Counted from the first letter of the stretch, positions 1 through 64,000 are shown. The stretch is 64,000 bases of DNA from Methanobrevibacter sp. (GCA_017434555.1 JAFRFB010000097.1:1-64000), one strand, 5' to 3'. Notes: generated by a model not told the origin, from the sequence alone. A program made the numbers and translations.

Positions 1-774
1 AAGAAAATATCAGATTTAACTTCCGCATTTACTGGTACGTCTACTGGAGCTATTATCGCTGCATGTTTGGCAGAGGGAATGAGCGCACATGACGTATTTG
101 ACCTTTACCGGAATAACTTGAAGAAGATCTTCACCAAGTATTCTTGGTATAAACGTCTCCAACCAAAATGCCCTACATACGACAATACGAACCTTAAGAA
201 GCTCCTTCAAGCTAACCTTAAAGGTAAGTGTAGCGATTGGAAAAAGCCTATCTACATCACCTCTACGTTCATGAATGGTGATTCTGTAGAGAAGGTTTGG
301 GACTTAGGAGATAAAACCACCGATAAATGGTTTGCCGTTCTGTCCAGTACAGCAGCGCCGACATACTTCGATGTATTGGAGCGCAATGGTGAATCATATA
401 TGGATGGAGGATGCTGGGCTAATTGTCCTGCTGATATTGTAATTGCCGGTCAATTTAAACAAGGAAATAAAGATCTTAAACTTCTTAATTTTAATACTGG
501 AATGAAGACTCCAAATACAGAGCATGGTAATCAGACCTTACTTGGCTGGGCTGAATATATGCTTAGTGATTGGGTTGCGCGCTCCAGTCAATCACCAATA
601 TATGAAGCAGAAGCAATTTTAGGAAAAGAAAATGTTTTTAATGCAAGTCCATCTTACAAAAAGAAAATAAAAATGGACAATGTTTCCGACGATAATATCA
701 ATCTTATTATAGAAATTTGGGAAAAATATTATCAAACAGTCCGTTCATCAATATTAGATTTTATGAAGAAATAA
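1..774 (+). CDS. Patatin-like phospholipase (5' end cut by window)
   Basis: The reading frame is open from base 1, so the N-terminus with the oxyanion loop lies outside the window. The visible part starts with the nucleophile elbow G-T-S-T-G (residues 12-16 of the fragment), the GxSxG motif of patatin lipases, and has the second catalytic element D-G-G about 125 residues later (MDGGCWAN). This Ser-Asp dyad hydrolyses acyl esters of phospholipids. An enzyme of this kind in a phage could act on host membrane lipid or serve as a defence-like effector; nothing here decides between these. No membrane segment is visible. It ends just before a hairpin at 800-823. Family assignment is firm; the biological role is open. 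Confidence 0.88.
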   Translation, partial: KKISDLTSAFTGTSTGAIIAACLAEGMSAHDVFDLYRNNLKKIFTKYSWYKRLQPKCPTYDNTNLKKLLQANLKGKCSDWKKPIYITSTFMNGDSVEKVWDLGDKTTDKWFAVLSSTAAPTYFDVLERNGESYMDGGCWANCPADIVIAGQFKQGNKDLKLLNFNTGMKTPNTEHGNQTLLGWAEYMLSDWVARSSQSPIYEAEAILGKENVFNASPSYKKKIKMDNVSDDNINLIIEIWEKYYQTVRSSILDFMKK

Positions 775-799
775 ATATATTGCTATACCTCATAGCATC

Positions 800-823
800 G
801 GGAATACTTTGCAGAGTATTCCC
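800..823 (+). terminator. Hairpin after patatin gene
   Basis: Nine-base-pair perfect stem (GGGAATACT / AGTATTCCC) with a 6-base loop, followed by a short T-rich stretch. Probable intrinsic terminator of the patatin gene, with a weak T run. Confidence 0.6.
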
Positions 824-829
824 ATTTCT

Positions 830-837
830 TATAAATA
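830..837 (+). promoter_or_regulatory. T4-type late promoter TATAAATA
   Basis: Exact TATAAATA 36 bases before the start of the homing endonuclease gene at 874, directly after the upstream terminator hairpin. Confidence 0.65.
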
Positions 838-873
838 ATACAAAGCCTGCAAGCTTTAAAAATGAGGTATAGT

Positions 874-1641
874 ATGATTTGCCAAATATGTGGTAAAGAA
901 TGTGATGGTTCACAAGGTTTGACCTCACATGCATCAAAAGCACACGGAATGACATCAAAAGAATATTATGACAGGTTTATCAAAAAACCTGGTGAAGGTA
1001 TTTGTCCTATTTGTGGAAAACCTACTAATTTTATCAAATTCGGCAGAGGATATAGCAAGCACTGTAATTATTCATGTAGTTCAACTGATCCAGTAACAAA
1101 TAAACAACGGAATGAAACATATTCATTATTGCATGATAGAACAGAAATAATGAAATCAGCATATAAGAGATATGAAGAACGCACTGGATATGCTCATCCT
1201 TCTCAAAACCCAGCAGTTAAAGAACAAAAATATAAGACAAAAATGGAAAATTACCAAACAGGTAAGATAAAATTAGGTTATGTAAAATCGCAAGCAGAAA
1301 CAGAAATATTTAATTTTATAGAATCTTTATATCATGATACGATTGTACGGAATGTCCATAATATAATCCCACATCGTGAATTAGATATTTATTTACCTGA
1401 CATACGTAAAGCAATAGAATATAATGGAACATATTGGCATGCTGATCCAAGATTTTATAATGAAAATGATATTGTAACTAGAAAACATATTCCTGCAAAA
1501 GACATATGGAATAATGATAAAGAAAAACAGAGTTTATGTGAAAGTTATAATATACAGCTATTAACTATATGGGAATATGATTATACCCATAATAAAGATT
1601 ATATTTTCCAGCAAATAAAGGAGTTCATAAATATTATATAA
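874..1641 (+). CDS. Zinc-finger, Vsr-like homing endonuclease
   Basis: The protein (255 aa from this start) opens with a C-x2-C...H-x4-H zinc finger (CQICGKEC, LTSHASKAH) and a second CPICG knuckle with a C-x3-C partner, the DNA-binding module common in phage homing endonucleases. The C-terminal half has the signature of the very-short-patch-repair (Vsr/EDxHD) nuclease fold: RELDIYLPD, AIEYNGTYWHAD and a K-rich helix. The start at 874 is preferred over the in-frame ATG at 862 because TGAGGT lies 5 bases before it. It sits as a single gene between unrelated genes, as free-standing homing endonucleases do. It is markedly more AT-rich than the SprT gene that follows. Confidence 0.75.
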   Translation: MICQICGKECDGSQGLTSHASKAHGMTSKEYYDRFIKKPGEGICPICGKPTNFIKFGRGYSKHCNYSCSSTDPVTNKQRNETYSLLHDRTEIMKSAYKRYEERTGYAHPSQNPAVKEQKYKTKMENYQTGKIKLGYVKSQAETEIFNFIESLYHDTIVRNVHNIIPHRELDIYLPDIRKAIEYNGTYWHADPRFYNENDIVTRKHIPAKDIWNNDKEKQSLCESYNIQLLTIWEYDYTHNKDYIFQQIKEFINII

Positions 1642-1652
1642 AAAGGAGAACG

Positions 1653-2408
1653 ATGTTTACGAACGACTATTGCCAATATGTCTACGATTACTTCAATAAG
1701 GATTTCTTCCAGAAAGAACTTGGGGTTAAGCTTGGGAAGTGTACAATCTTCACCAACAAGAAAGGTGATGCGAAGAAGATCTTTCCATCCAGCTTGAATG
1801 GGGATAAGGAGGATGACCCGTTTGGTCTTTCCATAACTCTGTTAGGTCATAATTATATCTGGATTAACCCGTTACTCCTCAATAACAAGAAGATCCTGGT
1901 TAACACCATTCTCCATGAGATGATTCACCTGTACGTCAATGCGATGGGTAATAACGGATCCAGGCGTTACCGTCAAGGACATGGAAAGCTTTGGACCCAG
2001 ACTGCGAAGTATGCCCAGTCGTTGTACGGGGAAGACCTCGGTAACATCGAACAATTCGCAACCAAAGACGAGATGAAGAAATATAACCATTATTACGGAA
2101 TCAGAACAACTAAGTCTCTGGTTAATGCGTATCTGGTTAAGCTCACGTCAGGTGATTTGGTTCCGATGAAGGATTTAACTCCGGAACAGATTGTGGAACT
2201 CCAGGGGATGAATATCATTGGTATTTACCAGGTGAAACCAGGAATCCAGCAGGAACCGAACAAGCGCGTAACGAAATTTATCGATTGGGACACGCTTATC
2301 GATTGTATCGAAAACGGAATCGATTATGAAACAGAATCGGTTTGCGGGCATTTACGCATCAAGATAGGAGAAGATACCGATACCGTTTGGTTAAGGAGAA
2401 GAGGTTAG
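1653..2408 (+). CDS. SprT-like zinc metalloprotease
   Basis: H-E-M-I-H at residues 88-92 is the zincin HExxH motif, with a further zinc ligand in the G-H-G at 109-111. The surrounding pattern (NPLLL...VNTILHEMIHLYVNAMG...RQGHGKLW) is that of the SprT/Spartan family, which cleaves DNA-crosslinked proteins in cells. At 251 aa it is longer than the core domain; the C-terminal 110 residues are unassigned. An AAGGAGA ribosome site precedes the ATG by 4 bases. GC-rich third positions set it apart from the AT-rich upstream endonuclease. In the phage it may help clear protein from replicating or packaged DNA; that is inference. Confidence 0.8.
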   Translation: MFTNDYCQYVYDYFNKDFFQKELGVKLGKCTIFTNKKGDAKKIFPSSLNGDKEDDPFGLSITLLGHNYIWINPLLLNNKKILVNTILHEMIHLYVNAMGNNGSRRYRQGHGKLWTQTAKYAQSLYGEDLGNIEQFATKDEMKKYNHYYGIRTTKSLVNAYLVKLTSGDLVPMKDLTPEQIVELQGMNIIGIYQVKPGIQQEPNKRVTKFIDWDTLIDCIENGIDYETESVCGHLRIKIGEDTDTVWLRRRG

Positions 2409-2448
2409 AATCTTCTATTATTAACTGAAATACAAAAAATCCAGAAAT

Positions 2449-2475
2449 CTAGGGTTTACGAAGCCCTAGGTTTTT
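2449..2475 (+). terminator. Terminator overlapping an early promoter
   Basis: CTAGGG / CCCTAG stem (2449-2454 and 2464-2469), 9-base loop, then TTTTT. Its loop contains the -35 box of the next promoter. Confidence 0.75.
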
Positions 2476-2483
2476 ATTATATT
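2455..2483 (+). promoter_or_regulatory. Sigma70-like promoter TTTACG-17-TATATT
   Basis: TTTACG, 17 bases, TATATT, lying 23 bases before the ATG at 2506. The -35 box is inside the loop of the preceding terminator. A GAGGA ribosome site follows. Confidence 0.75.
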
Positions 2484-2505
2484 ATGTGCATAACCAAGAG
2501 GATTT

Positions 2506-3276
2506 ATGACTCATTCTGATTACATCGCAAACAAGATTAACATGTCGGCGCGATTGAAAGCCGACGTGGAACAACTCCAAAAGACAATCGAATACAAGAC
2601 CGCGAGCGCGAACGCTATTGATGCATATCTGGAAGCTGATAAACAGCGCGAAAAACATAAGAACAGCGTCATGTGGCGTGTTAATATGCAGAAAGCTATC
2701 GCATTGGCTAAAACTGCTGTCGAACATGGTAAGAAGATTTATGGTGACAGTTTCTGTTGTCCAGTATTCATTAACAATCTGATTCAATTCGAATCGAAAT
2801 TGAACTACATGATTCAAAAATATCCGGAAGAGTATTTGAGTAGTGAAGACCAGTTCCACTCTGCCGCAATCGGTCCTGGAAATGACCATGTGGTTGAAGT
2901 CGATGACGAACACCATGTCGAATCTATCGAAGCTCCGAACCGGAAAGAAAAGGCATCGAAACATGACTGGACTCCCGAAGAAATTGGTCATTTGTTACAT
3001 GGTGACCATGACTATCTCCGCGAAAAGGTCGGTCTGACGTATGACCAGCTCGGTGGTAAAACTCGTGAACTCGGTTATGTTTTCCGTTACAACAACCCGG
3101 TTAATAAGCCGAAGGTATTTAACCGACTCGTGATTGGTTGTCACCCCGACTGGTTGGAGATGATTAAGAACGGAGACGTTGACGAATTGATTGATGTCCA
3201 GAAAATCCGTCCGTCCGCTATCGCCAGTGTTGCGAAGAAAAATGGATTCGATATTCCTGCCCGCTGTCTCGTATAG
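2506..3276 (+). CDS. Unknown protein with a Myb/SANT-like segment
   Basis: 256 aa, soluble, not recognised as a whole. Residues 1-60 are a charged helical stretch; residues about 145-185 (HDWTPEEIGHLL...YDQLGGKTRELG) look like a Myb/SANT-type helix-turn-helix, with the typical W-T-x-E-E start and a K-T-R recognition helix. DNA binding is therefore plausible but unproven. Expressed alone from a sigma70-like promoter and closed by a terminator at 3302, so it is probably an early gene. Third codon positions are C-rich, like the neighbouring early genes and unlike most of the window. Confidence 0.75.
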   Translation: MTHSDYIANKINMSARLKADVEQLQKTIEYKTASANAIDAYLEADKQREKHKNSVMWRVNMQKAIALAKTAVEHGKKIYGDSFCCPVFINNLIQFESKLNYMIQKYPEEYLSSEDQFHSAAIGPGNDHVVEVDDEHHVESIEAPNRKEKASKHDWTPEEIGHLLHGDHDYLREKVGLTYDQLGGKTRELGYVFRYNNPVNKPKVFNRLVIGCHPDWLEMIKNGDVDELIDVQKIRPSAIASVAKKNGFDIPARCLV

Positions 3277-3301
3277 CGTCTGATTAGAAGTAAAATTAAA
3301 G

Positions 3302-3329
3302 TCCGGGGTTACAAAACTCCGGATTTTTT
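3302..3329 (+). terminator. Terminator overlapping an early promoter
   Basis: Nine-pair stem TCCGGGGTT / AACTCCGGA with one G-T pair, 4-base loop ACAA and TTTTTT. As at 2449, the -35 box of the next promoter lies within the hairpin. Confidence 0.8.
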
Positions 3330-3336
3330 CTATATT
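3308..3336 (+). promoter_or_regulatory. Sigma70-like promoter GTTACA-17-TATATT
   Basis: GTTACA, 17 bases, TATATT. It drives the small membrane protein gene at 3360. Downstream bases (ATGAACATAAACAAGAGG) closely resemble those at 2484. Confidence 0.7.
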
Positions 3337-3359
3337 ATGAACATAAACAAGAGGTTAAT

Positions 3360-3512
3360 ATGAAAAAGTTCCTTATCAACGTCATTACATTCATTCCGAA
3401 AGTCATCATTGGAATCATCAGTTTGGTAGTAGTAGGAGTTTTGTGGGGTTATGTCATGGCCAAGATTGGACTCGGTAAGGTGTTTGGATTCTTGACCTGC
3501 GATGGTAATTAA
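3360..3512 (+). CDS. Small single-span membrane protein (50 aa)
   Basis: Reads MKKFLINVITFIPK followed by about 20 hydrophobic residues (VIIGIISLVVVGVLWGYVM) and a short tail ending TCDGN. Lys residues before the hydrophobic segment suggest an N-in membrane anchor or an uncleaved signal. Supported by an AGAGGT ribosome site 5 bases before the ATG and by a dedicated early promoter. Function unknown; small early phage membrane proteins often act on host envelope or superinfection, which is only a possibility here. Confidence 0.7.
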   Translation: MKKFLINVITFIPKVIIGIISLVVVGVLWGYVMAKIGLGKVFGFLTCDGN

Positions 3513-3530
3513 TTGATACCTTCCAGTCCA

Positions 3531-3538
3531 TATAAATA
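3531..3538 (+). promoter_or_regulatory. Late promoter TATAAATA, 4 bases from ATG
   Basis: Exact TATAAATA with ATAT then the ATG at 3543. Transcription should begin at or next to the start codon. Confidence 0.85.
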
Positions 3539-3542
3539 ATAT

Positions 3543-3980
3543 ATGAATTGGAAGGATTACATCACAGAAGCTGAGGAGATTCTCGAACAGAACCAACTCG
3601 ACGAGAAAATGGTACGGAAATACCATGTCGAGAAGGGTTTAAAGAAAGTAAAGATAGTCTCCGATAAGCCTGGTTACAGAATCGAATACGACGATAATCA
3701 CCAACCCCATGAGGTGAAGATTACCAAGGCGGAAGAAATGCATCGTCGTATGGGCGCAAAGGTCGGTAAGTTAAAGCACAATAAGGCGCGAGAACAGGCA
3801 TTGCGTAAAAAGTCTTTCCTTAAGCGTGAAAGAATCCACCTGGATTACGATAAGGATGTTCCAGAGCTTAATACCAGGCGAGAACAAGGAGAAACCCTTA
3901 AATCCGACAAGAAAGGTTGGTTAAAACAGAAACTCCAGAATCTTAAGGACAAGCTGATGAAGGACATCGTTAAAGTATAA
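3543..3980 (+). CDS. Basic late protein, candidate internal head protein
   Basis: 145 aa and very basic after residue 25 (many KxK and RxR). The N-terminus MNWKDYITEAEEILEQNQLDE resembles the capsid-targeting leaders of T4 internal head proteins (MKTYQEFIAEA type), and contains L-x-E/I-x-E tripeptides of the kind cut by the T4 prohead protease (ILE, QLDE). With a strict late promoter and no ribosome site, a DNA-binding protein packaged in the capsid is a fair inference. No known domain was recognised. It shares a bidirectional terminator with the convergent array. Confidence 0.75.
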   Translation: MNWKDYITEAEEILEQNQLDEKMVRKYHVEKGLKKVKIVSDKPGYRIEYDDNHQPHEVKITKAEEMHRRMGAKVGKLKHNKAREQALRKKSFLKRERIHLDYDKDVPELNTRREQGETLKSDKKGWLKQKLQNLKDKLMKDIVKV

Positions 3981-3985
3981 AAAAG

Positions 3986-4006
3986 AACCGGTTGTTATGA
4001 CCGGTT
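3986..4006. terminator. Bidirectional terminator
   Basis: AACCGGT / ACCGGTT stem with a 7-base loop, A-rich on the left and T-rich on the right, between convergent genes ending at 3980 and 4010. Confidence 0.8.
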
Positions 4007-4009
4007 TTC

Positions 4010-4423
4010 TTATATCTCCTTTAACAAATCTTCCGTTCTAACTGCATCCAGTTCTGCTTTCACTTCTGCGATATGGTCATGGATCCACCATTCAGGGTAA
4101 ATCACTCCGTTTATATTGATTATATGCCTAAAGTAATAGATTTGCCCACAATCATGTCCTTTATGGTCCGTCTCTAATATTCTGGCAGGATATTTGTACC
4201 TGAAAATTGGAATGCCTAACGATTTACGATTAACCCATGCTGCGCTGATTAAGAGAACATCGCTGAGTTCGTTATAAACAGGAGAATGTTTTTCTCCAAC
4301 TATGTACCATGTTCCCATGTCATTCTTCAATTCCGGCTTGGAGATATAAAAGTATGAATCTAACTCCCAAACTGGAACACCATCAGACTTGGTGTAACTC
4401 CTTAACTCCTGTACCTTAATCAT
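4010..4423 (-). CDS. Array-A paralog 9 (last), unknown
   Basis: 137 aa, last member of a nine-gene minus-strand family. N-terminus MIKVQELRSY, C-terminus TEDLLKEI. Most similar to its upstream neighbour: both share the W-x-L/W-D-S/C-x-FYxSKP motif near residue 25, GTWYIVGE, and IxINGxIYPEWWIxDHIAEVxAEL. Rich in Trp and Tyr, no membrane segment, no recognised domain. Its ATG lies inside the stop region of the upstream gene (8-base overlap). Ends one residue pair short of the E-I-D-D tail of the others, which fits with no gene following it. Confidence 0.8.
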   Translation of the reverse strand: MIKVQELRSYTKSDGVPVWELDSYFYISKPELKNDMGTWYIVGEKHSPVYNELSDVLLISAAWVNRKSLGIPIFRYKYPARILETDHKGHDCGQIYYFRHIININGVIYPEWWIHDHIAEVKAELDAVRTEDLLKEI

Positions 4424-4826
4424 CCATCTCCTTTAATAAGTCTTCCGTACATACATCGCTTAGTTCTGCCTGTACCTCGCTGATATGATCTAAGATCCAC
4501 CATTCCGGATAAATAATACCATTTATGTCGATTATGTACCTGATATAATACACCTGACCTTTCTTATGGCCACGATGATCCTCGTGTAATACCCTAGTCG
4601 GAAAACGATAGTGCAGGAGTGGAACCCAACCCTCGCGTTTCTGGTACAGGGATGAAGCAGGAACAGGATAATCGCGCTGGCGAATCCTAGCATCACCCTC
4701 ACCTACGATGTACCATATTCCATCATACTGTTGCAATCGGGGTTTGGACATGTAGAAGGTACAATCCCATTCCCATACTGGATTACGGTACGAATCATAA
4801 CTCCTTATCTCCTGGATCTTAATCAT
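4416..4826 (-). CDS. Array-A paralog 8, unknown
   Basis: 136 aa; a recent duplicate of paralog 9 (MIKIQEIRSY..., YYIRYIIDINGIIYPEWWILDHISEV). C-terminus TEDLLKEMDD. The codons for K-E-M-D (AAGGAGATGGATG) also form the ribosome site and start codon of the next gene, so the tail is under two constraints. Function unknown. Confidence 0.8.
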   Translation of the reverse strand: MIKIQEIRSYDSYRNPVWEWDCTFYMSKPRLQQYDGIWYIVGEGDARIRQRDYPVPASSLYQKREGWVPLLHYRFPTRVLHEDHRGHKKGQVYYIRYIIDINGIIYPEWWILDHISEVQAELSDVCTEDLLKEMDD

Positions 4827-5196
4827 CTATCTCCTGTATTACCTTTTCCGTATGTATGTCCTCGATCAGCGCCTTAACCTCAATGAAATGCTCCAGGAGA
4901 TATGGGTAATCATATACCTTACCATCAATCAGCAAGTCGATGTCATGGGTACGTTTGGTGTAATCGATTTCCGCGTAATCACCAATCCAGTCATGCGCGA
5001 AATGACCAATATATGCCAACGAGGTTTTCTTTTTCCGGTCATACACCGATATATAAGTATTATCCTGTAAATCTAATTGATTCATGTAAGATGAAACCAG
5101 TTTTTGCTTCTCTATTACTGGATCTATCGTATCTTCCAGATGCGTTTCTGTACCGTGAGAATAATAGCTTGTAACTTTAAACTGTACCCTACTCAT
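4819..5196 (-). CDS. Array-A paralog 7, unknown
   Basis: 125 aa, N-terminus MSRVQFKVTSYY, C-terminus TEKVIQEIDD. The 'LLIDGKVYDYPYLLEHFIEVKALI' segment matches the family's '(I)DGKEY-x-Y-x-(E)-x-x-H-x-x-E-V' core before the tail. The N-terminal two thirds is too diverged to align by eye to paralogs 8 and 9. Overlaps both neighbours by 8 bases. Confidence 0.8.
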   Translation of the reverse strand: MSRVQFKVTSYYSHGTETHLEDTIDPVIEKQKLVSSYMNQLDLQDNTYISVYDRKKKTSLAYIGHFAHDWIGDYAEIDYTKRTHDIDLLIDGKVYDYPYLLEHFIEVKALIEDIHTEKVIQEIDD

Positions 5197-5638
5197 CCAT
5201 CGCCTTCAGATATAATTCCGTATTGTAATCGCTGATCCAGGACTGTACCTGGGGGAAGTTCTTCTCTATATCCTCGTACCAATATTCCGTATCATTTATG
5301 ACCAGACAGAAGAAAGGACCATGATTCGTCTCTACAGTTGGAGGAGGATCTTCCATACAGTCCTTATGGTTAATGTTACAACCATTAAACCAATCGCTAT
5401 ACCGTATTGTACCATCTTCCTCAATCTCTGACAGGTTTAACGTAACAGCTATAACCTCATTGTTATGGATATTATACCATTCCTGCCGATGTAACACAAG
5501 CGGTTTTGGAAGATCTATATCCTCGCTGACCCATTCTAATTTCCCCAATGTACCACGAAGGGTTAGATCCTGTCCATTTACCTTTCCGTGAATGTACATC
5601 CTGTTATGACCCTTGAAATATTTTCTCAATTTAATCAT
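5189..5638 (-). CDS. Array-A paralog 6, unknown
   Basis: 149 aa, N-terminus MIKLRKYFKGH, C-terminus NTELYLKAMDE, the most divergent tail of the set (LKAMDE in place of L-x-E-I-D-D). The core reads VINDTEYWYEDIEKNFPQVQSWI, a weak version of the shared IDGKEY motif. No recognised domain. 8-base overlaps on both sides keep it in the translationally coupled chain. Confidence 0.78.
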   Translation of the reverse strand: MIKLRKYFKGHNRMYIHGKVNGQDLTLRGTLGKLEWVSEDIDLPKPLVLHRQEWYNIHNNEVIAVTLNLSEIEEDGTIRYSDWFNGCNINHKDCMEDPPPTVETNHGPFFCLVINDTEYWYEDIEKNFPQVQSWISDYNTELYLKAMDE

Positions 5639-5981
5639 CTGTAATTTCCTCGATTAGCTGTCTAGCAACAGCATCGCTTATGATCGCCGACATTTCCATC
5701 TCATGGGAGTAAATGTCACTGTACCTGTACTCCTTACCATCTATCTCCAGATAGGTTTCGTAGTTCAGGAACGTACCAAGCTGGAACTGGCAATGAGGAA
5801 CAGGGATAGAGGGAAGATGGAATTCTAGTTCCAGCTTGTACTCCCTTAATTCTGGTTGGTACTTACGGTTTAATGGTGTAGGTTTAGCTTTATGAAGAAC
5901 GATCGGATGCGATATATCCGGAATATCCGTACTATCAAAAGCTTTCTCGTTAAATGCCTTCGAAACCACTTTGATCATCAT
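5631..5981 (-). CDS. Array-A paralog 5, unknown
   Basis: 116 aa. Core LEIDGKEYRYSDIYSHEMEMSAIISDAVARQLIEEITDD. The tail lacks the T-E pair but keeps L-I-E-E-I. FLNYETYLEIDGKEYRYSDI closely parallels FTNHDSWLEIDGKEWRYPEI in paralog 2, so these two share a more recent ancestor. Start codon doubled (ATGATG), with AGGAGAT 3 bases before it. Overlaps the upstream gene by 32 bases because that gene has lost its usual stop. Confidence 0.78.
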   Translation of the reverse strand: MMIKVVSKAFNEKAFDSTDIPDISHPIVLHKAKPTPLNRKYQPELREYKLELEFHLPSIPVPHCQFQLGTFLNYETYLEIDGKEYRYSDIYSHEMEMSAIISDAVARQLIEEITDD

Positions 5982-6300
5982 CTATCTCCTGTAACAGCTT
6001 TTCCGTATGCATACGATCGAATAATACCTTAAGTTCAGCGTAATGTTCCTTCACCTGTGCTTCATCGTACTCTTTATCGTCTATCACCAAAATGGTACGG
6101 GTTGTTCTGTGCCCGTCCTTATCTATCTTCCATGTATCACCTATCCTGTCCCAAGTACACCCATTAGGAAATTCATCCCAATGATAGATAATAGCTGGTA
6201 CGGAACTCCTATCATCGAGGTGTACATCAATGATGGGTGTGTCTTCTACCTTCTCCTCTGGTGTTCCGAGGTTAGATATTGTACGTAACATGATTACCAT
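5950..6300 (-). CDS. Array-A paralog 4, stop-shifted, unknown
   Basis: 116 aa. Core LVIDDKEYDEAQVKEHYAELKVLFDRMHTEKLLQEIDD, then an added DQSGFEGI. In other members E-I-D-D is followed at once by TAA, which lies within the next gene's ATGATTAAG start; here the start reads ATGATGATCAAAG, which removes that stop and extends the protein by eight residues into the next gene. N-terminus MVIMLRTISNL. Unknown function. Confidence 0.78.
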   Translation of the reverse strand: MVIMLRTISNLGTPEEKVEDTPIIDVHLDDRSSVPAIIYHWDEFPNGCTWDRIGDTWKIDKDGHRTTRTILVIDDKEYDEAQVKEHYAELKVLFDRMHTEKLLQEIDDDQSGFEGI

Positions 6301-6632
6301 TCTATCTCCTGCGTTATGGTTTCGAGGTTTATTTCCGTTTCATAGTCTGACATTGCTGTCATAAGCTTTGTTGATTCTTCCTTGATTGAATAGGAGCGTA
6401 CCCATTGCGAGGTGATTAGCTCCAGGAAGATACTGTCGGATTCGATCCAATTCCGGTTGATTCGCATATGGATCGGGGGTTGTCCCATGTCATCCTGGAT
6501 CCAATACTCCAGTTGAAACACTCCATCCTGGAGATAATACCTGTATCCGTTGACCAGCTCATCGATTACTGGTCCTGGTTGTTCGGAAAGATCTTCTCGC
6601 GGATTCTGTACCATATAATGAACCTTAACCAT
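6294..6632 (-). CDS. Array-A paralog 3, unknown
   Basis: 112 aa, N-terminus MVKVHYMVQ, tail NLETITQEIEW. The IDGKEY core is not evident; ELITSQWVRSYSIKEESTKLMTAMSDYETEI may be its diverged counterpart. The Q-E-I-E-W end again overlaps the next ribosome site (CAGGAGATAGAATGG). Overlaps are 7 and 8 bases. Confidence 0.76.
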   Translation of the reverse strand: MVKVHYMVQNPREDLSEQPGPVIDELVNGYRYYLQDGVFQLEYWIQDDMGQPPIHMRINRNWIESDSIFLELITSQWVRSYSIKEESTKLMTAMSDYETEINLETITQEIEW

Positions 6633-6993
6633 CTATATCCTCCAACAGGTGTTCCGTCTCGTTTATGTCCAGTAACGACCGTACCTCTGCGATATGGGTT
6701 ACGATCTCGGGGTAACGCCATTCCTTACCATCTATCTCCAACCATGAGTCATGATTGGTGAATCGACCCAGCCTGACTTTATGCATCTGATGTACCTTTT
6801 CTATATCGGTAAGGTAATACCAATGGGGATTATCGTAATACTGGATCTCCAAGTACTTGTTATCGATTGCGTCTACTTGCCGTTCCATTTTATGTGGATC
6901 CACGTCCATGAGTCGTAAATTGACCAGGTGATATACCTCACTGGGATGAGGATCCTCGTTCAGGTCCGGAATATGGAGTAACACCTTAACCAT
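6625..6993 (-). CDS. Array-A paralog 2, unknown
   Basis: 122 aa, N-terminus MVKVLLHIPDL, core LEIDGKEWRYPEIVTHIAEVRSLLDINETEHLLEDIDG, which is the clearest copy of the family C-terminal module: IDGKE, (W/Y)-x-Y, H-I-A-E-V, then T-E-x-L-L-x-(D/E)-I-D-(D/G). N-terminal part is unassigned. 8-base overlaps with both neighbours (ATGGTTAA). Confidence 0.8.
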   Translation of the reverse strand: MVKVLLHIPDLNEDPHPSEVYHLVNLRLMDVDPHKMERQVDAIDNKYLEIQYYDNPHWYYLTDIEKVHQMHKVRLGRFTNHDSWLEIDGKEWRYPEIVTHIAEVRSLLDINETEHLLEDIDG

Positions 6994-7444
6994 CTATCTC
7001 CTCCAGTAATGTATCGGTACGGATCTGGTCCAGGAGAATGCGTAAGTCATTCAAATGATCCTGTACATACTGGTTGTTATACTCCGTTCCGTCTATGATC
7101 AAGGTACAGTAACGATAGACCTGGATGTGTTTGACCTGTGGACTCATCTGGAATTCTTCTTCATATCTGGCGCGATCTATGTCTGTTATCTCATGATCCT
7201 CACCCATCGTGAATACCCAGTTTTTCTCCGTTCTTCTGAAGAAATAATTATCGTATTCTTCCTGTCCATCCTGATCCTGTACTCGCTTAACCGTACCATC
7301 AACTGTCATGTTATTATGATTCATCACGAAATGATCCAGAGAAACGGAACATGGATCCAACAGGAAATCGAGGTACCACGTTCCTGGAATGATTCCTTCC
7401 CTACTGTACTTATACCTGTAATTCCGTACTAAAACACTATGCAT
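6986..7444 (-). CDS. Array-A paralog 1 (first), unknown
   Basis: 152 aa from this start (MHSVLVRNYRYKYSREG). I chose the ATG at 7444 over one at 7492 because GGAGAT lies 2 bases before it, the same arrangement as in all other members, and because the longer version would begin inside the promoter. C-terminal core LIIDGTEYNNQYVQDHLNDLRILLDQIRTDTLLEEIDG matches the family. First gene of the operon transcribed from 7471-7499. Confidence 0.78.
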   Translation of the reverse strand: MHSVLVRNYRYKYSREGIIPGTWYLDFLLDPCSVSLDHFVMNHNNMTVDGTVKRVQDQDGQEEYDNYFFRRTEKNWVFTMGEDHEITDIDRARYEEEFQMSPQVKHIQVYRYCTLIIDGTEYNNQYVQDHLNDLRILLDQIRTDTLLEEIDG

Positions 7445-7470
7445 ACATCTCCAGTAATTCCATATCCCCA

Positions 7471-7499
7471 AATATAACAAATCTTTCATCATCTGTCAA
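7471..7499 (-). promoter_or_regulatory. Sigma70-like promoter of array A
   Basis: On the minus strand TTGACA (7494-7499), 17 bases, TATATT (7471-7476) continuing as TATATTTG. A near-perfect consensus, 27 bases before the first array gene. Confidence 0.88.
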
Positions 7500-7539
7500 T
7501 ACCCTAGTTGTCTGAAAAATAAAATATACAGAATTAGTA

Positions 7540-7568
7540 TTGACAATTATTCTAAATTTTTCTATATT
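7540..7568 (+). promoter_or_regulatory. Sigma70-like promoter TTGACA-17-TATATT
   Basis: Perfect TTGACA, 17 bases, TATATT, pointing away from the array-A promoter 40 bases to the left. The expected +1 falls on the ATG at 7575. Confidence 0.85.
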
Positions 7569-7574
7569 ATGAAC

Positions 7575-7679
7575 ATGAACGAACGAATTGACAACATCAA
7601 GCATTTCATTGGTCTCGGCATCATTAACATTGTTTGCCGCATCTGTAACATCCATTATCTGCACGTTATCAAGAGTTAA
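7575..7679 (+). CDS. Small possible leaderless gene (34 aa)
   Basis: Reads MNERIDNIKHFIGLGIINIVCRICNIHYLHVIKS. The ATG is where transcription from the promoter at 7540-7568 should begin; an alternative ATG lies 6 bases earlier. The C-rich codon style (AAC, ATC, CTC, GGC) matches the adjacent gene at 7780, which supports coding. Contains a hydrophobic middle with C-x2-C. Function unknown and existence not certain because it is short. Confidence 0.45.
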   Translation: MNERIDNIKHFIGLGIINIVCRICNIHYLHVIKS

Positions 7680-7708
7680 CTGCAAAAAAGAAAATCTAGA
7701 ATTTAGGG

Positions 7709-7737
7709 TTTACAAATCAATCAAATTTAACTATATT
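7709..7737 (+). promoter_or_regulatory. Sigma70-like promoter TTTACA-17-TATATT
   Basis: TTTACA, 17 bases, TATATT; 42 bases before the ATG at 7780, which has an AAAGGA ribosome site. Confidence 0.82.
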
Positions 7738-7779
7738 TAAATCATCGAAAACAACAAATCATCAAAAGGAAAAATCATC

Positions 7780-8160
7780 ATGGAACAGATTATCAACATG
7801 ATTCTCGGTCAGTCCAACATCAATCTCCAGGCATTCGGTTTGAACGTTCAGTCCGCTCAGACTGTCCAGCCGGTCACCGTCGAAGTTATCCAGGCAAAGA
7901 TCAATCTCATCAAACAGCTCGATTCCATTCCGGCAGCTCATCAGTTTGTTGAAGATTTCCAGATTGAAACTGTGAACCAGCTGGACAGTCTGATGAAGAT
8001 GGAAGCTGTCATCGGTGTCAAGCCGACCACTGAACAGCTCAATGGCATCAACATCAAGATTGATGCTATCATCAACGAACTCGAGACCAGTCTGAAGAAC
8101 AAGATGCTCGCCAAGCTCAATGGTCTCGGACTCGGTGCTCTGAGTGGTCTGGTCCGCTAG
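7780..8160 (+). CDS. Unknown early protein rich in Gln, Ile and Leu
   Basis: 126 aa, mostly predicted helical, with amphipathic repeats (VEVIQAKINLIKQLDSI, GINIKIDAIINELETSLKNKML) and an Ala/Gly/Leu-rich end (LNGLGLGALSGLVR) that could be membrane-active or an oligomer tail. No Cys and few aromatics. Third positions are strongly C/G biased relative to the window average. Strong early promoter and ribosome site suggest high expression soon after infection. No family recognised. Confidence 0.8.
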   Translation: MEQIINMILGQSNINLQAFGLNVQSAQTVQPVTVEVIQAKINLIKQLDSIPAAHQFVEDFQIETVNQLDSLMKMEAVIGVKPTTEQLNGINIKIDAIINELETSLKNKMLAKLNGLGLGALSGLVR

Positions 8161-8272
8161 GACTGACCTGGGGGGTGTCAGGTTGTCTGACGCCCTTATA
8201 TGACCTGCCTGACGTCAAGAGATCTGACGCCATACGGGCATAACGTCAAGGTTTACGACGTAGCCTACGACG

Positions 8273-8288
8273 CCCGGGGGCCCCCGGG
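8273..8288. repeat. Perfect 16-base GC palindrome
   Basis: Three C, five G, five C, three G: identical to its reverse complement. It overlaps the first copy of the repeat unit at 8281. Confidence 0.9.
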
Positions 8289-8349
8289 GGGGCGCCCCCC
8301 TATATGACACCCCGGTGCGTTTTCTAGGGCCCCCCGGGGGCGCCCCCCT
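8281..8349. repeat. Two copies of a C5-G(5-7)-CG-C6-T unit
   Basis: Copies at 8281-8301 and 8331-8349 differ only by two G. Each contains a perfect palindrome centred on CG (14 bases at 8287-8300; 12 bases within 8336-8347). Confidence 0.85.
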
Positions 8350-8597
8350 CAAAAAAATGTGCCGAGGCCTATAGGGGTTTAAAGCCCCTGGGGGAGGGGG
8401 GCCCGGGGCCTTATAGGTTTTGTTTTTCGTGTGTGTCTGTCTCCCCTAAAAAATAAAAAATTTTAAAAATTTTTGGTTATTTTGGTTCTCTGGTTATTCT
8501 GGATTTCAGGATAGCCTTTTATTTTACCCCCGCCCGGGCTTGTTTTTGAAAAGGCTGTCTGCCAAAAAATTTTTTGAAAAATTTTTTTATATCCGGG

Positions 8598-8626
8598 TTG
8601 AAAAAAGGGCTATTTTTTGGTATATT
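8598..8626 (+). promoter_or_regulatory. Sigma70-like promoter of array B, TTGAAA-17-TATATT
   Basis: TTGAAA, 17 bases, TATATTTG. Expected +1 about 3 bases before the ATG at 8636. Confidence 0.75.
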
Positions 8627-8635
8627 TGGTATATT

Positions 8636-9007
8636 ATGGATAATATGGATATAGAACCTTTATTGAAGTCGTATATTAGGTATGCGATGGGATTTGTGCC
8701 TAAGGAGCGGATGGCATATGCTACTAATAACGGTAAATATGACCGTATTAAGATAGTGTTTAATTCTAAGGGTAATATAATTGACGCTCATACATATGCG
8801 ATAACCTTTGAGTTATATAATGGTGAACAGCGTATTATTATAGGTAGTTTGTGGTTATCGGGAAGGAATCTTTATATAATAGAGACGGTAGTTAATATCG
8901 TATTATATAGAAGACATATACAAGAAATGATGGAATTTGAAGAATTTTGTAATGCTAATAATAATATTCCTAAGGGTATATTGAAGATACCTATGAGGTT
9001 AGTATGA
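8636..9007 (+). CDS. Array-B paralog 1, C-terminal PKGILKIP
   Basis: 123 aa from MDNMDIEPLLKSYIRYAMG. Shared with the next four genes: an N-terminal helix (LL-x-S/K-Y-I-x-Y), a central strand pair ending in G-x-(L/I)-W-(L/F), a short (L/I)-Y-x-I segment, and the tail N-I-P-K-G-I-L-K-I-P followed by 4 residues. Start chosen from promoter position; the next in-frame ATG at 8645 is also possible. Very AT-rich, with unusual use of AGG and CGG for Arg, unlike the gene at 7780. Function unknown. Confidence 0.78.
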   Translation: MDNMDIEPLLKSYIRYAMGFVPKERMAYATNNGKYDRIKIVFNSKGNIIDAHTYAITFELYNGEQRIIIGSLWLSGRNLYIIETVVNIVLYRRHIQEMMEFEEFCNANNNIPKGILKIPMRLV

Positions 9008-9363
9008 TAGATCTTGATAATTTAAGGTCATATATTGCGTATATTGTGCGAAATGCGTCTCTTGAACAGTGGCAATTAGGTTCATTGGTAAATTTAAATA
9101 AAGAGAAGATTCAGGTAACGACTATATTGAATGATGGTAGTGCATTATTTGATATAATGGATTATTTAGGGAATAATAGGATTATTGGACGGATATGGTT
9201 TACATGCCAATATATAATGCTTGTTAAGAATGAGGTTGAGCGTTCTATATTATATAATGGTTGGCCAGAAGGTGTTGATTTATATAGTGTATATGAGAAG
9301 AATGTAAAATTACCAGAAGTTCCTGCAGGGATATTGAAGATTCCTACTGATTTTAGGGTATGA
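9004..9363 (+). CDS. Array-B paralog 2, C-terminal PAGILKIP
   Basis: 119 aa, MIDLDNLRSYIAYIVRN. Carries RIIGRIWFTCQYIMLVKN in the middle and ends EVPAGILKIPTDFRV. Begins with ATGA overlapping the upstream stop; GAGG in the end of the preceding gene is the likely ribosome site. Same domain plan as paralog 1, but the middle is too diverged for confident alignment by eye. Confidence 0.8.
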   Translation: MIDLDNLRSYIAYIVRNASLEQWQLGSLVNLNKEKIQVTTILNDGSALFDIMDYLGNNRIIGRIWFTCQYIMLVKNEVERSILYNGWPEGVDLYSVYEKNVKLPEVPAGILKIPTDFRV

Positions 9364-9364
9364 T

Positions 9365-9778
9365 ATGATAGATATTAGTGGAATAACTATTAAAGAATTG
9401 ATAGAATATGCTGATTACTGTATGGGTATGATACCTATAGAGGAGCGTACTAGGTTTCCTGGTGAGATGCGGGGAATATGTAATGAAGTACGGCATGATC
9501 GGTATTGTAATATTGAATCTGCTATAATAGATGTAAGTCCTGAGGATAAGAGTATTATTATAGACATATATGATTCTGGTCATACACAGGTTATGGCGGC
9601 TAGGATATGGTTGAACAATGGGCGTATTTATTTGATGGATTGGAATAGTGGTAGTTTATTATATGAAATGTCACCTTCTGGGGTTGAAACGTTTGAGCAA
9701 TTTAAGGCAAGGATAACGTTGCCTAAGGTTCCTAAGGGTATATTGAAGATTCCTGCACATATGACGGCGACGGTATAA
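9365..9778 (+). CDS. Array-B paralog 3, C-terminal PKGILKIP
   Basis: 137 aa, the longest member, MIDISGITIKELIEYADYC. Core QVMAARIWLNNGRIYLMDWNSGSLLYEM and tail LPKVPKGILKIPAHMTATV. The 'RIW-x5-IYLM...S-LLY' block aligns with 'RIWFTCQYIML...SILY' of paralog 2, supporting common descent. Preceded by TAGGGT as a weak ribosome site. Confidence 0.8.
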   Translation: MIDISGITIKELIEYADYCMGMIPIEERTRFPGEMRGICNEVRHDRYCNIESAIIDVSPEDKSIIIDIYDSGHTQVMAARIWLNNGRIYLMDWNSGSLLYEMSPSGVETFEQFKARITLPKVPKGILKIPAHMTATV

Positions 9779-9779
9779 A

Positions 9780-10139
9780 ATGACAGAAATTATAAATCAA
9801 GAAACTGTTGATATAGACACATTATATAAATATGTTCAATTCTGTCTTGAGAAAGCCGGAGTTGGGAAGTTATATAATTTGACTTTAGAAAAGCTGACAA
9901 ATTCTGGAAATTTATATTTTTATTATATGACGCAGAGCTATGGAACTCTTAGGATAATGTGTTATATTAATTTACATACATGTTATTATAATGCGTTTGA
10001 ACCACGTTATCGTCGGTATATTCATCATAGTATAATAAAGGGAATACCTAATTATATTGATTTTTCAAGTAATAACGAACAAGGATTTGTAAGTGTTCCG
10101 AAGGGAATATTGAAGCTTCCGAAAAATTTAGGAGTATAA
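9780..10139 (+). CDS. Array-B paralog 4, C-terminal PKGILKLP
   Basis: 119 aa, MTEIINQETVDIDTLYKYVQFCLEKAG. Central TLRIMCYINLHTCYYNAF replaces the RIW block; tail VSVPKGILKLPKNLGV. No clear ribosome site before the ATG, one base after the upstream stop, so translation is probably coupled. Tyr-rich. Function unknown. Confidence 0.78.
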   Translation: MTEIINQETVDIDTLYKYVQFCLEKAGVGKLYNLTLEKLTNSGNLYFYYMTQSYGTLRIMCYINLHTCYYNAFEPRYRRYIHHSIIKGIPNYIDFSSNNEQGFVSVPKGILKLPKNLGV

Positions 10140-10140
10140 T

Positions 10141-10521
10141 ATGCAAGAATATTCAGATTTTGAATCTAGCAGGGTATATAGTTATTTCAGGTTATGTATT
10201 GATTCGATTAAGGATAGGTTGGATCTTGATACATATAACCTTGGCTTAATTTTACCTCATGGAACGACTATTACATGTGTAGTTAAGTGTTATAAGAAGC
10301 CTCGTAATAAAGTGGATTTATATTCTGTTCTTTATAGGGATTATGCATTGCCTAAACAATATTATTGCATGATTGATATTAAGCGAAATAATATAATGGT
10401 TAAAAATTTAGATGACGGTGAAACCTTATTTAATGGAAAAACCGGAGTTAAGACCACTTTTTCGGATTTTGTGTATGGTAAAGTTCGAAAAGGATTATTG
10501 AAAATTCCGGCAAAGTTATAA
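10141..10521 (+). CDS. Array-B paralog 5 (last), C-terminal RKGLLKIP
   Basis: 126 aa, MQEYSDFESSRVYSYFRLCIDSI. Ends KVRKGLLKIPAKL, the most altered tail but still G-L-L-K-I-P. 'YYCMIDIKRNNIMVKNLDDGETLFNGKTGVKTTFSDF' parallels the '(I)W...I-Y-x-M...LLYE...V-x-T-F-x-x-F' block of paralog 3. TAGGAG ribosome site. A strong terminator follows, closing the operon. Confidence 0.78.
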   Translation: MQEYSDFESSRVYSYFRLCIDSIKDRLDLDTYNLGLILPHGTTITCVVKCYKKPRNKVDLYSVLYRDYALPKQYYCMIDIKRNNIMVKNLDDGETLFNGKTGVKTTFSDFVYGKVRKGLLKIPAKL

Positions 10522-10525
10522 AGAA

Positions 10526-10551
10526 AAAGACCTGATTAACAGGTCTTTTTT
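10526..10551 (+). terminator. Terminator of array B
   Basis: AAAGACCTG-type stem with CAGGTCTTT, 5-base loop ATTAA, and a six-T run. Confidence 0.88.
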
Positions 10552-10555
10552 GATC

Positions 10556-10563
10556 TATAAATA
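10556..10563 (+). promoter_or_regulatory. Late promoter TATAAATA, 4 bases from ATG
   Basis: TATAAATA, ATGT, then the ATG at 10568; no ribosome site. Confidence 0.88.
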
Positions 10564-10567
10564 ATGT

Positions 10568-11932
10568 ATGACGAAATTATCAGAAAGTGAGAAGTTTAAT
10601 GACCTTGATATAAATCGATTAGCTAGACAGGTTAGACAGAATGATGGTCGTGCTAATCGTGGAATTGTGTATCAGGACGATAAGCGATATAATGATTATC
10701 AGGGTGAGAAATGGCTGGATGTAAGAAGTAAAGATAAGAAAACTCTTATTGCAGCTATCCTTGATGGTATGTCTGATGTTCAATATCATTATAAGGGAAA
10801 GTTATATAAGGATATTAAGAACGAGGATGATTTAATGGCCTCATACGAAGCAAATAAGGCTGTTGTGGACTCGATTTTAAATTTCCTAGGTAAATATATG
10901 CATAAGCACACAACGGTCTACAGAGGCTTCGGATTTAGCTCTGATGAGTATCGTAAGATGATACACAAGAATAATATTAGATTTGAACATCAGTTATTGA
11001 AAATATTGAATAATAGGGGTAAGAAATTCAATTCTTTTAGTGTTTCTCCATTTATAAGTAAGGATTTTGCAGAAGGTGGTGGTAATAAAGCCATTATTAT
11101 TGCAGCAGATGTAGAACCGAATGATATTGCTTTTGCATTTACTGCTTATTTGTTAGGAAGACATGGAAGTCCTGCAGAATTGGAATTAAATATCAATAAC
11201 CTTAAGGATTTAAAAAATTTAAGAATTATTAAAGATATTGATGCTGAATGTGCACGATTTGTTAAATATACAGATACAGAAGAAGAATTACAGAAAAGAT
11301 TGGATTCTGGCGAATCTATGGAATCTGTATTTAAGTATGTAAAGAAACTTAAGGTTTTTAGCGGAACAATTTATAAATGTGGAACATTATGCGGTGAGGT
11401 TATTGTCAAGGATAATAAGATTGTTGTTCCTCGTAGTCGAGAAATACATTATATAAAAGACGGAATATTTGTTATTACTCCTATGGATGATCTTACTGAA
11501 CATAATATATTGTATAACTTTAATAATGAAACTAAGAGTAAGCCATATGAAGGTATATTGTTCTATGGTGCTGATAGCGATGATAAATTGATAATCGCAT
11601 ATAATGGTGATAACAAGTATACATTATTGGATATGGAAACATGTCAATCGAAATTCAAGGGATATGCAAAGAAAATTTCACGCTTACCGGGAGTTACATG
11701 GTACGGACAAAAAAATATTTGGCATACTGTTGAATTTTATTTAGTAACATTATTGGATAACACGATTACAATTTTCAACAATAATGGTTCTTGTGTATTC
11801 AGACGTGCCCCATATAAGTTTATTAAGATTGATTGCAATTCAGATAAATTGATAATGAATTGTGTGGAACAACCCGGTAAAAACCCTCGACGATTCTCAA
11901 TCAAAAATAATTTAGCAATCGAAGAAATGTAA
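10568..11932 (+). CDS. Late ADP-ribosyltransferase (R-S-E class)
   Basis: 454 aa. The three hallmarks of the arginine-type mono-ADP-ribosyltransferase fold are in order: Arg in V-Y-R-G (R119), the S-F-S-V-S strand (156-160) with FISKDFAEGG after it, and E-L-E (E204 and E206) as the ExE turn. Such enzymes move ADP-ribose from NAD+ to a target. T4 carries Alt and ModA of this class, which modify host RNA polymerase. The C-terminal 220 residues have repeated short strands (GILFYGADSDDKLIIAYNGDNKYTLLDMET) that look like a beta-propeller-like or repeat domain. Late, probably leaderless expression suggests a virion-packaged, injected enzyme like Alt; this is inference. Confidence 0.85.
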   Translation: MTKLSESEKFNDLDINRLARQVRQNDGRANRGIVYQDDKRYNDYQGEKWLDVRSKDKKTLIAAILDGMSDVQYHYKGKLYKDIKNEDDLMASYEANKAVVDSILNFLGKYMHKHTTVYRGFGFSSDEYRKMIHKNNIRFEHQLLKILNNRGKKFNSFSVSPFISKDFAEGGGNKAIIIAADVEPNDIAFAFTAYLLGRHGSPAELELNINNLKDLKNLRIIKDIDAECARFVKYTDTEEELQKRLDSGESMESVFKYVKKLKVFSGTIYKCGTLCGEVIVKDNKIVVPRSREIHYIKDGIFVITPMDDLTEHNILYNFNNETKSKPYEGILFYGADSDDKLIIAYNGDNKYTLLDMETCQSKFKGYAKKISRLPGVTWYGQKNIWHTVEFYLVTLLDNTITIFNNNGSCVFRRAPYKFIKIDCNSDKLIMNCVEQPGKNPRRFSIKNNLAIEEM

Positions 11933-11935
11933 AAA

Positions 11936-11966
11936 TAAAACCTAGGAATTAATCCTAGGTTTTTTA
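11936..11966. terminator. Bidirectional terminator
   Basis: CCTAGGA / TCCTAGG stem (11941-11947, 11953-11959) with loop ATTAA, flanked by A-rich and T-rich runs, between convergent genes. Confidence 0.88.
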
Positions 11967-11967
11967 A

Positions 11968-14900
11968 TTAATAAAAGAATTCGTCTAATGCTGAATCTTC
12001 CAATATTAATTCGTCGCCTTTTCTCATCCATTTTGAAATTATATACATGGATTCAAACAGAGCACAGAAAGATTTTCTAAACATTGTTTCGTAGTCGATT
12101 GTAAACAATGAATCGAATTCCTTTGGCCAGCTATCTAAGAATGCGACAAAGTTAACTGGATTCAAACCTGACTTACCAACTTCCTTATACTTGAACTCAT
12201 TATTTGGCAATACATAAATGTATTTCATCTTTGTATTGTTATTAATCGGGTTAAGTTTCAATCTCTTCTTTGCGACAACATAGTTATAAGTTAATGCTGC
12301 TTTTGCACCGAAAATAACTGAAGCATTATCGCCCTTATCGAATTCAAGACCATTCTTTACATAGTAATCGATTGGTTCTGGAATGTATTTCTTATAGTTG
12401 GAAATACCGATAACTGCAGAAATTTCATTGACACTGGAATTACAATATTTTGTATACGTGTCCTTGATGAATCTATCTGCATGATCCTTAGACATACCAT
12501 TACAAATATCGAATGCTAACTTTTCAGCTGCAACTTTACAGAAGTCAGGCATTGTAGATTTCTTAATAGGAACACCCATGATTTTGTGCTTAGGACCTTC
12601 TGGATGTTTCTGCATAGATTTCGGCAATGCTTTCCATTCTTCTTCAGTCATTGCAAACTTATCGATTTCACCCATTGGGAAGATAGAACCTTCGTTATCG
12701 ATTACGTTACCAATATAGAGTTTCTTTGCGAAGCAGAACATATTGGTAAAGATATTTTCTCTGTTGAACTTAATCAACTGTTCAGTCTTCTTTAACTTAG
12801 CCTTATAAGCAAGAACTCCGTTATAGAAATCCTGGAACATCTTTTCTGTCTTTTTGAAGAATTCTCTATATTCATCTGCAACAGACTTATTGTAATCCAT
12901 GATTGCTCTGTTCTTCTTGTGCATTTCTGCAAGTTGAGCATCGGTCATTCCGTCTTCAGGATGTAACAATTCCTTGATTTGTCTACCTGAGAAATAACCT
13001 TCTTCGATAAGTCTTTCTTTGATTTCATGAATACACATGTAACAAGAGTCAGTATCGTTATGAATAATGCAAGATTCTCTGTTAGTAACCTTTAATGGTG
13101 TCTTGTTCTTTAATGTAATACCGAAATACTTTTCAATATCTCTGATACATTCTGGTGTTGTATAATAATTATTACAGCACTTAGACAACCAGTCTCTTAA
13201 AGTAACTCTTGCACATCTACAAATTGCTCTAGCACAGTCTGGATTATAAAGATGGAAGGAACCAGCAAGGGAAACACCATAAACAGAGTTAATAATAAGC
13301 TTTTTCGTCATCTGTCTATTGTGACAAAGATTTTCCATGTCCTTATCACCAGCAAGCTTTGCTGCTTCTTCTTTATCTTTCCAAATCTTTCTTTCAGCAA
13401 AAACTTTTCTAACAATATTCGGAAGAATTGCATCGTCTGTTCTTAAGAAACCAACTTCTGCAACGTCGGACAATATAACTTCACCAGATTCAATTTGTGC
13501 CTTAGTCGGATGTCTAACAACAGTTTCTGGAGAAATATTGAACATCATAATATGGTGAGGATAGGACGATGTAATATCGAAAGACATACAATCGTCAAAT
13601 CTACCAGGATAGTCATAACAATAACCAGCTTTAGTTGCAAACTTTTCAAATGGATGAGGCCATGCTTTAAACTTTTCCATATCTTCAGCGAAAAGTTGTG
13701 CAGTTGACCTGAATACACCTTTAACTTTCTTTGGTTTCCAGAACTTTGCAATATCACCACGATAAATTTCAATGCTTTCGCCCTTGTTAATCTTATCCTT
13801 AATTTGATACTTTATAAATTCTGGATTATCATCTTCCCATTCAGTGTTCTGATAGTAGATAGAACCATCTTTTTGCTTAATCTTATAACATTCTTCTTCA
13901 GCCCACCAGTCTTCATGTTCTTTCTGTTTATCGAGAAGAACTTTACCGTGTTCATGTAAGAATCTAAGAATATAACCAGTCGTTGTAGGAACTTTATTTT
14001 GAACCTTATCAAGAGTAACAAGACAGTCGAAAGCATATTCAATAAGTAATGGAATGAGCTTATTCTTTTCTTCCATTCTAACGATAAGCATAACGTCTTT
14101 TCTGTTATACTGTGCGAACCTATCCCAATTATACTTATAGGTTTCGTTAATGGATCCATCATATTCAAGCTTACTATCTTCAAGTTCAAAATTAGCAACA
14201 TAGTTAAGAGAATAAGAAGGCATTGGAGGATGGTTTCCAAAGACCTTATACAATTCCATATAGTCGATAGAATACAAACCAGGAATATCATAAGACATGC
14301 CTAAATCAACATCTTCGAGCTTACGGTCAGTAATCTGTTTTGTTTCAGGCATTTTATTGAATGGAGATAACTTTCTTTCCCATTCAGTCTTAACATCTTT
14401 ATTCTTTAATCTTAACTTATTACATCTGTTTATAATATAAGGAACGTCATAAGAAACAGAGTTCCAACCAGAGATAATATCAAAATCCTGTTTCTGGAAC
14501 CACTTAGTCCATTTATCAATCAAATCAATTTCATTTTTACAAGGAATATAGTTTGGTAATTCTTGAACATCACCAAAATATGGTTTTAGGCCCCAAGTAT
14601 AAGATTGTTTTGTTTTGGTCGAATAACACGTAATTAAGTTAATTGGCCATTCTGCTTTTTCTGGAGCTGGGAATTCATAAGTAACATAACATGAGTCTTC
14701 ATATTTGACCCACATGTGTTGTTCTTCATCGAAAACTTCGAATTTAGATTTATCTTTACACTTTGTATCGAAAACATATAATTCACATTGACCGAATTTT
14801 TTTCTATCGATACTTCTAATTTCGATTATATGCTCATCATAGAATGGAGAAGAACCTGCAACTTCAATATCGAAGAAGCAAGTATTCCAATCATTAATGT

Positions 14901-15195
14901 CTACTGATAATTCAGCTTTATCATAACGTTCATGCATGAATTTGACTTCTGGTTTCAAGTCTGATTCTGCAATGATTGCACCTGATGCTTTTAAAGCTGC
15001 GATTTCGTCTTTATTTGTATAATCGTATCGTTTTAATGACCTCTTATACATATCTTTATATTCACCCTTATTTTCTGGGTCTGTAATATAACACCATGGT
15101 GAATATTTGAATTTTTGCCAACCCGGAACGCCTTGTTCTTTCAGGTATATATTTTTCTTAAAACTATCGTAATAGCAATTCTTAAATCCTGTCAT
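11968..15195 (-). CDS. 43: Family B DNA polymerase (T4 gp43 type)
   Basis: 1075 aa, against about 900 for T4 gp43. Exonuclease motifs: FFDIEVAG (D109, E111), SGWNSVSYDVPY, and YNRKDVML. Polymerase motifs: A (SFDITSSYPHHI), B (KLIINSVYGVSL) and C (HNDTDSCYM). It replicates the phage genome with 3'-5' proofreading. The extra length appears as insertions in the exonuclease region and around the palm; no intein signature was seen. A TATATTTG box lies 60 bases upstream of the ATG, possibly its middle promoter. It is convergent with the ADP-ribosyltransferase gene and shares its terminator. Confidence 0.97.
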   Translation of the reverse strand: MTGFKNCYYDSFKKNIYLKEQGVPGWQKFKYSPWCYITDPENKGEYKDMYKRSLKRYDYTNKDEIAALKASGAIIAESDLKPEVKFMHERYDKAELSVDINDWNTCFFDIEVAGSSPFYDEHIIEIRSIDRKKFGQCELYVFDTKCKDKSKFEVFDEEQHMWVKYEDSCYVTYEFPAPEKAEWPINLITCYSTKTKQSYTWGLKPYFGDVQELPNYIPCKNEIDLIDKWTKWFQKQDFDIISGWNSVSYDVPYIINRCNKLRLKNKDVKTEWERKLSPFNKMPETKQITDRKLEDVDLGMSYDIPGLYSIDYMELYKVFGNHPPMPSYSLNYVANFELEDSKLEYDGSINETYKYNWDRFAQYNRKDVMLIVRMEEKNKLIPLLIEYAFDCLVTLDKVQNKVPTTTGYILRFLHEHGKVLLDKQKEHEDWWAEEECYKIKQKDGSIYYQNTEWEDDNPEFIKYQIKDKINKGESIEIYRGDIAKFWKPKKVKGVFRSTAQLFAEDMEKFKAWPHPFEKFATKAGYCYDYPGRFDDCMSFDITSSYPHHIMMFNISPETVVRHPTKAQIESGEVILSDVAEVGFLRTDDAILPNIVRKVFAERKIWKDKEEAAKLAGDKDMENLCHNRQMTKKLIINSVYGVSLAGSFHLYNPDCARAICRCARVTLRDWLSKCCNNYYTTPECIRDIEKYFGITLKNKTPLKVTNRESCIIHNDTDSCYMCIHEIKERLIEEGYFSGRQIKELLHPEDGMTDAQLAEMHKKNRAIMDYNKSVADEYREFFKKTEKMFQDFYNGVLAYKAKLKKTEQLIKFNRENIFTNMFCFAKKLYIGNVIDNEGSIFPMGEIDKFAMTEEEWKALPKSMQKHPEGPKHKIMGVPIKKSTMPDFCKVAAEKLAFDICNGMSKDHADRFIKDTYTKYCNSSVNEISAVIGISNYKKYIPEPIDYYVKNGLEFDKGDNASVIFGAKAALTYNYVVAKKRLKLNPINNNTKMKYIYVLPNNEFKYKEVGKSGLNPVNFVAFLDSWPKEFDSLFTIDYETMFRKSFCALFESMYIISKWMRKGDELILEDSALDEFFY

Positions 15196-15255
15196 TTAAT
15201 TTTTACCTTCAACTCGCTGTATTATACGGTAATTTATATTATTTATTTTGTTTTA

Positions 15256-15263
15256 CAAATATA
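15256..15263 (-). promoter_or_regulatory. TATATTTG box before DNA polymerase
   Basis: Minus-strand TATATTTG, also found before the topoisomerase gene (29695), the gene at 40038 and the gene at 62186. No good -35 box, so an activator-dependent middle promoter is possible. Confidence 0.4.
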
Positions 15264-15270
15264 ATAAAAT

Positions 15271-15298
15271 AATCCCAGAGGAACTTCCTCGTGGGATT
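15271..15298 (-). terminator. Terminator after the gene at 15322
   Basis: Two-part stem: AATCCCA / TGGGATT and inner GAGG / CCTC, with T-rich minus-strand sequence after it. Confidence 0.75.
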
Positions 15299-15321
15299 TT
15301 TATTTAATATTTTTAAAAATA

Positions 15322-15528
15322 TTAAATGTTTAATGCCTTAACAAATGCGGCAAGATCACTGAAGGCCTGGACATAGCCAGCCTTGAATTCTTCCTTACCG
15401 GAAGGAACATTAGTCTTCTTAACTTCATCCAAGCGAGCAGGAATAAACTGCTTAATTGCACGAATAGAATTTACGAGGACGTCCTCAGAGTCTACTGCAT
15501 CGTTAAAGTTATTACCATTAGTCATCAT
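15322..15528 (-). CDS. Small unknown helical protein
   Basis: 68 aa, MMTNGNNFNDAVDSEDVLVNS, ending AFVKALNI. Predicted helical, no recognised motif. Last gene of the minus-strand group that includes IF-1, separated from the upstream gene by 23 bases and followed by a terminator. Confidence 0.7.
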   Translation of the reverse strand: MMTNGNNFNDAVDSEDVLVNSIRAIKQFIPARLDEVKKTNVPSGKEEFKAGYVQAFSDLAAFVKALNI

Positions 15529-15551
15529 AGTATTTTACCTCATTAAATAAA

Positions 15552-15782
15552 TTATTGTTTTGTTAACCACATGTTATATATTCGTTCATCTTCTTTTTGA
15601 TTACGAATATTCTCGGGAATCATTCCTTGATACTCAGCTGGAATGTCACTAAAATCCGGTTTTTGTTCAAACTCATCCCAAGTACTTTGTCTTGCGATTA
15701 ATTCGGCCATTTCAGGCATGTTTTCCAAAGCATCCTGAACATTAAAACCGTGTTTTCTATCTCTTTTATACTCTGGTATCAT
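15552..15782 (-). CDS. Small unknown acidic protein
   Basis: 76 aa, [21 protein letters not shown]. Two short repeats of the type M-x-E-L/P-x-x-x-R and a W near each end (STWDEF, NMWLTK). Its ATG overlaps the stop of the IF-1 gene by 4 bases, so the two are translationally coupled. No family recognised. Confidence 0.72.
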
Positions 15783-16036
15783 ATTCTGTAGAGAATTCTC
15801 CCTTTTGTCATATCATAAATGGACAATCCTAATTGAACTCGATCACCTGGTAAAATTCGAATTCTGTTCATTCTTATCTTACCACAAATTGTACATAGAA
15901 CTATTTGTTCATTGTCCAGTTTCACATCGAACATAGCATTTGCACGGGCTTCTATAACTGTCCCTTCAACTACTACTTCGGACAAATTCTGTTTTTCACC
16001 TTTCTGAGATTTTTTATTTTCTTTATTCTTCTTCAT
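15779..16036 (-). CDS. infA: Translation initiation factor IF-1 homologue
   Basis: 85 aa. Residues about 19-85 match bacterial IF-1 along the whole S1/OB fold: [34 protein letters not shown] and [13 protein letters not shown]-1 binds the ribosomal A site on the 30S subunit during initiation. This copy has an extra 18-residue Lys/Asn-rich N-terminus and two Cys in the strand where host IF-1 usually has other residues. Starts within the end of the upstream gene (14-base overlap) and is co-transcribed with a late virion-like gene. It may favour phage mRNAs, possibly leaderless ones; that is inference. Confidence 0.92.
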
Positions 16037-17075
16037 TAGATGGAATATCGTTTAAATCAGTTGTGTTTGCAGTATGTTCATCGAGATTTGTTGGAGTTAC
16101 GTCGTCGTAATTTTTTGCTTCCGCTACTGGATCATCAATTACGTCGTCATCGACAATATCAAATTCTTCTGGTTGAACATAATTTTCATCGACTTCTTCA
16201 GCCGGTTTTTCATTCTTTTTATTCATAGATTTTTCAAGCATCATTGCGTTAGCTTGAACTTTTTTCATAGTTGATTCACCAATGCTTTCAGTCTGGGTGT
16301 TTTCTGTTTTAGATGCAACAGCTGCAACTTGCGCAATATCAAGATTGTTATTAATGTTTTCAAACGCTTGCTGTAGCTTTTCGGGGCTCATTGGTGCTGT
16401 TGTTGTTTTCTTTGTAGTTGTTGTTTCTGTTACTGTAGATGGTTTTCTTACAATCTTTTTCTTAGGCCTTGCAGGAGCTGCAGGCTTTTCTATATATTTA
16501 ATTTCTGGAACTGGTCGTGGATTTACGATGTCTTCAAAAACATCTTCCATGCATTCATTAATCTTTTCGAGACCTGCCATACCATAACGATAGAACATTG
16601 TTTCTATCTTCTTTTGCATTTCTTCCATCATGGAGAATGCTTCTTTCAAAGCTGGATTTGATGATTCTTCAATAGTTTGAATTCTTCTTTTTCTTGGAGC
16701 AGGAATGCTCGGAGCAGCTGGGACATCATCAAATGGATCTCTTACTGGAGCCTTTGGTCTTGGGGCTGGTGCCGGTACATCAAAATCGTCTGGTTCTTCA
16801 GGAAGCGGTCTCGGTGCTGGACGAGGAGCTGGTCTCGGTACAGGTTGCGGAGCAGGTCTTGGAGCCGGCTGTGGCATACGAACAGGTTTCTTATAAATTC
16901 TACGACCTTCATTGATAGAAGTATCGTCATCATCTTTATAAAAATCATCTTCTTCGTCAAGTTTATGTCTTTGTGCAGCAATAAGCTTGTGCTTCTTATG
17001 AAGTGCAAGTTGTTCTTCTTCTGTCATGGCTTTAGCCTGTTCTGTCTTTTTATAATAGTCTAAAAAATCACTCAT
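16023..17075 (-). CDS. Late proline-rich disordered protein
   Basis: 350 aa. Residues 1-50 are a charged helix, then about 70 residues of P-x-P-A/R-P repeats (PQPAPRPAP type), a helical block around 135-175 ([31 protein letters not shown]), Ala/Pro/Lys and Thr-rich linkers, and an acidic end. Low-complexity plan of a virion scaffold or linker protein. Two tandem late promoters lie upstream. Proline-rich stretches also occur in the gp13-like protein at 23642. No enzyme motif. Confidence 0.78.
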
Positions 17076-17096
17076 AATTTTAATAACCAGTTGTTT

Positions 17097-17115
17097 TATT
17101 TATACTTTATTTATA
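17097..17115 (-). promoter_or_regulatory. Tandem late promoters
   Basis: Two exact TATAAATA on the minus strand (17097-17104 and 17108-17115), 21 and 32 bases before the ATG at 17075. Confidence 0.75.
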
Positions 17116-17116
17116 A

Positions 17117-17497
17117 TCATTTTTTTAATTTTATTACCAAAAAGTATGATTTCCGCAAATCTTCCGGATCTAATACAATAGTCTGGCTCATTTCTAACAA
17201 AGAACATAACAAATTTAGCATTATATTTGCATAATGAATGACAGTATAATATTTTTCCGGATCTTCTTCTTTTAAATCAATTAAAGCCATAATATTCTCG
17301 GTTGTGTCAAAATAATCGAGAAAATCTGGATATTTACAAGTTATTTTTTCTTTGACTAAATCGATAACATCTGTGATTTTATCTTGATGCAAGAAGTTTA
17401 CGATTGAATCAAACATTTCTGTAGATTTATCTTCTTGGACAGTTCCATAAGATTCTAAGAAACGTAATAAACTTTGTGTAGGGGTAAGTTTTTTCAT
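17117..17497 (-). CDS. Unknown helical protein
   Basis: 126 aa from ATG at 17497 (MKKLTPTQSLLRFLESYG). A TTG start at 17506 would overlap the upstream stop; the ATG one base after that stop is more likely. Helical and acidic, with alternating charged and Leu/Ile residues; no motif recognised. Pairs with the gene just upstream, and both may encode partners of one complex. Confidence 0.72.
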   Translation of the reverse strand: MKKLTPTQSLLRFLESYGTVQEDKSTEMFDSIVNFLHQDKITDVIDLVKEKITCKYPDFLDYFDTTENIMALIDLKEEDPEKYYTVIHYANIMLNLLCSLLEMSQTIVLDPEDLRKSYFLVIKLKK

Positions 17498-17498
17498 A

Positions 17499-17780
17499 TT
17501 AGTCAAGAACAGTATTTAGTTCATTTTCCATATTATCGATAGATTTGCTTATTAAAAATTCATCTATCTTTTCAAGCATTTGGTCTATATTATTAAGAGA
17601 AGTATTCATAATATTTACATATAATGCATTAGCTAATTCTTTATCTATTTTGATAAATTTATAATAAGCCATAGATGAAATGAAAAGGGCGTAATAATCT
17701 TTTATCGCCCCTTCATCTAATCCTGTGAATACTTCAAATAAAAATTCAGTTGAATAAATTTTATTGAATAAATCTTCCAT
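17499..17780 (-). CDS. Unknown helical protein
   Basis: 93 aa, MEDLFNKIYSTEFLFEVFTG. Predicted helical bundle, acidic, with no known domain. One base separates it from the ClpP gene upstream, so it is in the same operon. Confidence 0.74.
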   Translation of the reverse strand: MEDLFNKIYSTEFLFEVFTGLDEGAIKDYYALFISSMAYYKFIKIDKELANALYVNIMNTSLNNIDQMLEKIDEFLISKSIDNMENELNTVLD

Positions 17781-17781
17781 T

Positions 17782-18468
17782 TTAGATTAACTTAGTTTTT
17801 ACCTTGTCAATTAAACCTAATTTCTTAGCTTCAGATGCAGACATATAATTATCGTAAGAAGTTAATGTCTTTAATTCATCGAGATCCTTACCAGTCTGTT
17901 TCTTAAAAATCTTATTCATATTATCAGTCCAAACTTGAAGTTCATGCTGAATAATATTAATATCATTTAATTTACCACCTGTTGCTTCGATACCTGCTTG
18001 GTGAATCATAATTCTCGAAGAAGGGAATGCATATCTGTGACCGATTGTTCCACTTGCGAGAATAACAGAAGCCATAGAAGAGCAAGAACCGATACAAATT
18101 GTATGAACTTCAATTTCTTTACGCTTCAATTCATTAATGCAGTCGATAATTGCAAAACCAGCATCACATTCGCCACCAGGAGAAGAAATATAAATCGTTA
18201 CAGGTTTCTTTGTTCCATCATCGTAAAACGCAAGCTTCTGAATTACTCTAATGCCAATTTCCCATGTAATAGGACCGACAATAAAAAGAACGCGGTTTGC
18301 TTCGAAATAGTTATTTCTAACAATATCAAAGTAATTCCCAAGCTCGCCAAGATTAACTTGTTGACCTTCACCTTCTTCAGGAGGTAAATCCTCTTCTGGA
18401 TTAAGTGGTTCTACATTTGGATTTTCATTTTGCGGAAAGAGCGGAGATTTTGTGTCTTTTGAATACAT
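17782..18468 (-). CDS. clpP: ClpP-like serine protease
   Basis: 228 aa. Catalytic triad can be placed by the ClpP pattern: Ser131 in GSCSSMAS, His156 in SRIMIHQAG, and Asp206 in SYDNYMSASEA. Also present are YISSPGG (oxyanion strand) and GLIDKVKT at the end. An unusual Pro/Glu-rich N-terminal extension of about 40 residues precedes the fold. ClpP forms tetradecameric barrels working with AAA+ unfoldases; no phage ClpX/ClpA is visible here. The position in an operon with chaperonin-like and head-type genes would fit a role in prohead maturation or in host protein turnover. Which one is not shown. Confidence 0.93.
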   Translation of the reverse strand: MYSKDTKSPLFPQNENPNVEPLNPEEDLPPEEGEGQQVNLGELGNYFDIVRNNYFEANRVLFIVGPITWEIGIRVIQKLAFYDDGTKKPVTIYISSPGGECDAGFAIIDCINELKRKEIEVHTICIGSCSSMASVILASGTIGHRYAFPSSRIMIHQAGIEATGGKLNDINIIQHELQVWTDNMNKIFKKQTGKDLDELKTLTSYDNYMSASEAKKLGLIDKVKTKLI

Positions 18469-18733
18469 CTATATACCTTTGATTATTATTATTTATTTTA
18501 ACAACTTTAGCAACTTTAGGTGCATCAAATTCTTCATCATATGGTAACTTCTTTTCTGTTTGGAATAAGATTTCACCATATTGAACAACCGCCTCTGCAC
18601 CACAATATTGTATGATTTTAAATTTTCTTGGAACTGCATTAAACTTAAAGATTCCAAATTCCTTATCACGAGATAACAAAGTATAAGTATTGCCTCGTTT
18701 ATCCTTAAAGACTTGTCCAATTTCGAAATTCAT
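18425..18733 (-). CDS. Unknown small beta-rich protein
   Basis: 102 aa, MNFEIGQVFKDKRGNTYTLLSRD. The first 40 residues form a compact strand-turn pattern (GQVFKDKRGNTYTLLSRDKEFGIFKF) reminiscent of small SH3-like or YopX-like folds; this is only a resemblance. Overlaps the start of clpP by 44 bases. Confidence 0.7.
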   Translation of the reverse strand: MNFEIGQVFKDKRGNTYTLLSRDKEFGIFKFNAVPRKFKIIQYCGAEAVVQYGEILFQTEKKLPYDEEFDAPKVAKVVKINNNNQRYIDVFKRHKISALSAK

Positions 18734-18735
18734 AA

Positions 18736-18960
18736 TTATACCAATTTATTCTTGCCTAAAAATGCATTGATTTTCTTATTAAGATCTTCATTCTTGGACG
18801 TGATAACTTTCATTTCTTCTTCGTTATAGTCATTATAATCAGTTACATATACCTTTGCATAATCTTCAAAATGTTCGTAAACATCTTCAAGAACAGATGC
18901 GTAAACAGTTTTAACCAATGTCAGTGGGGAGACTTCCTTCTTGTTCATCATTATATTCAT
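18736..18960 (-). CDS. Unknown small acidic protein
   Basis: 74 aa, MNIMMNKKEVSPLTLVKTVY, with an acidic Tyr-rich middle. Start overlaps the upstream gene by 50 bases; ATGs at 18951 and 18948 are alternatives. GAGG lies 9 bases before the chosen start. Confidence 0.65.
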   Translation of the reverse strand: MNIMMNKKEVSPLTLVKTVYASVLEDVYEHFEDYAKVYVTDYNDYNEEEMKVITSKNEDLNKKINAFLGKNKLV

Positions 18961-19204
18961 ATACTAATGCCTCTAATTTTTCAGTGAATTCGTTTTTCTT
19001 TTCAAAGTTTGGGATTATAGTTGTGACGTAAGCTAACCATTCGTGAAGAGTCTTTGGATTCTTCAAGTTGTTATTAACTTTTGCAGCTTGGTCAACTACG
19101 TCTTTTAATGCTTTAAGTTTTTTTGGATCATTTACAATTCCGTAAAAATCCTTTTCTTTTTTAAATAATGGCGGCATTTTAAAATTACTTTTGCCATGTG
19201 CCAT
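18911..19204 (-). CDS. Unknown small helical protein
   Basis: 97 aa, MAHGKSNFKMPPLFKKEKDFYG. A helical middle (KLKALKDVVDQAAKVNNNLK) and a W-L-A-Y-V segment. Two bases separate it from the SpoVG-like gene. No family recognised. Confidence 0.7.
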   Translation of the reverse strand: MAHGKSNFKMPPLFKKEKDFYGIVNDPKKLKALKDVVDQAAKVNNNLKNPKTLHEWLAYVTTIIPNFEKKNEFTEKLEALVYEYNDEQEGSLPTDIG

Positions 19205-19206
19205 TA

Positions 19207-19743
19207 TTAAGCTTCCTTATATACGCTGTTAACTTCTGCTAATCTATCTTTTTTCATTTGTTCAGCATAGAATTTTTTGCTAAGTTCTGGATTAAAATCT
19301 TGAGAAGTAACTTTATCAGAAACTTCTGTGCTTTCGCCAACAGCTTGTGCACAAATATCCATATTATTAGCTGCCATTCTTAATGCATGATTTTGGAAAT
19401 CATGATACATTTCAGCAACAGATTCTTTAAGATAAGTATCAAAATTGTTTAATGGATCATTTGGATCTGTTGATTGAGTTGTCTTTGCAACTTCATCGTA
19501 TGCTTTAAACAATGCATTAGTAATTAAACTATTGAACGCTTGAGAAGTAGGTTGACAATAACACAAGTCATGCTTATTAAATTCATTCTTAGGGAACTTA
19601 ACAAAACGCTTTTCATTACGTTCATATAATTCGAGACCAGACAAGAGTAATTGATGTTCAAGAACTATAAGTCCAACACCGACTGCTCCTGTTCTACTTT
19701 TGTTTTTGTAAGGATAAACCTTAACTTTAGTTATCTTCATCAT
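19207..19743 (-). CDS. SpoVG-like protein with C-terminal extension
   Basis: 178 aa. The first 55 residues match the SpoVG fold: MKITKVKVYPYKNKSRTGAVG-(V)-(G)-LIVLEHQLLLSGLELYERNEKRFVKFPKNEF, with the conserved late F-V-x-x-P element. SpoVG proteins bind nucleic acid and act as regulators in bacteria. The remaining 120 residues are helical and unassigned. In phages SpoVG-like proteins are found among DNA-metabolism genes, which fits this operon. Regulatory use in the phage is inferred. Confidence 0.72.
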   Translation of the reverse strand: MMKITKVKVYPYKNKSRTGAVGVGLIVLEHQLLLSGLELYERNEKRFVKFPKNEFNKHDLCYCQPTSQAFNSLITNALFKAYDEVAKTTQSTDPNDPLNNFDTYLKESVAEMYHDFQNHALRMAANNMDICAQAVGESTEVSDKVTSQDFNPELSKKFYAEQMKKDRLAEVNSVYKEA

Positions 19744-19754
19744 AATTGTATTCC

Positions 19755-20183
19755 TTAACCTTCAAGTGTTTCTGCAAACTGTTCTAATTCATGAACAGCA
19801 AATTCATAATCAGTTGGCTTCAGAATACCATTCTGTGTGACAATCTGCAAAACCATGTCGAGCATTTGCTTAATAACCTTATTAGGTTCTGCTTCAATAA
19901 TTTTGCACATCTTTTCAATAACATCTTCAGGGACTTTATGAATAAAAGTTGAGTCGTTATTATAATCAATGAAATACTTATGGAAATCGTTAATATACCA
20001 GAGAGCTTTCTTAAGATCCTTCTTAGGAGTTCCCTTATCACGATAACGCATGCAATATTTCCAACAGTTTCCGAGGTCAAATTGCAACCAACGAGTTACT
20101 TCGATTGCTTCAATACCTGATTCATGAGATCTGTAATGCTTAGGTTCGTTTACTTCTTGTTCAAGAGTTTGTCCATTAATCAT
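19755..20183 (-). CDS. DUF3310-type phage protein
   Basis: 142 aa. The N-terminal 70 residues carry the DUF3310 (SaV-like) signature: N-x-P-K-H-Y, G-I-E-A-I-E-V, L-G-N-x-x-K-Y-x-x-R-Y-R-x-K-G-x-x-x-x-D-L-K-K-A-x-W-Y-I. The family is widespread in phages, often called a nucleotide kinase-like protein, but its biochemical role is not settled. C-terminal 70 residues are acidic helices. Overlaps the preceding membrane-protein gene by 8 bases. Confidence 0.82.
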   Translation of the reverse strand: MINGQTLEQEVNEPKHYRSHESGIEAIEVTRWLQFDLGNCWKYCMRYRDKGTPKKDLKKALWYINDFHKYFIDYNNDSTFIHKVPEDVIEKMCKIIEAEPNKVIKQMLDMVLQIVTQNGILKPTDYEFAVHELEQFAETLEG

Positions 20184-20505
20184 ATAGTGTGTCCTCTTTA
20201 TTTAATACGTTTAAGATGTTATTTTCTAGTTCTTTGCTTTTTAATGCATGGTCTTGTAATTTCTTATCATTTTCAATATCTGCTTTAATCTGCTTATTTC
20301 TTTCCATTGCTTGGAAAACACGGATTGGAACAAATATTGTTAAACCATAACCAACTACAATTCCAATTATAGGTAAAATATTTTTGAAAAAATAAAACAA
20401 CCCGTTTTGGACTGTCTGGCCAAAAACACCAACTGTAGCGAGAATGACGCTATAGACCAAAACGCTGATTGCAATAATAATGATATTAGAACGATTCATT
20501 TTCAT
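20176..20505 (-). CDS. Two-span membrane protein
   Basis: 109 aa. Hydrophobic segments at about residues 8-30 (IIIIAISVLVYSVILATVGVFG) and 40-62 (NILPIIGIVVGYGLTIFVPI) separated by a short loop, then a 45-residue charged helix that should lie in the cytoplasm. Could be a holin-like or membrane-docking protein; no lysis genes are next to it, so no call is made. Overlaps the GroES-type gene by 20 bases. Confidence 0.75.
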   Translation of the reverse strand: MKMNRSNIIIIAISVLVYSVILATVGVFGQTVQNGLFYFFKNILPIIGIVVGYGLTIFVPIRVFQAMERNKQIKADIENDKKLQDHALKSKELENNILNVLNKEDTLYD

Positions 20506-21475
20506 CTAAAATTACCTCGATTTCAGATTCTGGAAGAATGAAACATTCTTCATTTGTAATCTTTCCATCTGCACCTGCAATAGGCAATTTAAGCTTCTTG
20601 TTATTGTCCTTTGCGTCGATATAGATGATTCTATCACCAACCTTAACACCAGAGGCCAAGTTATCACCGAGATAAATAACCTTTGCTTCGACCAAATGAC
20701 CTTCCTTATCTTCATCTGGAAGATAAATACCAGTTGCGGTCTGCTTAATTCCAGTATCACGTTGGACTAAGATATGCTTTTCCTTAATTTTCTTTAATGC
20801 AGTCATATTTCCTTCTTTATCAGTGCTAATTAAAACGTCGAGTGCAGAATCGGGAACATCATAGAATGTTTCCTTAACAATATCACCCTTTTCATTTGTC
20901 ATTGGAATTGTAAGCTTAATGGCTTGCATTTCAATAAATGCAACCTTATCACCTGGTTGGGCAAAACAACCCTGACGCTGATCCTTCTGGGAATCATATT
21001 TTCCCGGACCAGTCATAACAACAGTACCAGTAATATTATTGATTGTTCTATTTAATTCAACAATGTGAATTCCGCCGAGAGTAACTTTATCTGTCTTATC
21101 ACGCTTAATTAAGACGTAGTTTTCCTTGACAGACTTAATACCACAAATCTTACCATCGACTTCGTTAAGTACTAATATACATTCTTTTGCTTCAACTTTA
21201 AATACTGTTCGCTTAGAAATTTTACCATCTGCACCCTTAACATTGAGTTGGATAGTCTTTGCGATACCAGGATTGTAAACAACTAAGTCGCCAACTGCGA
21301 TCTCTGGGGGTATCTGCTTGGAATGAAATTTATTAAAACGACCTGGGCCAACCTGAACTACACGTCCATAAGCCATAGGAATTGTGAAATTTTTTGCAAG
21401 AGTAAGTCCACCAATAGCAAGTTTATCGATAGATTCTTCATTTTCAATAAGAATATTGAAGTCTGTAACCTTCAT
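20486..21475 (-). CDS. Triple GroES-domain co-chaperonin-like protein
   Basis: 329 aa made of three consecutive GroES/Cpn10-like repeats of about 105-115 residues. Each has a glycine-containing mobile-loop element (AIGGLTL, TLGGIHI, TATGIYL), a G-x-V-x-x-x-G strand (GRVVQVGPG, GTVVMTGPG, AKVIYLGDN) and a V/P-G-D-x-V/I strand (AVGDLVVY, QPGDKVAF, KVGDRIIY), ending in an acidic strand as in GroES. T4 gp31 has a single such domain and makes a heptamer that lets GroEL fold the capsid protein. A covalent trimer cannot fill a seven-fold ring evenly, so its assembly must differ. Homology is strong by pattern; function is inferred. Confidence 0.87.
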   Translation of the reverse strand: MKVTDFNILIENEESIDKLAIGGLTLAKNFTIPMAYGRVVQVGPGRFNKFHSKQIPPEIAVGDLVVYNPGIAKTIQLNVKGADGKISKRTVFKVEAKECILVLNEVDGKICGIKSVKENYVLIKRDKTDKVTLGGIHIVELNRTINNITGTVVMTGPGKYDSQKDQRQGCFAQPGDKVAFIEMQAIKLTIPMTNEKGDIVKETFYDVPDSALDVLISTDKEGNMTALKKIKEKHILVQRDTGIKQTATGIYLPDEDKEGHLVEAKVIYLGDNLASGVKVGDRIIYIDAKDNNKKLKLPIAGADGKITNEECFILPESEIEVILDENESF

Positions 21476-21487
21476 TATTACCTCTAA

Positions 21488-22144
21488 TTATAGTTTAAAC
21501 AAAAAGTCGTGTTTTGAATATTTTGAATTTTTAACATGACAGCTATTCGTAATCAATAGCCTACCGTCGGATTCTTGAATTTCTTGAGTATTACCGCAAC
21601 CATAGTGCCATATTTTTGAATTATTTATAATATCCATACTGGTTGGGTTGTAATAAGAAATCATAACATCGACAACTGGTGATTTATTTATAATCTTTTC
21701 ATAACGCTCTTTTTCAAAAGACATATATTCGTCTTTAGAGTCTGTCCACCAGTTCCATTGGGAAATATCTTCCCGCATGTCAAAACCCATAAATCCTGCA
21801 AGAGTAATATCTTCTACATTAAAGACGTGACCATCTAATCTCTTGGGGATGCATTTATTTTTTTGTAAAGCACCAAAACCTTTGGAAATTCTTTCGAATT
21901 TAAAATCTAGCGGTATATCGGATTTTAAATCACTACCACCATATACATAATAAACATTTGGATATCGTTGAGCTAATCTAATTAAAAATGTAATTTCAAT
22001 ATCCAAAAATTCCGATATACCGCCAGCAATACATACCATATCAGCTGGTAAGAAATATTCATCAATAAATCTGTCGTATAACTCAGCTTTACGTTTTCTA
22101 TCGTTATACGGAACATCGATATTATTAATGAAAAAACACTCCAT
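21488..22144 (-). CDS. Degenerate calcineurin-like phosphoesterase
   Basis: 218 aa. Overall pattern is that of phage metallophosphoesterases (D-R-F-I-D-E-Y-F-L-P-A-D-M-V-C-I-A-G, YPNVYYVYG, VMISYYNPT, WHYGCGNTQ). The metal-binding motifs are altered: G-D-x-x-D becomes GGISE, G-N-H-D becomes GGSD, and the final G-H-T-H becomes GCGNT. Loss of these Asp, Asn and His ligands should abolish two-metal catalysis, so this is probably a pseudo-enzyme or has a different function. 12 bases precede the next gene. Confidence 0.75.
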   Translation of the reverse strand: MECFFINNIDVPYNDRKRKAELYDRFIDEYFLPADMVCIAGGISEFLDIEITFLIRLAQRYPNVYYVYGGSDLKSDIPLDFKFERISKGFGALQKNKCIPKRLDGHVFNVEDITLAGFMGFDMREDISQWNWWTDSKDEYMSFEKERYEKIINKSPVVDVMISYYNPTSMDIINNSKIWHYGCGNTQEIQESDGRLLITNSCHVKNSKYSKHDFLFKL

Positions 22145-22145
22145 A

Positions 22146-22442
22146 TTAATCTACAATAGAATTACGAAGTGCACGGTACATAACCATTACTTGCTTTTCG
22201 AATGGTGTCTGCTTTTCCTTCCAACGGATAATACGTTCAGCTTCGCTACAGATAACTGCTGCAGGGAAAGAAAGCGGATGAAGATGGGATTCAGCAACCT
22301 GGGTAATTTCCGGGTTTCTGATACCAGTTCCAACCAATTCCCTACGGTTACGGGACTGAACTGTACTTGTTGTGACCTTGTATGCCTTACCAGTCTTGGT
22401 ATTCATGACATACGAATTTTCTGTAATTTGATTCTTTTTCAT
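22146..22442 (-). CDS. Unknown first gene of the large minus operon
   Basis: 98 aa from MKKNQITENSYVMNTKTGKAYKV. An ATG 12 bases earlier would place the start before the GGAGAT ribosome site, so 22442 is preferred. Contains a Ser/Arg-rich strand region and a C-terminal helix (EKQVMVMYRALRNSIVD). No family recognised. It is the first gene after the sigma70-like promoter at 22477-22505 and so leads the operon down to the ClpP group. Confidence 0.75.
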   Translation of the reverse strand: MKKNQITENSYVMNTKTGKAYKVTTSTVQSRNRRELVGTGIRNPEITQVAESHLHPLSFPAAVICSEAERIIRWKEKQTPFEKQVMVMYRALRNSIVD

Positions 22443-22476
22443 GTTTATCTCCATTTATCGTTAAATGTTTGTTTAC

Positions 22477-22505
22477 AATATAGAAAAAAGTCGTCTGCCT
22501 GTAAA
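22477..22505 (-). promoter_or_regulatory. Sigma70-like promoter of the 22.4-17 kb operon
   Basis: Minus-strand TTTACA (22500-22505), 17 bases, TATATT (22477-22482), 35 bases before the ATG at 22442. Confidence 0.85.
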
Positions 22506-22535
22506 CCCAGGTGACTGAATTTTTATTTGTAAATT

Positions 22536-22835
22536 CTATTTATCGAAATCATTGGAAATTTCATGTCCGTAAATATCATGAAAAATTACAGAATAACCTT
22601 TAGTAGTTCTGTAAATTCCATCAATTATTAAACTATCGTCTGCTTTTATACTATGTGGACCAGACTTACATTCTGGGTGATAAATTAACCTATGATGAGT
22701 AGGGCAGAATGTCAAAGTTACATTCTGATTAAGTCTTGGCCAAAGTTCTCTTGGAATAATATGATGGAATTCAATTTTATTTCGACTGGTCGTTGTATAT
22801 TGACAACCAGGATAATGACAAATATATAATTTCAC
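22536..22835 (-). CDS. HNH endonuclease
   Basis: 99 aa. The H-N-H core is visible as IEFHHIIPRE, N-V-T-L-T-F-C, and C-P-T-H-H-R-L-I-Y-H, with an outer C-H-Y-P-G-C knuckle binding zinc. Likely a nicking or homing endonuclease. Start is GTG, supported by the minus-strand TATAAATA at 22840-22847 exactly 4 bases before it. Divergent from the gene at 22858, sharing a palindromic promoter. Confidence 0.78.
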   Translation of the reverse strand: MKLYICHYPGCQYTTTSRNKIEFHHIIPRELWPRLNQNVTLTFCPTHHRLIYHPECKSGPHSIKADDSLIIDGIYRTTKGYSVIFHDIYGHEISNDFDK

Positions 22836-22839
22836 ATGC

Positions 22840-22851
22840 TATTTATAAATA
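22840..22851. promoter_or_regulatory. Palindromic bidirectional late promoter TATTTATAAATA
   Basis: Perfect palindrome holding TATAAATA on both strands (plus 22844-22851, minus 22840-22847). The minus copy is 4 bases from the GTG at 22835; the plus copy 6 bases from the ATG at 22858. Confidence 0.82.
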
Positions 22852-22857
22852 ATGTAT

Positions 22858-23634
22858 ATGAATCTTAATGAATTTTTGGAAAATAATATTCCTGGCTATA
22901 AATTGCTCGATGTGCTATACAACAATGATGATATTATTGTTGATTATTACGATGTAGATGCAGAAGATTTACCTAAAAATAATGCTCCTTCTGATTTAAT
23001 TCTTGATAAGGAAACAGTCATTAAAGCACTAAAAACAAAGAACATAAAAATGTCAGAATTTGATAAGATTCTAAACAAATATGGCTGGTATATGTCAAAG
23101 GTCAAAGATGATTATATTCATATTTTGAAATTGAATAATATGGATAATGGTTATTATGACGATGAAAATAAAGCACTTAATGGTTTGTATTTACATATAA
23201 CTTCTGTAAAACCGTCTATAATTTTGAATCAGGGACTAAAAGCTCTTGCTTCTACAGATGATGAATTGGATAAAACCAATACAATGAAACGTGGAATTAT
23301 TTATCCAAACAAGAGAGTATATCTTTGGAAACTTGAAGATATTTGTAGTGTAAAGAAAGGTTCTGAAGATATAGGTAAAATTCTTGCAAAAAGTATTAAA
23401 ACATTATTTGATGAAATCGATGCAAGACACTATGGTAATTATGTATATCTTGCACAATTACCAGGAGGATTAAAAACCCATTTTGATAATGAATATGGAG
23501 AATTCTTACCAGCAAGATATATCACACAAAATGTTCCGCCAAGTTATTTGAGATTTGTTGGAACAGTAGAACAGATTTCTACAATTATAGAATATTCAGA
23601 GTTTACAAGATTAAGAGAGATTTTCGGGGTATAA
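22858..23634 (+). CDS. Late protein, possible ART/KptA-like fold
   Basis: 258 aa from MNLNEFLENNIPGY. Start placed at the ATG 6 bases after TATAAATA; an ATG at 22852 abuts the promoter and would lie upstream of the expected +1. The middle reads GLYLHITSVKPSIILNQGLKAL, the strand-H-T/I-T-S...I-L-x-x-G-L pattern of the RNA 2'-phosphotransferase/ADP-ribosyltransferase superfamily, followed by RVYLWK. The catalytic set is not complete by eye, so this is a tentative fold. N-terminal MNLNEFLEN resembles other late proteins' leaders. Confidence 0.72.
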   Translation: MNLNEFLENNIPGYKLLDVLYNNDDIIVDYYDVDAEDLPKNNAPSDLILDKETVIKALKTKNIKMSEFDKILNKYGWYMSKVKDDYIHILKLNNMDNGYYDDENKALNGLYLHITSVKPSIILNQGLKALASTDDELDKTNTMKRGIIYPNKRVYLWKLEDICSVKKGSEDIGKILAKSIKTLFDEIDARHYGNYVYLAQLPGGLKTHFDNEYGEFLPARYITQNVPPSYLRFVGTVEQISTIIEYSEFTRLREIFGV

Positions 23635-23637
23635 ATA
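23630..23637 (+). promoter_or_regulatory. Late promoter TATAAATA, 4 bases from ATG
   Basis: Overlaps the last codons of the upstream gene; ATAT then ATG at 23642. Confidence 0.85.
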
Positions 23638-23641
23638 ATAT

Positions 23642-24670
23642 ATGGCTGATAACATTCAAATAGAAGATAATCCAATGCTTGATCATGACCCGATGCAACC
23701 GTTTGTTCCGCATCCAGGTGGAAGATCTCGCTTGAAACCTATTCCGCCGGGACCTATACCTCCAGGGCCAGAACCTGGACCAGGACCTGAGCCAGGACCA
23801 CGTCCTCATCCACATCCATTTCCTGATCCTCCAGTAGGACCAGGACCTTGGACTCATCCAACTCCTCATTATCCGCAACAACCACAGAATAATTGTGATC
23901 CAGTTCTCGAAGGCACAATGATTCAGAACGTTGCACAGTTGAGAAACTATATCAAGTTGATGTTAGGAAGTCCTGTTATTTGTATCGAAATTTCTGATGA
24001 ACAGTTGAACTATATTATTGGTGATACTATCAGATATATTCAGAGATATTATTTCAGACGTGGTAATTATCGTGATTATTTAATCATGGAATTACAACCA
24101 GGAAAGACACATTACAAGATTTGTCAAGAACTTGATACAATCGTTGATTTCCAGACAAGTAACTGGTTAGGTGATATTAATGAATTGTTTACTTTGCCTC
24201 ATAATGCTCTTTATGATTCTGTTATGAGTATGAATAGTTCTTCTATTTTCCGTGGTTCTTGTTATGGTAACAGTGCAGGTTATGGCGATATGCTTGGAAA
24301 CTGGAATGCTTCTTTAATGTGGCTCGAACAGGCTAAGTTAGATTTCGGTGAATCTTATCAGATTAGATTCAATGAAGCTGAAAAAGAACTTGCAATTTGG
24401 CCAACTCCAAGAAAACCGGTCCGTGGTATTATGGAAGTTTATAAGAAACAGACATCAAGAAAGATATTTAATGATGTTATGTTTAGAAAGATGGTCGTAG
24501 CAAGAGCTGGTCAAGTTTGGACAAATTCTTTAAGAAAATATAATTTAACCATTTCGGGAGGGGGTACATTAAATGCCGATTCTTTATATGCAAGCTATAA
24601 AGAAGAATATGACTGGTGTTTAGAGCAAATTCGTTTGGAAAGCCCCGCCGGAGAATTTTGGTTGTCATAA
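23642..24670 (+). CDS. 13: Neck protein (gp13 type) with proline-rich arm
   Basis: 342 aa. Residues about 95-342 match the T4 gp13 neck/head-completion family: V-I-C-I-E-I-S-D-E-Q-L-N-Y-I-I-G-D-T-I-R-Y-I, YRDYLIMEL, and the C-terminal FRKMVVARAGQVWTNSLRKY. gp13 closes the filled head and joins it to the tail. Residues 25-85 are an unusual arm of P-G-P-x-P repeats (PPGPEPGPGPEPGPRP type), absent from T4 gp13, perhaps a flexible outer arm or a binding site. A terminator follows. Confidence 0.82.
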   Translation: MADNIQIEDNPMLDHDPMQPFVPHPGGRSRLKPIPPGPIPPGPEPGPGPEPGPRPHPHPFPDPPVGPGPWTHPTPHYPQQPQNNCDPVLEGTMIQNVAQLRNYIKLMLGSPVICIEISDEQLNYIIGDTIRYIQRYYFRRGNYRDYLIMELQPGKTHYKICQELDTIVDFQTSNWLGDINELFTLPHNALYDSVMSMNSSSIFRGSCYGNSAGYGDMLGNWNASLMWLEQAKLDFGESYQIRFNEAEKELAIWPTPRKPVRGIMEVYKKQTSRKIFNDVMFRKMVVARAGQVWTNSLRKYNLTISGGGTLNADSLYASYKEEYDWCLEQIRLESPAGEFWLS

Positions 24671-24689
24671 TTAAATTATTATAAATAAA

Positions 24690-24719
24690 ACGTAGGTACT
24701 GCGAATACCTACGTTTTTT
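24690..24719 (+). terminator. Terminator of gp13-type gene
   Basis: ACGTAGGTA / TACCTACGT stem with 7-base loop, then six T. Confidence 0.88.
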
Positions 24720-24742
24720 ATTCACAAGAAATGGAGGTTCTT

Positions 24743-25669
24743 ATGAACTTAATATTTATAACATGTAAAATTTGTAATGCGACTATTAAAAAATTAGGCA
24801 ATCATTTATATCAGTCGCATCCAGATATTTCATTTAAAACATATTATGATACGTATTTAAAACAGCCAAATGATGGTATTTGTAAAATTTGTGGAAAACA
24901 AACAAAATTTGATACAAAACGACGTCATTATTTAGCATGTTGCTCAAAAGAATGTAATAATAAATATATTTATCAACAAACACAAAAAGCATTAATTAAA
25001 AAATACGGGGTTGATAATGTATTTAAATCACCAGAATTAATGGCCGAATCATATAAAAATAAAGATTATAATAAACGTTCTTTAAAAACACGTCAAGTAA
25101 AATTAGCAAAATATGGTGATTCTGGTTTTTGTAATGTAGAAAAAAGAAAGAAAACAAATATTAAAAAATATGGGGTTGAATCATTTACACAAACTGCTGA
25201 TTTTTATGAAAAACGTAAAAATACAATGATTAACAAATATGGTAATGATATTACCATGTATAATCATGAACTTTTTATAAAAACTAAACAAAAATATACA
25301 TATAATAATATAAATTTTGATTCAGCATGGGAATTAGCATATTATATTTGGTTAAAAGATCATAATATTGATTTTGAATACCAACCAGATATATCATTTG
25401 ATTATGAATATAATAATAAAATTCATAGATATTACCCAGATTTTTTAGTTGAAGATGAAATACAAGAAATTAAAGGAACACAATTTTTTGAAAATAAAAA
25501 TCCAAATAATAAAATGATATGTCCATATAATAGAGATTTAGATGATTTTGTTGAAGCAAAACATCAATGTATGATAAAAAATAATATAAAAATAATAACA
25601 GATTGTACGGAATATTTAAATTATATTAGAAATACATATGGAAATGATTATCTAAAACAATTTAAATAA
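24743..25669 (+). CDS. PD-(D/E)xK homing endonuclease
   Basis: 308 aa from the ATG at 24743, which has GGAGGT 5 bases before it (an ATG at 24731 overlaps that site). Residues 1-80: Cys-His zinc finger and CKICG knuckle like those of the endonuclease at 874. Middle: three repeats of K-Y-G-V/N-D/E-x-x-x (KYGVDNVFKSPE, KYGVESFTQTAD, KYGNDITMYNHE), typical of homing-enzyme DNA-binding repeats. C-terminus: SAWELAYYIW...YYPDFLVEDEIQEIKG, a PD-(D/E)xK nuclease core. Strongly AT-rich codons mark it as foreign. Inserted right after the gp13-type terminator. Confidence 0.8.
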   Translation: MNLIFITCKICNATIKKLGNHLYQSHPDISFKTYYDTYLKQPNDGICKICGKQTKFDTKRRHYLACCSKECNNKYIYQQTQKALIKKYGVDNVFKSPELMAESYKNKDYNKRSLKTRQVKLAKYGDSGFCNVEKRKKTNIKKYGVESFTQTADFYEKRKNTMINKYGNDITMYNHELFIKTKQKYTYNNINFDSAWELAYYIWLKDHNIDFEYQPDISFDYEYNNKIHRYYPDFLVEDEIQEIKGTQFFENKNPNNKMICPYNRDLDDFVEAKHQCMIKNNIKIITDCTEYLNYIRNTYGNDYLKQFK

Positions 25670-25671
25670 TA

Positions 25672-25696
25672 AAAACCAGGAGTTAATCCTGGTTTT
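25672..25696. terminator. Bidirectional terminator, copy 1
   Basis: AAAACCAGGA / TCCTGGTTTT with loop GTTAA; a near-identical copy lies at 26316-26340. Confidence 0.88.
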
Positions 25697-25716
25697 CTTT
25701 TTAATAAAATTATTAA

Positions 25717-26274
25717 TTATGGTTCATAACTATCAGGATCAAAATCATTAATTGAATCTTCGTTTTTAATAGCAGACTCTATTTTTTCTTTTAAATTGTT
25801 ATCAACTACACCATTCCAACCTAATAATACATTTTTGTAATATACTGGTTTTATTCCAGAACCACGGTCTTCTGGAGATACATCATAATATAAACCATTA
25901 TATTTAACAAATTTTTTATAGAATTTTAAATCATCTGGAAGGGTACTATATATTAAAGGGAAATTAGCAAATAAATATAATTCATTATTTTTATTTTTAT
26001 GAATTTCTATATAACATCGTGGCATAATACGTTGACGTAAATCTTCTATAACTTTAAAATATTTAACATCATAATTTGTTTTTATATAATTTTGTATTTT
26101 ATCGATTGCTTTAATATATGATTGATATATATTATCTACTGCATCTATTGATACAATTTCTGGTTTTTCTTCAACAGATTCTGGTTCTGGTTTTTTCTTA
26201 AAAAACCAATCTTTGATGCCTTCTACTATATAACCATTATCTTCAAGAATTTTCTTTGCTTCATTTAAATTCAT
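25717..26274 (-). CDS. Late protein with LNEAKKIL leader
   Basis: 185 aa. N-terminus MNLNEAKKILEDNGYIVEG matches that of the virion protein at 46205 (MKLNEAKKILGSVGYSVN), so the two probably share a targeting leader. Then a Pro/Glu linker and a domain of mixed strands (YIEIHKNKNNELYLFANFP...YYDVSPEDRGSGIKPVYYKNVLLGWNG). AGGAGA ribosome site and a late promoter 23 bases upstream. Candidate head-packaged protein. Confidence 0.75.
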   Translation of the reverse strand: MNLNEAKKILEDNGYIVEGIKDWFFKKKPEPESVEEKPEIVSIDAVDNIYQSYIKAIDKIQNYIKTNYDVKYFKVIEDLRQRIMPRCYIEIHKNKNNELYLFANFPLIYSTLPDDLKFYKKFVKYNGLYYDVSPEDRGSGIKPVYYKNVLLGWNGVVDNNLKEKIESAIKNEDSINDFDPDSYEP

Positions 26275-26297
26275 AGTTTCTCCTAATAATTTTATTA

Positions 26298-26305
26298 TAT
26301 TTATA
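26298..26305 (-). promoter_or_regulatory. Late promoter TATAAATA with leader
   Basis: Minus-strand TATAAATA, 23 bases before the ATG at 26274, with AGGAGA between. Confidence 0.78.
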
Positions 26306-26315
26306 ATATATTTAA

Positions 26316-26340
26316 AAAACCAGGAGTTAATCCTGGTTTT
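26316..26340 (-). terminator. Terminator copy 2, after topoisomerase genes
   Basis: Same AAAACCAGGA-GTTAA-TCCTGGTTTT hairpin as at 25672, with T-rich minus-strand sequence after it. Confidence 0.88.
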
Positions 26341-26344
26341 CTTT

Positions 26345-27787
26345 TTATTCGAACTTTAACATTCTTTGTTTGTAGAAAACTTTTAATTTATCTAGTTCTC
26401 TTAAAACAACCTTGTCAATATCGTTAATGTCTGCATCAAGATCAGCAATATGCTTACGATAATCATTAATATCTTTATTCATCTTATCTTGGTCAATTTG
26501 CTGAATTGCTATAATTTTTAAGTCACAGATATATTTTGCTGCTTCAATAGCTCGCTTTGTTCCTTTAATTTGCGGCATATTTTCTGCAATATAATCTACT
26601 GGACTTTTTGATTTCAATGCTTCCATGATAATATTGATATGTTTAGAGGCAAGCAGTCTAAGATATGCATTCCAGCATTTATTTTCATATACCGTCTTTT
26701 CTGCAATACACATCTTTGTTTCGACTTCTCTTCGCCAGTCTAACCACTTTTGCATAAGTTCGAGGACGTTCGTAGAAATAATCTTTGTATCAATATCCTT
26801 TTCTTCAGAAGTAGACTTTGTTCTTTCAACTGCGTAGTATCTATAAGATTGAGACTTAATTAAATGTTTATGAATCTTGGATTCAAAATCTTCTTCATTT
26901 TTAAACATTACTTCAAGTTTACAAGTTTGGTCTTTTGTTGCAGAGTCGTTGACATAAAGAACAACGCCGTCATCAATTAGTTCCATCATTTTCTTAATGA
27001 ATGTATCAGGACTGAATCCAGGACAATAACCTGTAATTGTTAATAACCAGTTACGTTTATCTTTCTGAATTGTATACTCACATTCATATCTAATAGAACC
27101 TTCACCATTTTCATAAAGTGCTTTAATTTCTTCAGGTGTAGAAATAATCTTACCACCATAGCAATAATCAGGTCCTTTAATATATTTTACAACATCTTTA
27201 ATTGTTGCATCTTTTCCTTTCTTAATTAATACTTTAAGTGCACCAACTACTTCTTCAAGATTATGTGACGGGATATTACAGCTAATACCAACAGCAATAC
27301 CAGAACAAGAGTTTACAAAGAAATATGGGAATCTTGTTGGAATAATAACTGGTTCTTTAAATTCACCAGTATAGTTAGGGACGAAATCAGCAACGTCCAT
27401 ACATTCAAGCATTTTCATACCAACGTTGGAAATCTTTGCTTCTGTATATCTTGAACTAGCTGCATCGTTTCTTAAGTCACCCCAGTTTCCTTGACCAAAA
27501 ATAGGAGCATATTCTGTATTAACCATTGTAACCAATGCACCATAGGAATCGGCATGTGGCGAATATCTACCCATACAGTCACCAGTAATTCTGGCAGACT
27601 TAATTGTCTTGGTATTTGCGTATGCATGAAGGTCATCAGCAGTTCTGAGAAGTCTTCTTTGAACTGGTTTCAAACCATCACGGTAATCTGGAATTGCTCT
27701 GTCTTCAATAACAGAAATACCGTATTCATACATGTTTTTAGAAGTTAATTCTGTAGCATTTAATTCTTTTGCTTCAATAGTCTTCAT
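26345..27787 (-). CDS. 52: Type II topoisomerase medium subunit (gp52 type)
   Basis: 480 aa, related to GyrA/ParC and T4 gp52. Landmarks: IPDYRDGLKPVQRRLL near the N-terminus, the active-site Tyr in SSRYTEAK (about residue 113), and IAVGISCNIPSHN. It makes the double-strand break through which DNA passes, with the ATPase subunit encoded directly upstream (one base between the two). The enzyme relieves torsion during phage replication. Length is close to T4 gp52 (about 440 aa). Confidence 0.95.
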   Translation of the reverse strand: MKTIEAKELNATELTSKNMYEYGISVIEDRAIPDYRDGLKPVQRRLLRTADDLHAYANTKTIKSARITGDCMGRYSPHADSYGALVTMVNTEYAPIFGQGNWGDLRNDAASSRYTEAKISNVGMKMLECMDVADFVPNYTGEFKEPVIIPTRFPYFFVNSCSGIAVGISCNIPSHNLEEVVGALKVLIKKGKDATIKDVVKYIKGPDYCYGGKIISTPEEIKALYENGEGSIRYECEYTIQKDKRNWLLTITGYCPGFSPDTFIKKMMELIDDGVVLYVNDSATKDQTCKLEVMFKNEEDFESKIHKHLIKSQSYRYYAVERTKSTSEEKDIDTKIISTNVLELMQKWLDWRREVETKMCIAEKTVYENKCWNAYLRLLASKHINIIMEALKSKSPVDYIAENMPQIKGTKRAIEAAKYICDLKIIAIQQIDQDKMNKDINDYRKHIADLDADINDIDKVVLRELDKLKVFYKQRMLKFE

Positions 27788-27788
27788 A

Positions 27789-29675
27789 TTAATTAATACC
27801 TAATAATTCCTTTCTAAACGTAGATTCTGCACCCATAATCTTATTAATAACTTCTGGAAGATTATCAGTCCATTTTAACTGCATAAGATGTCTGGATTCT
27901 GGATTGAGACAAAGTTCATTCAACTGTTCTGGATTTGTTTCTCCCCATCCCTTCATACGTAATAATGTATAATCTTTAGTACCAAGTTTCTTCATTTTAG
28001 AATCAACTTCTGCTCTTGTCATTCCATAAACTTTATTTTTCGCAGAAGATGCAATGAACAATGGTGCATCAATAATATACAAGTGACCATTCTTAATCAA
28101 ATCTGGCATATAGTTAACAAAGAATGAAAGAACAAGACACTGAATATGAGAACCGTCAACATCAGAGTCAGCAAGAATAATTACTTTACCAAATCTAAGG
28201 TTATATTCATTATAATTTTCTTGAACACCACAACCTAATGCAGCAACAAGGTCTTTAATTTCTCTGTTACCAGTCTGTTCTTTTTCACCTTTCTTAACTT
28301 TCTTACCAAACAAATCTTCATTAGAAGCTTTTTCCGCATTAATAATTTTACCTCTAATCTTAAGGCATGCCTGATTACTTACACGTGCCTTTGAGAAGTG
28401 ACCACCAGCAGAATCACCTTCAACGATGAACAATTCACAGTCTAAAGGATTCTTAAACTTTCTTCTATCAGCATCAAGGAACTTGTCAGAAATCTTGTGT
28501 GCGGCTTTGTTTAAGGCATTTAATCCTTTAGCCATGTCTTTATCAGCCTTTGCTCTTTCTCGCTGTGCAAGGCGTGTTTCTGCGTAATCTACGATAGTCT
28601 TAAGAAGTTCCTTATTCTTTTTAAAGAATTTTTCAAGAGCTGGAGTCAACTTATCGATAATTTCACCTTCGACAGACGTATTAGTCAATTCATTCTTAGT
28701 CTGACCTTGATACTGTGGTTCCGCCATCTTGTGGTGAATAGCTCCGACAATTCCTTCCATAATATCATCAGGAAGAATCTTCTTCTTAGAATTAGACTTG
28801 ACGAAATTACAGAGTGCTTTCTTCAAACCGTTAAGATGAGTACCACCTTGGTCAGTATAACAAACGTTTACGAATGATTTAAAGCTATAACCATCTCGTT
28901 TTGTGAAGTTAAGAACAACATCTGTATAATCGTCTTGGAAACTAAATATTGTATCATGTTCGAGGTCCTTGGAAACAAGTTCTACAAGACCATTCTGCGA
29001 GAAATAAGTAGTTTCTACATCATCAATAATCAAATGAATTTCAAGATTTGGACAGAGATATTGAATATCACTAAGTTCATGCTTAAGTCTATGAATATCA
29101 AGGTCAGTACCATCTGTAAATATTGTTCCATCTGGAATCCAAGAAACGATTGTTCCAGTTTTCTTAATTAATCCAGTATACTTTTCAGGAAGTTTTGTCT
29201 TTTCAACTTCTGAAGTAATCTTACCTTTTTCAAAAGTCTGTGTATGCCATTTCTTATCTTTTGCATTATTAGACCAGACTTGAAGTTTTGTGCTTAATGC
29301 TGCGATTGCTTTCTGACCAATACCGTTAAGACCAGAAGATGTAGCATAGTTTTGCTTGTCAAACTTACCACCAGCATGTAATTGGGTAAAAACGAGGGTT
29401 AAAGAATCTTGTTGTGCTTTATCATTCCAACCTACTGGAATTCCTCTACCATTATCCAAAACTGTGGTTTCTTTAGTTTTCGTATTATAAAAAATATACA
29501 AAACATTGTTGAATCCAGCCAGATATTCGTCGATTGCATTATCTGCAGCTTCTCTTAATAATCTGTATAAACCTTGAGAAGGATTTCCAGAAACTGCACC
29601 AATATACATGGTCGGACGCTTTCTAACTGTTTCCAAACCTTTTAAAAAATCAATACTATTTGCTGAATATTCCAT
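27789..29675 (-). CDS. 39: Type II topoisomerase large subunit (gp39/gp60 type)
   Basis: 628 aa. GHKL ATPase: RKRPTMYIGAVSG, EAADNAIDEYLAG, VLDNGRGIPVG, SSGLNGIGQKAIAAL. TOPRIM domain: ELFIVEGDSAGG...RGKIINAEKA and ADSDVDGSHI. The polypeptide is continuous, unlike in T4, where the large subunit is split into gp39 and gp60. Works with the adjacent gp52-type subunit. A TATATTTG box lies 19 bases upstream. Confidence 0.95.
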   Translation of the reverse strand: MEYSANSIDFLKGLETVRKRPTMYIGAVSGNPSQGLYRLLREAADNAIDEYLAGFNNVLYIFYNTKTKETTVLDNGRGIPVGWNDKAQQDSLTLVFTQLHAGGKFDKQNYATSSGLNGIGQKAIAALSTKLQVWSNNAKDKKWHTQTFEKGKITSEVEKTKLPEKYTGLIKKTGTIVSWIPDGTIFTDGTDLDIHRLKHELSDIQYLCPNLEIHLIIDDVETTYFSQNGLVELVSKDLEHDTIFSFQDDYTDVVLNFTKRDGYSFKSFVNVCYTDQGGTHLNGLKKALCNFVKSNSKKKILPDDIMEGIVGAIHHKMAEPQYQGQTKNELTNTSVEGEIIDKLTPALEKFFKKNKELLKTIVDYAETRLAQRERAKADKDMAKGLNALNKAAHKISDKFLDADRRKFKNPLDCELFIVEGDSAGGHFSKARVSNQACLKIRGKIINAEKASNEDLFGKKVKKGEKEQTGNREIKDLVAALGCGVQENYNEYNLRFGKVIILADSDVDGSHIQCLVLSFFVNYMPDLIKNGHLYIIDAPLFIASSAKNKVYGMTRAEVDSKMKKLGTKDYTLLRMKGWGETNPEQLNELCLNPESRHLMQLKWTDNLPEVINKIMGAESTFRKELLGIN

Positions 29676-29694
29676 AATTTTTAACCGTTTTCTA

Positions 29695-29702
29695 CAAATA
29701 TA
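29695..29702 (-). promoter_or_regulatory. TATATTTG box before topoisomerase genes
   Basis: Minus-strand ACTATATTTG, shared with the boxes upstream of 40038 and 62186; no good -35 at 17 bases. Confidence 0.4.
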
Positions 29703-29763
29703 GTAAAAAATAACGTCTTATTTATGTAAATTGTAAAAAATTTTGAACATTATCATGAAAAAC

Positions 29764-29771
29764 TATAAATA
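29764..29771 (+). promoter_or_regulatory. Late promoter TATAAATA, 4 bases from ATG
   Basis: TATAAATA, ATGT, ATG at 29776. Confidence 0.88.
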
Positions 29772-29775
29772 ATGT

Positions 29776-30597
29776 ATGAAATCCATTTGGAACAATACCT
29801 TTTATAATACCCAACCAGCTCTTGCTTGGACATTTGAACTTTCATTTGATGAATATTATGAAGGCGATAATAATGAAAATGCTGCAGGATTAAACAGATT
29901 TGCCCAAGCAGCAGTTGATATATCTGTAGGTAAACGTGAAAGTGAATATGCTAGTGTTTTTTATGGCGGTGTTGAATTTAAGAAATTAACTCGTGCACAA
30001 AATACTGGAACTTTTACAATAAAATTTAACGAAGATAAATTTTATACAATTACTGGTATTCTTGAAAATATTTACAATAATGATAATTTAAATCAAAACT
30101 ATTTTGATGCAGGAACGCATGTATATAATTGGCCTACTATAGGAACAAGAAAAATTGTAGTTAAGATGTATGACCCAAATACAATGCATGTAGATCCAAA
30201 TCCAGTAGTTTCTTATGAATTTTATAATTGTCATATTATGAGTATTGACGACGCAAGTTTATCATATGAAAGCACTGATACTATAACAAGATCTGTAACA
30301 TTTGTATATGACTATATGAAATATAGAGATTTCAGAGCTGAAGCTGCTAAAGAACAAAGAAAGAAAGAAGCAGAAGAGAAAGCGAAGAAATCTGCAGAGA
30401 AAAAGGCAGAATTAGCAGCAACTCGTAAGGATAGAGTTAAAGAAATGGGTGTTTTGGGTATGGTTGCTGCAAATGAACAAAATTGGAATAATGCTACAGC
30501 ATTAGCTGATGAAGAAGTAGATAGAGATATTCAAAATCAAAAAGCATATACTAATATGCAGGCAAGTCGTGGCGGTTATCGTGGAGGACATAGATAA
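29776..30597 (+). CDS. Tail-tube/baseplate tube-like protein
   Basis: 273 aa. Residues 1-190 resemble the tube-fold proteins of T4 (gp19/gp54/gp48 group): an N-terminal strand W-T-F-E-L-S-F, F-Y-G-G-V-E-F-K-K-L, G-T-F-T-I-K-F-N-E-D-K-F-Y-T-I, and VVSYEFYNCHIMSIDDASLSYESTDTITRSVTFVYDY, the last being the typical 'F-x-x-x-x-P-x-x-I-x-x-x-x-L-x-Y-x-x-x-x-x-x-x-x-x-V-T-F-x-Y' end. The C-terminal 80 residues are a charged coiled-coil helix (KEAEEKAKKSAEKKAEL) and a Gly/Arg-rich end. Paired with a similar gene downstream. Confidence 0.68.
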   Translation: MKSIWNNTFYNTQPALAWTFELSFDEYYEGDNNENAAGLNRFAQAAVDISVGKRESEYASVFYGGVEFKKLTRAQNTGTFTIKFNEDKFYTITGILENIYNNDNLNQNYFDAGTHVYNWPTIGTRKIVVKMYDPNTMHVDPNPVVSYEFYNCHIMSIDDASLSYESTDTITRSVTFVYDYMKYRDFRAEAAKEQRKKEAEEKAKKSAEKKAELAATRKDRVKEMGVLGMVAANEQNWNNATALADEEVDRDIQNQKAYTNMQASRGGYRGGHR

Positions 30598-31196
30598 TGG
30601 AAAGCATATTTCAAAATAGTAATTTTTATAATTTATCTGATCCACAATCAACATGGCTTTATGATGTAGCTTTTTATAGTGTAAAAAATAATTCAAGTAA
30701 CTCATATTTTATTGATTGGTGTAATAAGAATATTATAATTACAAATATTGGATTACCATCATATCATACTGAAACAGTTACCAAAAAATATTTCGGTTCT
30801 GAAAAATCATATCCAGTAATTAGAACTTATGGTGGTGAATGCACAATGCAATTTGATGTAAGAACAGAAGTTAGTGATATGGTTGGTATTGAAAAAGTGG
30901 CACAAATAGATTCTTTATATCATGTTACTGGTCAAGATTACATATTATATCACCCAGAATTACAAATTGTAAATAATTCTGTATCATTTGAAAAGATTAT
31001 TGTAAGATTGATAAATAAAACTGCTAGTTCAAAGGCAGAAAATGCAATTCAGTCTGAATATGAGTATAATAATTGTATTATAACAGACTTTGGTTTTAAT
31101 GAAGAACTTAGTTATAACAGTGAATCTAAGTTAACTGGCAAATTATCATTCCATTATGATATGTGGCACAAAAGAAAAGGTATAAATGGAGTATAA
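30597..31196 (+). CDS. Second tube-like tail protein
   Basis: 199 aa. Ends in YEYNNCIITDFGFNEELSYNSESKLTGKLSFHYDMWHKR, parallel to the end of the upstream protein (YEFYNCHIMSIDDASLSYES...TFVYDY), and has G-E-C-T-M-Q-F-D-V-R-T-E as the counterpart of its GTFTIKF strand. So the two form a duplicate pair, presumably tube initiator/terminator or baseplate tube layers. Start codon shares one base with the upstream stop (TAATG), so translation is coupled. Confidence 0.65.
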   Translation: MESIFQNSNFYNLSDPQSTWLYDVAFYSVKNNSSNSYFIDWCNKNIIITNIGLPSYHTETVTKKYFGSEKSYPVIRTYGGECTMQFDVRTEVSDMVGIEKVAQIDSLYHVTGQDYILYHPELQIVNNSVSFEKIIVRLINKTASSKAENAIQSEYEYNNCIITDFGFNEELSYNSESKLTGKLSFHYDMWHKRKGINGV

Positions 31197-31202
31197 TAAA
31201 TA
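31195..31202 (+). promoter_or_regulatory. Late promoter variant AATAAATA, 4 bases from ATG
   Basis: AATAAATA then ATAT and the ATG at 31207: one base from consensus but with the same spacing. Confidence 0.65.
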
Positions 31203-31206
31203 ATAT

Positions 31207-31689
31207 ATGGATTATTACAATATTAATAACTATTTTAATAATTATGGAACAGAAGATTCTGTTGACCAAGGTGCATATAACATTGGCCTTGATAAACTAG
31301 TATGTCCATGTTGCGGTAAGAAGTTACACCTTATTGATTCTATGAAGAAGGAATATGAAGGTGATGATTTAATCAAGGTTAATGAATCAGTTTTGACTGA
31401 AAATAAGCTTTCTGACTATCTTCTTGGAATTATTGAAGATGAAGCTAGAGCAATTTATGAGGACGAACTAGAAACAAACGAACCAGAAACCGATGAAATG
31501 GGAAATATTGTCGGTGAATATGGCGAAAGATTTTTATACGTTAATAAAGAATTGAAAAAAATAGTTAAAATGAAGGCAAATGCAATTTCTAATATGGTAA
31601 AACATCAAGGAATTGAAGTTTCTCCATTTTATGTTGAAAATGAGCTTTTTCAGATGCTAAAATGCTATGGTTATACTGGAGAACGCTAA
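31207..31689 (+). CDS. Late protein with CPCCGKKL zinc knuckle
   Basis: 160 aa. Residues about 36-45 read VCPCCGKKLHLID, nearly the same as VCPCCGARLNILN in the next gene. No second Cys pair is visible, so a zinc site may need a dimer or a partner. The remainder is acidic and helical. Adjacent to and expressed like virion genes. Function unknown. Confidence 0.75.
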   Translation: MDYYNINNYFNNYGTEDSVDQGAYNIGLDKLVCPCCGKKLHLIDSMKKEYEGDDLIKVNESVLTENKLSDYLLGIIEDEARAIYEDELETNEPETDEMGNIVGEYGERFLYVNKELKKIVKMKANAISNMVKHQGIEVSPFYVENELFQMLKCYGYTGER

Positions 31690-31706
31690 AAAATTCAAAT
31701 TTTAAT

Positions 31707-31714
31707 TATAAATA
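31707..31714 (+). promoter_or_regulatory. Late promoter TATAAATA with leader
   Basis: 26 bases before the ATG at 31741, with AAAGGA as the ribosome site. Confidence 0.8.
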
Positions 31715-31740
31715 ATATAAAATAACTAAAGGATTTTACT

Positions 31741-32376
31741 ATGAAAAACAGATTTGACACATTTAAAACCGCAGGTTGGTTGCTTGATGAGTCATATGAC
31801 CCTATGAATTATATGACTGAAGCAGAAGAAGACGAAGAAACCGTTGCCGAAGAAGAGGAAGAGGATGAAGATCTCGATACTGAAGATAATGATGAAGATT
31901 TAGATCTTGATGATGACACCGATGCAGGTGACGAAGATTTAGACCTTGATGATGATACTGAAGGTGAAGAGGAAGATTCTGACCTTGATCCGACTGACAT
32001 TGCTGGTCGTCTTGATGCAATCGAAGATAAGCTCGATGATATTGCTGACAAGAATGAACCTGATGAAGATGAAACATTCGACCTTGACCTTGCTAATCCA
32101 GTTTGCCCATGCTGTGGTGCTCGCTTAAATATCTTGAACACTATCGCTGATACTGAAGAAATCGCAGCTGAAGGTGGTGACGAAGACGAAGAAAATACAG
32201 AAGATGAAGATATTTCTGCACTTCTCGCTGGCGAAACTCCTGAAGAAGATGTTGAAGGCGAAGGTGAAGATATTTCCACAATGGATGACAGTCTTGACGA
32301 TGTTGACGGTTTAGGCTATGACGACAGCGAATATGTTTCGCTCGACGACGAAGCAGAAGACGAAGACGAAGACTAA
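31741..32376 (+). CDS. Highly acidic late protein with CPCCGARL knuckle
   Basis: 211 aa, more than a third Asp and Glu. Residues 1-25 (MKNRFDTFKTAGWLLDESYDPM) are the only non-acidic leader, then runs of E and D, a heptad-like helix (AGRLDAIEDKLDDIADK), the knuckle PVCPCCGARLNIL and another acidic tail. Such composition recalls T4 prohead core proteins (gp67 and gp68 are small, highly charged). Scaffold or core role is inference. Followed by a terminator. Confidence 0.78.
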   Translation: MKNRFDTFKTAGWLLDESYDPMNYMTEAEEDEETVAEEEEEDEDLDTEDNDEDLDLDDDTDAGDEDLDLDDDTEGEEEDSDLDPTDIAGRLDAIEDKLDDIADKNEPDEDETFDLDLANPVCPCCGARLNILNTIADTEEIAAEGGDEDEENTEDEDISALLAGETPEEDVEGEGEDISTMDDSLDDVDGLGYDDSEYVSLDDEAEDEDED

Positions 32377-32396
32377 TTCTAATTGAAATTTTAAGA

Positions 32397-32428
32397 AATA
32401 ACCAGAGTAATTCTGGTTATTTTTTTAT
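32397..32428 (+). terminator. Terminator of the acidic protein gene
   Basis: AATAACCAGA / TCTGGTTATT stem with 5-base loop, then a T run. Confidence 0.88.
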
Positions 32429-32457
32429 TTTTTATGATATTAACCTCAATTTAAAAC

Positions 32458-32465
32458 TATAAATA
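32458..32465 (+). promoter_or_regulatory. Late promoter TATAAATA, 4 bases from ATG
   Basis: TATAAATA, ATAC, ATG at 32470. Confidence 0.86.
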
Positions 32466-32469
32466 ATAC

Positions 32470-32937
32470 ATGAATAATATTATCGTTAATGGTGAGGACA
32501 ATAAGCAGCTTGCATTGTATATTGGTAATAAAATTAGAAATTTTAAGACCAGTTATCCAATGAAAAGAGACTATTGTAGAGACATTAATGATGAACTTCG
32601 TGAAGAATTGTCATATGATGGTATCAGATGTAAACGAATTTATGGATTGTATAAAGTAAATACGTTTATTGGTTGGCTTGATGAGGAAGATTTTACTGAA
32701 GAAGAGTTAGATGAGATTACCAAAAAATATGGCGGAACATATCAAGAAGATTTAGAGGAATATGTAAAGAGTTTACCAGAAGAAAAGCAAAAAGAACATC
32801 TTTATATTCCACATGTTTTCTTGCAATGTAAGGAACTTATACTTGATGCCGCTTCAGATATGTTTAATGGATTTGGCACACATTCTAAATATAGATATTA
32901 CTATGACAACTATTCACCTGTTATTGGAGTTAGATAA
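32470..32937 (+). CDS. Late protein, possible transglutaminase-like fold
   Basis: 155 aa. A Cys in D-Y-C-R-D-I-N-D-E-L, a His in I-P-H-V-F-L and an Asp in L-I-L-D-A-A-S-D-M-F are spaced as in small transglutaminase/cysteine peptidase domains (C...H-V-x-L...D-x-x-x-x-x-F), and RCKRIYGLYKV fits the strand between. This is pattern resemblance only. Co-directional and contiguous (no gap) with the large virion-like gene downstream. Confidence 0.72.
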   Translation: MNNIIVNGEDNKQLALYIGNKIRNFKTSYPMKRDYCRDINDELREELSYDGIRCKRIYGLYKVNTFIGWLDEEDFTEEELDEITKKYGGTYQEDLEEYVKSLPEEKQKEHLYIPHVFLQCKELILDAASDMFNGFGTHSKYRYYYDNYSPVIGVR

Positions 32938-35900
32938 ATGAGATTCTTAGATTTATACGAAAGTGACAAGCCTAAGCAGAATGCTTCTGCAGAAAAGAAG
33001 GATGATAACCAGAAGAAACAGGAAGAACCTGCTGAGACTATTACTATGGACACTATTATGAAAGACCTCGAGGGCTTTCATACTAATGTAGATAAACGAG
33101 TCGCATTTTTAAATAAGATTCACAAGCCAGGGCAGCAAAGTGACCGTGCATTTACTTATGGCGGTGATGGTTCTGGTAGAGGAACAGGTGGTAAGTCTAT
33201 TAGTTATACCGCTGATAGATTATCTAAACAGCCTTCTGAAGAATTTAGAAAAATCATGGATGGTATTAAGAGTCAGAGTGACTGGAAAGACAAGATAACA
33301 TCATGTATTGACCGTGTTGAAAATTCTCAACAGCAACAGTATATTAAAGGTTATTTCATTCCTAAGTTGGAAGACCCAGGTATTAGATTAAATACCACTG
33401 CAAACCAGAAAGACTATCGTGTTCCTGGTGTTGAACAATATGAACAATTTGGTAAAGCACTTGTTTTCTATTGCGGTAAGTGTGTAAGTAAATTAACAGA
33501 TGCTGATGTAAAGATTGGTCCTGAAAAATTCAAACTTATTATGCAAGGTTGCTTTGGTGCTGCACCAGACCAAAACCGTGAAGATGATGATTTCTTAACA
33601 CAGTTTAAAAATCTTGAAGCAAAATTAAAAATTGACGCTGCTAAGAATGTTATTAACTCTATCCATGCTGCTGGTACTAAAGATATTCAGGGTATAAAGA
33701 ATCCAAATGATATAGAAGCAGAATCATACTATACTGGTATGAGCTTCCTTGTTAAGAATAAGTTGTTTGAAGCAGAAGAAGGTGAAGAAGAATCATCTGG
33801 CGAAGTTGAATGTCCTAAGGTTATTGATGACTTTAGTGCTGACGCTGCTACTGCATTAAAACAGGCAAAGGCTGTTTCTATAAAATATCCAAAACAGTAT
33901 AAGCTTTGGTATGAAAAGTTACGTGGTGCTTTTGATAAGGGTGTTAAGGATTATCAAGAGAAGGAACGTTCTAAAGATTTGATGAAGAACGGTATTGAAA
34001 ACCCAATTACTCATGAAATTGAATATAGAAATGGTAAGGCTTGGGGTGCAGGTGGACCAAATGCATTTATTAGAAATAATCCGGATTTACAAAAAATTGT
34101 TGATAAGATTAAGCAAGGAACACCAGGTTGTGAAGGTGTAAATGGTTGGGATATTTTCAACTGTGGTCCTAAGCTTATTCTTACAATGTTTGATGCTTTG
34201 GAAAAGGGTGGTGAAATTTATCAGAAACTCTGCGATGATTTGGCAGAAGGTTCTAAGATGATTGCACGTTCTCTTAATAAGACCAGACCAGAAGAATTTG
34301 ATAAGCTTATTAAGCAATATGCAGAAAAGAAACAACACAATAAGGCAATGGAAATTGCTATTAGTGGTGTTATGTTATCTTTGACTAGATTGTATGGTAT
34401 TTTGGCTAATGGTAAAATTGGTCAGATTAATATGAAGACAAAGACATTTAACAGTGAAAATAACGGAAACAATACTGTTATTCAGCTTCGTATTGATGAA
34501 TTAAAGAATGCACTTGCAAAAGCAATGAAAGAAAAAGATGCTTATGAAAAGTGGTTAGTCGAAGAACAAAAGAAAATTGACGAACGTAACAAGAAACTTG
34601 AAGAGGAAATCAAGGGTCTTAAGAATCAGTCAGAAGGTGAAGGTTCTAAAGAAGGTGGAAATACTGAAGAACCTAAGAAGGACGGAATTTCTGTAAAGAA
34701 AGAATCTGTTTATTCTAGTGTTAAGAATATCTTAAAGGAAGACGAAGAAAAGTCCAAGAGTATGAAACTTGCTGATCAAGCACAAGACGAATTGAAGAAG
34801 AAAGAAGCTGAGCTTGAAAAAGGTAAGAAGAAAAGAAATGAATTATATCTATTAAATGTTAAGAATTATATCGCAATTCTTGAAGAATATAAGAAAGTTC
34901 TTGCTCTTGAAAAATATATCAAAGAAGGATATGATACAATCAATATCTTGTTTGACCCAGATTCTGCAGAAGAACAATATCAGGAAGTTGTTAATGGAAC
35001 TGATGAAACTAGGGATGAAAATGAGGAAGAAGATAATACCAAAACAGAATCTTTAACTCAACGTCTTGATAAGATAATGAAGAAATATCGTTTGGATGAA
35101 GCTGATGAAGGTGAATCTGAAGCTAGTGAAGAACTTGATGATTTAGATTCTGGTAAGTCAGACGGTAGTTCAGAAGGTAGTTCTGATTCTGGAAATACTG
35201 ACGCAAAGAAGAAAGATGATAAACCTGCAAATACCGAAACTCATAGCGATGAACCAGAAGTAAAGAGTAACAATAAAGGAAATCTTAATTGGGTTGAACG
35301 CGATAGGGCTGAAGGTTTAAAGGAAATCTATCGTATATTTGCAGAAGGTAAGCATGATGTTCGTATTGAAGTTTCTACATTCAACGAATTAGCAAAGGCA
35401 AAAACTGCAAAAGAAGCATTTAAGCATGTTATTGAAGCATGTAGTTCTTTACAGCATACTTTAGACAGAGTTAAGACTGTTGAGCCAATCGTTGATGGTA
35501 TTGTTGCATGTAATAAGATTGAAAAACGTTCTGATATTGCTGGATGTTTCGAAGTTATTAACTTTGGTAAAGATTCTGAAGAAGAGGAAAAACCAAAGGA
35601 AGAAAATAAAGAAGAAAATAAGGAAAAGAAATCTCCAGCTGAAGCAGAAAAGGTAATGATTGAACGTCTTACAAAATGCGTAGATGAGTCTAGCCCATTA
35701 ATGGCTGGTCTTGTTGGCAAGATGAACAGTATTGTAAGATCTGCAAAGGATGATAATTGGATTAATACTTATCAGAAATTTAATGATGAAACAAATTCTA
35801 AACTTGAAGAAATCTTTAAGGAAGTTGAAGATGTAGTTAAAGAAAGTGATAAAGGTAAAGAATTTGTTGCAAAGGTAAAAAACAACTTAAATGATAAGAA

Positions 35901-36618
35901 TGCATTATTAAAGATTTACCTTACAGTTTCAATGGTAAAGAACCTTATTTCTGCAGTAACTGCTCATGTTAAGGAAGTCGAGGAAAAGCCGGAAAATAAG
36001 CCAGCAGAAAATGCATCTTATGTTCCAGATTCTACTTTACCGAAGTTAGATGAAGATACTAATGCTTATTTACATACTATTAATAATCTGGAAGTAAAGT
36101 TCAAAGAAGTAGATAGTTCTATTGACTTTAATACATTATTGCCAACAGATTTTAATAACGAAATTTATAATATTGCAGATGCATCTAAATATAATGAAGC
36201 AGAACAAAAACTTGGCAATATTATTGGTTTGAGCGTAAAAGCTGCAGAAACAAAAAATAAAGTTTGTAGCATATTATCTACATTGGTTAGAACTGATGAT
36301 GGTGATAATGATGTTATGAAAGTTGTTAAGGAGAAAAAACTACCTTGCTTAAAGTGTATTGAACAATTCACTTCAGCACCTCGTAATAATGATAAAGAAA
36401 GACCAAATGGTAATAGAAATATCTTCTATTTCTATGGTTTAATTCGAGCAATAACTGCATGTTTAACCAGTTTAAAGGGTGCTATCAAGGATAATAATGA
36501 ACGTATTGTTCAAGGTGAAAAACCGCAAGAAGGTGAGGAAAAGAAAGAAAGTTATATTCCGGAAGTTTCACCAAATACTTTGATGAATGAAATTTATAAA
36601 TATATAAGAGGAAATTAA
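32938..36618 (+). CDS. Large charged coiled-coil late protein (1226 aa)
   Basis: Starts MRFLDLYESDKPKQ, with a leader like other late proteins. Composition is dominated by Lys, Glu and Asp, with long helical stretches (e.g. around residues 530-570 and 600-650 KKEAELEKGKKKRNEL) and several low-complexity hinges (SKEGGNTEEPKKDG, SSEGSSDSGNTDAKKKDDK, KEENKEENKEKK). Three or four similar-sized blocks are separated by these hinges, which suggests repeats of a helical unit. No enzyme motif seen. A virion-interior or tail structural protein is possible. One base separates it from the next gene. Confidence 0.8.
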   Translation: MRFLDLYESDKPKQNASAEKKDDNQKKQEEPAETITMDTIMKDLEGFHTNVDKRVAFLNKIHKPGQQSDRAFTYGGDGSGRGTGGKSISYTADRLSKQPSEEFRKIMDGIKSQSDWKDKITSCIDRVENSQQQQYIKGYFIPKLEDPGIRLNTTANQKDYRVPGVEQYEQFGKALVFYCGKCVSKLTDADVKIGPEKFKLIMQGCFGAAPDQNREDDDFLTQFKNLEAKLKIDAAKNVINSIHAAGTKDIQGIKNPNDIEAESYYTGMSFLVKNKLFEAEEGEEESSGEVECPKVIDDFSADAATALKQAKAVSIKYPKQYKLWYEKLRGAFDKGVKDYQEKERSKDLMKNGIENPITHEIEYRNGKAWGAGGPNAFIRNNPDLQKIVDKIKQGTPGCEGVNGWDIFNCGPKLILTMFDALEKGGEIYQKLCDDLAEGSKMIARSLNKTRPEEFDKLIKQYAEKKQHNKAMEIAISGVMLSLTRLYGILANGKIGQINMKTKTFNSENNGNNTVIQLRIDELKNALAKAMKEKDAYEKWLVEEQKKIDERNKKLEEEIKGLKNQSEGEGSKEGGNTEEPKKDGISVKKESVYSSVKNILKEDEEKSKSMKLADQAQDELKKKEAELEKGKKKRNELYLLNVKNYIAILEEYKKVLALEKYIKEGYDTINILFDPDSAEEQYQEVVNGTDETRDENEEEDNTKTESLTQRLDKIMKKYRLDEADEGESEASEELDDLDSGKSDGSSEGSSDSGNTDAKKKDDKPANTETHSDEPEVKSNNKGNLNWVERDRAEGLKEIYRIFAEGKHDVRIEVSTFNELAKAKTAKEAFKHVIEACSSLQHTLDRVKTVEPIVDGIVACNKIEKRSDIAGCFEVINFGKDSEEEEKPKEENKEENKEKKSPAEAEKVMIERLTKCVDESSPLMAGLVGKMNSIVRSAKDDNWINTYQKFNDETNSKLEEIFKEVEDVVKESDKGKEFVAKVKNNLNDKNALLKIYLTVSMVKNLISAVTAHVKEVEEKPENKPAENASYVPDSTLPKLDEDTNAYLHTINNLEVKFKEVDSSIDFNTLLPTDFNNEIYNIADASKYNEAEQKLGNIIGLSVKAAETKNKVCSILSTLVRTDDGDNDVMKVVKEKKLPCLKCIEQFTSAPRNNDKERPNGNRNIFYFYGLIRAITACLTSLKGAIKDNNERIVQGEKPQEGEEKKESYIPEVSPNTLMNEIYKYIRGN

Positions 36619-36619
36619 A

Positions 36620-37090
36620 ATGATACAAGAAGATTACGAAAAACTAGTAGAACATATAGCTGGAATTAATAACGACTATAAAATCGTAGTCGAAGATGTT
36701 GATTTGGATAGCTATGATGATGAACCTAAGGAAAAGAATTCCCGTCAGGAAATTCGTGATGCTATCAAGCCACAGGTTGATATTGCTTCCTCCTTGATTA
36801 CTACAATTAAGGATGGTTTTGCTGATAACATGGACCAAACAAAGCGAATGAATGATGCTATGGACCAGATTCAGTCTTGGGAAAAGACAATTCATGGTGC
36901 TTGTGAACAAATCCTTAAGACTGTTGAAGCAAAGGATGGTTCTGTAGATAGACCAGAATCTATTGTTAATGACAGTTCTAAATGTTCTCCAAAGGCATTT
37001 AACAAGTATATCAAGAATTATACCAGTAGAGACTATGGTGTTCTTGAACTTGCTGCAGCAATTATGGTTTTCTATAATTCTCTGAGCTAA
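36620..37090 (+). CDS. Unknown late helical protein
   Basis: 156 aa, MIQEDYEKLVEHIAGINNDY. Acidic leader, then a helix-rich region (IREAIKPQVDIASSLITTIKDG) and ELAAAIMVFYNSLS at the end. The size and arrangement resemble a repeat block of the preceding 1226-aa protein, to which it is coupled. No known family. Confidence 0.75.
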   Translation: MIQEDYEKLVEHIAGINNDYKIVVEDVDLDSYDDEPKEKNSRQEIRDAIKPQVDIASSLITTIKDGFADNMDQTKRMNDAMDQIQSWEKTIHGACEQILKTVEAKDGSVDRPESIVNDSSKCSPKAFNKYIKNYTSRDYGVLELAAAIMVFYNSLS

Positions 37091-37110
37091 TTTAATTAAA
37101 AATAAAAAGA

Positions 37111-37134
37111 AAAGCAGTGAAAAATCACTGCTTT
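37111..37134. terminator. Bidirectional terminator
   Basis: AAAGCAGTGA / TCACTGCTTT stem with AAAA loop between convergent genes. Confidence 0.9.
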
Positions 37135-37550
37135 TTATTATATACAAATTTTATATAATCCGCCCATTTTGTTTTCAATATATTTCTTTGGGCATCATTT
37201 AATAGTTCATTGTATCTTTTGGCTTCTTTATTGCCTATATTATATTCTTTTTTTAATGCAACTATTAAATCTTGGTCCGTTGCTTCAGTTTTATATGCAT
37301 CGTAATTAAAATAATGTTTTGTCTTTTTAACCCAAGTATATAAAATTGTATAATGTTGTTGATTTGTTAATTTCTGAACTGTCAACTCATTAATTAATGG
37401 TAACAAATATTCATAACTTGACAAAAATCTATTTAAAATAAACTGGTTATATGCCGATTTATATTCATCTGGCAAATTTGCCCAATCATATTTCTTTGTA
37501 CAGATTGAACCTAATATTTCAAAGATTGGATTTTTCTTTTTTTCATTCAT
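37125..37550 (-). CDS. Unknown protein
   Basis: 141 aa, MNEKKKNPIFEILGSICTKKYDW. Contains YSAYNQFILNRFLSSYEYLLPLINEL-type hydrophobic helices and KEAKRYNELLNDAQRNIL; resembles small phage clamp-loader-like or helical proteins only in general composition, so no call is made. ATGA overlap with the upstream 54-aa gene. The end of the coding region lies within the shared terminator. Confidence 0.75.
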   Translation of the reverse strand: MNEKKKNPIFEILGSICTKKYDWANLPDEYKSAYNQFILNRFLSSYEYLLPLINELTVQKLTNQQHYTILYTWVKKTKHYFNYDAYKTEATDQDLIVALKKEYNIGNKEAKRYNELLNDAQRNILKTKWADYIKFVYNKKQ

Positions 37551-37711
37551 TCAAAATGGTCCTTAAATTCCATAGTGACTTTATCGTCATTAATCACCGA
37601 TAGTTTTACTTCAATTAATGTTTTGTTATCCTTAAAAATATAGTAATTTCCTGCATCTTTTAACATAACAAAAGAAGGATCATCTGTAAAACTCTTAATA
37701 ATCTTATTCAT
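37547..37711 (-). CDS. Small unknown protein (54 aa)
   Basis: Reads MNKIIKSFTDDPSFVMLKDAGNYYIFKDN... and ends EFKDHFE. Probably a small beta sheet. Supported by tight packing: its ATG follows the upstream stop by one base, and its stop overlaps the next ATG (ATGA). Confidence 0.72.
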   Translation of the reverse strand: MNKIIKSFTDDPSFVMLKDAGNYYIFKDNKTLIEVKLSVINDDKVTMEFKDHFE

Positions 37712-37712
37712 A

Positions 37713-38423
37713 TTAGTCCTTATTAAATTTGCTTAAACGTGAAATTGGCCAAATTCCGTTAACTTTTTTATTCCATTTGTCAAAGAAAACCTTTTTAAGT
37801 TGTTCAAAAATCTCTGGTGGTTTTCCTTCACTAAAATGCTTAATGGTAATATCGATTGTAGAAACTTTGTAACCACGTTCAAGAACTTGAAGGGAAATAT
37901 CTGTATCATAAAAATGGAATCCCGCAAGATTTTCATCAAAACGTAATCCTTCTTCAAATATCCATTTCGGGAAGAACATACAACAACCGTCAACAGTAGC
38001 TAAATAATCATGAACTCCTGGATGTTCCTTCATAGGATATTCGATAGGTTTTCCATCTTTGTCTTTTCCACCTTGAATAATATATCCAGAACCATACGTC
38101 CATCTACCACCGGCTCTAGGAACACCATTCCACCAAGTACAATTTGTATCAAGAGCGATAGTTCCAATTACACCAGCAATACCTACATCACCATTTTCAT
38201 AAAGTTTTGTTAACTTATAATTACAAACATCGAGCGGTGTAATAATCTGAGTATCATCATGTCTAAAACAAATAATAGGGTCATTATTTTTTAATACAAT
38301 ATTTTCAATAGCATAATTGTATTTCTTAGCCATTGAATCACCTAATGTATTATCAATATAAAAAACTGTTTTAGTATCTACTTGTTCAGGTTTACGTTCC
38401 GCTACTGGAATTATCTCTATCAT
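37713..38423 (-). CDS. Glycosyltransferase (GT-A, GT2-like)
   Basis: 236 aa. Pattern of the Glyco_tranf_2_5 type: ICFRHDD (nucleotide-sugar/metal DxD-like), GVIGTIALD, a middle with TVDGCCMFFPKWIFEEGLRFDENLAGFHFYDTDISLQVLERGYKVSTIDITIKHF. The F-H-F-Y-D-T-D-I-S-L-Q-V segment is the acceptor/catalytic block of the family. Transfers a sugar, perhaps onto virion protein or host surface glycan. Overlaps the thioredoxin-like gene by 32 bases. Confidence 0.78.
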   Translation of the reverse strand: MIEIIPVAERKPEQVDTKTVFYIDNTLGDSMAKKYNYAIENIVLKNNDPIICFRHDDTQIITPLDVCNYKLTKLYENGDVGIAGVIGTIALDTNCTWWNGVPRAGGRWTYGSGYIIQGGKDKDGKPIEYPMKEHPGVHDYLATVDGCCMFFPKWIFEEGLRFDENLAGFHFYDTDISLQVLERGYKVSTIDITIKHFSEGKPPEIFEQLKKVFFDKWNKKVNGIWPISRLSKFNKD

Positions 38424-39105
38424 TACTAGTTCCTTTTAAAATGTTATCAAGTTGTCTAACTTCGAATTTTGCCTCATTTCCTTTAACTGCAGCATAATCG
38501 ATAAGAATTTTTTGACCTAATGGAGAAAAGATATTACTCTTATTATCTTTAATTATAACAAGACGTGAAAAAGGCATTTGACCTTCAAGCATATGTTCAC
38601 GTTGTTGAAGTGTAAGAGATGGTGCTACAGTATCAATGTCTAATGGTAACTCATTATAATCGATTGCTTTGGCCATTATCGCAGCTTTATCTTCTTCATT
38701 GATGCTAGGTGCAAAAATATAGTAAGTTAAATGACATTTTGTTTGCTCTTTTTTAATTCTTTCGGCAATTTCTTCCGGAGACAATGGATTATCACCAAAT
38801 TCTTTTAAATCTTCAAATATTGGCTCTAATTGGGTACTAAATAATTGTCCCGGTTTTACATATTTAAGTTTATTATCTTTAAAACAAGCAGTCAAAGGAA
38901 AGACTGTTCGTTCTAACATTTCTGCTAAAATCTTACGTTCAGAATCTAAAGATACTTCAACGAAATAAAGATAAGCATTATTAATATATTCTATGGATTG
39001 CTTATAATCCTGACAAATATGACATGCATCATCAGTAAAAATATAAATGCCATGTCGATAAGATAATAAAAATTTTTCAAAACTTAATTTTTGAGAATCA
39101 AACAT
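38392..39105 (-). CDS. Thioredoxin-like protein
   Basis: 237 aa. Residues 15-110 have a thioredoxin fold pattern: HGIYIFTDDACHICQDYKQSIEYI with a C-H-I-C active site, FVEVSLDSERKIL, and VFPLTACFKDNKLKYVKPGQL (cis-Pro region). The C-terminal half (LTYYIFAPSINEEDKAAIMAKAIDYNELP...) is unassigned. Late promoter 6 bases before the ATG. May keep disulphides in a virion or tail protein in the right state; inferred. Confidence 0.72.
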   Translation of the reverse strand: MFDSQKLSFEKFLLSYRHGIYIFTDDACHICQDYKQSIEYINNAYLYFVEVSLDSERKILAEMLERTVFPLTACFKDNKLKYVKPGQLFSTQLEPIFEDLKEFGDNPLSPEEIAERIKKEQTKCHLTYYIFAPSINEEDKAAIMAKAIDYNELPLDIDTVAPSLTLQQREHMLEGQMPFSRLVIIKDNKSNIFSPLGQKILIDYAAVKGNEAKFEVRQLDNILKGTSNDRDNSSSGT

Positions 39106-39111
39106 ACGTCT

Positions 39112-39119
39112 TATTTATA
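39112..39119 (-). promoter_or_regulatory. Late promoter TATAAATA, 6 bases from ATG
   Basis: Minus-strand TATAAATA before the ATG at 39105; no ribosome site. Confidence 0.82.
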
Positions 39120-39127
39120 CAGAAAAA

Positions 39128-39152
39128 ATATACCACTTATTAGGTGGTATAT
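39128..39152 (-). terminator. Terminator after the gene at 39161
   Basis: ATATACCAC / GTGGTATAT stem with 7-base loop and a T-rich minus-strand end. Confidence 0.82.
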
Positions 39153-39160
39153 TTTAAAGT

Positions 39161-39649
39161 TTAAACTTCAGGTTCTGCGATTGGATTTTCTTCCAGATCT
39201 TCAAGAACCGTATTGTAAGTCATTAATACTTTCTTGCCAGTTTCAGGATCCGGTTCCTTATGCTTAACATACCAAGCAATGTTCTTAATCATATCCTTTT
39301 CAGGATCGCAAACAAAACTAAGAATATACTCAGTTGACCAGACACCATCATTAGATTCCTTACGTGTAGCAGAAATGCCAATTAATTTTGCCGGGAAAAC
39401 AAGATCACTAAAAGTTACCTTATATTCTAATGTATAAGCATCAAGAGGAATATTAACCTTATCCCATGCATCTTGAGCAGCGGACTGGTCAAATGCACCA
39501 TTAAAATCAATATCCTGCTGAAACTGACGTGGGAAAGAACGAATGCTTGTATCTTCAACGACTTTCATCTGAAGAATCCAAAACATATCTTCACCCTTCT
39601 TAACAAGCTTGAAGTTAGCTAATGAACTGTCAAATCTTGCTGTATTCAT
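39161..39649 (-). CDS. Unknown protein
   Basis: 162 aa, MNTARFDSSLANFKLVKKGED. Beta-rich (KGEDMFWILQMKVVEDTSI, YTLEYKVTFSDLVFPAKLIGISATRKE), with an acidic end. Overlaps the upstream stop by one base (TAATG). No family recognised; may form a pair with the gene at 39649. Confidence 0.75.
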   Translation of the reverse strand: MNTARFDSSLANFKLVKKGEDMFWILQMKVVEDTSIRSFPRQFQQDIDFNGAFDQSAAQDAWDKVNIPLDAYTLEYKVTFSDLVFPAKLIGISATRKESNDGVWSTEYILSFVCDPEKDMIKNIAWYVKHKEPDPETGKKVLMTYNTVLEDLEENPIAEPEV

Positions 39650-47898: not shown

Positions 47899-48324
47899 TT
47901 AATATTCCTCTGGTTTCCAATCAAATTCTTTCAATTCGCTTAAGAATAATTTATTAGCAACAGCTTCTGGTTCAATTTCATCAGTTATTGAACTAGTAAA
48001 GAACGTCATTAAAATATCTTTAACACTTGTATATCTAACGAGTTCAGATTCCGATAATTTCGAGAAGCCATAATCAGCATAACCATTATTACTATAAATT
48101 AAATCCATTTCTTTTTTAAGTTTAGTAATATTAAGGTATTTACTATTGTAAATCAAATACTTATTATTTTTAACTTCTCTAGCTGTCCAAATAGTAGGTT
48201 TTGAAGTTTTAACTACTTCTTCAAGCGTTAGTTCTTTATCAGCTTTACGAACGACTGTATCTTTTATCTGTTCATCAGTCGCTTTATTTTCTTCTTCTAC
48301 TAGATATTGCTTAAAATTAATCAT
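47899..48324 (-). CDS. Unknown late protein with leader-like N-terminus
   Basis: 141 aa, MINFKQYLVEEENKATDEQIK. The first ten residues resemble T4 capsid-targeting leaders (M-x-x-F-x-x-Y/F-L/I-x-E). Then a mixed fold with SKPTIWTAREVKNNKYLIYNSKYLNITKLKKEMDLIY. No known family. TATAAATA is 5 bases before the ATG; contiguous with regA. Confidence 0.75.
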   Translation of the reverse strand: MINFKQYLVEEENKATDEQIKDTVVRKADKELTLEEVVKTSKPTIWTAREVKNNKYLIYNSKYLNITKLKKEMDLIYSNNGYADYGFSKLSESELVRYTSVKDILMTFFTSSITDEIEPEAVANKLFLSELKEFDWKPEEY

Positions 48325-48329
48325 ATAAT

Positions 48330-48337
48330 TATTTATA
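48330..48337 (-). promoter_or_regulatory. Late promoter TATAAATA, 5 bases from ATG
   Basis: Minus-strand copy before the ATG at 48324. Confidence 0.82.
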
Positions 48338-48341
48338 AGTA

Positions 48342-48369
48342 AAAAAGGAGTATTAAAGTACTCCTTTTT
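48342..48369 (-). terminator. Terminator of the gene at 48388
   Basis: AAAAAGGAGTA / TACTCCTTTTT stem, 6-base loop. Confidence 0.88.
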
Positions 48370-48387
48370 CTTTATTTTTTGTTAAAA

Positions 48388-49179
48388 TTACTTGATTTTT
48401 GGTAAGAAGAACGATGGAACGAATGGCATTGGAAGTAAAATATCTTCACCACAAGAATCACACTTAAACTTTGCTACTGGCTTTGCACTGAAAAGCAATT
48501 CTGCCATTTCATTTGTAAAATGACTGAAGCTCTTTGCATCCATATCACAAATATATTCATAAGCCTTATATAAAGACATCTTAGTATCATTTACCTTAAG
48601 AATATAGCTAGAAAGTTCAAGAAGTTCAGGATTGATTTCAATCATAATGTTTTGGTCATTCTTTAAACGATTGATTGCACCTTCCGTAGCGATTGTTGGA
48701 TAAGTAATTGTAATCTTATCTTTATTTGGCAATTCAATATATTCTGGAACGTCTTTGTCAAGATATGTAACATCAAGATTCTTAAGGAAGAACTTATAAT
48801 TTCTGATATTACCACAATTATCACAAGTTCCACGAAGAACAAACGGAATATCATCATAAGTGAAAGCACGGAGGTAATAAATTAACCAAATCTTATCACC
48901 TGTAAGAATCTTACCTGTTTCAATACCCCATAAACAATTAGAAAGAACGTTATTAATGACATTATTAATATTATTTTCATTAATTGTAGCAAGATTCTTA
49001 ATATTTAAAGTATTTAATTTCTTTACATAGATTGTTTCTGGATAGAATTTACCTCTTGACGGTAATAAACTCTTATCCAACATTACTGCACCTTTAGGTG
49101 GTTGAGTACTTAACTGATTAGAAACTTCTCCAACATTACTTTGAGTAATATTATTCAAATCTAACTTTTCTGATTTCAT
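48388..49179 (-). CDS. Baseplate protein (gp26/gp51-type, T4_baseplate family)
   Basis: 263 aa. Core: MLDKSLLPSRGKFYPETIYVKKLNTLNIKNLATI, VINNVLSNCLWGIETGKILTGDKIWLIYYLRAFTYDDIPFVLRGTCDNCGNIRNYKF, and a C-terminal CDSCGEDILLPMPF. The L-P-S-R-G-x-(F/L)-Y-P motif and the central tract match the T4 baseplate hub family and the paralog at 42054. Two C-x2-C knuckles may bind zinc. Probably hub or hub-assembly protein. Confidence 0.82.
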   Translation of the reverse strand: MKSEKLDLNNITQSNVGEVSNQLSTQPPKGAVMLDKSLLPSRGKFYPETIYVKKLNTLNIKNLATINENNINNVINNVLSNCLWGIETGKILTGDKIWLIYYLRAFTYDDIPFVLRGTCDNCGNIRNYKFFLKNLDVTYLDKDVPEYIELPNKDKITITYPTIATEGAINRLKNDQNIMIEINPELLELSSYILKVNDTKMSLYKAYEYICDMDAKSFSHFTNEMAELLFSAKPVAKFKCDSCGEDILLPMPFVPSFFLPKIK

Positions 49180-49211
49180 ATTTTCACCTTTAATATTTAA
49201 ACAATTTTATA

Positions 49212-49219
49212 TATTTATA
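49212..49219 (-). promoter_or_regulatory. Late promoter TATAAATA with leader
   Basis: 32 bases before the ATG at 49179, with AAAGGTG as ribosome site. Confidence 0.75.
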
Positions 49220-49229
49220 AATTTTAAAT

Positions 49230-49600
49230 ATCTATCTATACACACGTTCAAAATATCTGTAGAGACAATAAGCCTATTTAAGGAAATAGGCAAAAGACTA
49301 GTACATCTGTCTTCGACTAAGTGGATTTACAAACGAGCTTACGGGTCGGTCATCCTGTACTCCGGCTATATCTCGCTCTACCAATGGCGGCTAAATATAC
49401 TGCTTGCTAGACAGTATTTCGATGAACATTCCATTATCCGTTAATACCGGATCATATAAATGAAAGACACAGTTCTAGTATCTTTAATGGCTAACCCTCT
49501 ACCGACAGTTCCATTGGATTGGTCTTCGCTCCGAGGAATTAGACTTTGGAATTTATGGAATCAAATATAGATTGATTGTAAAATTTTGTAAACTAAAGAA
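49230..49600. ncRNA. Gene-free stretch, candidate structured RNA
   Basis: No reading frame of note in about 370 bases. By direct count 49261-49560 is 41% GC, against roughly 30% in the flanking genes. Several perfect hairpins occur: GCCTATTT / AAATAGGC (8 pairs, loop AAGG, about 49272-49291), ATACTG / CAGTAT (about 49397-49417), ATCCG / CGGAT (about 49436-49452), and a longer CGAG...CTCG element (49334-49375). This is the look of a conserved structured RNA rather than spacer DNA. Strand is not determined. I could not match it to a tRNA, tmRNA, group I or group II intron with confidence. Confidence 0.5.
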
Positions 49601-49619
49601 TACTAAAAAGTCTGGTTTT

Positions 49620-51686
49620 TTAACTTAGATAACCATATTCCTTAATAACACGTTTAAAGCTCTTCTTAGTTTTCTCACTAACATTTAACTTATCAACACT
49701 TCTGGATAATTCATCCAATGTAGCCTGACTAAATGTTCCACGTTTAATATCTTCATTAAGCATCTGAACATTACTTTCATCCTTATTGAACTGGTTCCAA
49801 ACAGACTTAAATCCACTATAAGCATGTTCGAAGTGTAACATACCTTGAACTGTCTTATTAGCAGAGCCTTCATTACTATTAATAACTGTTTGTCTAGTGC
49901 TTTCAGACCAACCCTTGGTATCTAATGACATATTCTTATTACTAACTCTCTGAGAAGAATCGTCATCAAGCTGAATATTTAGATAAATACCCTTACCCTT
50001 ATCAAGCTTAACTACAGATGTATTACCATAGTCGTCCGTAATAACACCACCTGATGCTTCAAGTAATTGATTAAGACCTTCTTTAGCACCTTTCAAGTTT
50101 GCTTTCTTACGTTCTTCTTTATTAGTATAACCTTTACCACCACCATTTGCTAAAAATACATCAACAATTGCTTCTTTACCACCAAATGCTTTTTGAACAG
50201 CAGCGTTAAGTGAAGCAGAATCTTTAAACTGCATTGTAACACCATTGATGTTAACTGTGATTTCACCAACGTCACTATAACCTCTAGCACCTTCAGAAGA
50301 ACCAGAACCTAGGTTAATTGTACCTCTTGCACCGCCAGTATCAAGCATATCAAAGAATACGTGTCCGCGTTCACCTTCCTTAGCAGTAACTTCTTTTTCA
50401 TAAGAATAAGAAACAGCGCCTAATAATGGGTCATTACCATTATAAGTATGTTGAGGTATAGTTTCTTTCTTAGAAGCAGATTTCTTAGGAGCATCAACTT
50501 CCATGCCAACAGCTTCTTTAATTGCTCTATTCAAATCATCTTCAGTTGCATAATCTTTCTGTAATTCTTTAGCAAGAGCATCAGCATCAGTTACTGGTTT
50601 ATTTAATTCATCAATTCTAGCAACATTTTCATTCATCTTATATAAAATATCACTAATTTCTGCAACTGTTTCTTCATCAGCATTAGTAAATTTTAAGAAT
50701 CTTTCTATAGCTTCAGTTTCATAAATATCTGCACCATTTGCAGCATTAAATCCGATTAATTCATAATCAGCACCAGCAACAGATTCTTTTGTGTTCTCAC
50801 CATGTTCAGCACGAATATTAGCATTTAAGAAATTCAATAGAGTTTCAGTCTGATTTGCCATTGTGCTGCCACCTTTACTTTCAGCAATTTGTTGCATAAG
50901 AGCAAGTTGTTCAGGAGAAGCATTTTCCATACTTTTTGCATAAGCAACAGCAAGGCGATTCATCATATATTCATTTAAATCTAAGTTTTCATTAGCCAAT
51001 TCATCAATTCTCTTATCAGCCAATTTACGTTCAGCTTTCAATACCTTATCAGCAGAATTAGCATTTTTATGATTTTTGAGCGTTTCTTTAAGAGCATCAT
51101 TAAGCGCTTTATTATCCGGCAATGTATATTCAGTAGTATATCTGCTTATTTCATTATTATCGTTATAATGTTCTAATGTTAATGGTTCGTCCATTATGTA
51201 AACAACATTAAATATAGCAGTAATTTCGATTGGACTACCAAATCCATTATTATTGAAAGATGGCATTCCATGTTCTTTTAAACGACATACATAAACTTTT
51301 CTATCAGCAACGTCTACCATTGATTCATTAAATTGTGTAACACGTATATTGATAAGAGGAGGTAAATATCCTTTATAAAGATTTGGTCCCATCCATGTGC
51401 ATAATTGTTTGAAGACTTCCATCTTATCTGTTTCTTCAAAAGTAATTTCTAATGAAGTTTCACCATACTTAAAGATAGGGACGACATATGCAGTATTGCC
51501 GTAAACCTTTTTATTTTCAGTATCTAATTTATATACTGGTTGAGTAATCTTCTTAATAGTATACTGGAATTTAGTATACTCTTCAATTTTATCACCTTCA
51601 GCAGCATTAGGCCAGATTTCAGCACTGAATCTGTAATTGATATGTGGTCTAAGCCTTTGTATATTAAAAATATTTACAAGTCCCAT
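49620..51686 (-). CDS. Tube-like N-terminal domain with long extension
   Basis: 688 aa. Residues 1-190 have the tail-tube/tube-cap pattern: YRFSAEIWPNAAEGDKIEEYTKFQYTIKKITQPVYKLDT, YVVPIFKYGETSLEITFEETDKMEVFKQLCTWMG, GSPIEITAIFNVVYIMDEPLTLEHY. This resembles T4 gp48/gp54-type baseplate tube proteins. The remaining 500 residues are charged helices (about 200-400) followed by a Gly-rich domain (RGTINLGSGSSEGARGYSDVGEITVNINGVTMQF) and a basic helix. So it may cap or anchor the tube. Immediately downstream of the gp14-type neck gene (3 bases). Confidence 0.72.
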   Translation of the reverse strand: MGLVNIFNIQRLRPHINYRFSAEIWPNAAEGDKIEEYTKFQYTIKKITQPVYKLDTENKKVYGNTAYVVPIFKYGETSLEITFEETDKMEVFKQLCTWMGPNLYKGYLPPLINIRVTQFNESMVDVADRKVYVCRLKEHGMPSFNNNGFGSPIEITAIFNVVYIMDEPLTLEHYNDNNEISRYTTEYTLPDNKALNDALKETLKNHKNANSADKVLKAERKLADKRIDELANENLDLNEYMMNRLAVAYAKSMENASPEQLALMQQIAESKGGSTMANQTETLLNFLNANIRAEHGENTKESVAGADYELIGFNAANGADIYETEAIERFLKFTNADEETVAEISDILYKMNENVARIDELNKPVTDADALAKELQKDYATEDDLNRAIKEAVGMEVDAPKKSASKKETIPQHTYNGNDPLLGAVSYSYEKEVTAKEGERGHVFFDMLDTGGARGTINLGSGSSEGARGYSDVGEITVNINGVTMQFKDSASLNAAVQKAFGGKEAIVDVFLANGGGKGYTNKEERKKANLKGAKEGLNQLLEASGGVITDDYGNTSVVKLDKGKGIYLNIQLDDDSSQRVSNKNMSLDTKGWSESTRQTVINSNEGSANKTVQGMLHFEHAYSGFKSVWNQFNKDESNVQMLNEDIKRGTFSQATLDELSRSVDKLNVSEKTKKSFKRVIKEYGYLS

Positions 51687-51689
51687 AGA

Positions 51690-52547
51690 TTACCAACCCT
51701 CAAAAGGATCATAGTATTGTGGATTCTCTTCTTTAATTTCTTCAGACTTATACATGACATTAGTCGGAACATTATCTTTTGGTTCATTGTTAATATCAGT
51801 ATCAGTCATTGCATCTGTATTTGTAGATAACATATCAGATTCAGGTGCAACTTCGCTTGTCTTGTCTGTTGTAGAAGTAGAAGTATCAAGTTTAAATGTT
51901 TCTGCAAGTTCTGCATACTTTCTAAATTCATCCATTGGGTCACTATTAACATTGAGTTCATCAACGTTTTCATGATTGTTGTGCCAGACACGTAACTTGA
52001 ATGTATAAGTAATTGGAGTAGACAAGAATGTTGTCTGTTCAGCAAATTCCTTTACATTAACTACTTCATAATAAGTGTCTGAATATTCGATATAAACAAT
52101 ATCGCCAATCTTTGGAACCTCAGCTTCGTAAATATCCTTCATATCTGGATATGAAAGTTGAGATGCTTCATAGAAATGTTGAACAGTGCATTGACAAGTT
52201 ATAATTTCTGGAAAAATCATACCCTGAAGTTCATATTGTCTCTGCATTGTTGGGATAGATTCAGTATACATCTTTAATAAGAATCTACGTTCTACATTTG
52301 CCAATGGGTCTTCACCATATAATCTATCTTTTTTAGTATCAATGTTTTTTAAATAATATTGAACTTCAAATCCAAACATATTATATGCTTCAGAAGAAAG
52401 TTCAGAAAGTAATGCTGCTTCTGCTTTATAACAGTCATTTTCCATACTATCGAAATAACGTGGAGCAGTCCAGTCTTTACCTTGGACTGAACAGTTACCC
52501 TGTTTAAATAGTTTAGAAAATTCAGAAGCATATGATTGAACTGCCAT
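51690..52547 (-). CDS. 14: Neck protein (gp14 type)
   Basis: 285 aa, comparable to T4 gp14 (256). Pattern: N-terminal YFDSMENDCYKAEAALLSELSSEAYNMFGFEVQYYLKNIDTKKDRLYGEDPLANVERRFLLKMYTESIPTMQ, then VPKIGDIVYIEYSDTYYEVVNVKEFAEQTTFLSTPITYTFKLRVWHNNHENVDE, as in the 'G-D-x-I-Y-x-x-x-x-x-x-x-E-I-x-x-V...P-x-Y-x-L-x-x-x-x-x-x-x-x-x-E' end of gp14. gp14 completes the head with gp13 before tail attachment; the gp13-type gene is at 23642. The last 60 residues are Thr/Ser/Asp-rich. Late promoter 4 bases from the ATG. Confidence 0.8.
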   Translation of the reverse strand: MAVQSYASEFSKLFKQGNCSVQGKDWTAPRYFDSMENDCYKAEAALLSELSSEAYNMFGFEVQYYLKNIDTKKDRLYGEDPLANVERRFLLKMYTESIPTMQRQYELQGMIFPEIITCQCTVQHFYEASQLSYPDMKDIYEAEVPKIGDIVYIEYSDTYYEVVNVKEFAEQTTFLSTPITYTFKLRVWHNNHENVDELNVNSDPMDEFRKYAELAETFKLDTSTSTTDKTSEVAPESDMLSTNTDAMTDTDINNEPKDNVPTNVMYKSEEIKEENPQYYDPFEGW

Positions 52548-52551
52548 ACAT

Positions 52552-52563
52552 TATTTATAAATA
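52552..52563. promoter_or_regulatory. Palindromic bidirectional late promoter TATTTATAAATA
   Basis: Perfect 12-base palindrome. Minus copy (52552-52559) is 4 bases from the gp14-type ATG at 52547; plus copy (52556-52563) is 24 bases from the ATG at 52588, whose leader has TTGGAGA. Confidence 0.86.
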
Positions 52564-52587
52564 ATAAAGAATATTGGAGAATTTTAA

Positions 52588-53172
52588 ATGGATAAAAAAT
52601 ACGGAAAAATCTTTAAAACTGTTCCAAAACAATCTTTTAGCGATTATTTTTCTACTAAAAAGAGAGAAATAAATGCCGAAGAAAGATATAATGAAGCAGT
52701 TAGAATTATGCATGAACATCGATATGCTGTTTTAAATGAAGGTAAAATGGCTCAATGGATTGCTGGTATTGCATTGTCATTAGGACTTATTACTAATGCT
52801 ATGGCAAGAGATTTTAATGCTCAAGCTTCATCTGGATATACAAGTCAAAAAGCAAACACTTCTATATTTAATAAGAATTTGCAAAAGAATTTTAATATGG
52901 AATCTGATGTACAGTTGACTGATGCAATGGTTCAAAATATTGTTGATACTGTTGCTAAGAAGATTTCAGCTAGAATGATTAAAGAAGATAAGTATGAAGA
53001 AGATGAATTACTTGAACTTCCAGAATGGAAAGACGCAGTTGAATTTTATAAGCAACTTGTAAAGGCTGATGAAAGTTTAGGTAATATGTTTTCTCGTCGT
53101 TTAGATAAAGCATTAACACAAAGTATTAGAATTGCTCCTAACATACAACGATATGTTTTAAAGAATGGTTAA
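52588..53172 (+). CDS. Late protein with one hydrophobic segment
   Basis: 194 aa. After a charged N-terminus (MDKKYGKIFKTVPKQSFSDYF) comes a helix (ERYNEAVRIMHEHRYAVLNEGK) and a 20-residue apolar stretch (MAQWIAGIALSLGLITNAMA) followed by A-R-D-F, then a helical, acidic C-terminus. The apolar segment could be a membrane span or a buried oligomer helix; in a late virion protein it might act in DNA passage through the envelope. This is speculation. Confidence 0.76.
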   Translation: MDKKYGKIFKTVPKQSFSDYFSTKKREINAEERYNEAVRIMHEHRYAVLNEGKMAQWIAGIALSLGLITNAMARDFNAQASSGYTSQKANTSIFNKNLQKNFNMESDVQLTDAMVQNIVDTVAKKISARMIKEDKYEEDELLELPEWKDAVEFYKQLVKADESLGNMFSRRLDKALTQSIRIAPNIQRYVLKNG

Positions 53173-53178
53173 ATTAAA

Positions 53179-53202
53179 AAGGTTACTCAAACGAGTAACC
53201 TT
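53179..53202. terminator. Bidirectional terminator
   Basis: AAGGTTACTC / GAGTAACCTT stem with AAAC loop between convergent genes. Confidence 0.9.
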
Positions 53203-53207
53203 AAATT

Positions 53208-53684
53208 TTAATTCTTACCAAGTAATGTAATTAAATCATCTTTTGTTTGTCTTGGTGTTTCATATTTAACGAATTGACCACCGCCATTTGCAAATGCTTC
53301 ACAATTTTTTCTGAAGTCATCAATTAATACAGAATTTTGATCAGCATAATATTCTTTTTCTTTACCAAGATTCGTAATAATAATGTGATGTTTATCAATT
53401 TTGGTATTATTCTTTAACCAATTCAGTTTACCAATCTTACCATCTGTGAAATTTACAGAAGTTAAGATAAATAAATCTATATTTTCTTGTTCACAGAGTT
53501 TTAAAATCCATTCGTAAAGTTCTTTACCTTCAGGAAGCCACTCCATTTCTTCCCAGAATTCTGGACCTCCTTGGTGAACTACTTCCCAGTTGACCTTGTT
53601 ACCGTTAATACATTCATACTTTTCGCATTGTCCGCGAAAATTAACAATAACACCGTCCATGTCAAGAAAAATCTTATCAATCAT
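53208..53684 (-). CDS. 5'(3')-deoxyribonucleotidase-like HAD phosphatase
   Basis: 158 aa. HAD motifs: I (IFLDMDGVIVNF, nucleophile and acid Asp), II (FILTSVNF), III (Lys in HHIIITNLGKEK) and IV (VLIDDFRKN). Features such as PEFWEEMEWLPEGKELYEWI match the 5'(3')-deoxyribonucleotidase (NT5C) type. It would dephosphorylate deoxynucleoside monophosphates, adjusting the precursor pool, or in some phages act on DNA/RNA ends. Coupled to the RuvC-like gene upstream (13 bases). Confidence 0.85.
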   Translation of the reverse strand: MIDKIFLDMDGVIVNFRGQCEKYECINGNKVNWEVVHQGGPEFWEEMEWLPEGKELYEWILKLCEQENIDLFILTSVNFTDGKIGKLNWLKNNTKIDKHHIIITNLGKEKEYYADQNSVLIDDFRKNCEAFANGGGQFVKYETPRQTKDDLITLLGKN

Positions 53685-53697
53685 AATTTATCCTATA

Positions 53698-54387
53698 TTA
53701 TTTATAGATAAAATCAGAAGCTATTAGTCCAAGCGGATGTTCATCAGTCTTGGTTATAAAAACTTCTTGAATATATTTTGGTTGATTATTTAGGTTTTCT
53801 ATACCAAATTTAAGTTTTAATTCAAGTCGTAACGATTCACAGAGCGAGAATGCGTCAATAATATCAGAAGTTGGTGCTGCACCTTTCTTACCGTCTTTTA
53901 CTGGAGGTAAGTCAGAAATATCCAATAAAATATTACCATAACTCTTTTTCTCATTCATTTCAAGAAGAGTATTTTTCATTCTGATTTTATCAGCATTACC
54001 ATAATCAGAGAAAAGTTTTTTATTCTGATTAGGTGGATAAAATCTGAGTTTTTTACCTTCTCTAAAGAGCATTTGTTTGATATACCCTTCAAATTCTGCC
54101 AAATCAAAGACTTTACCACTTTTACCACGAGATAAAGCAAAGGCTTCAACTGCTATATAATCACAATCTTTACACCATTCTAAAATAGTATCTTCTAAGA
54201 AACTATAACGTTGATATATGTTATTGTAATCTTTATAACTGTAAAAGACCAACCCTGGTAATATAGCATTTTTCTTGACAGTTGTAAATCCATGTCTTTC
54301 TAAATTCTGAATATTAAATTTATTGTCAACTTCTTCGACAACGACACCAGAACTGGTAATGGATAAGTCTAAACCTGCAATTTTCAT
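53698..54387 (-). CDS. RuvC-like Holliday junction resolvase
   Basis: 229 aa. RNase H-like nuclease core: Asp7 in IAGLDLSITSSG, Glu in YIAVEAFALSRGKSGKVFDLAEFEGYIK, and the late acidic pair in TSDIIDAFSLCE. The D...E...D-x-x-D arrangement is that of RuvC-type crossover junction endonucleases, used in place of T4 endonuclease VII to resolve branched DNA before packaging. Late promoter 28 bases upstream, with AAGGTG. Confidence 0.85.
   Translation of the reverse strand: MKIAGLDLSITSSGVVVEEVDNKFNIQNLERHGFTTVKKNAILPGLVFYSYKDYNNIYQRYSFLEDTILEWCKDCDYIAVEAFALSRGKSGKVFDLAEFEGYIKQMLFREGKKLRFYPPNQNKKLFSDYGNADKIRMKNTLLEMNEKKSYGNILLDISDLPPVKDGKKGAAPTSDIIDAFSLCESLRLELKLKFGIENLNNQPKYIQEVFITKTDEHPLGLIASDFIYK
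53699..53706 (-). promoter_or_regulatory. Late promoter TATAAATA inside upstream gene end
   Basis: Minus-strand copy overlapping the last codons of the RuvC-like gene, 14 bases before the ATG at 53684. Confidence 0.6.
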
Positions 54388-54415
54388 AATTTCACCTTTA
54401 AAATAAACACTTTTC

Positions 54416-54427
54416 TATTTATAAATA
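54416..54427. promoter_or_regulatory. Palindromic bidirectional late promoter TATTTATAAATA
   Basis: Perfect palindrome; plus copy (54420-54427) 7 bases from the ATG at 54435, minus copy (54416-54423) 28 bases from the ATG at 54387. Confidence 0.82.
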
Positions 54428-54434
54428 TTTATGT

Positions 54435-55712
54435 ATGGCTAATATATATGTTGATTTGAAAAATGGTGAAATTCCAGCAATACCATTTGCGACTGGAAAA
54501 ATATTTGATGCTAATTCGCCTATTGATAAGTCAAAAATACCAATAGACCCAGAAACAACAGACACCAATGATAATATTGATGAAAAAATAGCATCTGATA
54601 ATTTTATTACTCCGGCGGAATATTATAATAAGATTTCTGACGGAACACATGGTAGTGTTGAAAAAGATAAGCAGGGTTATTATAATGAAAATGGAACAAA
54701 CTCTAATATTGAAATAAAGTGGTTCTGGTTAGAAGAATTAAAGAACTGGTGTACTTATATGGTTTCAACAAATGGCCATGAAGCACTTAATATTTTTACA
54801 TTAAGCGTTTGGAATGGTAAGAATGGTTGGATTAGTATTGCAAATAGAACAATGGCTGGTGATCCTTATTCAATTACACAAGATTTATTTTGCATTCGTA
54901 AATTCCAAGAACCATTTTTATTAGATGCGAGAGGATATTATGTATCTAATAATACATTTATTTCTGGAACAGATATACATATATATGAAAAACTTTATTC
55001 TGGTAAAAATGATATTACGCAAATACGTGGTTTAGTTCAAAATGTATATCAAGATCATGTTGAGTCTTTATTGCCATTTAGATTACAACATATTATGGGT
55101 TTTAGATTACAGAAAAATACAAAATATACAATAAATGACCAAAATAATTTCCAAACAATACGTTGGAATACTTTATATAATCCACTTACCGCAGAAAAAG
55201 TAATTGGTACTTATTTAGGTGCATATGCACAAGCAAACGTAAGATACCCAATATCAACTGGTATTCCTACTGTTTGGCGATTGCCATCTGGTGATATATT
55301 TTTAGCTACAACATTTTATTGGAATGCTGATAATGGCAATGCATATTATTTTGCAAAAGATGAAGGTGGATTATTTAGAAAAAGATTTTATAAAACTGGT
55401 GATACACCGGAATTTAAGATGATGGGTGATAATGACTTTACTGCTGCATCATGGATTAATTCATTATGTGCTAATTATTTTGGTTCTGGTAATAATAAGA
55501 CAATAGAAAATGATTGGTTAAGAGAAAAACCACCAGCAACCAATGATGAAACAGATTATTCTATTGATTATACTAATATGCTTGATACAACTAAAACGTT
55601 TGAACAACATAATATAAATAAAGAAAATTCTATGAAGTGTTCTTTCACAATTCATAGACCAAATGTTACAACAGAAGAAGCTCAGACACCTGATTACGCT
55701 AGAAAGTGGTAA
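54435..55712 (+). CDS. Tail fibre/baseplate periphery protein
   Basis: 425 aa, MANIYVDLKNGEIPAIPFATGK. Beta-rich, with many Asn, Tyr, Trp and Thr, typical of adsorption proteins (FLLDARGYYVSNNTFISGTDIHIYEKLYSG; WRLPSGDIFLATTFYWNADNGN). The first of three co-transcribed genes of this type; 4 bases separate it from the next. No named family recognised. Confidence 0.75.
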   Translation: MANIYVDLKNGEIPAIPFATGKIFDANSPIDKSKIPIDPETTDTNDNIDEKIASDNFITPAEYYNKISDGTHGSVEKDKQGYYNENGTNSNIEIKWFWLEELKNWCTYMVSTNGHEALNIFTLSVWNGKNGWISIANRTMAGDPYSITQDLFCIRKFQEPFLLDARGYYVSNNTFISGTDIHIYEKLYSGKNDITQIRGLVQNVYQDHVESLLPFRLQHIMGFRLQKNTKYTINDQNNFQTIRWNTLYNPLTAEKVIGTYLGAYAQANVRYPISTGIPTVWRLPSGDIFLATTFYWNADNGNAYYFAKDEGGLFRKRFYKTGDTPEFKMMGDNDFTAASWINSLCANYFGSGNNKTIENDWLREKPPATNDETDYSIDYTNMLDTTKTFEQHNINKENSMKCSFTIHRPNVTTEEAQTPDYARKW

Positions 55713-55716
55713 ATAA

Positions 55717-58700
55717 ATGGAATCTTTTATTTTTAATGATTTTAAGAGAAGAATAATTGAAGGCGAAGTGCCTCTATCAGATACTTGGACACTGTTCCCA
55801 GTAAATAAGTCATTTACTGCGGAATTTGATGGTAAACTTGAGTATATTAAAAGTAGTAATGATCTTAAATTGTTTTATCAAGCAAATCATAAAGATGAAA
55901 TTTATGATTTTGACAATTTTAAAACAAATATGCTTTTGGAAAAGTATATTTATCAAAAACTTGAAACCACTGATTTAAAATCAAAACCATTTTTTGTTAC
56001 TGAAGACAATTTTGAATATTTCTTAACTATATTTCCAGGACAAGAACATTTAAAAGAACTGTTCTTTTCTGCTAATCCAGAACGTACTGTTTTTTATAAT
56101 TTTACAAGACCCGACCATACAGTTAAAGAAGCTGTTGGCGATAATATTGTAGATAAAGTTGTCTTTCGTGGTTTTTATTATGTAAATACAGCAGAAGAAT
56201 TAAAATGGTGTGCAGAAAAGGTTAATGGAACAATTTATGATAATAAAATCAATATTGTATTAGGTGATAATATTGGTGTTAATAAAGAAAATTTTACAAT
56301 TGATTCAATAGCAAATACATCTATTGATAATAATTCTGATTTTAAAATAATTAATTTTTCGATCGGTTCAAATCCAGCACAGCCATTTGAAGGTATTTTC
56401 TATGGTAATGGTTTTAAATTTGTTAATATAATTCTTGATTGTCAAGAAGATGTTAATGGTATTTTTGGTTATATTGGAACAGAAGGTATAGTTTCTACTG
56501 TTAGAATTGATGGTGTTAATATTTTAAGATGTAAAAAAGCAATTTCATTAACACATTTAACAACTGATGGTTCTAACATTTATGCAGGTATATTATGTGG
56601 CAAAAATAATGGTGCTATAGAAAATGTAGAACTTAATGGTAACGTTATTTTTACAAAGTTTGTTCCTAAAATGTATCATTCTAAAATGAAGACTGATAAT
56701 AAGGACCAAGCTCAATCAACTACAACTTTTGAATATTATCCAAATTATTATTGTTATGATAATCCAGGTAATATTATTCCTTACATTGGTTATTTTAATG
56801 AAGGTGTTTTCGCAACATTTTCTGGATATAATGTGCAAGGTAATATTCAATTCTATTGGAATACTGAATCTCCAGTTCTTTATGAAGGTATAACTCAAGA
56901 TACAAATGCTATACAATCACCATTGGAATGGTATTATTTCGATTCTCGTCCAAATATTAGTGATGAGACACATTCGTATTTTTACATGTATAATACTTAT
57001 GTTAAGAATCGTCTTAATGTATTATGGTATGATGGAACTATTATTGATAAAGCCGCTCAAATAGCAGGTCAAAAAGCTGGACAAATCTGTTCTAATGGTT
57101 TATATTTAATAGAACCATCAGATTTATTGGGATATGATCCTAATGGTACATATCTTAGAACTCAATATGGTTTAAGCCCACAAATATATGATAGATTAAA
57201 ATATGCACAATATTTTAATAAGTCTATAAAATTATCTCAACAAAATAGAGCAGCATATTATGTTTCACCATTAATTGGTAACAATAATAATATTGTTAAT
57301 AATGTTTGTATATCATGTTCTGCATATACGTCTGGAACTTTTGTTGGTTTCATGGGTGGTATTGCTGGTATGCAAAATTATGGTAATCTTTCAAATATAT
57401 GTAGTTGTATTAGTGCATATGATGTTCCAGAAACTTCTATTGATTTAAAACAAAAAACATATTATAAGCGTGATTGGGAATATAATACTTTAAATGGTGT
57501 TGAATATGTATTCCCAAAGAAGAGCATTAAAAATATTGGTGGTTTATTTGGTGCTTGTGTTGTTCAAGGCAATTATGGAATTCCTGGACTTACAATAACT
57601 AATGTTGTTGCTCATTTAAATAATAAAAATAATATTATTTTCAGAGATAGCCTTGATACCCCAATGTATGATGACTATTATTTTAATAATAGATTTGGAA
57701 CATTTGCTGCAATGATGGAGCTTAATACTTCTAACATTAGTGATTTTTGGAATTATACTCATGAATTAAATAATCCGCAAAATAGATGTATTAAAGTAAC
57801 AAATGGCATTTTTGGTTATGCTGAATATTTTGCTGCTGAAGATGGTGTATTAAAATGCTCTCCATATTGTATTGAATCAGAAGGAGTTAATAATTACCAA
57901 TATTGGATGTATGGTGTTGCTTCACCATTATTTGCTGAATTGAAACCTACTTATTTGGCAACGCCATCTATTATTTCAACATTATTTGAAAACGTTGGTA
58001 CTCCATTAGAAAATAATAATACATATTCTCATGTTGGTATTTTTGGGGTTGACCAAAATTTTGCTGCACCATTCTCTAATCCTAATTTCTGGTCAATTAA
58101 TACAGAATTAGATTTACCTGGTGTTGGTGGCACTCAAATAGAAGATACCGTTAATCATACTACTGGCAACTTTGATGTATTTACTGCTGCTGGTGGTATT
58201 CCAAATAGTATTATTGATAGATTAAATACGCCATATTCTGAAAACTTCTCGATCGACGTTAGTTTAATGGCATCAAAACTTGTTTATTGGGAAAATTGTC
58301 AGATTAATAATAATTATCAACAAGCAGCACAAGTTTTTACAACAGTTAAATATCCAGCTGCAGCACAAATTCAACTTGCTTATTGTGCAACAGCAGTAGA
58401 TGCAAATATGAATGCTGTTGGTGATATTTTACAATGTAACGGTGCAATAACTCAAGCAGCTACGGCAGTTGGTTATAACTCTCATAATGTCTTAGATTAT
58501 GCAGCAAATAAAGTTATAAGTACATATCCATATTTTGGTTCAGATTTAGAGCTCGTTCCAAACTATGATTTGACTTATTTACGAGATCAATTAGGTCATG
58601 GTTTTAAAAAGGTAGCATTTACAGCACAAAATCCAGCATTTAATCAGGCACAATCCGACGTCTATGTTTATGATGACCACCAGTTAGCAAATAACGTTAA

Positions 58701-60606
58701 AGAAGTATACATGACCATAGAAGAAGAGGCATTCCAATATAAGCCATTCACAGATGTTCCTATTCCAGGTGCTAATGGAGATGCTCAAGTGGCTAAAATT
58801 AATCAACTTTATAAAGTTTCTGCACTTCTATCACAAGAAAATGGTTGTAATTCTAATAGAACTGGTGTAAAAGAAGGTAGATTGGTTCAGCTTTCTCATA
58901 AGTTTGGTTGGAGAGGACATTATAATGAACGTTTATATGTTCCTCAAATTAAAATAAATTATGGATTTTCAATATACAGTGATTATACATCAGATGATGA
59001 ACGTTATAATACTTTTGTTATTCCATTCGATGTATTTACTGAACAAGATCCAGCAGCAGTAGATACTCCAAGACCATGGCCACCTGATAGTACATTTGAA
59101 GGATTCTATATAATTTCTTATGTCGATAATGGTAGATATGGTGATTTAAATAATGATAGACATGATTATCAGTGGAGAGAACCAGGTCGTTACTATAGTA
59201 ATATGCGTAATTATTTACATATTACTAAATCAGAAGTAGTTCCAATTACAGAATATTTTACAGGATTTGCTGATGCAGAAAGAACAATTAAAAATTGGAC
59301 TAAAGTTCCGCCTACTCCTTCATATATGCGTAAAAAAGTTGTTGCAAAATATAGATGGGTTGCAGAAAATAATAGATATGAATTTATTGCAGCAGCTGAT
59401 CCGACGCAAACAACAACTGATTTTAGTTTGGCAGCAACAGGTTATTTTGCTAGTGATATAAATGCTATTACAGGTAGTTCAGATACTGCAATCACTATTG
59501 CATATAAGAAAGCTCATTTCTTTATGGATACGAATAGAGTAGTATTGGCTGATGATGGTAAAAAATATCAATGTTATGGTCCACGAGAAGGGGAAGACTT
59601 AATATTTTATCCGGCTGGTAGCCAATCCTCACAAACATTACCAGCAAATCCAGATTTAGTAATTGTAGCAGATAGTTCTAAAGGTATGAATGAAGATGCA
59701 ATAGATTTAAGTAATGTAACATTAGAAGAATTTAACTGGCAAACACAATTTGAAAAAATTGCTGCTGTTGAACCAGGCTTCACTGTACATTTTATTAACG
59801 ATTGGCCAGTAACAGCCCCATATGCTTATAATTATAAATCATTAAATTATGCATTAGATACTATAAAAGATAATAGTCCAGATAATATTACATATCCAGA
59901 ACCATGGTATAGATTAGGCATAAAAGGTAAATTTTATAATAATTTAGCTATGTCAACTCATGTTGATAATCCAGGATTAGTTGCTGCTGGAGAAAATTAC
60001 GTTGGTTATGATACCAATGATTATATAACATATTTGTATAATAGAACAAATGCTGATACACTTAAAAATAATATTAATGAAGCTAATAAAAATGTATCAA
60101 CTCAAGATGACCAATTATTAAATTATTATAAGTATACTTATGAAAAATCAGCGCCATATCCGTATACTGATTGTAAAGATGGTATACCTTTAAATGTTAA
60201 GTTTGATTATAAAAATGATAAAACTGGATTCTGGTTTAAAATGCCAAATACAAGTGGCCATATAGAATATAATGATAAGATTCATTATGGTAGTAATGTT
60301 TTCAATATTGGTAAAACATTAAGTCAAGATTCTTTATTAAATGGCTGTTTTGTTTCGGCACAAAAAACAAGAAATGAATATAAGTGGATTACTAGTGGTT
60401 TTTCCGCAGACGACTTTGAAGGTATATATATTAGAGATAGTAAAGAAAAACCAGTAATGTATATTGATGTTGGTTTAGGCGAATGTACTGTAGGAACATC
60501 ATGGACATTAAGTGCATATCCATCAGTTAATTTTGAAACTGAAAATAAAGAAAGATATAATACATTAATAAATCAAACTAGTGGATTACTTTTGGAGATA
60601 GACTAA
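55717..60606 (+). CDS. Giant adhesin/fibre protein (1629 aa), beta-helix part
   Basis: The largest gene of the window. N-terminal 150 residues may attach it to the baseplate (MESFIFNDFKRRIIEGEVPLSDTW). Residues about 170-650 carry beta-helix, GLUG-like repeats: GIFGYIGTEGIVSTVRIDGVNI, GILCGKNNGAIENVELNGN, GGIAGMQNYGNLSNICSCISA, GGLFGACVVQGN...TNVVAHL. The C-terminal half is less repetitive, with many Asn, Tyr and Ala. The overall plan is a receptor-binding fibre or tailspike. No hydrolase motif was identified. Shares one base with the next gene. Confidence 0.8.
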   Translation: MESFIFNDFKRRIIEGEVPLSDTWTLFPVNKSFTAEFDGKLEYIKSSNDLKLFYQANHKDEIYDFDNFKTNMLLEKYIYQKLETTDLKSKPFFVTEDNFEYFLTIFPGQEHLKELFFSANPERTVFYNFTRPDHTVKEAVGDNIVDKVVFRGFYYVNTAEELKWCAEKVNGTIYDNKINIVLGDNIGVNKENFTIDSIANTSIDNNSDFKIINFSIGSNPAQPFEGIFYGNGFKFVNIILDCQEDVNGIFGYIGTEGIVSTVRIDGVNILRCKKAISLTHLTTDGSNIYAGILCGKNNGAIENVELNGNVIFTKFVPKMYHSKMKTDNKDQAQSTTTFEYYPNYYCYDNPGNIIPYIGYFNEGVFATFSGYNVQGNIQFYWNTESPVLYEGITQDTNAIQSPLEWYYFDSRPNISDETHSYFYMYNTYVKNRLNVLWYDGTIIDKAAQIAGQKAGQICSNGLYLIEPSDLLGYDPNGTYLRTQYGLSPQIYDRLKYAQYFNKSIKLSQQNRAAYYVSPLIGNNNNIVNNVCISCSAYTSGTFVGFMGGIAGMQNYGNLSNICSCISAYDVPETSIDLKQKTYYKRDWEYNTLNGVEYVFPKKSIKNIGGLFGACVVQGNYGIPGLTITNVVAHLNNKNNIIFRDSLDTPMYDDYYFNNRFGTFAAMMELNTSNISDFWNYTHELNNPQNRCIKVTNGIFGYAEYFAAEDGVLKCSPYCIESEGVNNYQYWMYGVASPLFAELKPTYLATPSIISTLFENVGTPLENNNTYSHVGIFGVDQNFAAPFSNPNFWSINTELDLPGVGGTQIEDTVNHTTGNFDVFTAAGGIPNSIIDRLNTPYSENFSIDVSLMASKLVYWENCQINNNYQQAAQVFTTVKYPAAAQIQLAYCATAVDANMNAVGDILQCNGAITQAATAVGYNSHNVLDYAANKVISTYPYFGSDLELVPNYDLTYLRDQLGHGFKKVAFTAQNPAFNQAQSDVYVYDDHQLANNVKEVYMTIEEEAFQYKPFTDVPIPGANGDAQVAKINQLYKVSALLSQENGCNSNRTGVKEGRLVQLSHKFGWRGHYNERLYVPQIKINYGFSIYSDYTSDDERYNTFVIPFDVFTEQDPAAVDTPRPWPPDSTFEGFYIISYVDNGRYGDLNNDRHDYQWREPGRYYSNMRNYLHITKSEVVPITEYFTGFADAERTIKNWTKVPPTPSYMRKKVVAKYRWVAENNRYEFIAAADPTQTTTDFSLAATGYFASDINAITGSSDTAITIAYKKAHFFMDTNRVVLADDGKKYQCYGPREGEDLIFYPAGSQSSQTLPANPDLVIVADSSKGMNEDAIDLSNVTLEEFNWQTQFEKIAAVEPGFTVHFINDWPVTAPYAYNYKSLNYALDTIKDNSPDNITYPEPWYRLGIKGKFYNNLAMSTHVDNPGLVAAGENYVGYDTNDYITYLYNRTNADTLKNNINEANKNVSTQDDQLLNYYKYTYEKSAPYPYTDCKDGIPLNVKFDYKNDKTGFWFKMPNTSGHIEYNDKIHYGSNVFNIGKTLSQDSLLNGCFVSAQKTRNEYKWITSGFSADDFEGIYIRDSKEKPVMYIDVGLGECTVGTSWTLSAYPSVNFETENKERYNTLINQTSGLLLEID

Positions 60607-61553
60607 TGAGCAAACCATATGTATTTAATTCATTTAAATATCTTTTGTTTAAAACCGGCTCTGGTAAAAATGCTGATTTATATAATAGCATATATTTTGA
60701 TGCATGGTTATGTCCAAAAGGTAGAAATTTTTCCGGAATTAAAAGAATAGATGCAAATCTTCGTACTTATTTTCCAAATCCAAATGAAAATGATGGTAGT
60801 AAAATGATTAGTTATGTAGCTAATTTAGGTTTATTACAAAGAGAAAACGTTTTCAGTGAAGATGGATTACCATCTGAGGATTGTTATCAATCTGAAAATT
60901 TTTTAAATATTCCTGCTTCTGCCTATATTTTTTCAAAAAGACAATATCCGAAGGGTTGTATAGTTGATAGAGACTATAATTATCGTTCTTATGATTATTA
61001 TGTTGATGATACAACATTAGATACTGTTCATAAGTATTATGATCCAATCATGAATCCAACAAATGATTATAATATAGAAAAAGTATATAGTAATTTGGAA
61101 GCAAGAAATGGTTTTCATAAAGATGTAGAAAGTACATGGACATCTGGTTTAAAACCGTATTTTGAATCAGAATATGGTTTTACCAGTGGATATAATCCAA
61201 CTGAATATGCCGCATATAATATTGAAGAATTGCCATTGGTTGAAAATCAAATAAATGTTAAATCTCCAGTAAGACAATTTGATATTCCTCCAGTAAATAT
61301 GGTAGGCGGAACATTATTCATAACTTGGTATAACAGAGAAAGAATAACATTATATAATAATAATGGTAATTTAGTAACAGAAGAAATTGATCCAGTTACT
61401 AAAAAGAAAAATCCATTAGTATTTAGAAATTTTCCAGCCAATAGTGCTAGTTGTATTCCAGTATGTTATATGGATTTACCACAGTCATATAATTTGAATA
61501 ATGTTCTATTAAATATAGAATGGTCAGAAAATGGCTTATTTTCTCTAAAATAG
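60606..61553 (+). CDS. Third tail adsorption-type protein
   Basis: 315 aa, MSKPYVFNSFKYLLFKTGSG. Tyr- and Asn-rich, beta-type sequence (FDIPPVNMVGGTLFITWYNRERITLYNNNGN...), with a C-x3-C pair near the end. Start overlaps the previous stop by one base, so it is coupled to the giant fibre gene. May be a fibre tip or assembly partner. Confidence 0.72.
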   Translation: MSKPYVFNSFKYLLFKTGSGKNADLYNSIYFDAWLCPKGRNFSGIKRIDANLRTYFPNPNENDGSKMISYVANLGLLQRENVFSEDGLPSEDCYQSENFLNIPASAYIFSKRQYPKGCIVDRDYNYRSYDYYVDDTTLDTVHKYYDPIMNPTNDYNIEKVYSNLEARNGFHKDVESTWTSGLKPYFESEYGFTSGYNPTEYAAYNIEELPLVENQINVKSPVRQFDIPPVNMVGGTLFITWYNRERITLYNNNGNLVTEEIDPVTKKKNPLVFRNFPANSASCIPVCYMDLPQSYNLNNVLLNIEWSENGLFSLK

Positions 61554-61555
61554 AA

Positions 61556-61563
61556 TATAAATA
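61556..61563 (+). promoter_or_regulatory. Late promoter TATAAATA
   Basis: 65 bases before the ATG at 61629; the hairpin at 61578 lies between, so its use is uncertain. Confidence 0.4.
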
Positions 61564-61577
61564 AAATATGCGAAATT

Positions 61578-61601
61578 TATAGAAAAAATTCCTTTTCTAT
61601 A
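61578..61601 (+). terminator. Weak A/T hairpin
   Basis: TATAGAAAA / TTTTCTATA stem without a T run on the plus strand; may be a leader structure or weak terminator for the fibre operon. Confidence 0.35.
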
Positions 61602-61628
61602 AAAAACAAAAATATTTTATTATATTTT

Positions 61629-62147
61629 ATGTCTATATACGGTAAAAGTTATACACAAGGTATATACAACCCGACAAAACCAGAGAAATGTATAAACATA
61701 AATGGTGCAATGGGAAGTAAATGCAATACGATTACGTATCGTAGCAGTTGGGAATTAAAATTCATGAAATTCTGTGATAAGTATGATTCAATACTTGAAT
61801 GGGGTTCGGAAGTTTTAAAAGTTCCATATATATCAGAAGTCGATGGTAAGCAACACACTTACATTACCGACTTCTATTTTGTTTGTAAGGAAAAGACAGG
61901 CAAGATAGTAAAATATATTCTTGAAGTAAAACCAAAATCTCAAATGCCGAGACTTGATGAATGTGGTCAGATTCTTTATCCTGATCCGCCAAAAGTCAGA
62001 AGTCAACGTGCATTGAATGCTTGGCAAGAACGTTGCAATGTTCTAAGAGTTAATAATTCTAAATGGCAAGCAGCTCGTAGATGGTGTAGAGAACATGGTT
62101 TTGTTTTCAAGGTATTGACAGAAGAAGAAATCGGAATAAATTACTAA
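61629..62147 (+). CDS. 4: Head completion nuclease (gp4 type)
   Basis: 172 aa. Match to T4 gp4 along the chain: ITYRSSWELKFMKFCDKYDSILEWGSEVLKVPYIS, HTYITDFYFVCKEKTGKIVKYILEVKPKSQMP, and the end WQAARRWCREHGFVFKVLTEEEI. The E (SSWELKF), D (ITDFYF) and E-V-K (LEVKP) are the catalytic residues of a restriction endonuclease-like fold. gp4 finishes filled heads, probably trimming the DNA end. T4 gp4 is about 150 aa. Confidence 0.93.
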   Translation: MSIYGKSYTQGIYNPTKPEKCININGAMGSKCNTITYRSSWELKFMKFCDKYDSILEWGSEVLKVPYISEVDGKQHTYITDFYFVCKEKTGKIVKYILEVKPKSQMPRLDECGQILYPDPPKVRSQRALNAWQERCNVLRVNNSKWQAARRWCREHGFVFKVLTEEEIGINY

Positions 62148-62155
62148 TATAAATA
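62148..62155 (+). promoter_or_regulatory. Late promoter TATAAATA
   Basis: Begins at the first base after the stop of the gp4-type gene, 30 bases before the ATG at 62186. Confidence 0.65.
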
Positions 62156-62172
62156 TATTTAAATAAATTTAC

Positions 62173-62180
62173 TATATTTG
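62173..62180 (+). promoter_or_regulatory. TATATTTG box
   Basis: ACTATATTTG 5 bases before the ATG at 62186, as before the topoisomerase gene and the gene at 40038. Confidence 0.4.
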
Positions 62181-62185
62181 AATTT

Positions 62186-62737
62186 ATGGGAGTTTTTGAT
62201 AATTTAAAAGAAGAATTCAATATTGAAGAAGCAGAATCACAGGTTAAGTCTGTGATTTCAACTGCTAATGAAAAGATTGAAGAAGTCAAAGAAGGTATAA
62301 AGACACAAAAGTATACCATTGAAGATAAGGAATATATTAAAGCCGAACTTCAAGATTTGATTGCATCTGACCGCGAAGTCATGGAATCTTTAAAAGACAT
62401 GATTGTAAATGGCGGTGGAACTCCAAATTTATATGCCGTTTATGCAACGGTTTCTAAATCTGTCAGAGAGAATGTTCAACAATTAAAAGAACTTTGCAAG
62501 GACATTACAAATTATCAGGTTATTGAATCCAATGAAGAATTCAAAGAAAAAGCCTTAGCAAGTAAAGAAAGACTTGCAGAAAAGAGACTTGCTGGTAAGA
62601 GTAATGGAAACAATGCCCCTGGACAGATTACTCAAAATAATACGTATATTTTTAATCCAAAAGAACAATACGAAGTAATGAAAAAATTAGATATACCGGC
62701 AGTTCAAGTAGAACATCCGGATTTTGATTTGTCGTAG
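62186..62737 (+). CDS. 16: Small terminase subunit-like protein (gp16 type)
   Basis: 183 aa (T4 gp16 is 164). Pattern of gp16: D-K-E-Y-I-K-A-E-L-Q-D-L-I-A-S-D-R-E-V-M-E-S-L-K-D-M-I, N-L-Y-A-V-Y-A-T-V-S-K-S-V-R-E-N-V-Q-Q-L-K-E-L-C-K-D-I, i.e. two helices of the oligomerising core. N-terminal part may bind DNA. It recognises the concatemer and stimulates the large terminase. In T4 the next gene is gp17; here it is not, and the terminase nuclease half is at 43626. Confidence 0.78.
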   Translation: MGVFDNLKEEFNIEEAESQVKSVISTANEKIEEVKEGIKTQKYTIEDKEYIKAELQDLIASDREVMESLKDMIVNGGGTPNLYAVYATVSKSVRENVQQLKELCKDITNYQVIESNEEFKEKALASKERLAEKRLAGKSNGNNAPGQITQNNTYIFNPKEQYEVMKKLDIPAVQVEHPDFDLS

Positions 62738-62745
62738 AGGTAAAA

Positions 62746-63048
62746 TTGTTGTTTTCTGTATATTACAAGATAGAACATAGGGAAGAATTTCTTAAAAAAC
62801 ACTTTGATAAAGTTTTCAAAACTTATACTGAAGAAGAAAAGGAAATTTCTATTGATCGTCTTACAGATTTAATGGAATTAATGGTAAATATGCTGTTAAC
62901 AGGTGATAAATGTGGACTTTATGACCTTTTAACTAAGAAAAATACAAAATCTGCAAGAGTTTTCTTCAATTATTTGACTTGTTCAAATATTCGTAGTATA
63001 AATAAAGAAATGATTAAAGACAGAATTAACGAAGTCTTTAAGATTTAA
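62746..63048 (+). CDS. Small unknown protein, TTG start
   Basis: 100 aa from TTG at 62746 (LFSVYYKIEHREEFLKKHFDKVF), with GAGGT 5-6 bases before it. Helical; ends in NKEMIKDRINEVFKI. No known family; position after gp16 suggests a packaging or late-transcription accessory, but there is no motif to say which. Confidence 0.68.
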   Translation: MLFSVYYKIEHREEFLKKHFDKVFKTYTEEEKEISIDRLTDLMELMVNMLLTGDKCGLYDLLTKKNTKSARVFFNYLTCSNIRSINKEMIKDRINEVFKI

Positions 63049-63059
63049 GGAACGCGATT

Positions 63060-63872
63060 ATGAAAAATATTAAAGAAATGTTAGATGCCGTAATTGAACC
63101 GATTAAGCTCGGTAGTGATTCCGGTTTTTCTAATTTTTTAACTGAAGAATCAGATTTTGAAGGAACTAGAATCATAACCGAAGAAGATGATCCATTTGGT
63201 AGTGCCGGTGGAGATATGGGTGGTGGTGATGCTGGTGGTGGAGATGCTGGCGGCGATCCATTTGGCGGTGGCGGAGATGCTGGTGGAGCAGGCGGCGGTG
63301 CTGACCCATTTGGTAATGATATGGGCGGTGGAGCTGGTGGTGGCTCTGATAATGACGGTAATGGCGGCGGTGCTGAAGGTGGTGCCGAAGGTGAAGATGA
63401 TGAAGAAAAAGATCCAGATGAAAATCCGGCTTTAACTGACGGTTCTCATGAACCTGACCCAGAATTCAATCAGGGTGAAACTGATCCAAATGATGTAACA
63501 TTGTCTAAGAACGCTTCAATTAGCAATAAGTTCAATATCACAGATATTATGAAGACTGTCTCAACAGTTATTCAGACATTGAGTGAAGACCAACTTGTTG
63601 AAATTGAAAAGGTAAAGAACGATGTTGAGTTAATATTTAATGGCTTCTTGCTCAATGAAGAAGATCTTGAATTCGATAATGTAGAAAATGCAATATTCTT
63701 AATTGAAAAGATTGCTGAAAAGTTAGATATTAAGCCAAAGTCTTATTTAATCCGAAAGATGAAAGAACCTTTGATTAAGAAACGTGATAGTATTAAGCAA
63801 GATATTGCCACTAAGAAGGGTGAACTTAATACGACACGAGACATTCTTACAAAACTTGATACTAAGATATAA
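63060..63872 (+). CDS. Glycine-rich late protein, head-like
   Basis: 270 aa. N-terminal MKNIKEMLDAVIEPIKLGSD...NFLTEESDFEG, then a 70-residue Gly/Ala/Asp low-complexity tract (GGGDAGGGDAGGDPFGG type), an acidic stretch and a helical C-terminal 110 residues (KTVSTVIQTLSEDQLVEIEKV...). Leader-like N-terminus and composition fit a virion or prohead core protein. AAGGAACG precedes the start. Third-position GC is moderate in the Gly tract. Confidence 0.76.
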   Translation: MKNIKEMLDAVIEPIKLGSDSGFSNFLTEESDFEGTRIITEEDDPFGSAGGDMGGGDAGGGDAGGDPFGGGGDAGGAGGGADPFGNDMGGGAGGGSDNDGNGGGAEGGAEGEDDEEKDPDENPALTDGSHEPDPEFNQGETDPNDVTLSKNASISNKFNITDIMKTVSTVIQTLSEDQLVEIEKVKNDVELIFNGFLLNEEDLEFDNVENAIFLIEKIAEKLDIKPKSYLIRKMKEPLIKKRDSIKQDIATKKGELNTTRDILTKLDTKI

Positions 63873-63876
63873 AAAG

Positions 63877-63900
63877 AAAACCGGTTTTTAAACCGGTTTT
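63877..63900. terminator. Bidirectional terminator
   Basis: AAAACCGGTT / AACCGGTTTT stem with short loop, A run before and T run after. Confidence 0.9.
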
Positions 63901-63919
63901 TTATTTTATTAAATATTTT

Positions 63920-64000
63920 TTAGTTCAAGTCAAATTCTGGAAGTTCAGACTTTTCACCTTCGGTTTTTCCATCATCTGGATAAACTGGAGATTCTGTCTG
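63920..64000 (-). CDS. C-terminal end of a gene running off the window
   Basis: Minus-strand frame open from the window edge, 26 residues: TESPVYPDDGKTEGEKSELPEFDLN then TAA. Acidic end, E-F-D-L-N resembling the H-P-D-F-D-L-S end of the gp16-type protein. Too short to identify. Convergent with the glycine-rich gene across the terminator. Confidence 0.6.
   Translation of the reverse strand, partial: QTESPVYPDDGKTEGEKSELPEFDLN

Follow-up and report, generated by a model that had tools for sequence, protein, structure and literature searches.

The window analysed here, a stretch of 64,000 nucleotides, contains an array of nine open reading frames (array A) on the minus strand, which together fill positions 4010-7444. 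We named the genes A1 to A9 in the order of transcription (Table 1). From A1 to A9, successive genes overlap by 8, 8, 7, 32, 8, 8, 8 and 8 nt, in exact agreement with the original prediction of nine minus-strand genes with overlaps of 7-8 bases and one of 32. For A1, the ATG at 7444 was taken as the start rather than the mechanical ORF start at 7492, because the -10 hexamer of the promoter ends at 7471 and a GGAG precedes this ATG. The array A products are mostly acidic, with pI values of 4.2-6.4 and a net charge down to -14.6, and the charge is uneven among family members (-1.1 for L8_2, -3.1 for L10_5 and -4.0 for A9).

Table 1. Features of array A and its surroundings, numbered from the first nucleotide of the window.
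Feature	Position	Strand	Description
Terminator-like hairpin and T-run	3986-4006	-	directly after A9; also readable as a plus-strand terminator, 3984-4008
A9	4010-4423	-	137 aa; last gene; ends ...TEDLLKEI without D-D/G
A8	4416-4826	-	136 aa; 50% identity to A9 (recent duplicate)
A7	4819-5196	-	125 aa
A6	5189-5638	-	149 aa; modelled with AlphaFold2
A5	5631-5981	-	116 aa
A4	5950-6300	-	116 aa; tail continues beyond the junction (32-nt overlap with A5)
A3	6294-6632	-	112 aa; outlier without IDGKEY core; weak link to the family
A2	6625-6993	-	122 aa; canonical member; modelled with AlphaFold2
A1/A2 junction	6979-7001	-	GGAGGAGATAG-ATGGTTAA: ribosome-binding site, start codon, 8-nt overlap; example of the repeated junction and putative recombination seam
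A1	6986-7444	-	152 aa; first gene; family membership E 1e-12
Promoter of array A	7471-7499	-	TTGACA, N17 spacer, TG before the -10, TATATT
Array B	8636-10521		divergent small-gene array; tail VPKGILKIP; ends in the ART-like gene
ART-like gene	10568-11932		ADP-ribosyltransferase-like; recognised by eye

The array had been described as driven by an early consensus promoter. The consensus part holds, with a match at 11 of 12 positions and hexamers identical in three genomes (the window and its relatives L008 and L010, the spacer being different in L010), while its early use is suggested by the type of promoter. The window contains 12 sequences of the form TTGACA-N17-TATATT, with at most one mismatch, where 1.9 would be expected. 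With the terminator-like hairpin that follows A9, this sequence organisation supports the view that array A is a single promoter-to-terminator unit of paralogs under a conserved sigma-70-type promoter.

Syntenic arrays were found in two IMG/VR records, namely L008, a close relative represented by a contig of 415,750 bases, and L010, a more distant one with a contig of 49 kb. They hold 11 and five genes, respectively, against nine in the window, and gene order is conserved. At their 22 junctions, the three arrays share the consensus GGAGATAG-ATGATTAA, also written GGAGATAG-ATGATTAAGGT, which combines a ribosome-binding site, a start and a stop. The overlap is exactly 8 nt in 16 of these junctions, and a GGAG lies within 16 nt upstream in 17 of them, as compared with 10.5% of background windows. 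The pairs of array A thus bear the sequence signature of translational coupling, that is, a short same-strand overlap with a Shine-Dalgarno motif in the upstream gene. The 8-nt overlap ATGNNTAA imposes D-x-stop on the upstream protein and M-x-K (or R, N) on the downstream one. Judging from these sequences, the very end of the tail (E-I-D-D/G) and the M-I/V-K of the next gene are largely dictated by the DNA junction. The last gene in all three arrays ends in ...EI, without D-D/G, and A1 and its ortholog start with MHS instead of the MIK or MVK of internal genes, as expected because the junction codes for these residues. The first gene of L010 is an ortholog of A2, which is internal in the other arrays, and has retained MVK.

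The question is then how much of the similarity between the proteins lies beyond the junction. The members of the three arrays were sorted into nine ortholog groups, and each was scored with a profile built from the other groups only. With the last 50 residues, every member of eight groups was recovered by the leave-one-group-out HMMs with E values from 3e-6 to 2e-17 (at a nominal Z of 1000), and none of 300 shuffles reached the real score. After trimming of the last 12 residues, which takes away everything that the junction encodes, these eight groups still exceeded all shuffles (E 0.05 to 3e-12). For eight members, we thus rejected the idea that the overlap alone accounts for the tail. Eight of the nine genes (A1, A2 and A4-A9) have in common a C-terminal region some 45 residues long. 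Its inner layer consists of an IDGKEY-type hairpin, about 30-40 residues upstream of the junction, followed by a helix, HxxEVxxLLDxxxTExLLxE, in which the leucine codons vary. These profile scores indicate that the hairpin and helix core reflects real homology at the protein level. As for A3, its own score was not significant (4 of 300 shuffles reached it), and it is linked to the family through its L008 paralog L8_4 only (E 1e-5), in the last 25 residues or so; A3 may not belong to the family.

These results qualify the shared motifs proposed initially. The IDGKEY core, attributed to all nine genes, is absent from A3. The proposed common end T-E-x-L-L-x-E-I-D-D/G, scored as T-[ED]-x-L-L-x-[ED]-[IM]-D-[DG], is complete in A1, A2, A4 and A8. 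A7 comes close to it, A5 and A6 depart from it and A9 stops after E-I, the last residues being in part dictated by the junction. In the N-terminal parts, described as strongly divergent, neither HMM nor HHalign detected any similarity between the groups.

As anticipated, the family was not recognised. Searches of PHROGs, Pfam, NCBIfam, PADLOC and PDB sequences yielded no convincing match for array A members, and their full alignment has no stretch conserved well enough to support a distant search. In Pfam, no family scored above the cut-off for any member and no profile of the PH clan matched, and the PADLOC models, which describe defence and not anti-defence systems, gave a single match, at E 0.02, to one member out of 25. 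A tblastn search with A2 against 50,697 phage records returned no match at E <= 1. Looked for in the rest of the phage and in other phages, family members were found only in the syntenic arrays of the two IMG/VR records and in near-identical copies in two bins; none was found in 18 patatin-bearing phage records, in a search that carried no positive control of its own. A weak match (G001:366282 / C76:3793) was rejected, since it is a protein of 189 aa that is unrelated to the family and resembles the tail only over a short end. Altogether, these sequence searches indicate that array A encodes a new protein family that matches no database family searched. We found no literature on tandem early paralogs with shared tails.

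AlphaFold2 models were obtained for A2 (pLDDT 79.6, pTM 0.69) and A6 (pLDDT 82.0, pTM 0.69). These two proteins share 19% identity, yet the order of their modelled elements is identical: strands in the N-terminal part, then a final hairpin at the position of the IDGKEY core, then a long helix at the C-terminus. As both predictions draw on shared alignment rows, they do not count as independent. The best PDB matches in VIA-align were the PH domain of AKT1 (Z 4.3), IQSEC1 and GRK2 for A2, and the PH domain of BRAG2 (Z 4.0), GRP1, the Ran-binding domain of RanBP3, PIKE and ARNO for A6. The PH-type matches cover 73-93 aligned residues with an rmsd of 3.5-5.5 and an identity of 4-12%, and their Z of at most 4.3 is to be read with care, as values under 8 may reflect a common arrangement. 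With Foldseek, neither A2 nor A6 had a match at E <= 0.001 in the PDB and viral models; the best viral match, a model from Caulobacter phage CcrSC (E 0.006), was discarded for its rmsd of 8.1. The PH superfold consists of two nearly orthogonal antiparallel sheets of seven strands in total, capped by a C-terminal helix. The succession of elements in the A2 and A6 models, strands and then a C-terminal helix, would fit this layout, and both models have PH-superfold domains (AKT1, BRAG2/IQSEC1, GRP1, GRK2, RanBP3, Fe65 PTB) as their best structural matches; known domains of this type are however eukaryotic, and the array A proteins have no sequence match to them. We can thus only weakly predict, from these models, that the members adopt a PH-like beta-barrel with a C-terminal helix cap. 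The initial description would be contradicted if the nine proteins had unrelated folds and resembled one another in the overlap only; neither the two modelled members nor the sequence test on eight of the nine genes gave this outcome.

Comparison of the arrays shows how their gene content changes. A1, A4, A5 and A7 are missing from L010, and three L008 genes are absent from the window. At each of these three places, the window switches from one L008 gene to another within the tail or the junction, i.e. at CTGGACCAGATCCGTAC for A1/A2, at GGAGGATATAGATG for A2/A3 and at GGAGATAGA for A3/A4. In L010, the last gene is mosaic and joins an A9-like head and an A9-like end to an A8-like body. Neighbours in the array are often nearest relatives (L8_4 and A3, L8_6 and A4, A8 and A9), as expected if the extra genes arose by local duplication. 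Whole genes have thus been gained or lost by crossovers inside the shared tail or junction, so that the seam of putative translational coupling is also the site of gene gain and loss.

The array had been called rapidly diversifying. This wording fits the gene content, whose turnover is fast between close relatives (five, nine and 11 genes), and it fails if taken as positive selection. For eight pairs of orthologs between the window and L008, the pooled dN/dS is about 0.28 overall (0.29 for the N-terminal part, 0.24 for the C-terminal 45 residues), which led us to reject positive selection in the N-terminal part; dS is partly saturated in values involving L010. No broken frame occurs among the eight pairs, and these substitution ratios indicate that the orthologs are kept by purifying selection. 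An arms race is often expected to leave positive selection, which is absent in these orthologs, and this counts against a role in host takeover. The pooled dS between the window and L008 is about 0.39 in array A against 0.14 in the polymerase gene; the array thus differs more between both genomes than the polymerase does, a pattern that recombination with a more remote relative would produce.

The window belongs to a 172,971-base contig (C134) in a 3.15-Mb bin. A public copy (99.98% over 23 kb) is a contig of the bin Methanobrevibacter sp. RGIG2231 from goat duodenum, and a matching copy lies in a second bin of the same genus. We doubt the archaeal host suggested by these bins, since the conserved sigma-70-type promoters argue for a bacterial host and a binning error. 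Given the length of its close relative L008, the carrier of array A is a jumbo phage, one of the rumen. Its polymerase is distantly related to T4-like gp43 (26-29% identity).

What could be the benefit for a phage of keeping such an array? We propose, with a probability of roughly 0.45, that array A is an early-type operon of exchangeable small host-takeover binding proteins, mostly acidic, of about 100-160 aa and specific to jumbo phages, which recombine at their shared ends. In the sequence, one sigma-70-type promoter and one terminator bracket the array, and at the repeated junction the end of one gene carries the Shine-Dalgarno motif and the 8-nt ATGNNTAA overlap makes the start of the next gene. 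The proteins would probably be made together, early in infection, by the host RNA polymerase. In the models, the constant tail would provide the final hairpin and the helix cap, with the remaining strands and the loops coming from the variable N-terminal two thirds. With a shared scaffold and a face that varies, the proteins look more like binders than enzymes, and the members could act without enzymatic activity by binding different targets of host (or defence) origin, forming a host-takeover repertoire whose members would be swapped through recombination at the seam. Supporting this idea, the host-type promoter, the coupled small genes, the acidic products and the nearby array B and ART-like gene resemble a host-takeover region, and by analogy host takeover by small binding proteins seems the best functional reading.

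A parallel can be drawn with T4-type early regions and their ADP-ribosyltransferases Alt, ModA and ModB, since a gp43-related polymerase is present here and an ART-like gene lies nearby; the small T4 early genes are not known to form a tandem array of paralogs with a shared tail. Another parallel is the host-takeover module of Bacillus phage SPO1, with 26 small early genes, strong promoters and strong ribosome-binding sites (PMC6873191). Like this module, array A is a tight cluster of small genes with a host-type promoter and good ribosome-binding sites, and an action on host processes, supposed for the SPO1 products, could likewise be proposed for those of array A. Unlike in SPO1, array A encodes paralogs that have a C-terminal region in common, and its genes form one operon in which a single junction is repeated. 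Lineage-specific expansions are also known in jumbo phages, such as the zinc ribbons of Bacillus phage G in about 35 copies (PMC7824862). Array A would similarly be a jumbo-phage-specific family in many copies, but it lies in one overlapping operon and its proteins lack zinc-ribbon cysteines.

The main rival to host takeover is that the products are subunits of one heteromeric complex, in which coupling would keep the stoichiometry and the C-terminal helix would be the assembly interface. Gene pairs spaced at -8 to +10 nt are indeed enriched for complex subunits, from 4.5-fold in E. coli to 8.1-fold in H. volcanii, although -8 overlaps couple less efficiently than shorter ones (PMC10666635). 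The C-terminal region shared by the members, if only weakly by A3, would suit an assembly interface, but a fixed complex could hardly tolerate five, nine or 11 genes in close relatives and the absence of A1, A4, A5 and A7 from L010. We regard the complex as rather unlikely; a ring of exchangeable paralogs is conceivable. We are similarly doubtful of a counter-defence set, in which each member would neutralise one host immune or restriction system, possibly as an acidic DNA or protein mimic. The small acidic proteins, the fast gain and loss of genes and the location among small early-type genes would all agree with it; the charge is however far from uniform, as L8_2, L10_5 and A9 illustrate, and no match to the defence models of PADLOC was obtained.

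Far less probable is that the shared tail is a DNA feature only, a ribosome-binding site and recombination seam placed behind unrelated proteins. It is true that D-D/G-stop and M-I/V-K are imposed by the junction, that the last genes and A1 behave accordingly and that A3 fits this explanation, which is on the other hand largely refuted for eight members by the homology that survives trimming, by the distance of the IDGKEY core from the junction and by the same layout modelled for two divergent members. Neutral tandem duplication with little function, which the variable copy number might suggest, is hardly credible in view of the low dN/dS and of the intact frames of all eight ortholog pairs.

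Constant tails are also seen on other small proteins of these phages. The VPKGILKIP tail of array B occurs on other genes at a second locus of the L008 contig, about 330 kb away, and YVELDDIVL is the tail of an array in L049, a related phage. All 24 VPKGILKIP proteins are linked to one another when the tail is included and fall into six unlinked clusters once it is removed; synonymous codons vary inside the tail, which indicates that it is kept as a peptide. Genes with this tail, in array B and at the second L008 locus, resemble those of array A in being small, with variable bodies and a constant C-terminal end. The VPKGILKIP tail, however, is about 10 residues long, its distance from the stop varies and the bodies that bear it are unrelated, whereas the array A region spans about 45 residues and, in the models, folds within the domain. 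Attaching a constant tail to otherwise variable small proteins may thus be common practice in these phages. One could go further and assume that the tails (the hairpin and helix of array A, VPKGILKIP in arrays B and C, YVELDDIVL in L049) dock unrelated small proteins to a common phage or host hub, with exchangeable bodies recruiting different targets and recombination in the tails making new combinations, a scheme that we hold to be unlikely as it stands.

The family is new and its fold prediction can be tested; the agreement of two divergent members on one fold, weak as each match is, deserves such a test. The tails of array A, VPKGILKIP and YVELDDIVL together raise the question of whether constant tails could serve as docking signals. 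A crossover at the seam would add or remove a whole gene and leave the operon intact, because the seam is also the ribosome-binding site and the start and stop of the next gene. Array A would thus be a concrete example of how a jumbo phage may keep modular, exchangeable small early-type proteins.

The constant tail VPKGILKIP of array B, a set of small paralogs in the window, is found again at a second locus of the close relative's jumbo phage contig (L008), where the eleven genes that carry it comprise at least three body types. When the tail is taken off, the bodies of this locus and of array B are unrelated. The number of array B genes itself varies, with five in the window, eight in L008 and six in the more distant 49-kb contig L010. 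Constant ends are also observed in other gene arrays; that of L052 lies at the N-terminus, the mirror image of the constant tails.

Features of the window and of related contigs
Feature	Location	Strand	Remark
Divergent promoter-like sites, -10 TATATT, facing gene 7780-8160	window 7540-7568; 7709-7737	+	
Promoter-like site TTGAAA-N17-TATATT, directly ahead of array B	window 8598-8626	+	
Array B, five small paralogs, tail VPKGILKIP	window 8636-10521	+	
ADP-ribosyltransferase-like protein, 454 aa	window 10568-11932	+	YRGF...FNSFSVSPFISKDFAEGG, by eye
Terminase-like protein, intein-like stretch at its start	window 43626-44681	-	by eye
Nine dispersed related genes, homing-endonuclease-like	173-kb contig C134, e.g. 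862-1641, 24731-25669		by eye
Eleven genes with tail VPKGILKIP	L077 4456-12286 (~344.5-352.3 kb of L008's contig)		as in array B
Array of eight small genes, bodies differ, near-invariant end YVELDDIVL	L049 15996-20681	-	related jumbo phage
Five tandem genes, constant N-terminus METFRxGTFETNSSSxH	L052 5442-8384	+	

Array A, the nine overlapping paralogs at 4010-7444, has a GC content of 42-44% in all three genomes (window, L008 and L010), whereas array B and the remainder of the window are at about 32%. The neighbouring gene 7780-8160 reaches 48.6%.

A second, diverged copy of the gene assigned by eye as ADP-ribosyltransferase-like is present in L010 at 14656-15453.

Finally, G000:C76 (15,730 bases), another contig of the bin that contains C134, matches the 360-372 kb portion of L008's contig at about 95% identity, which indicates that the phage is distributed across several contigs of one bin.
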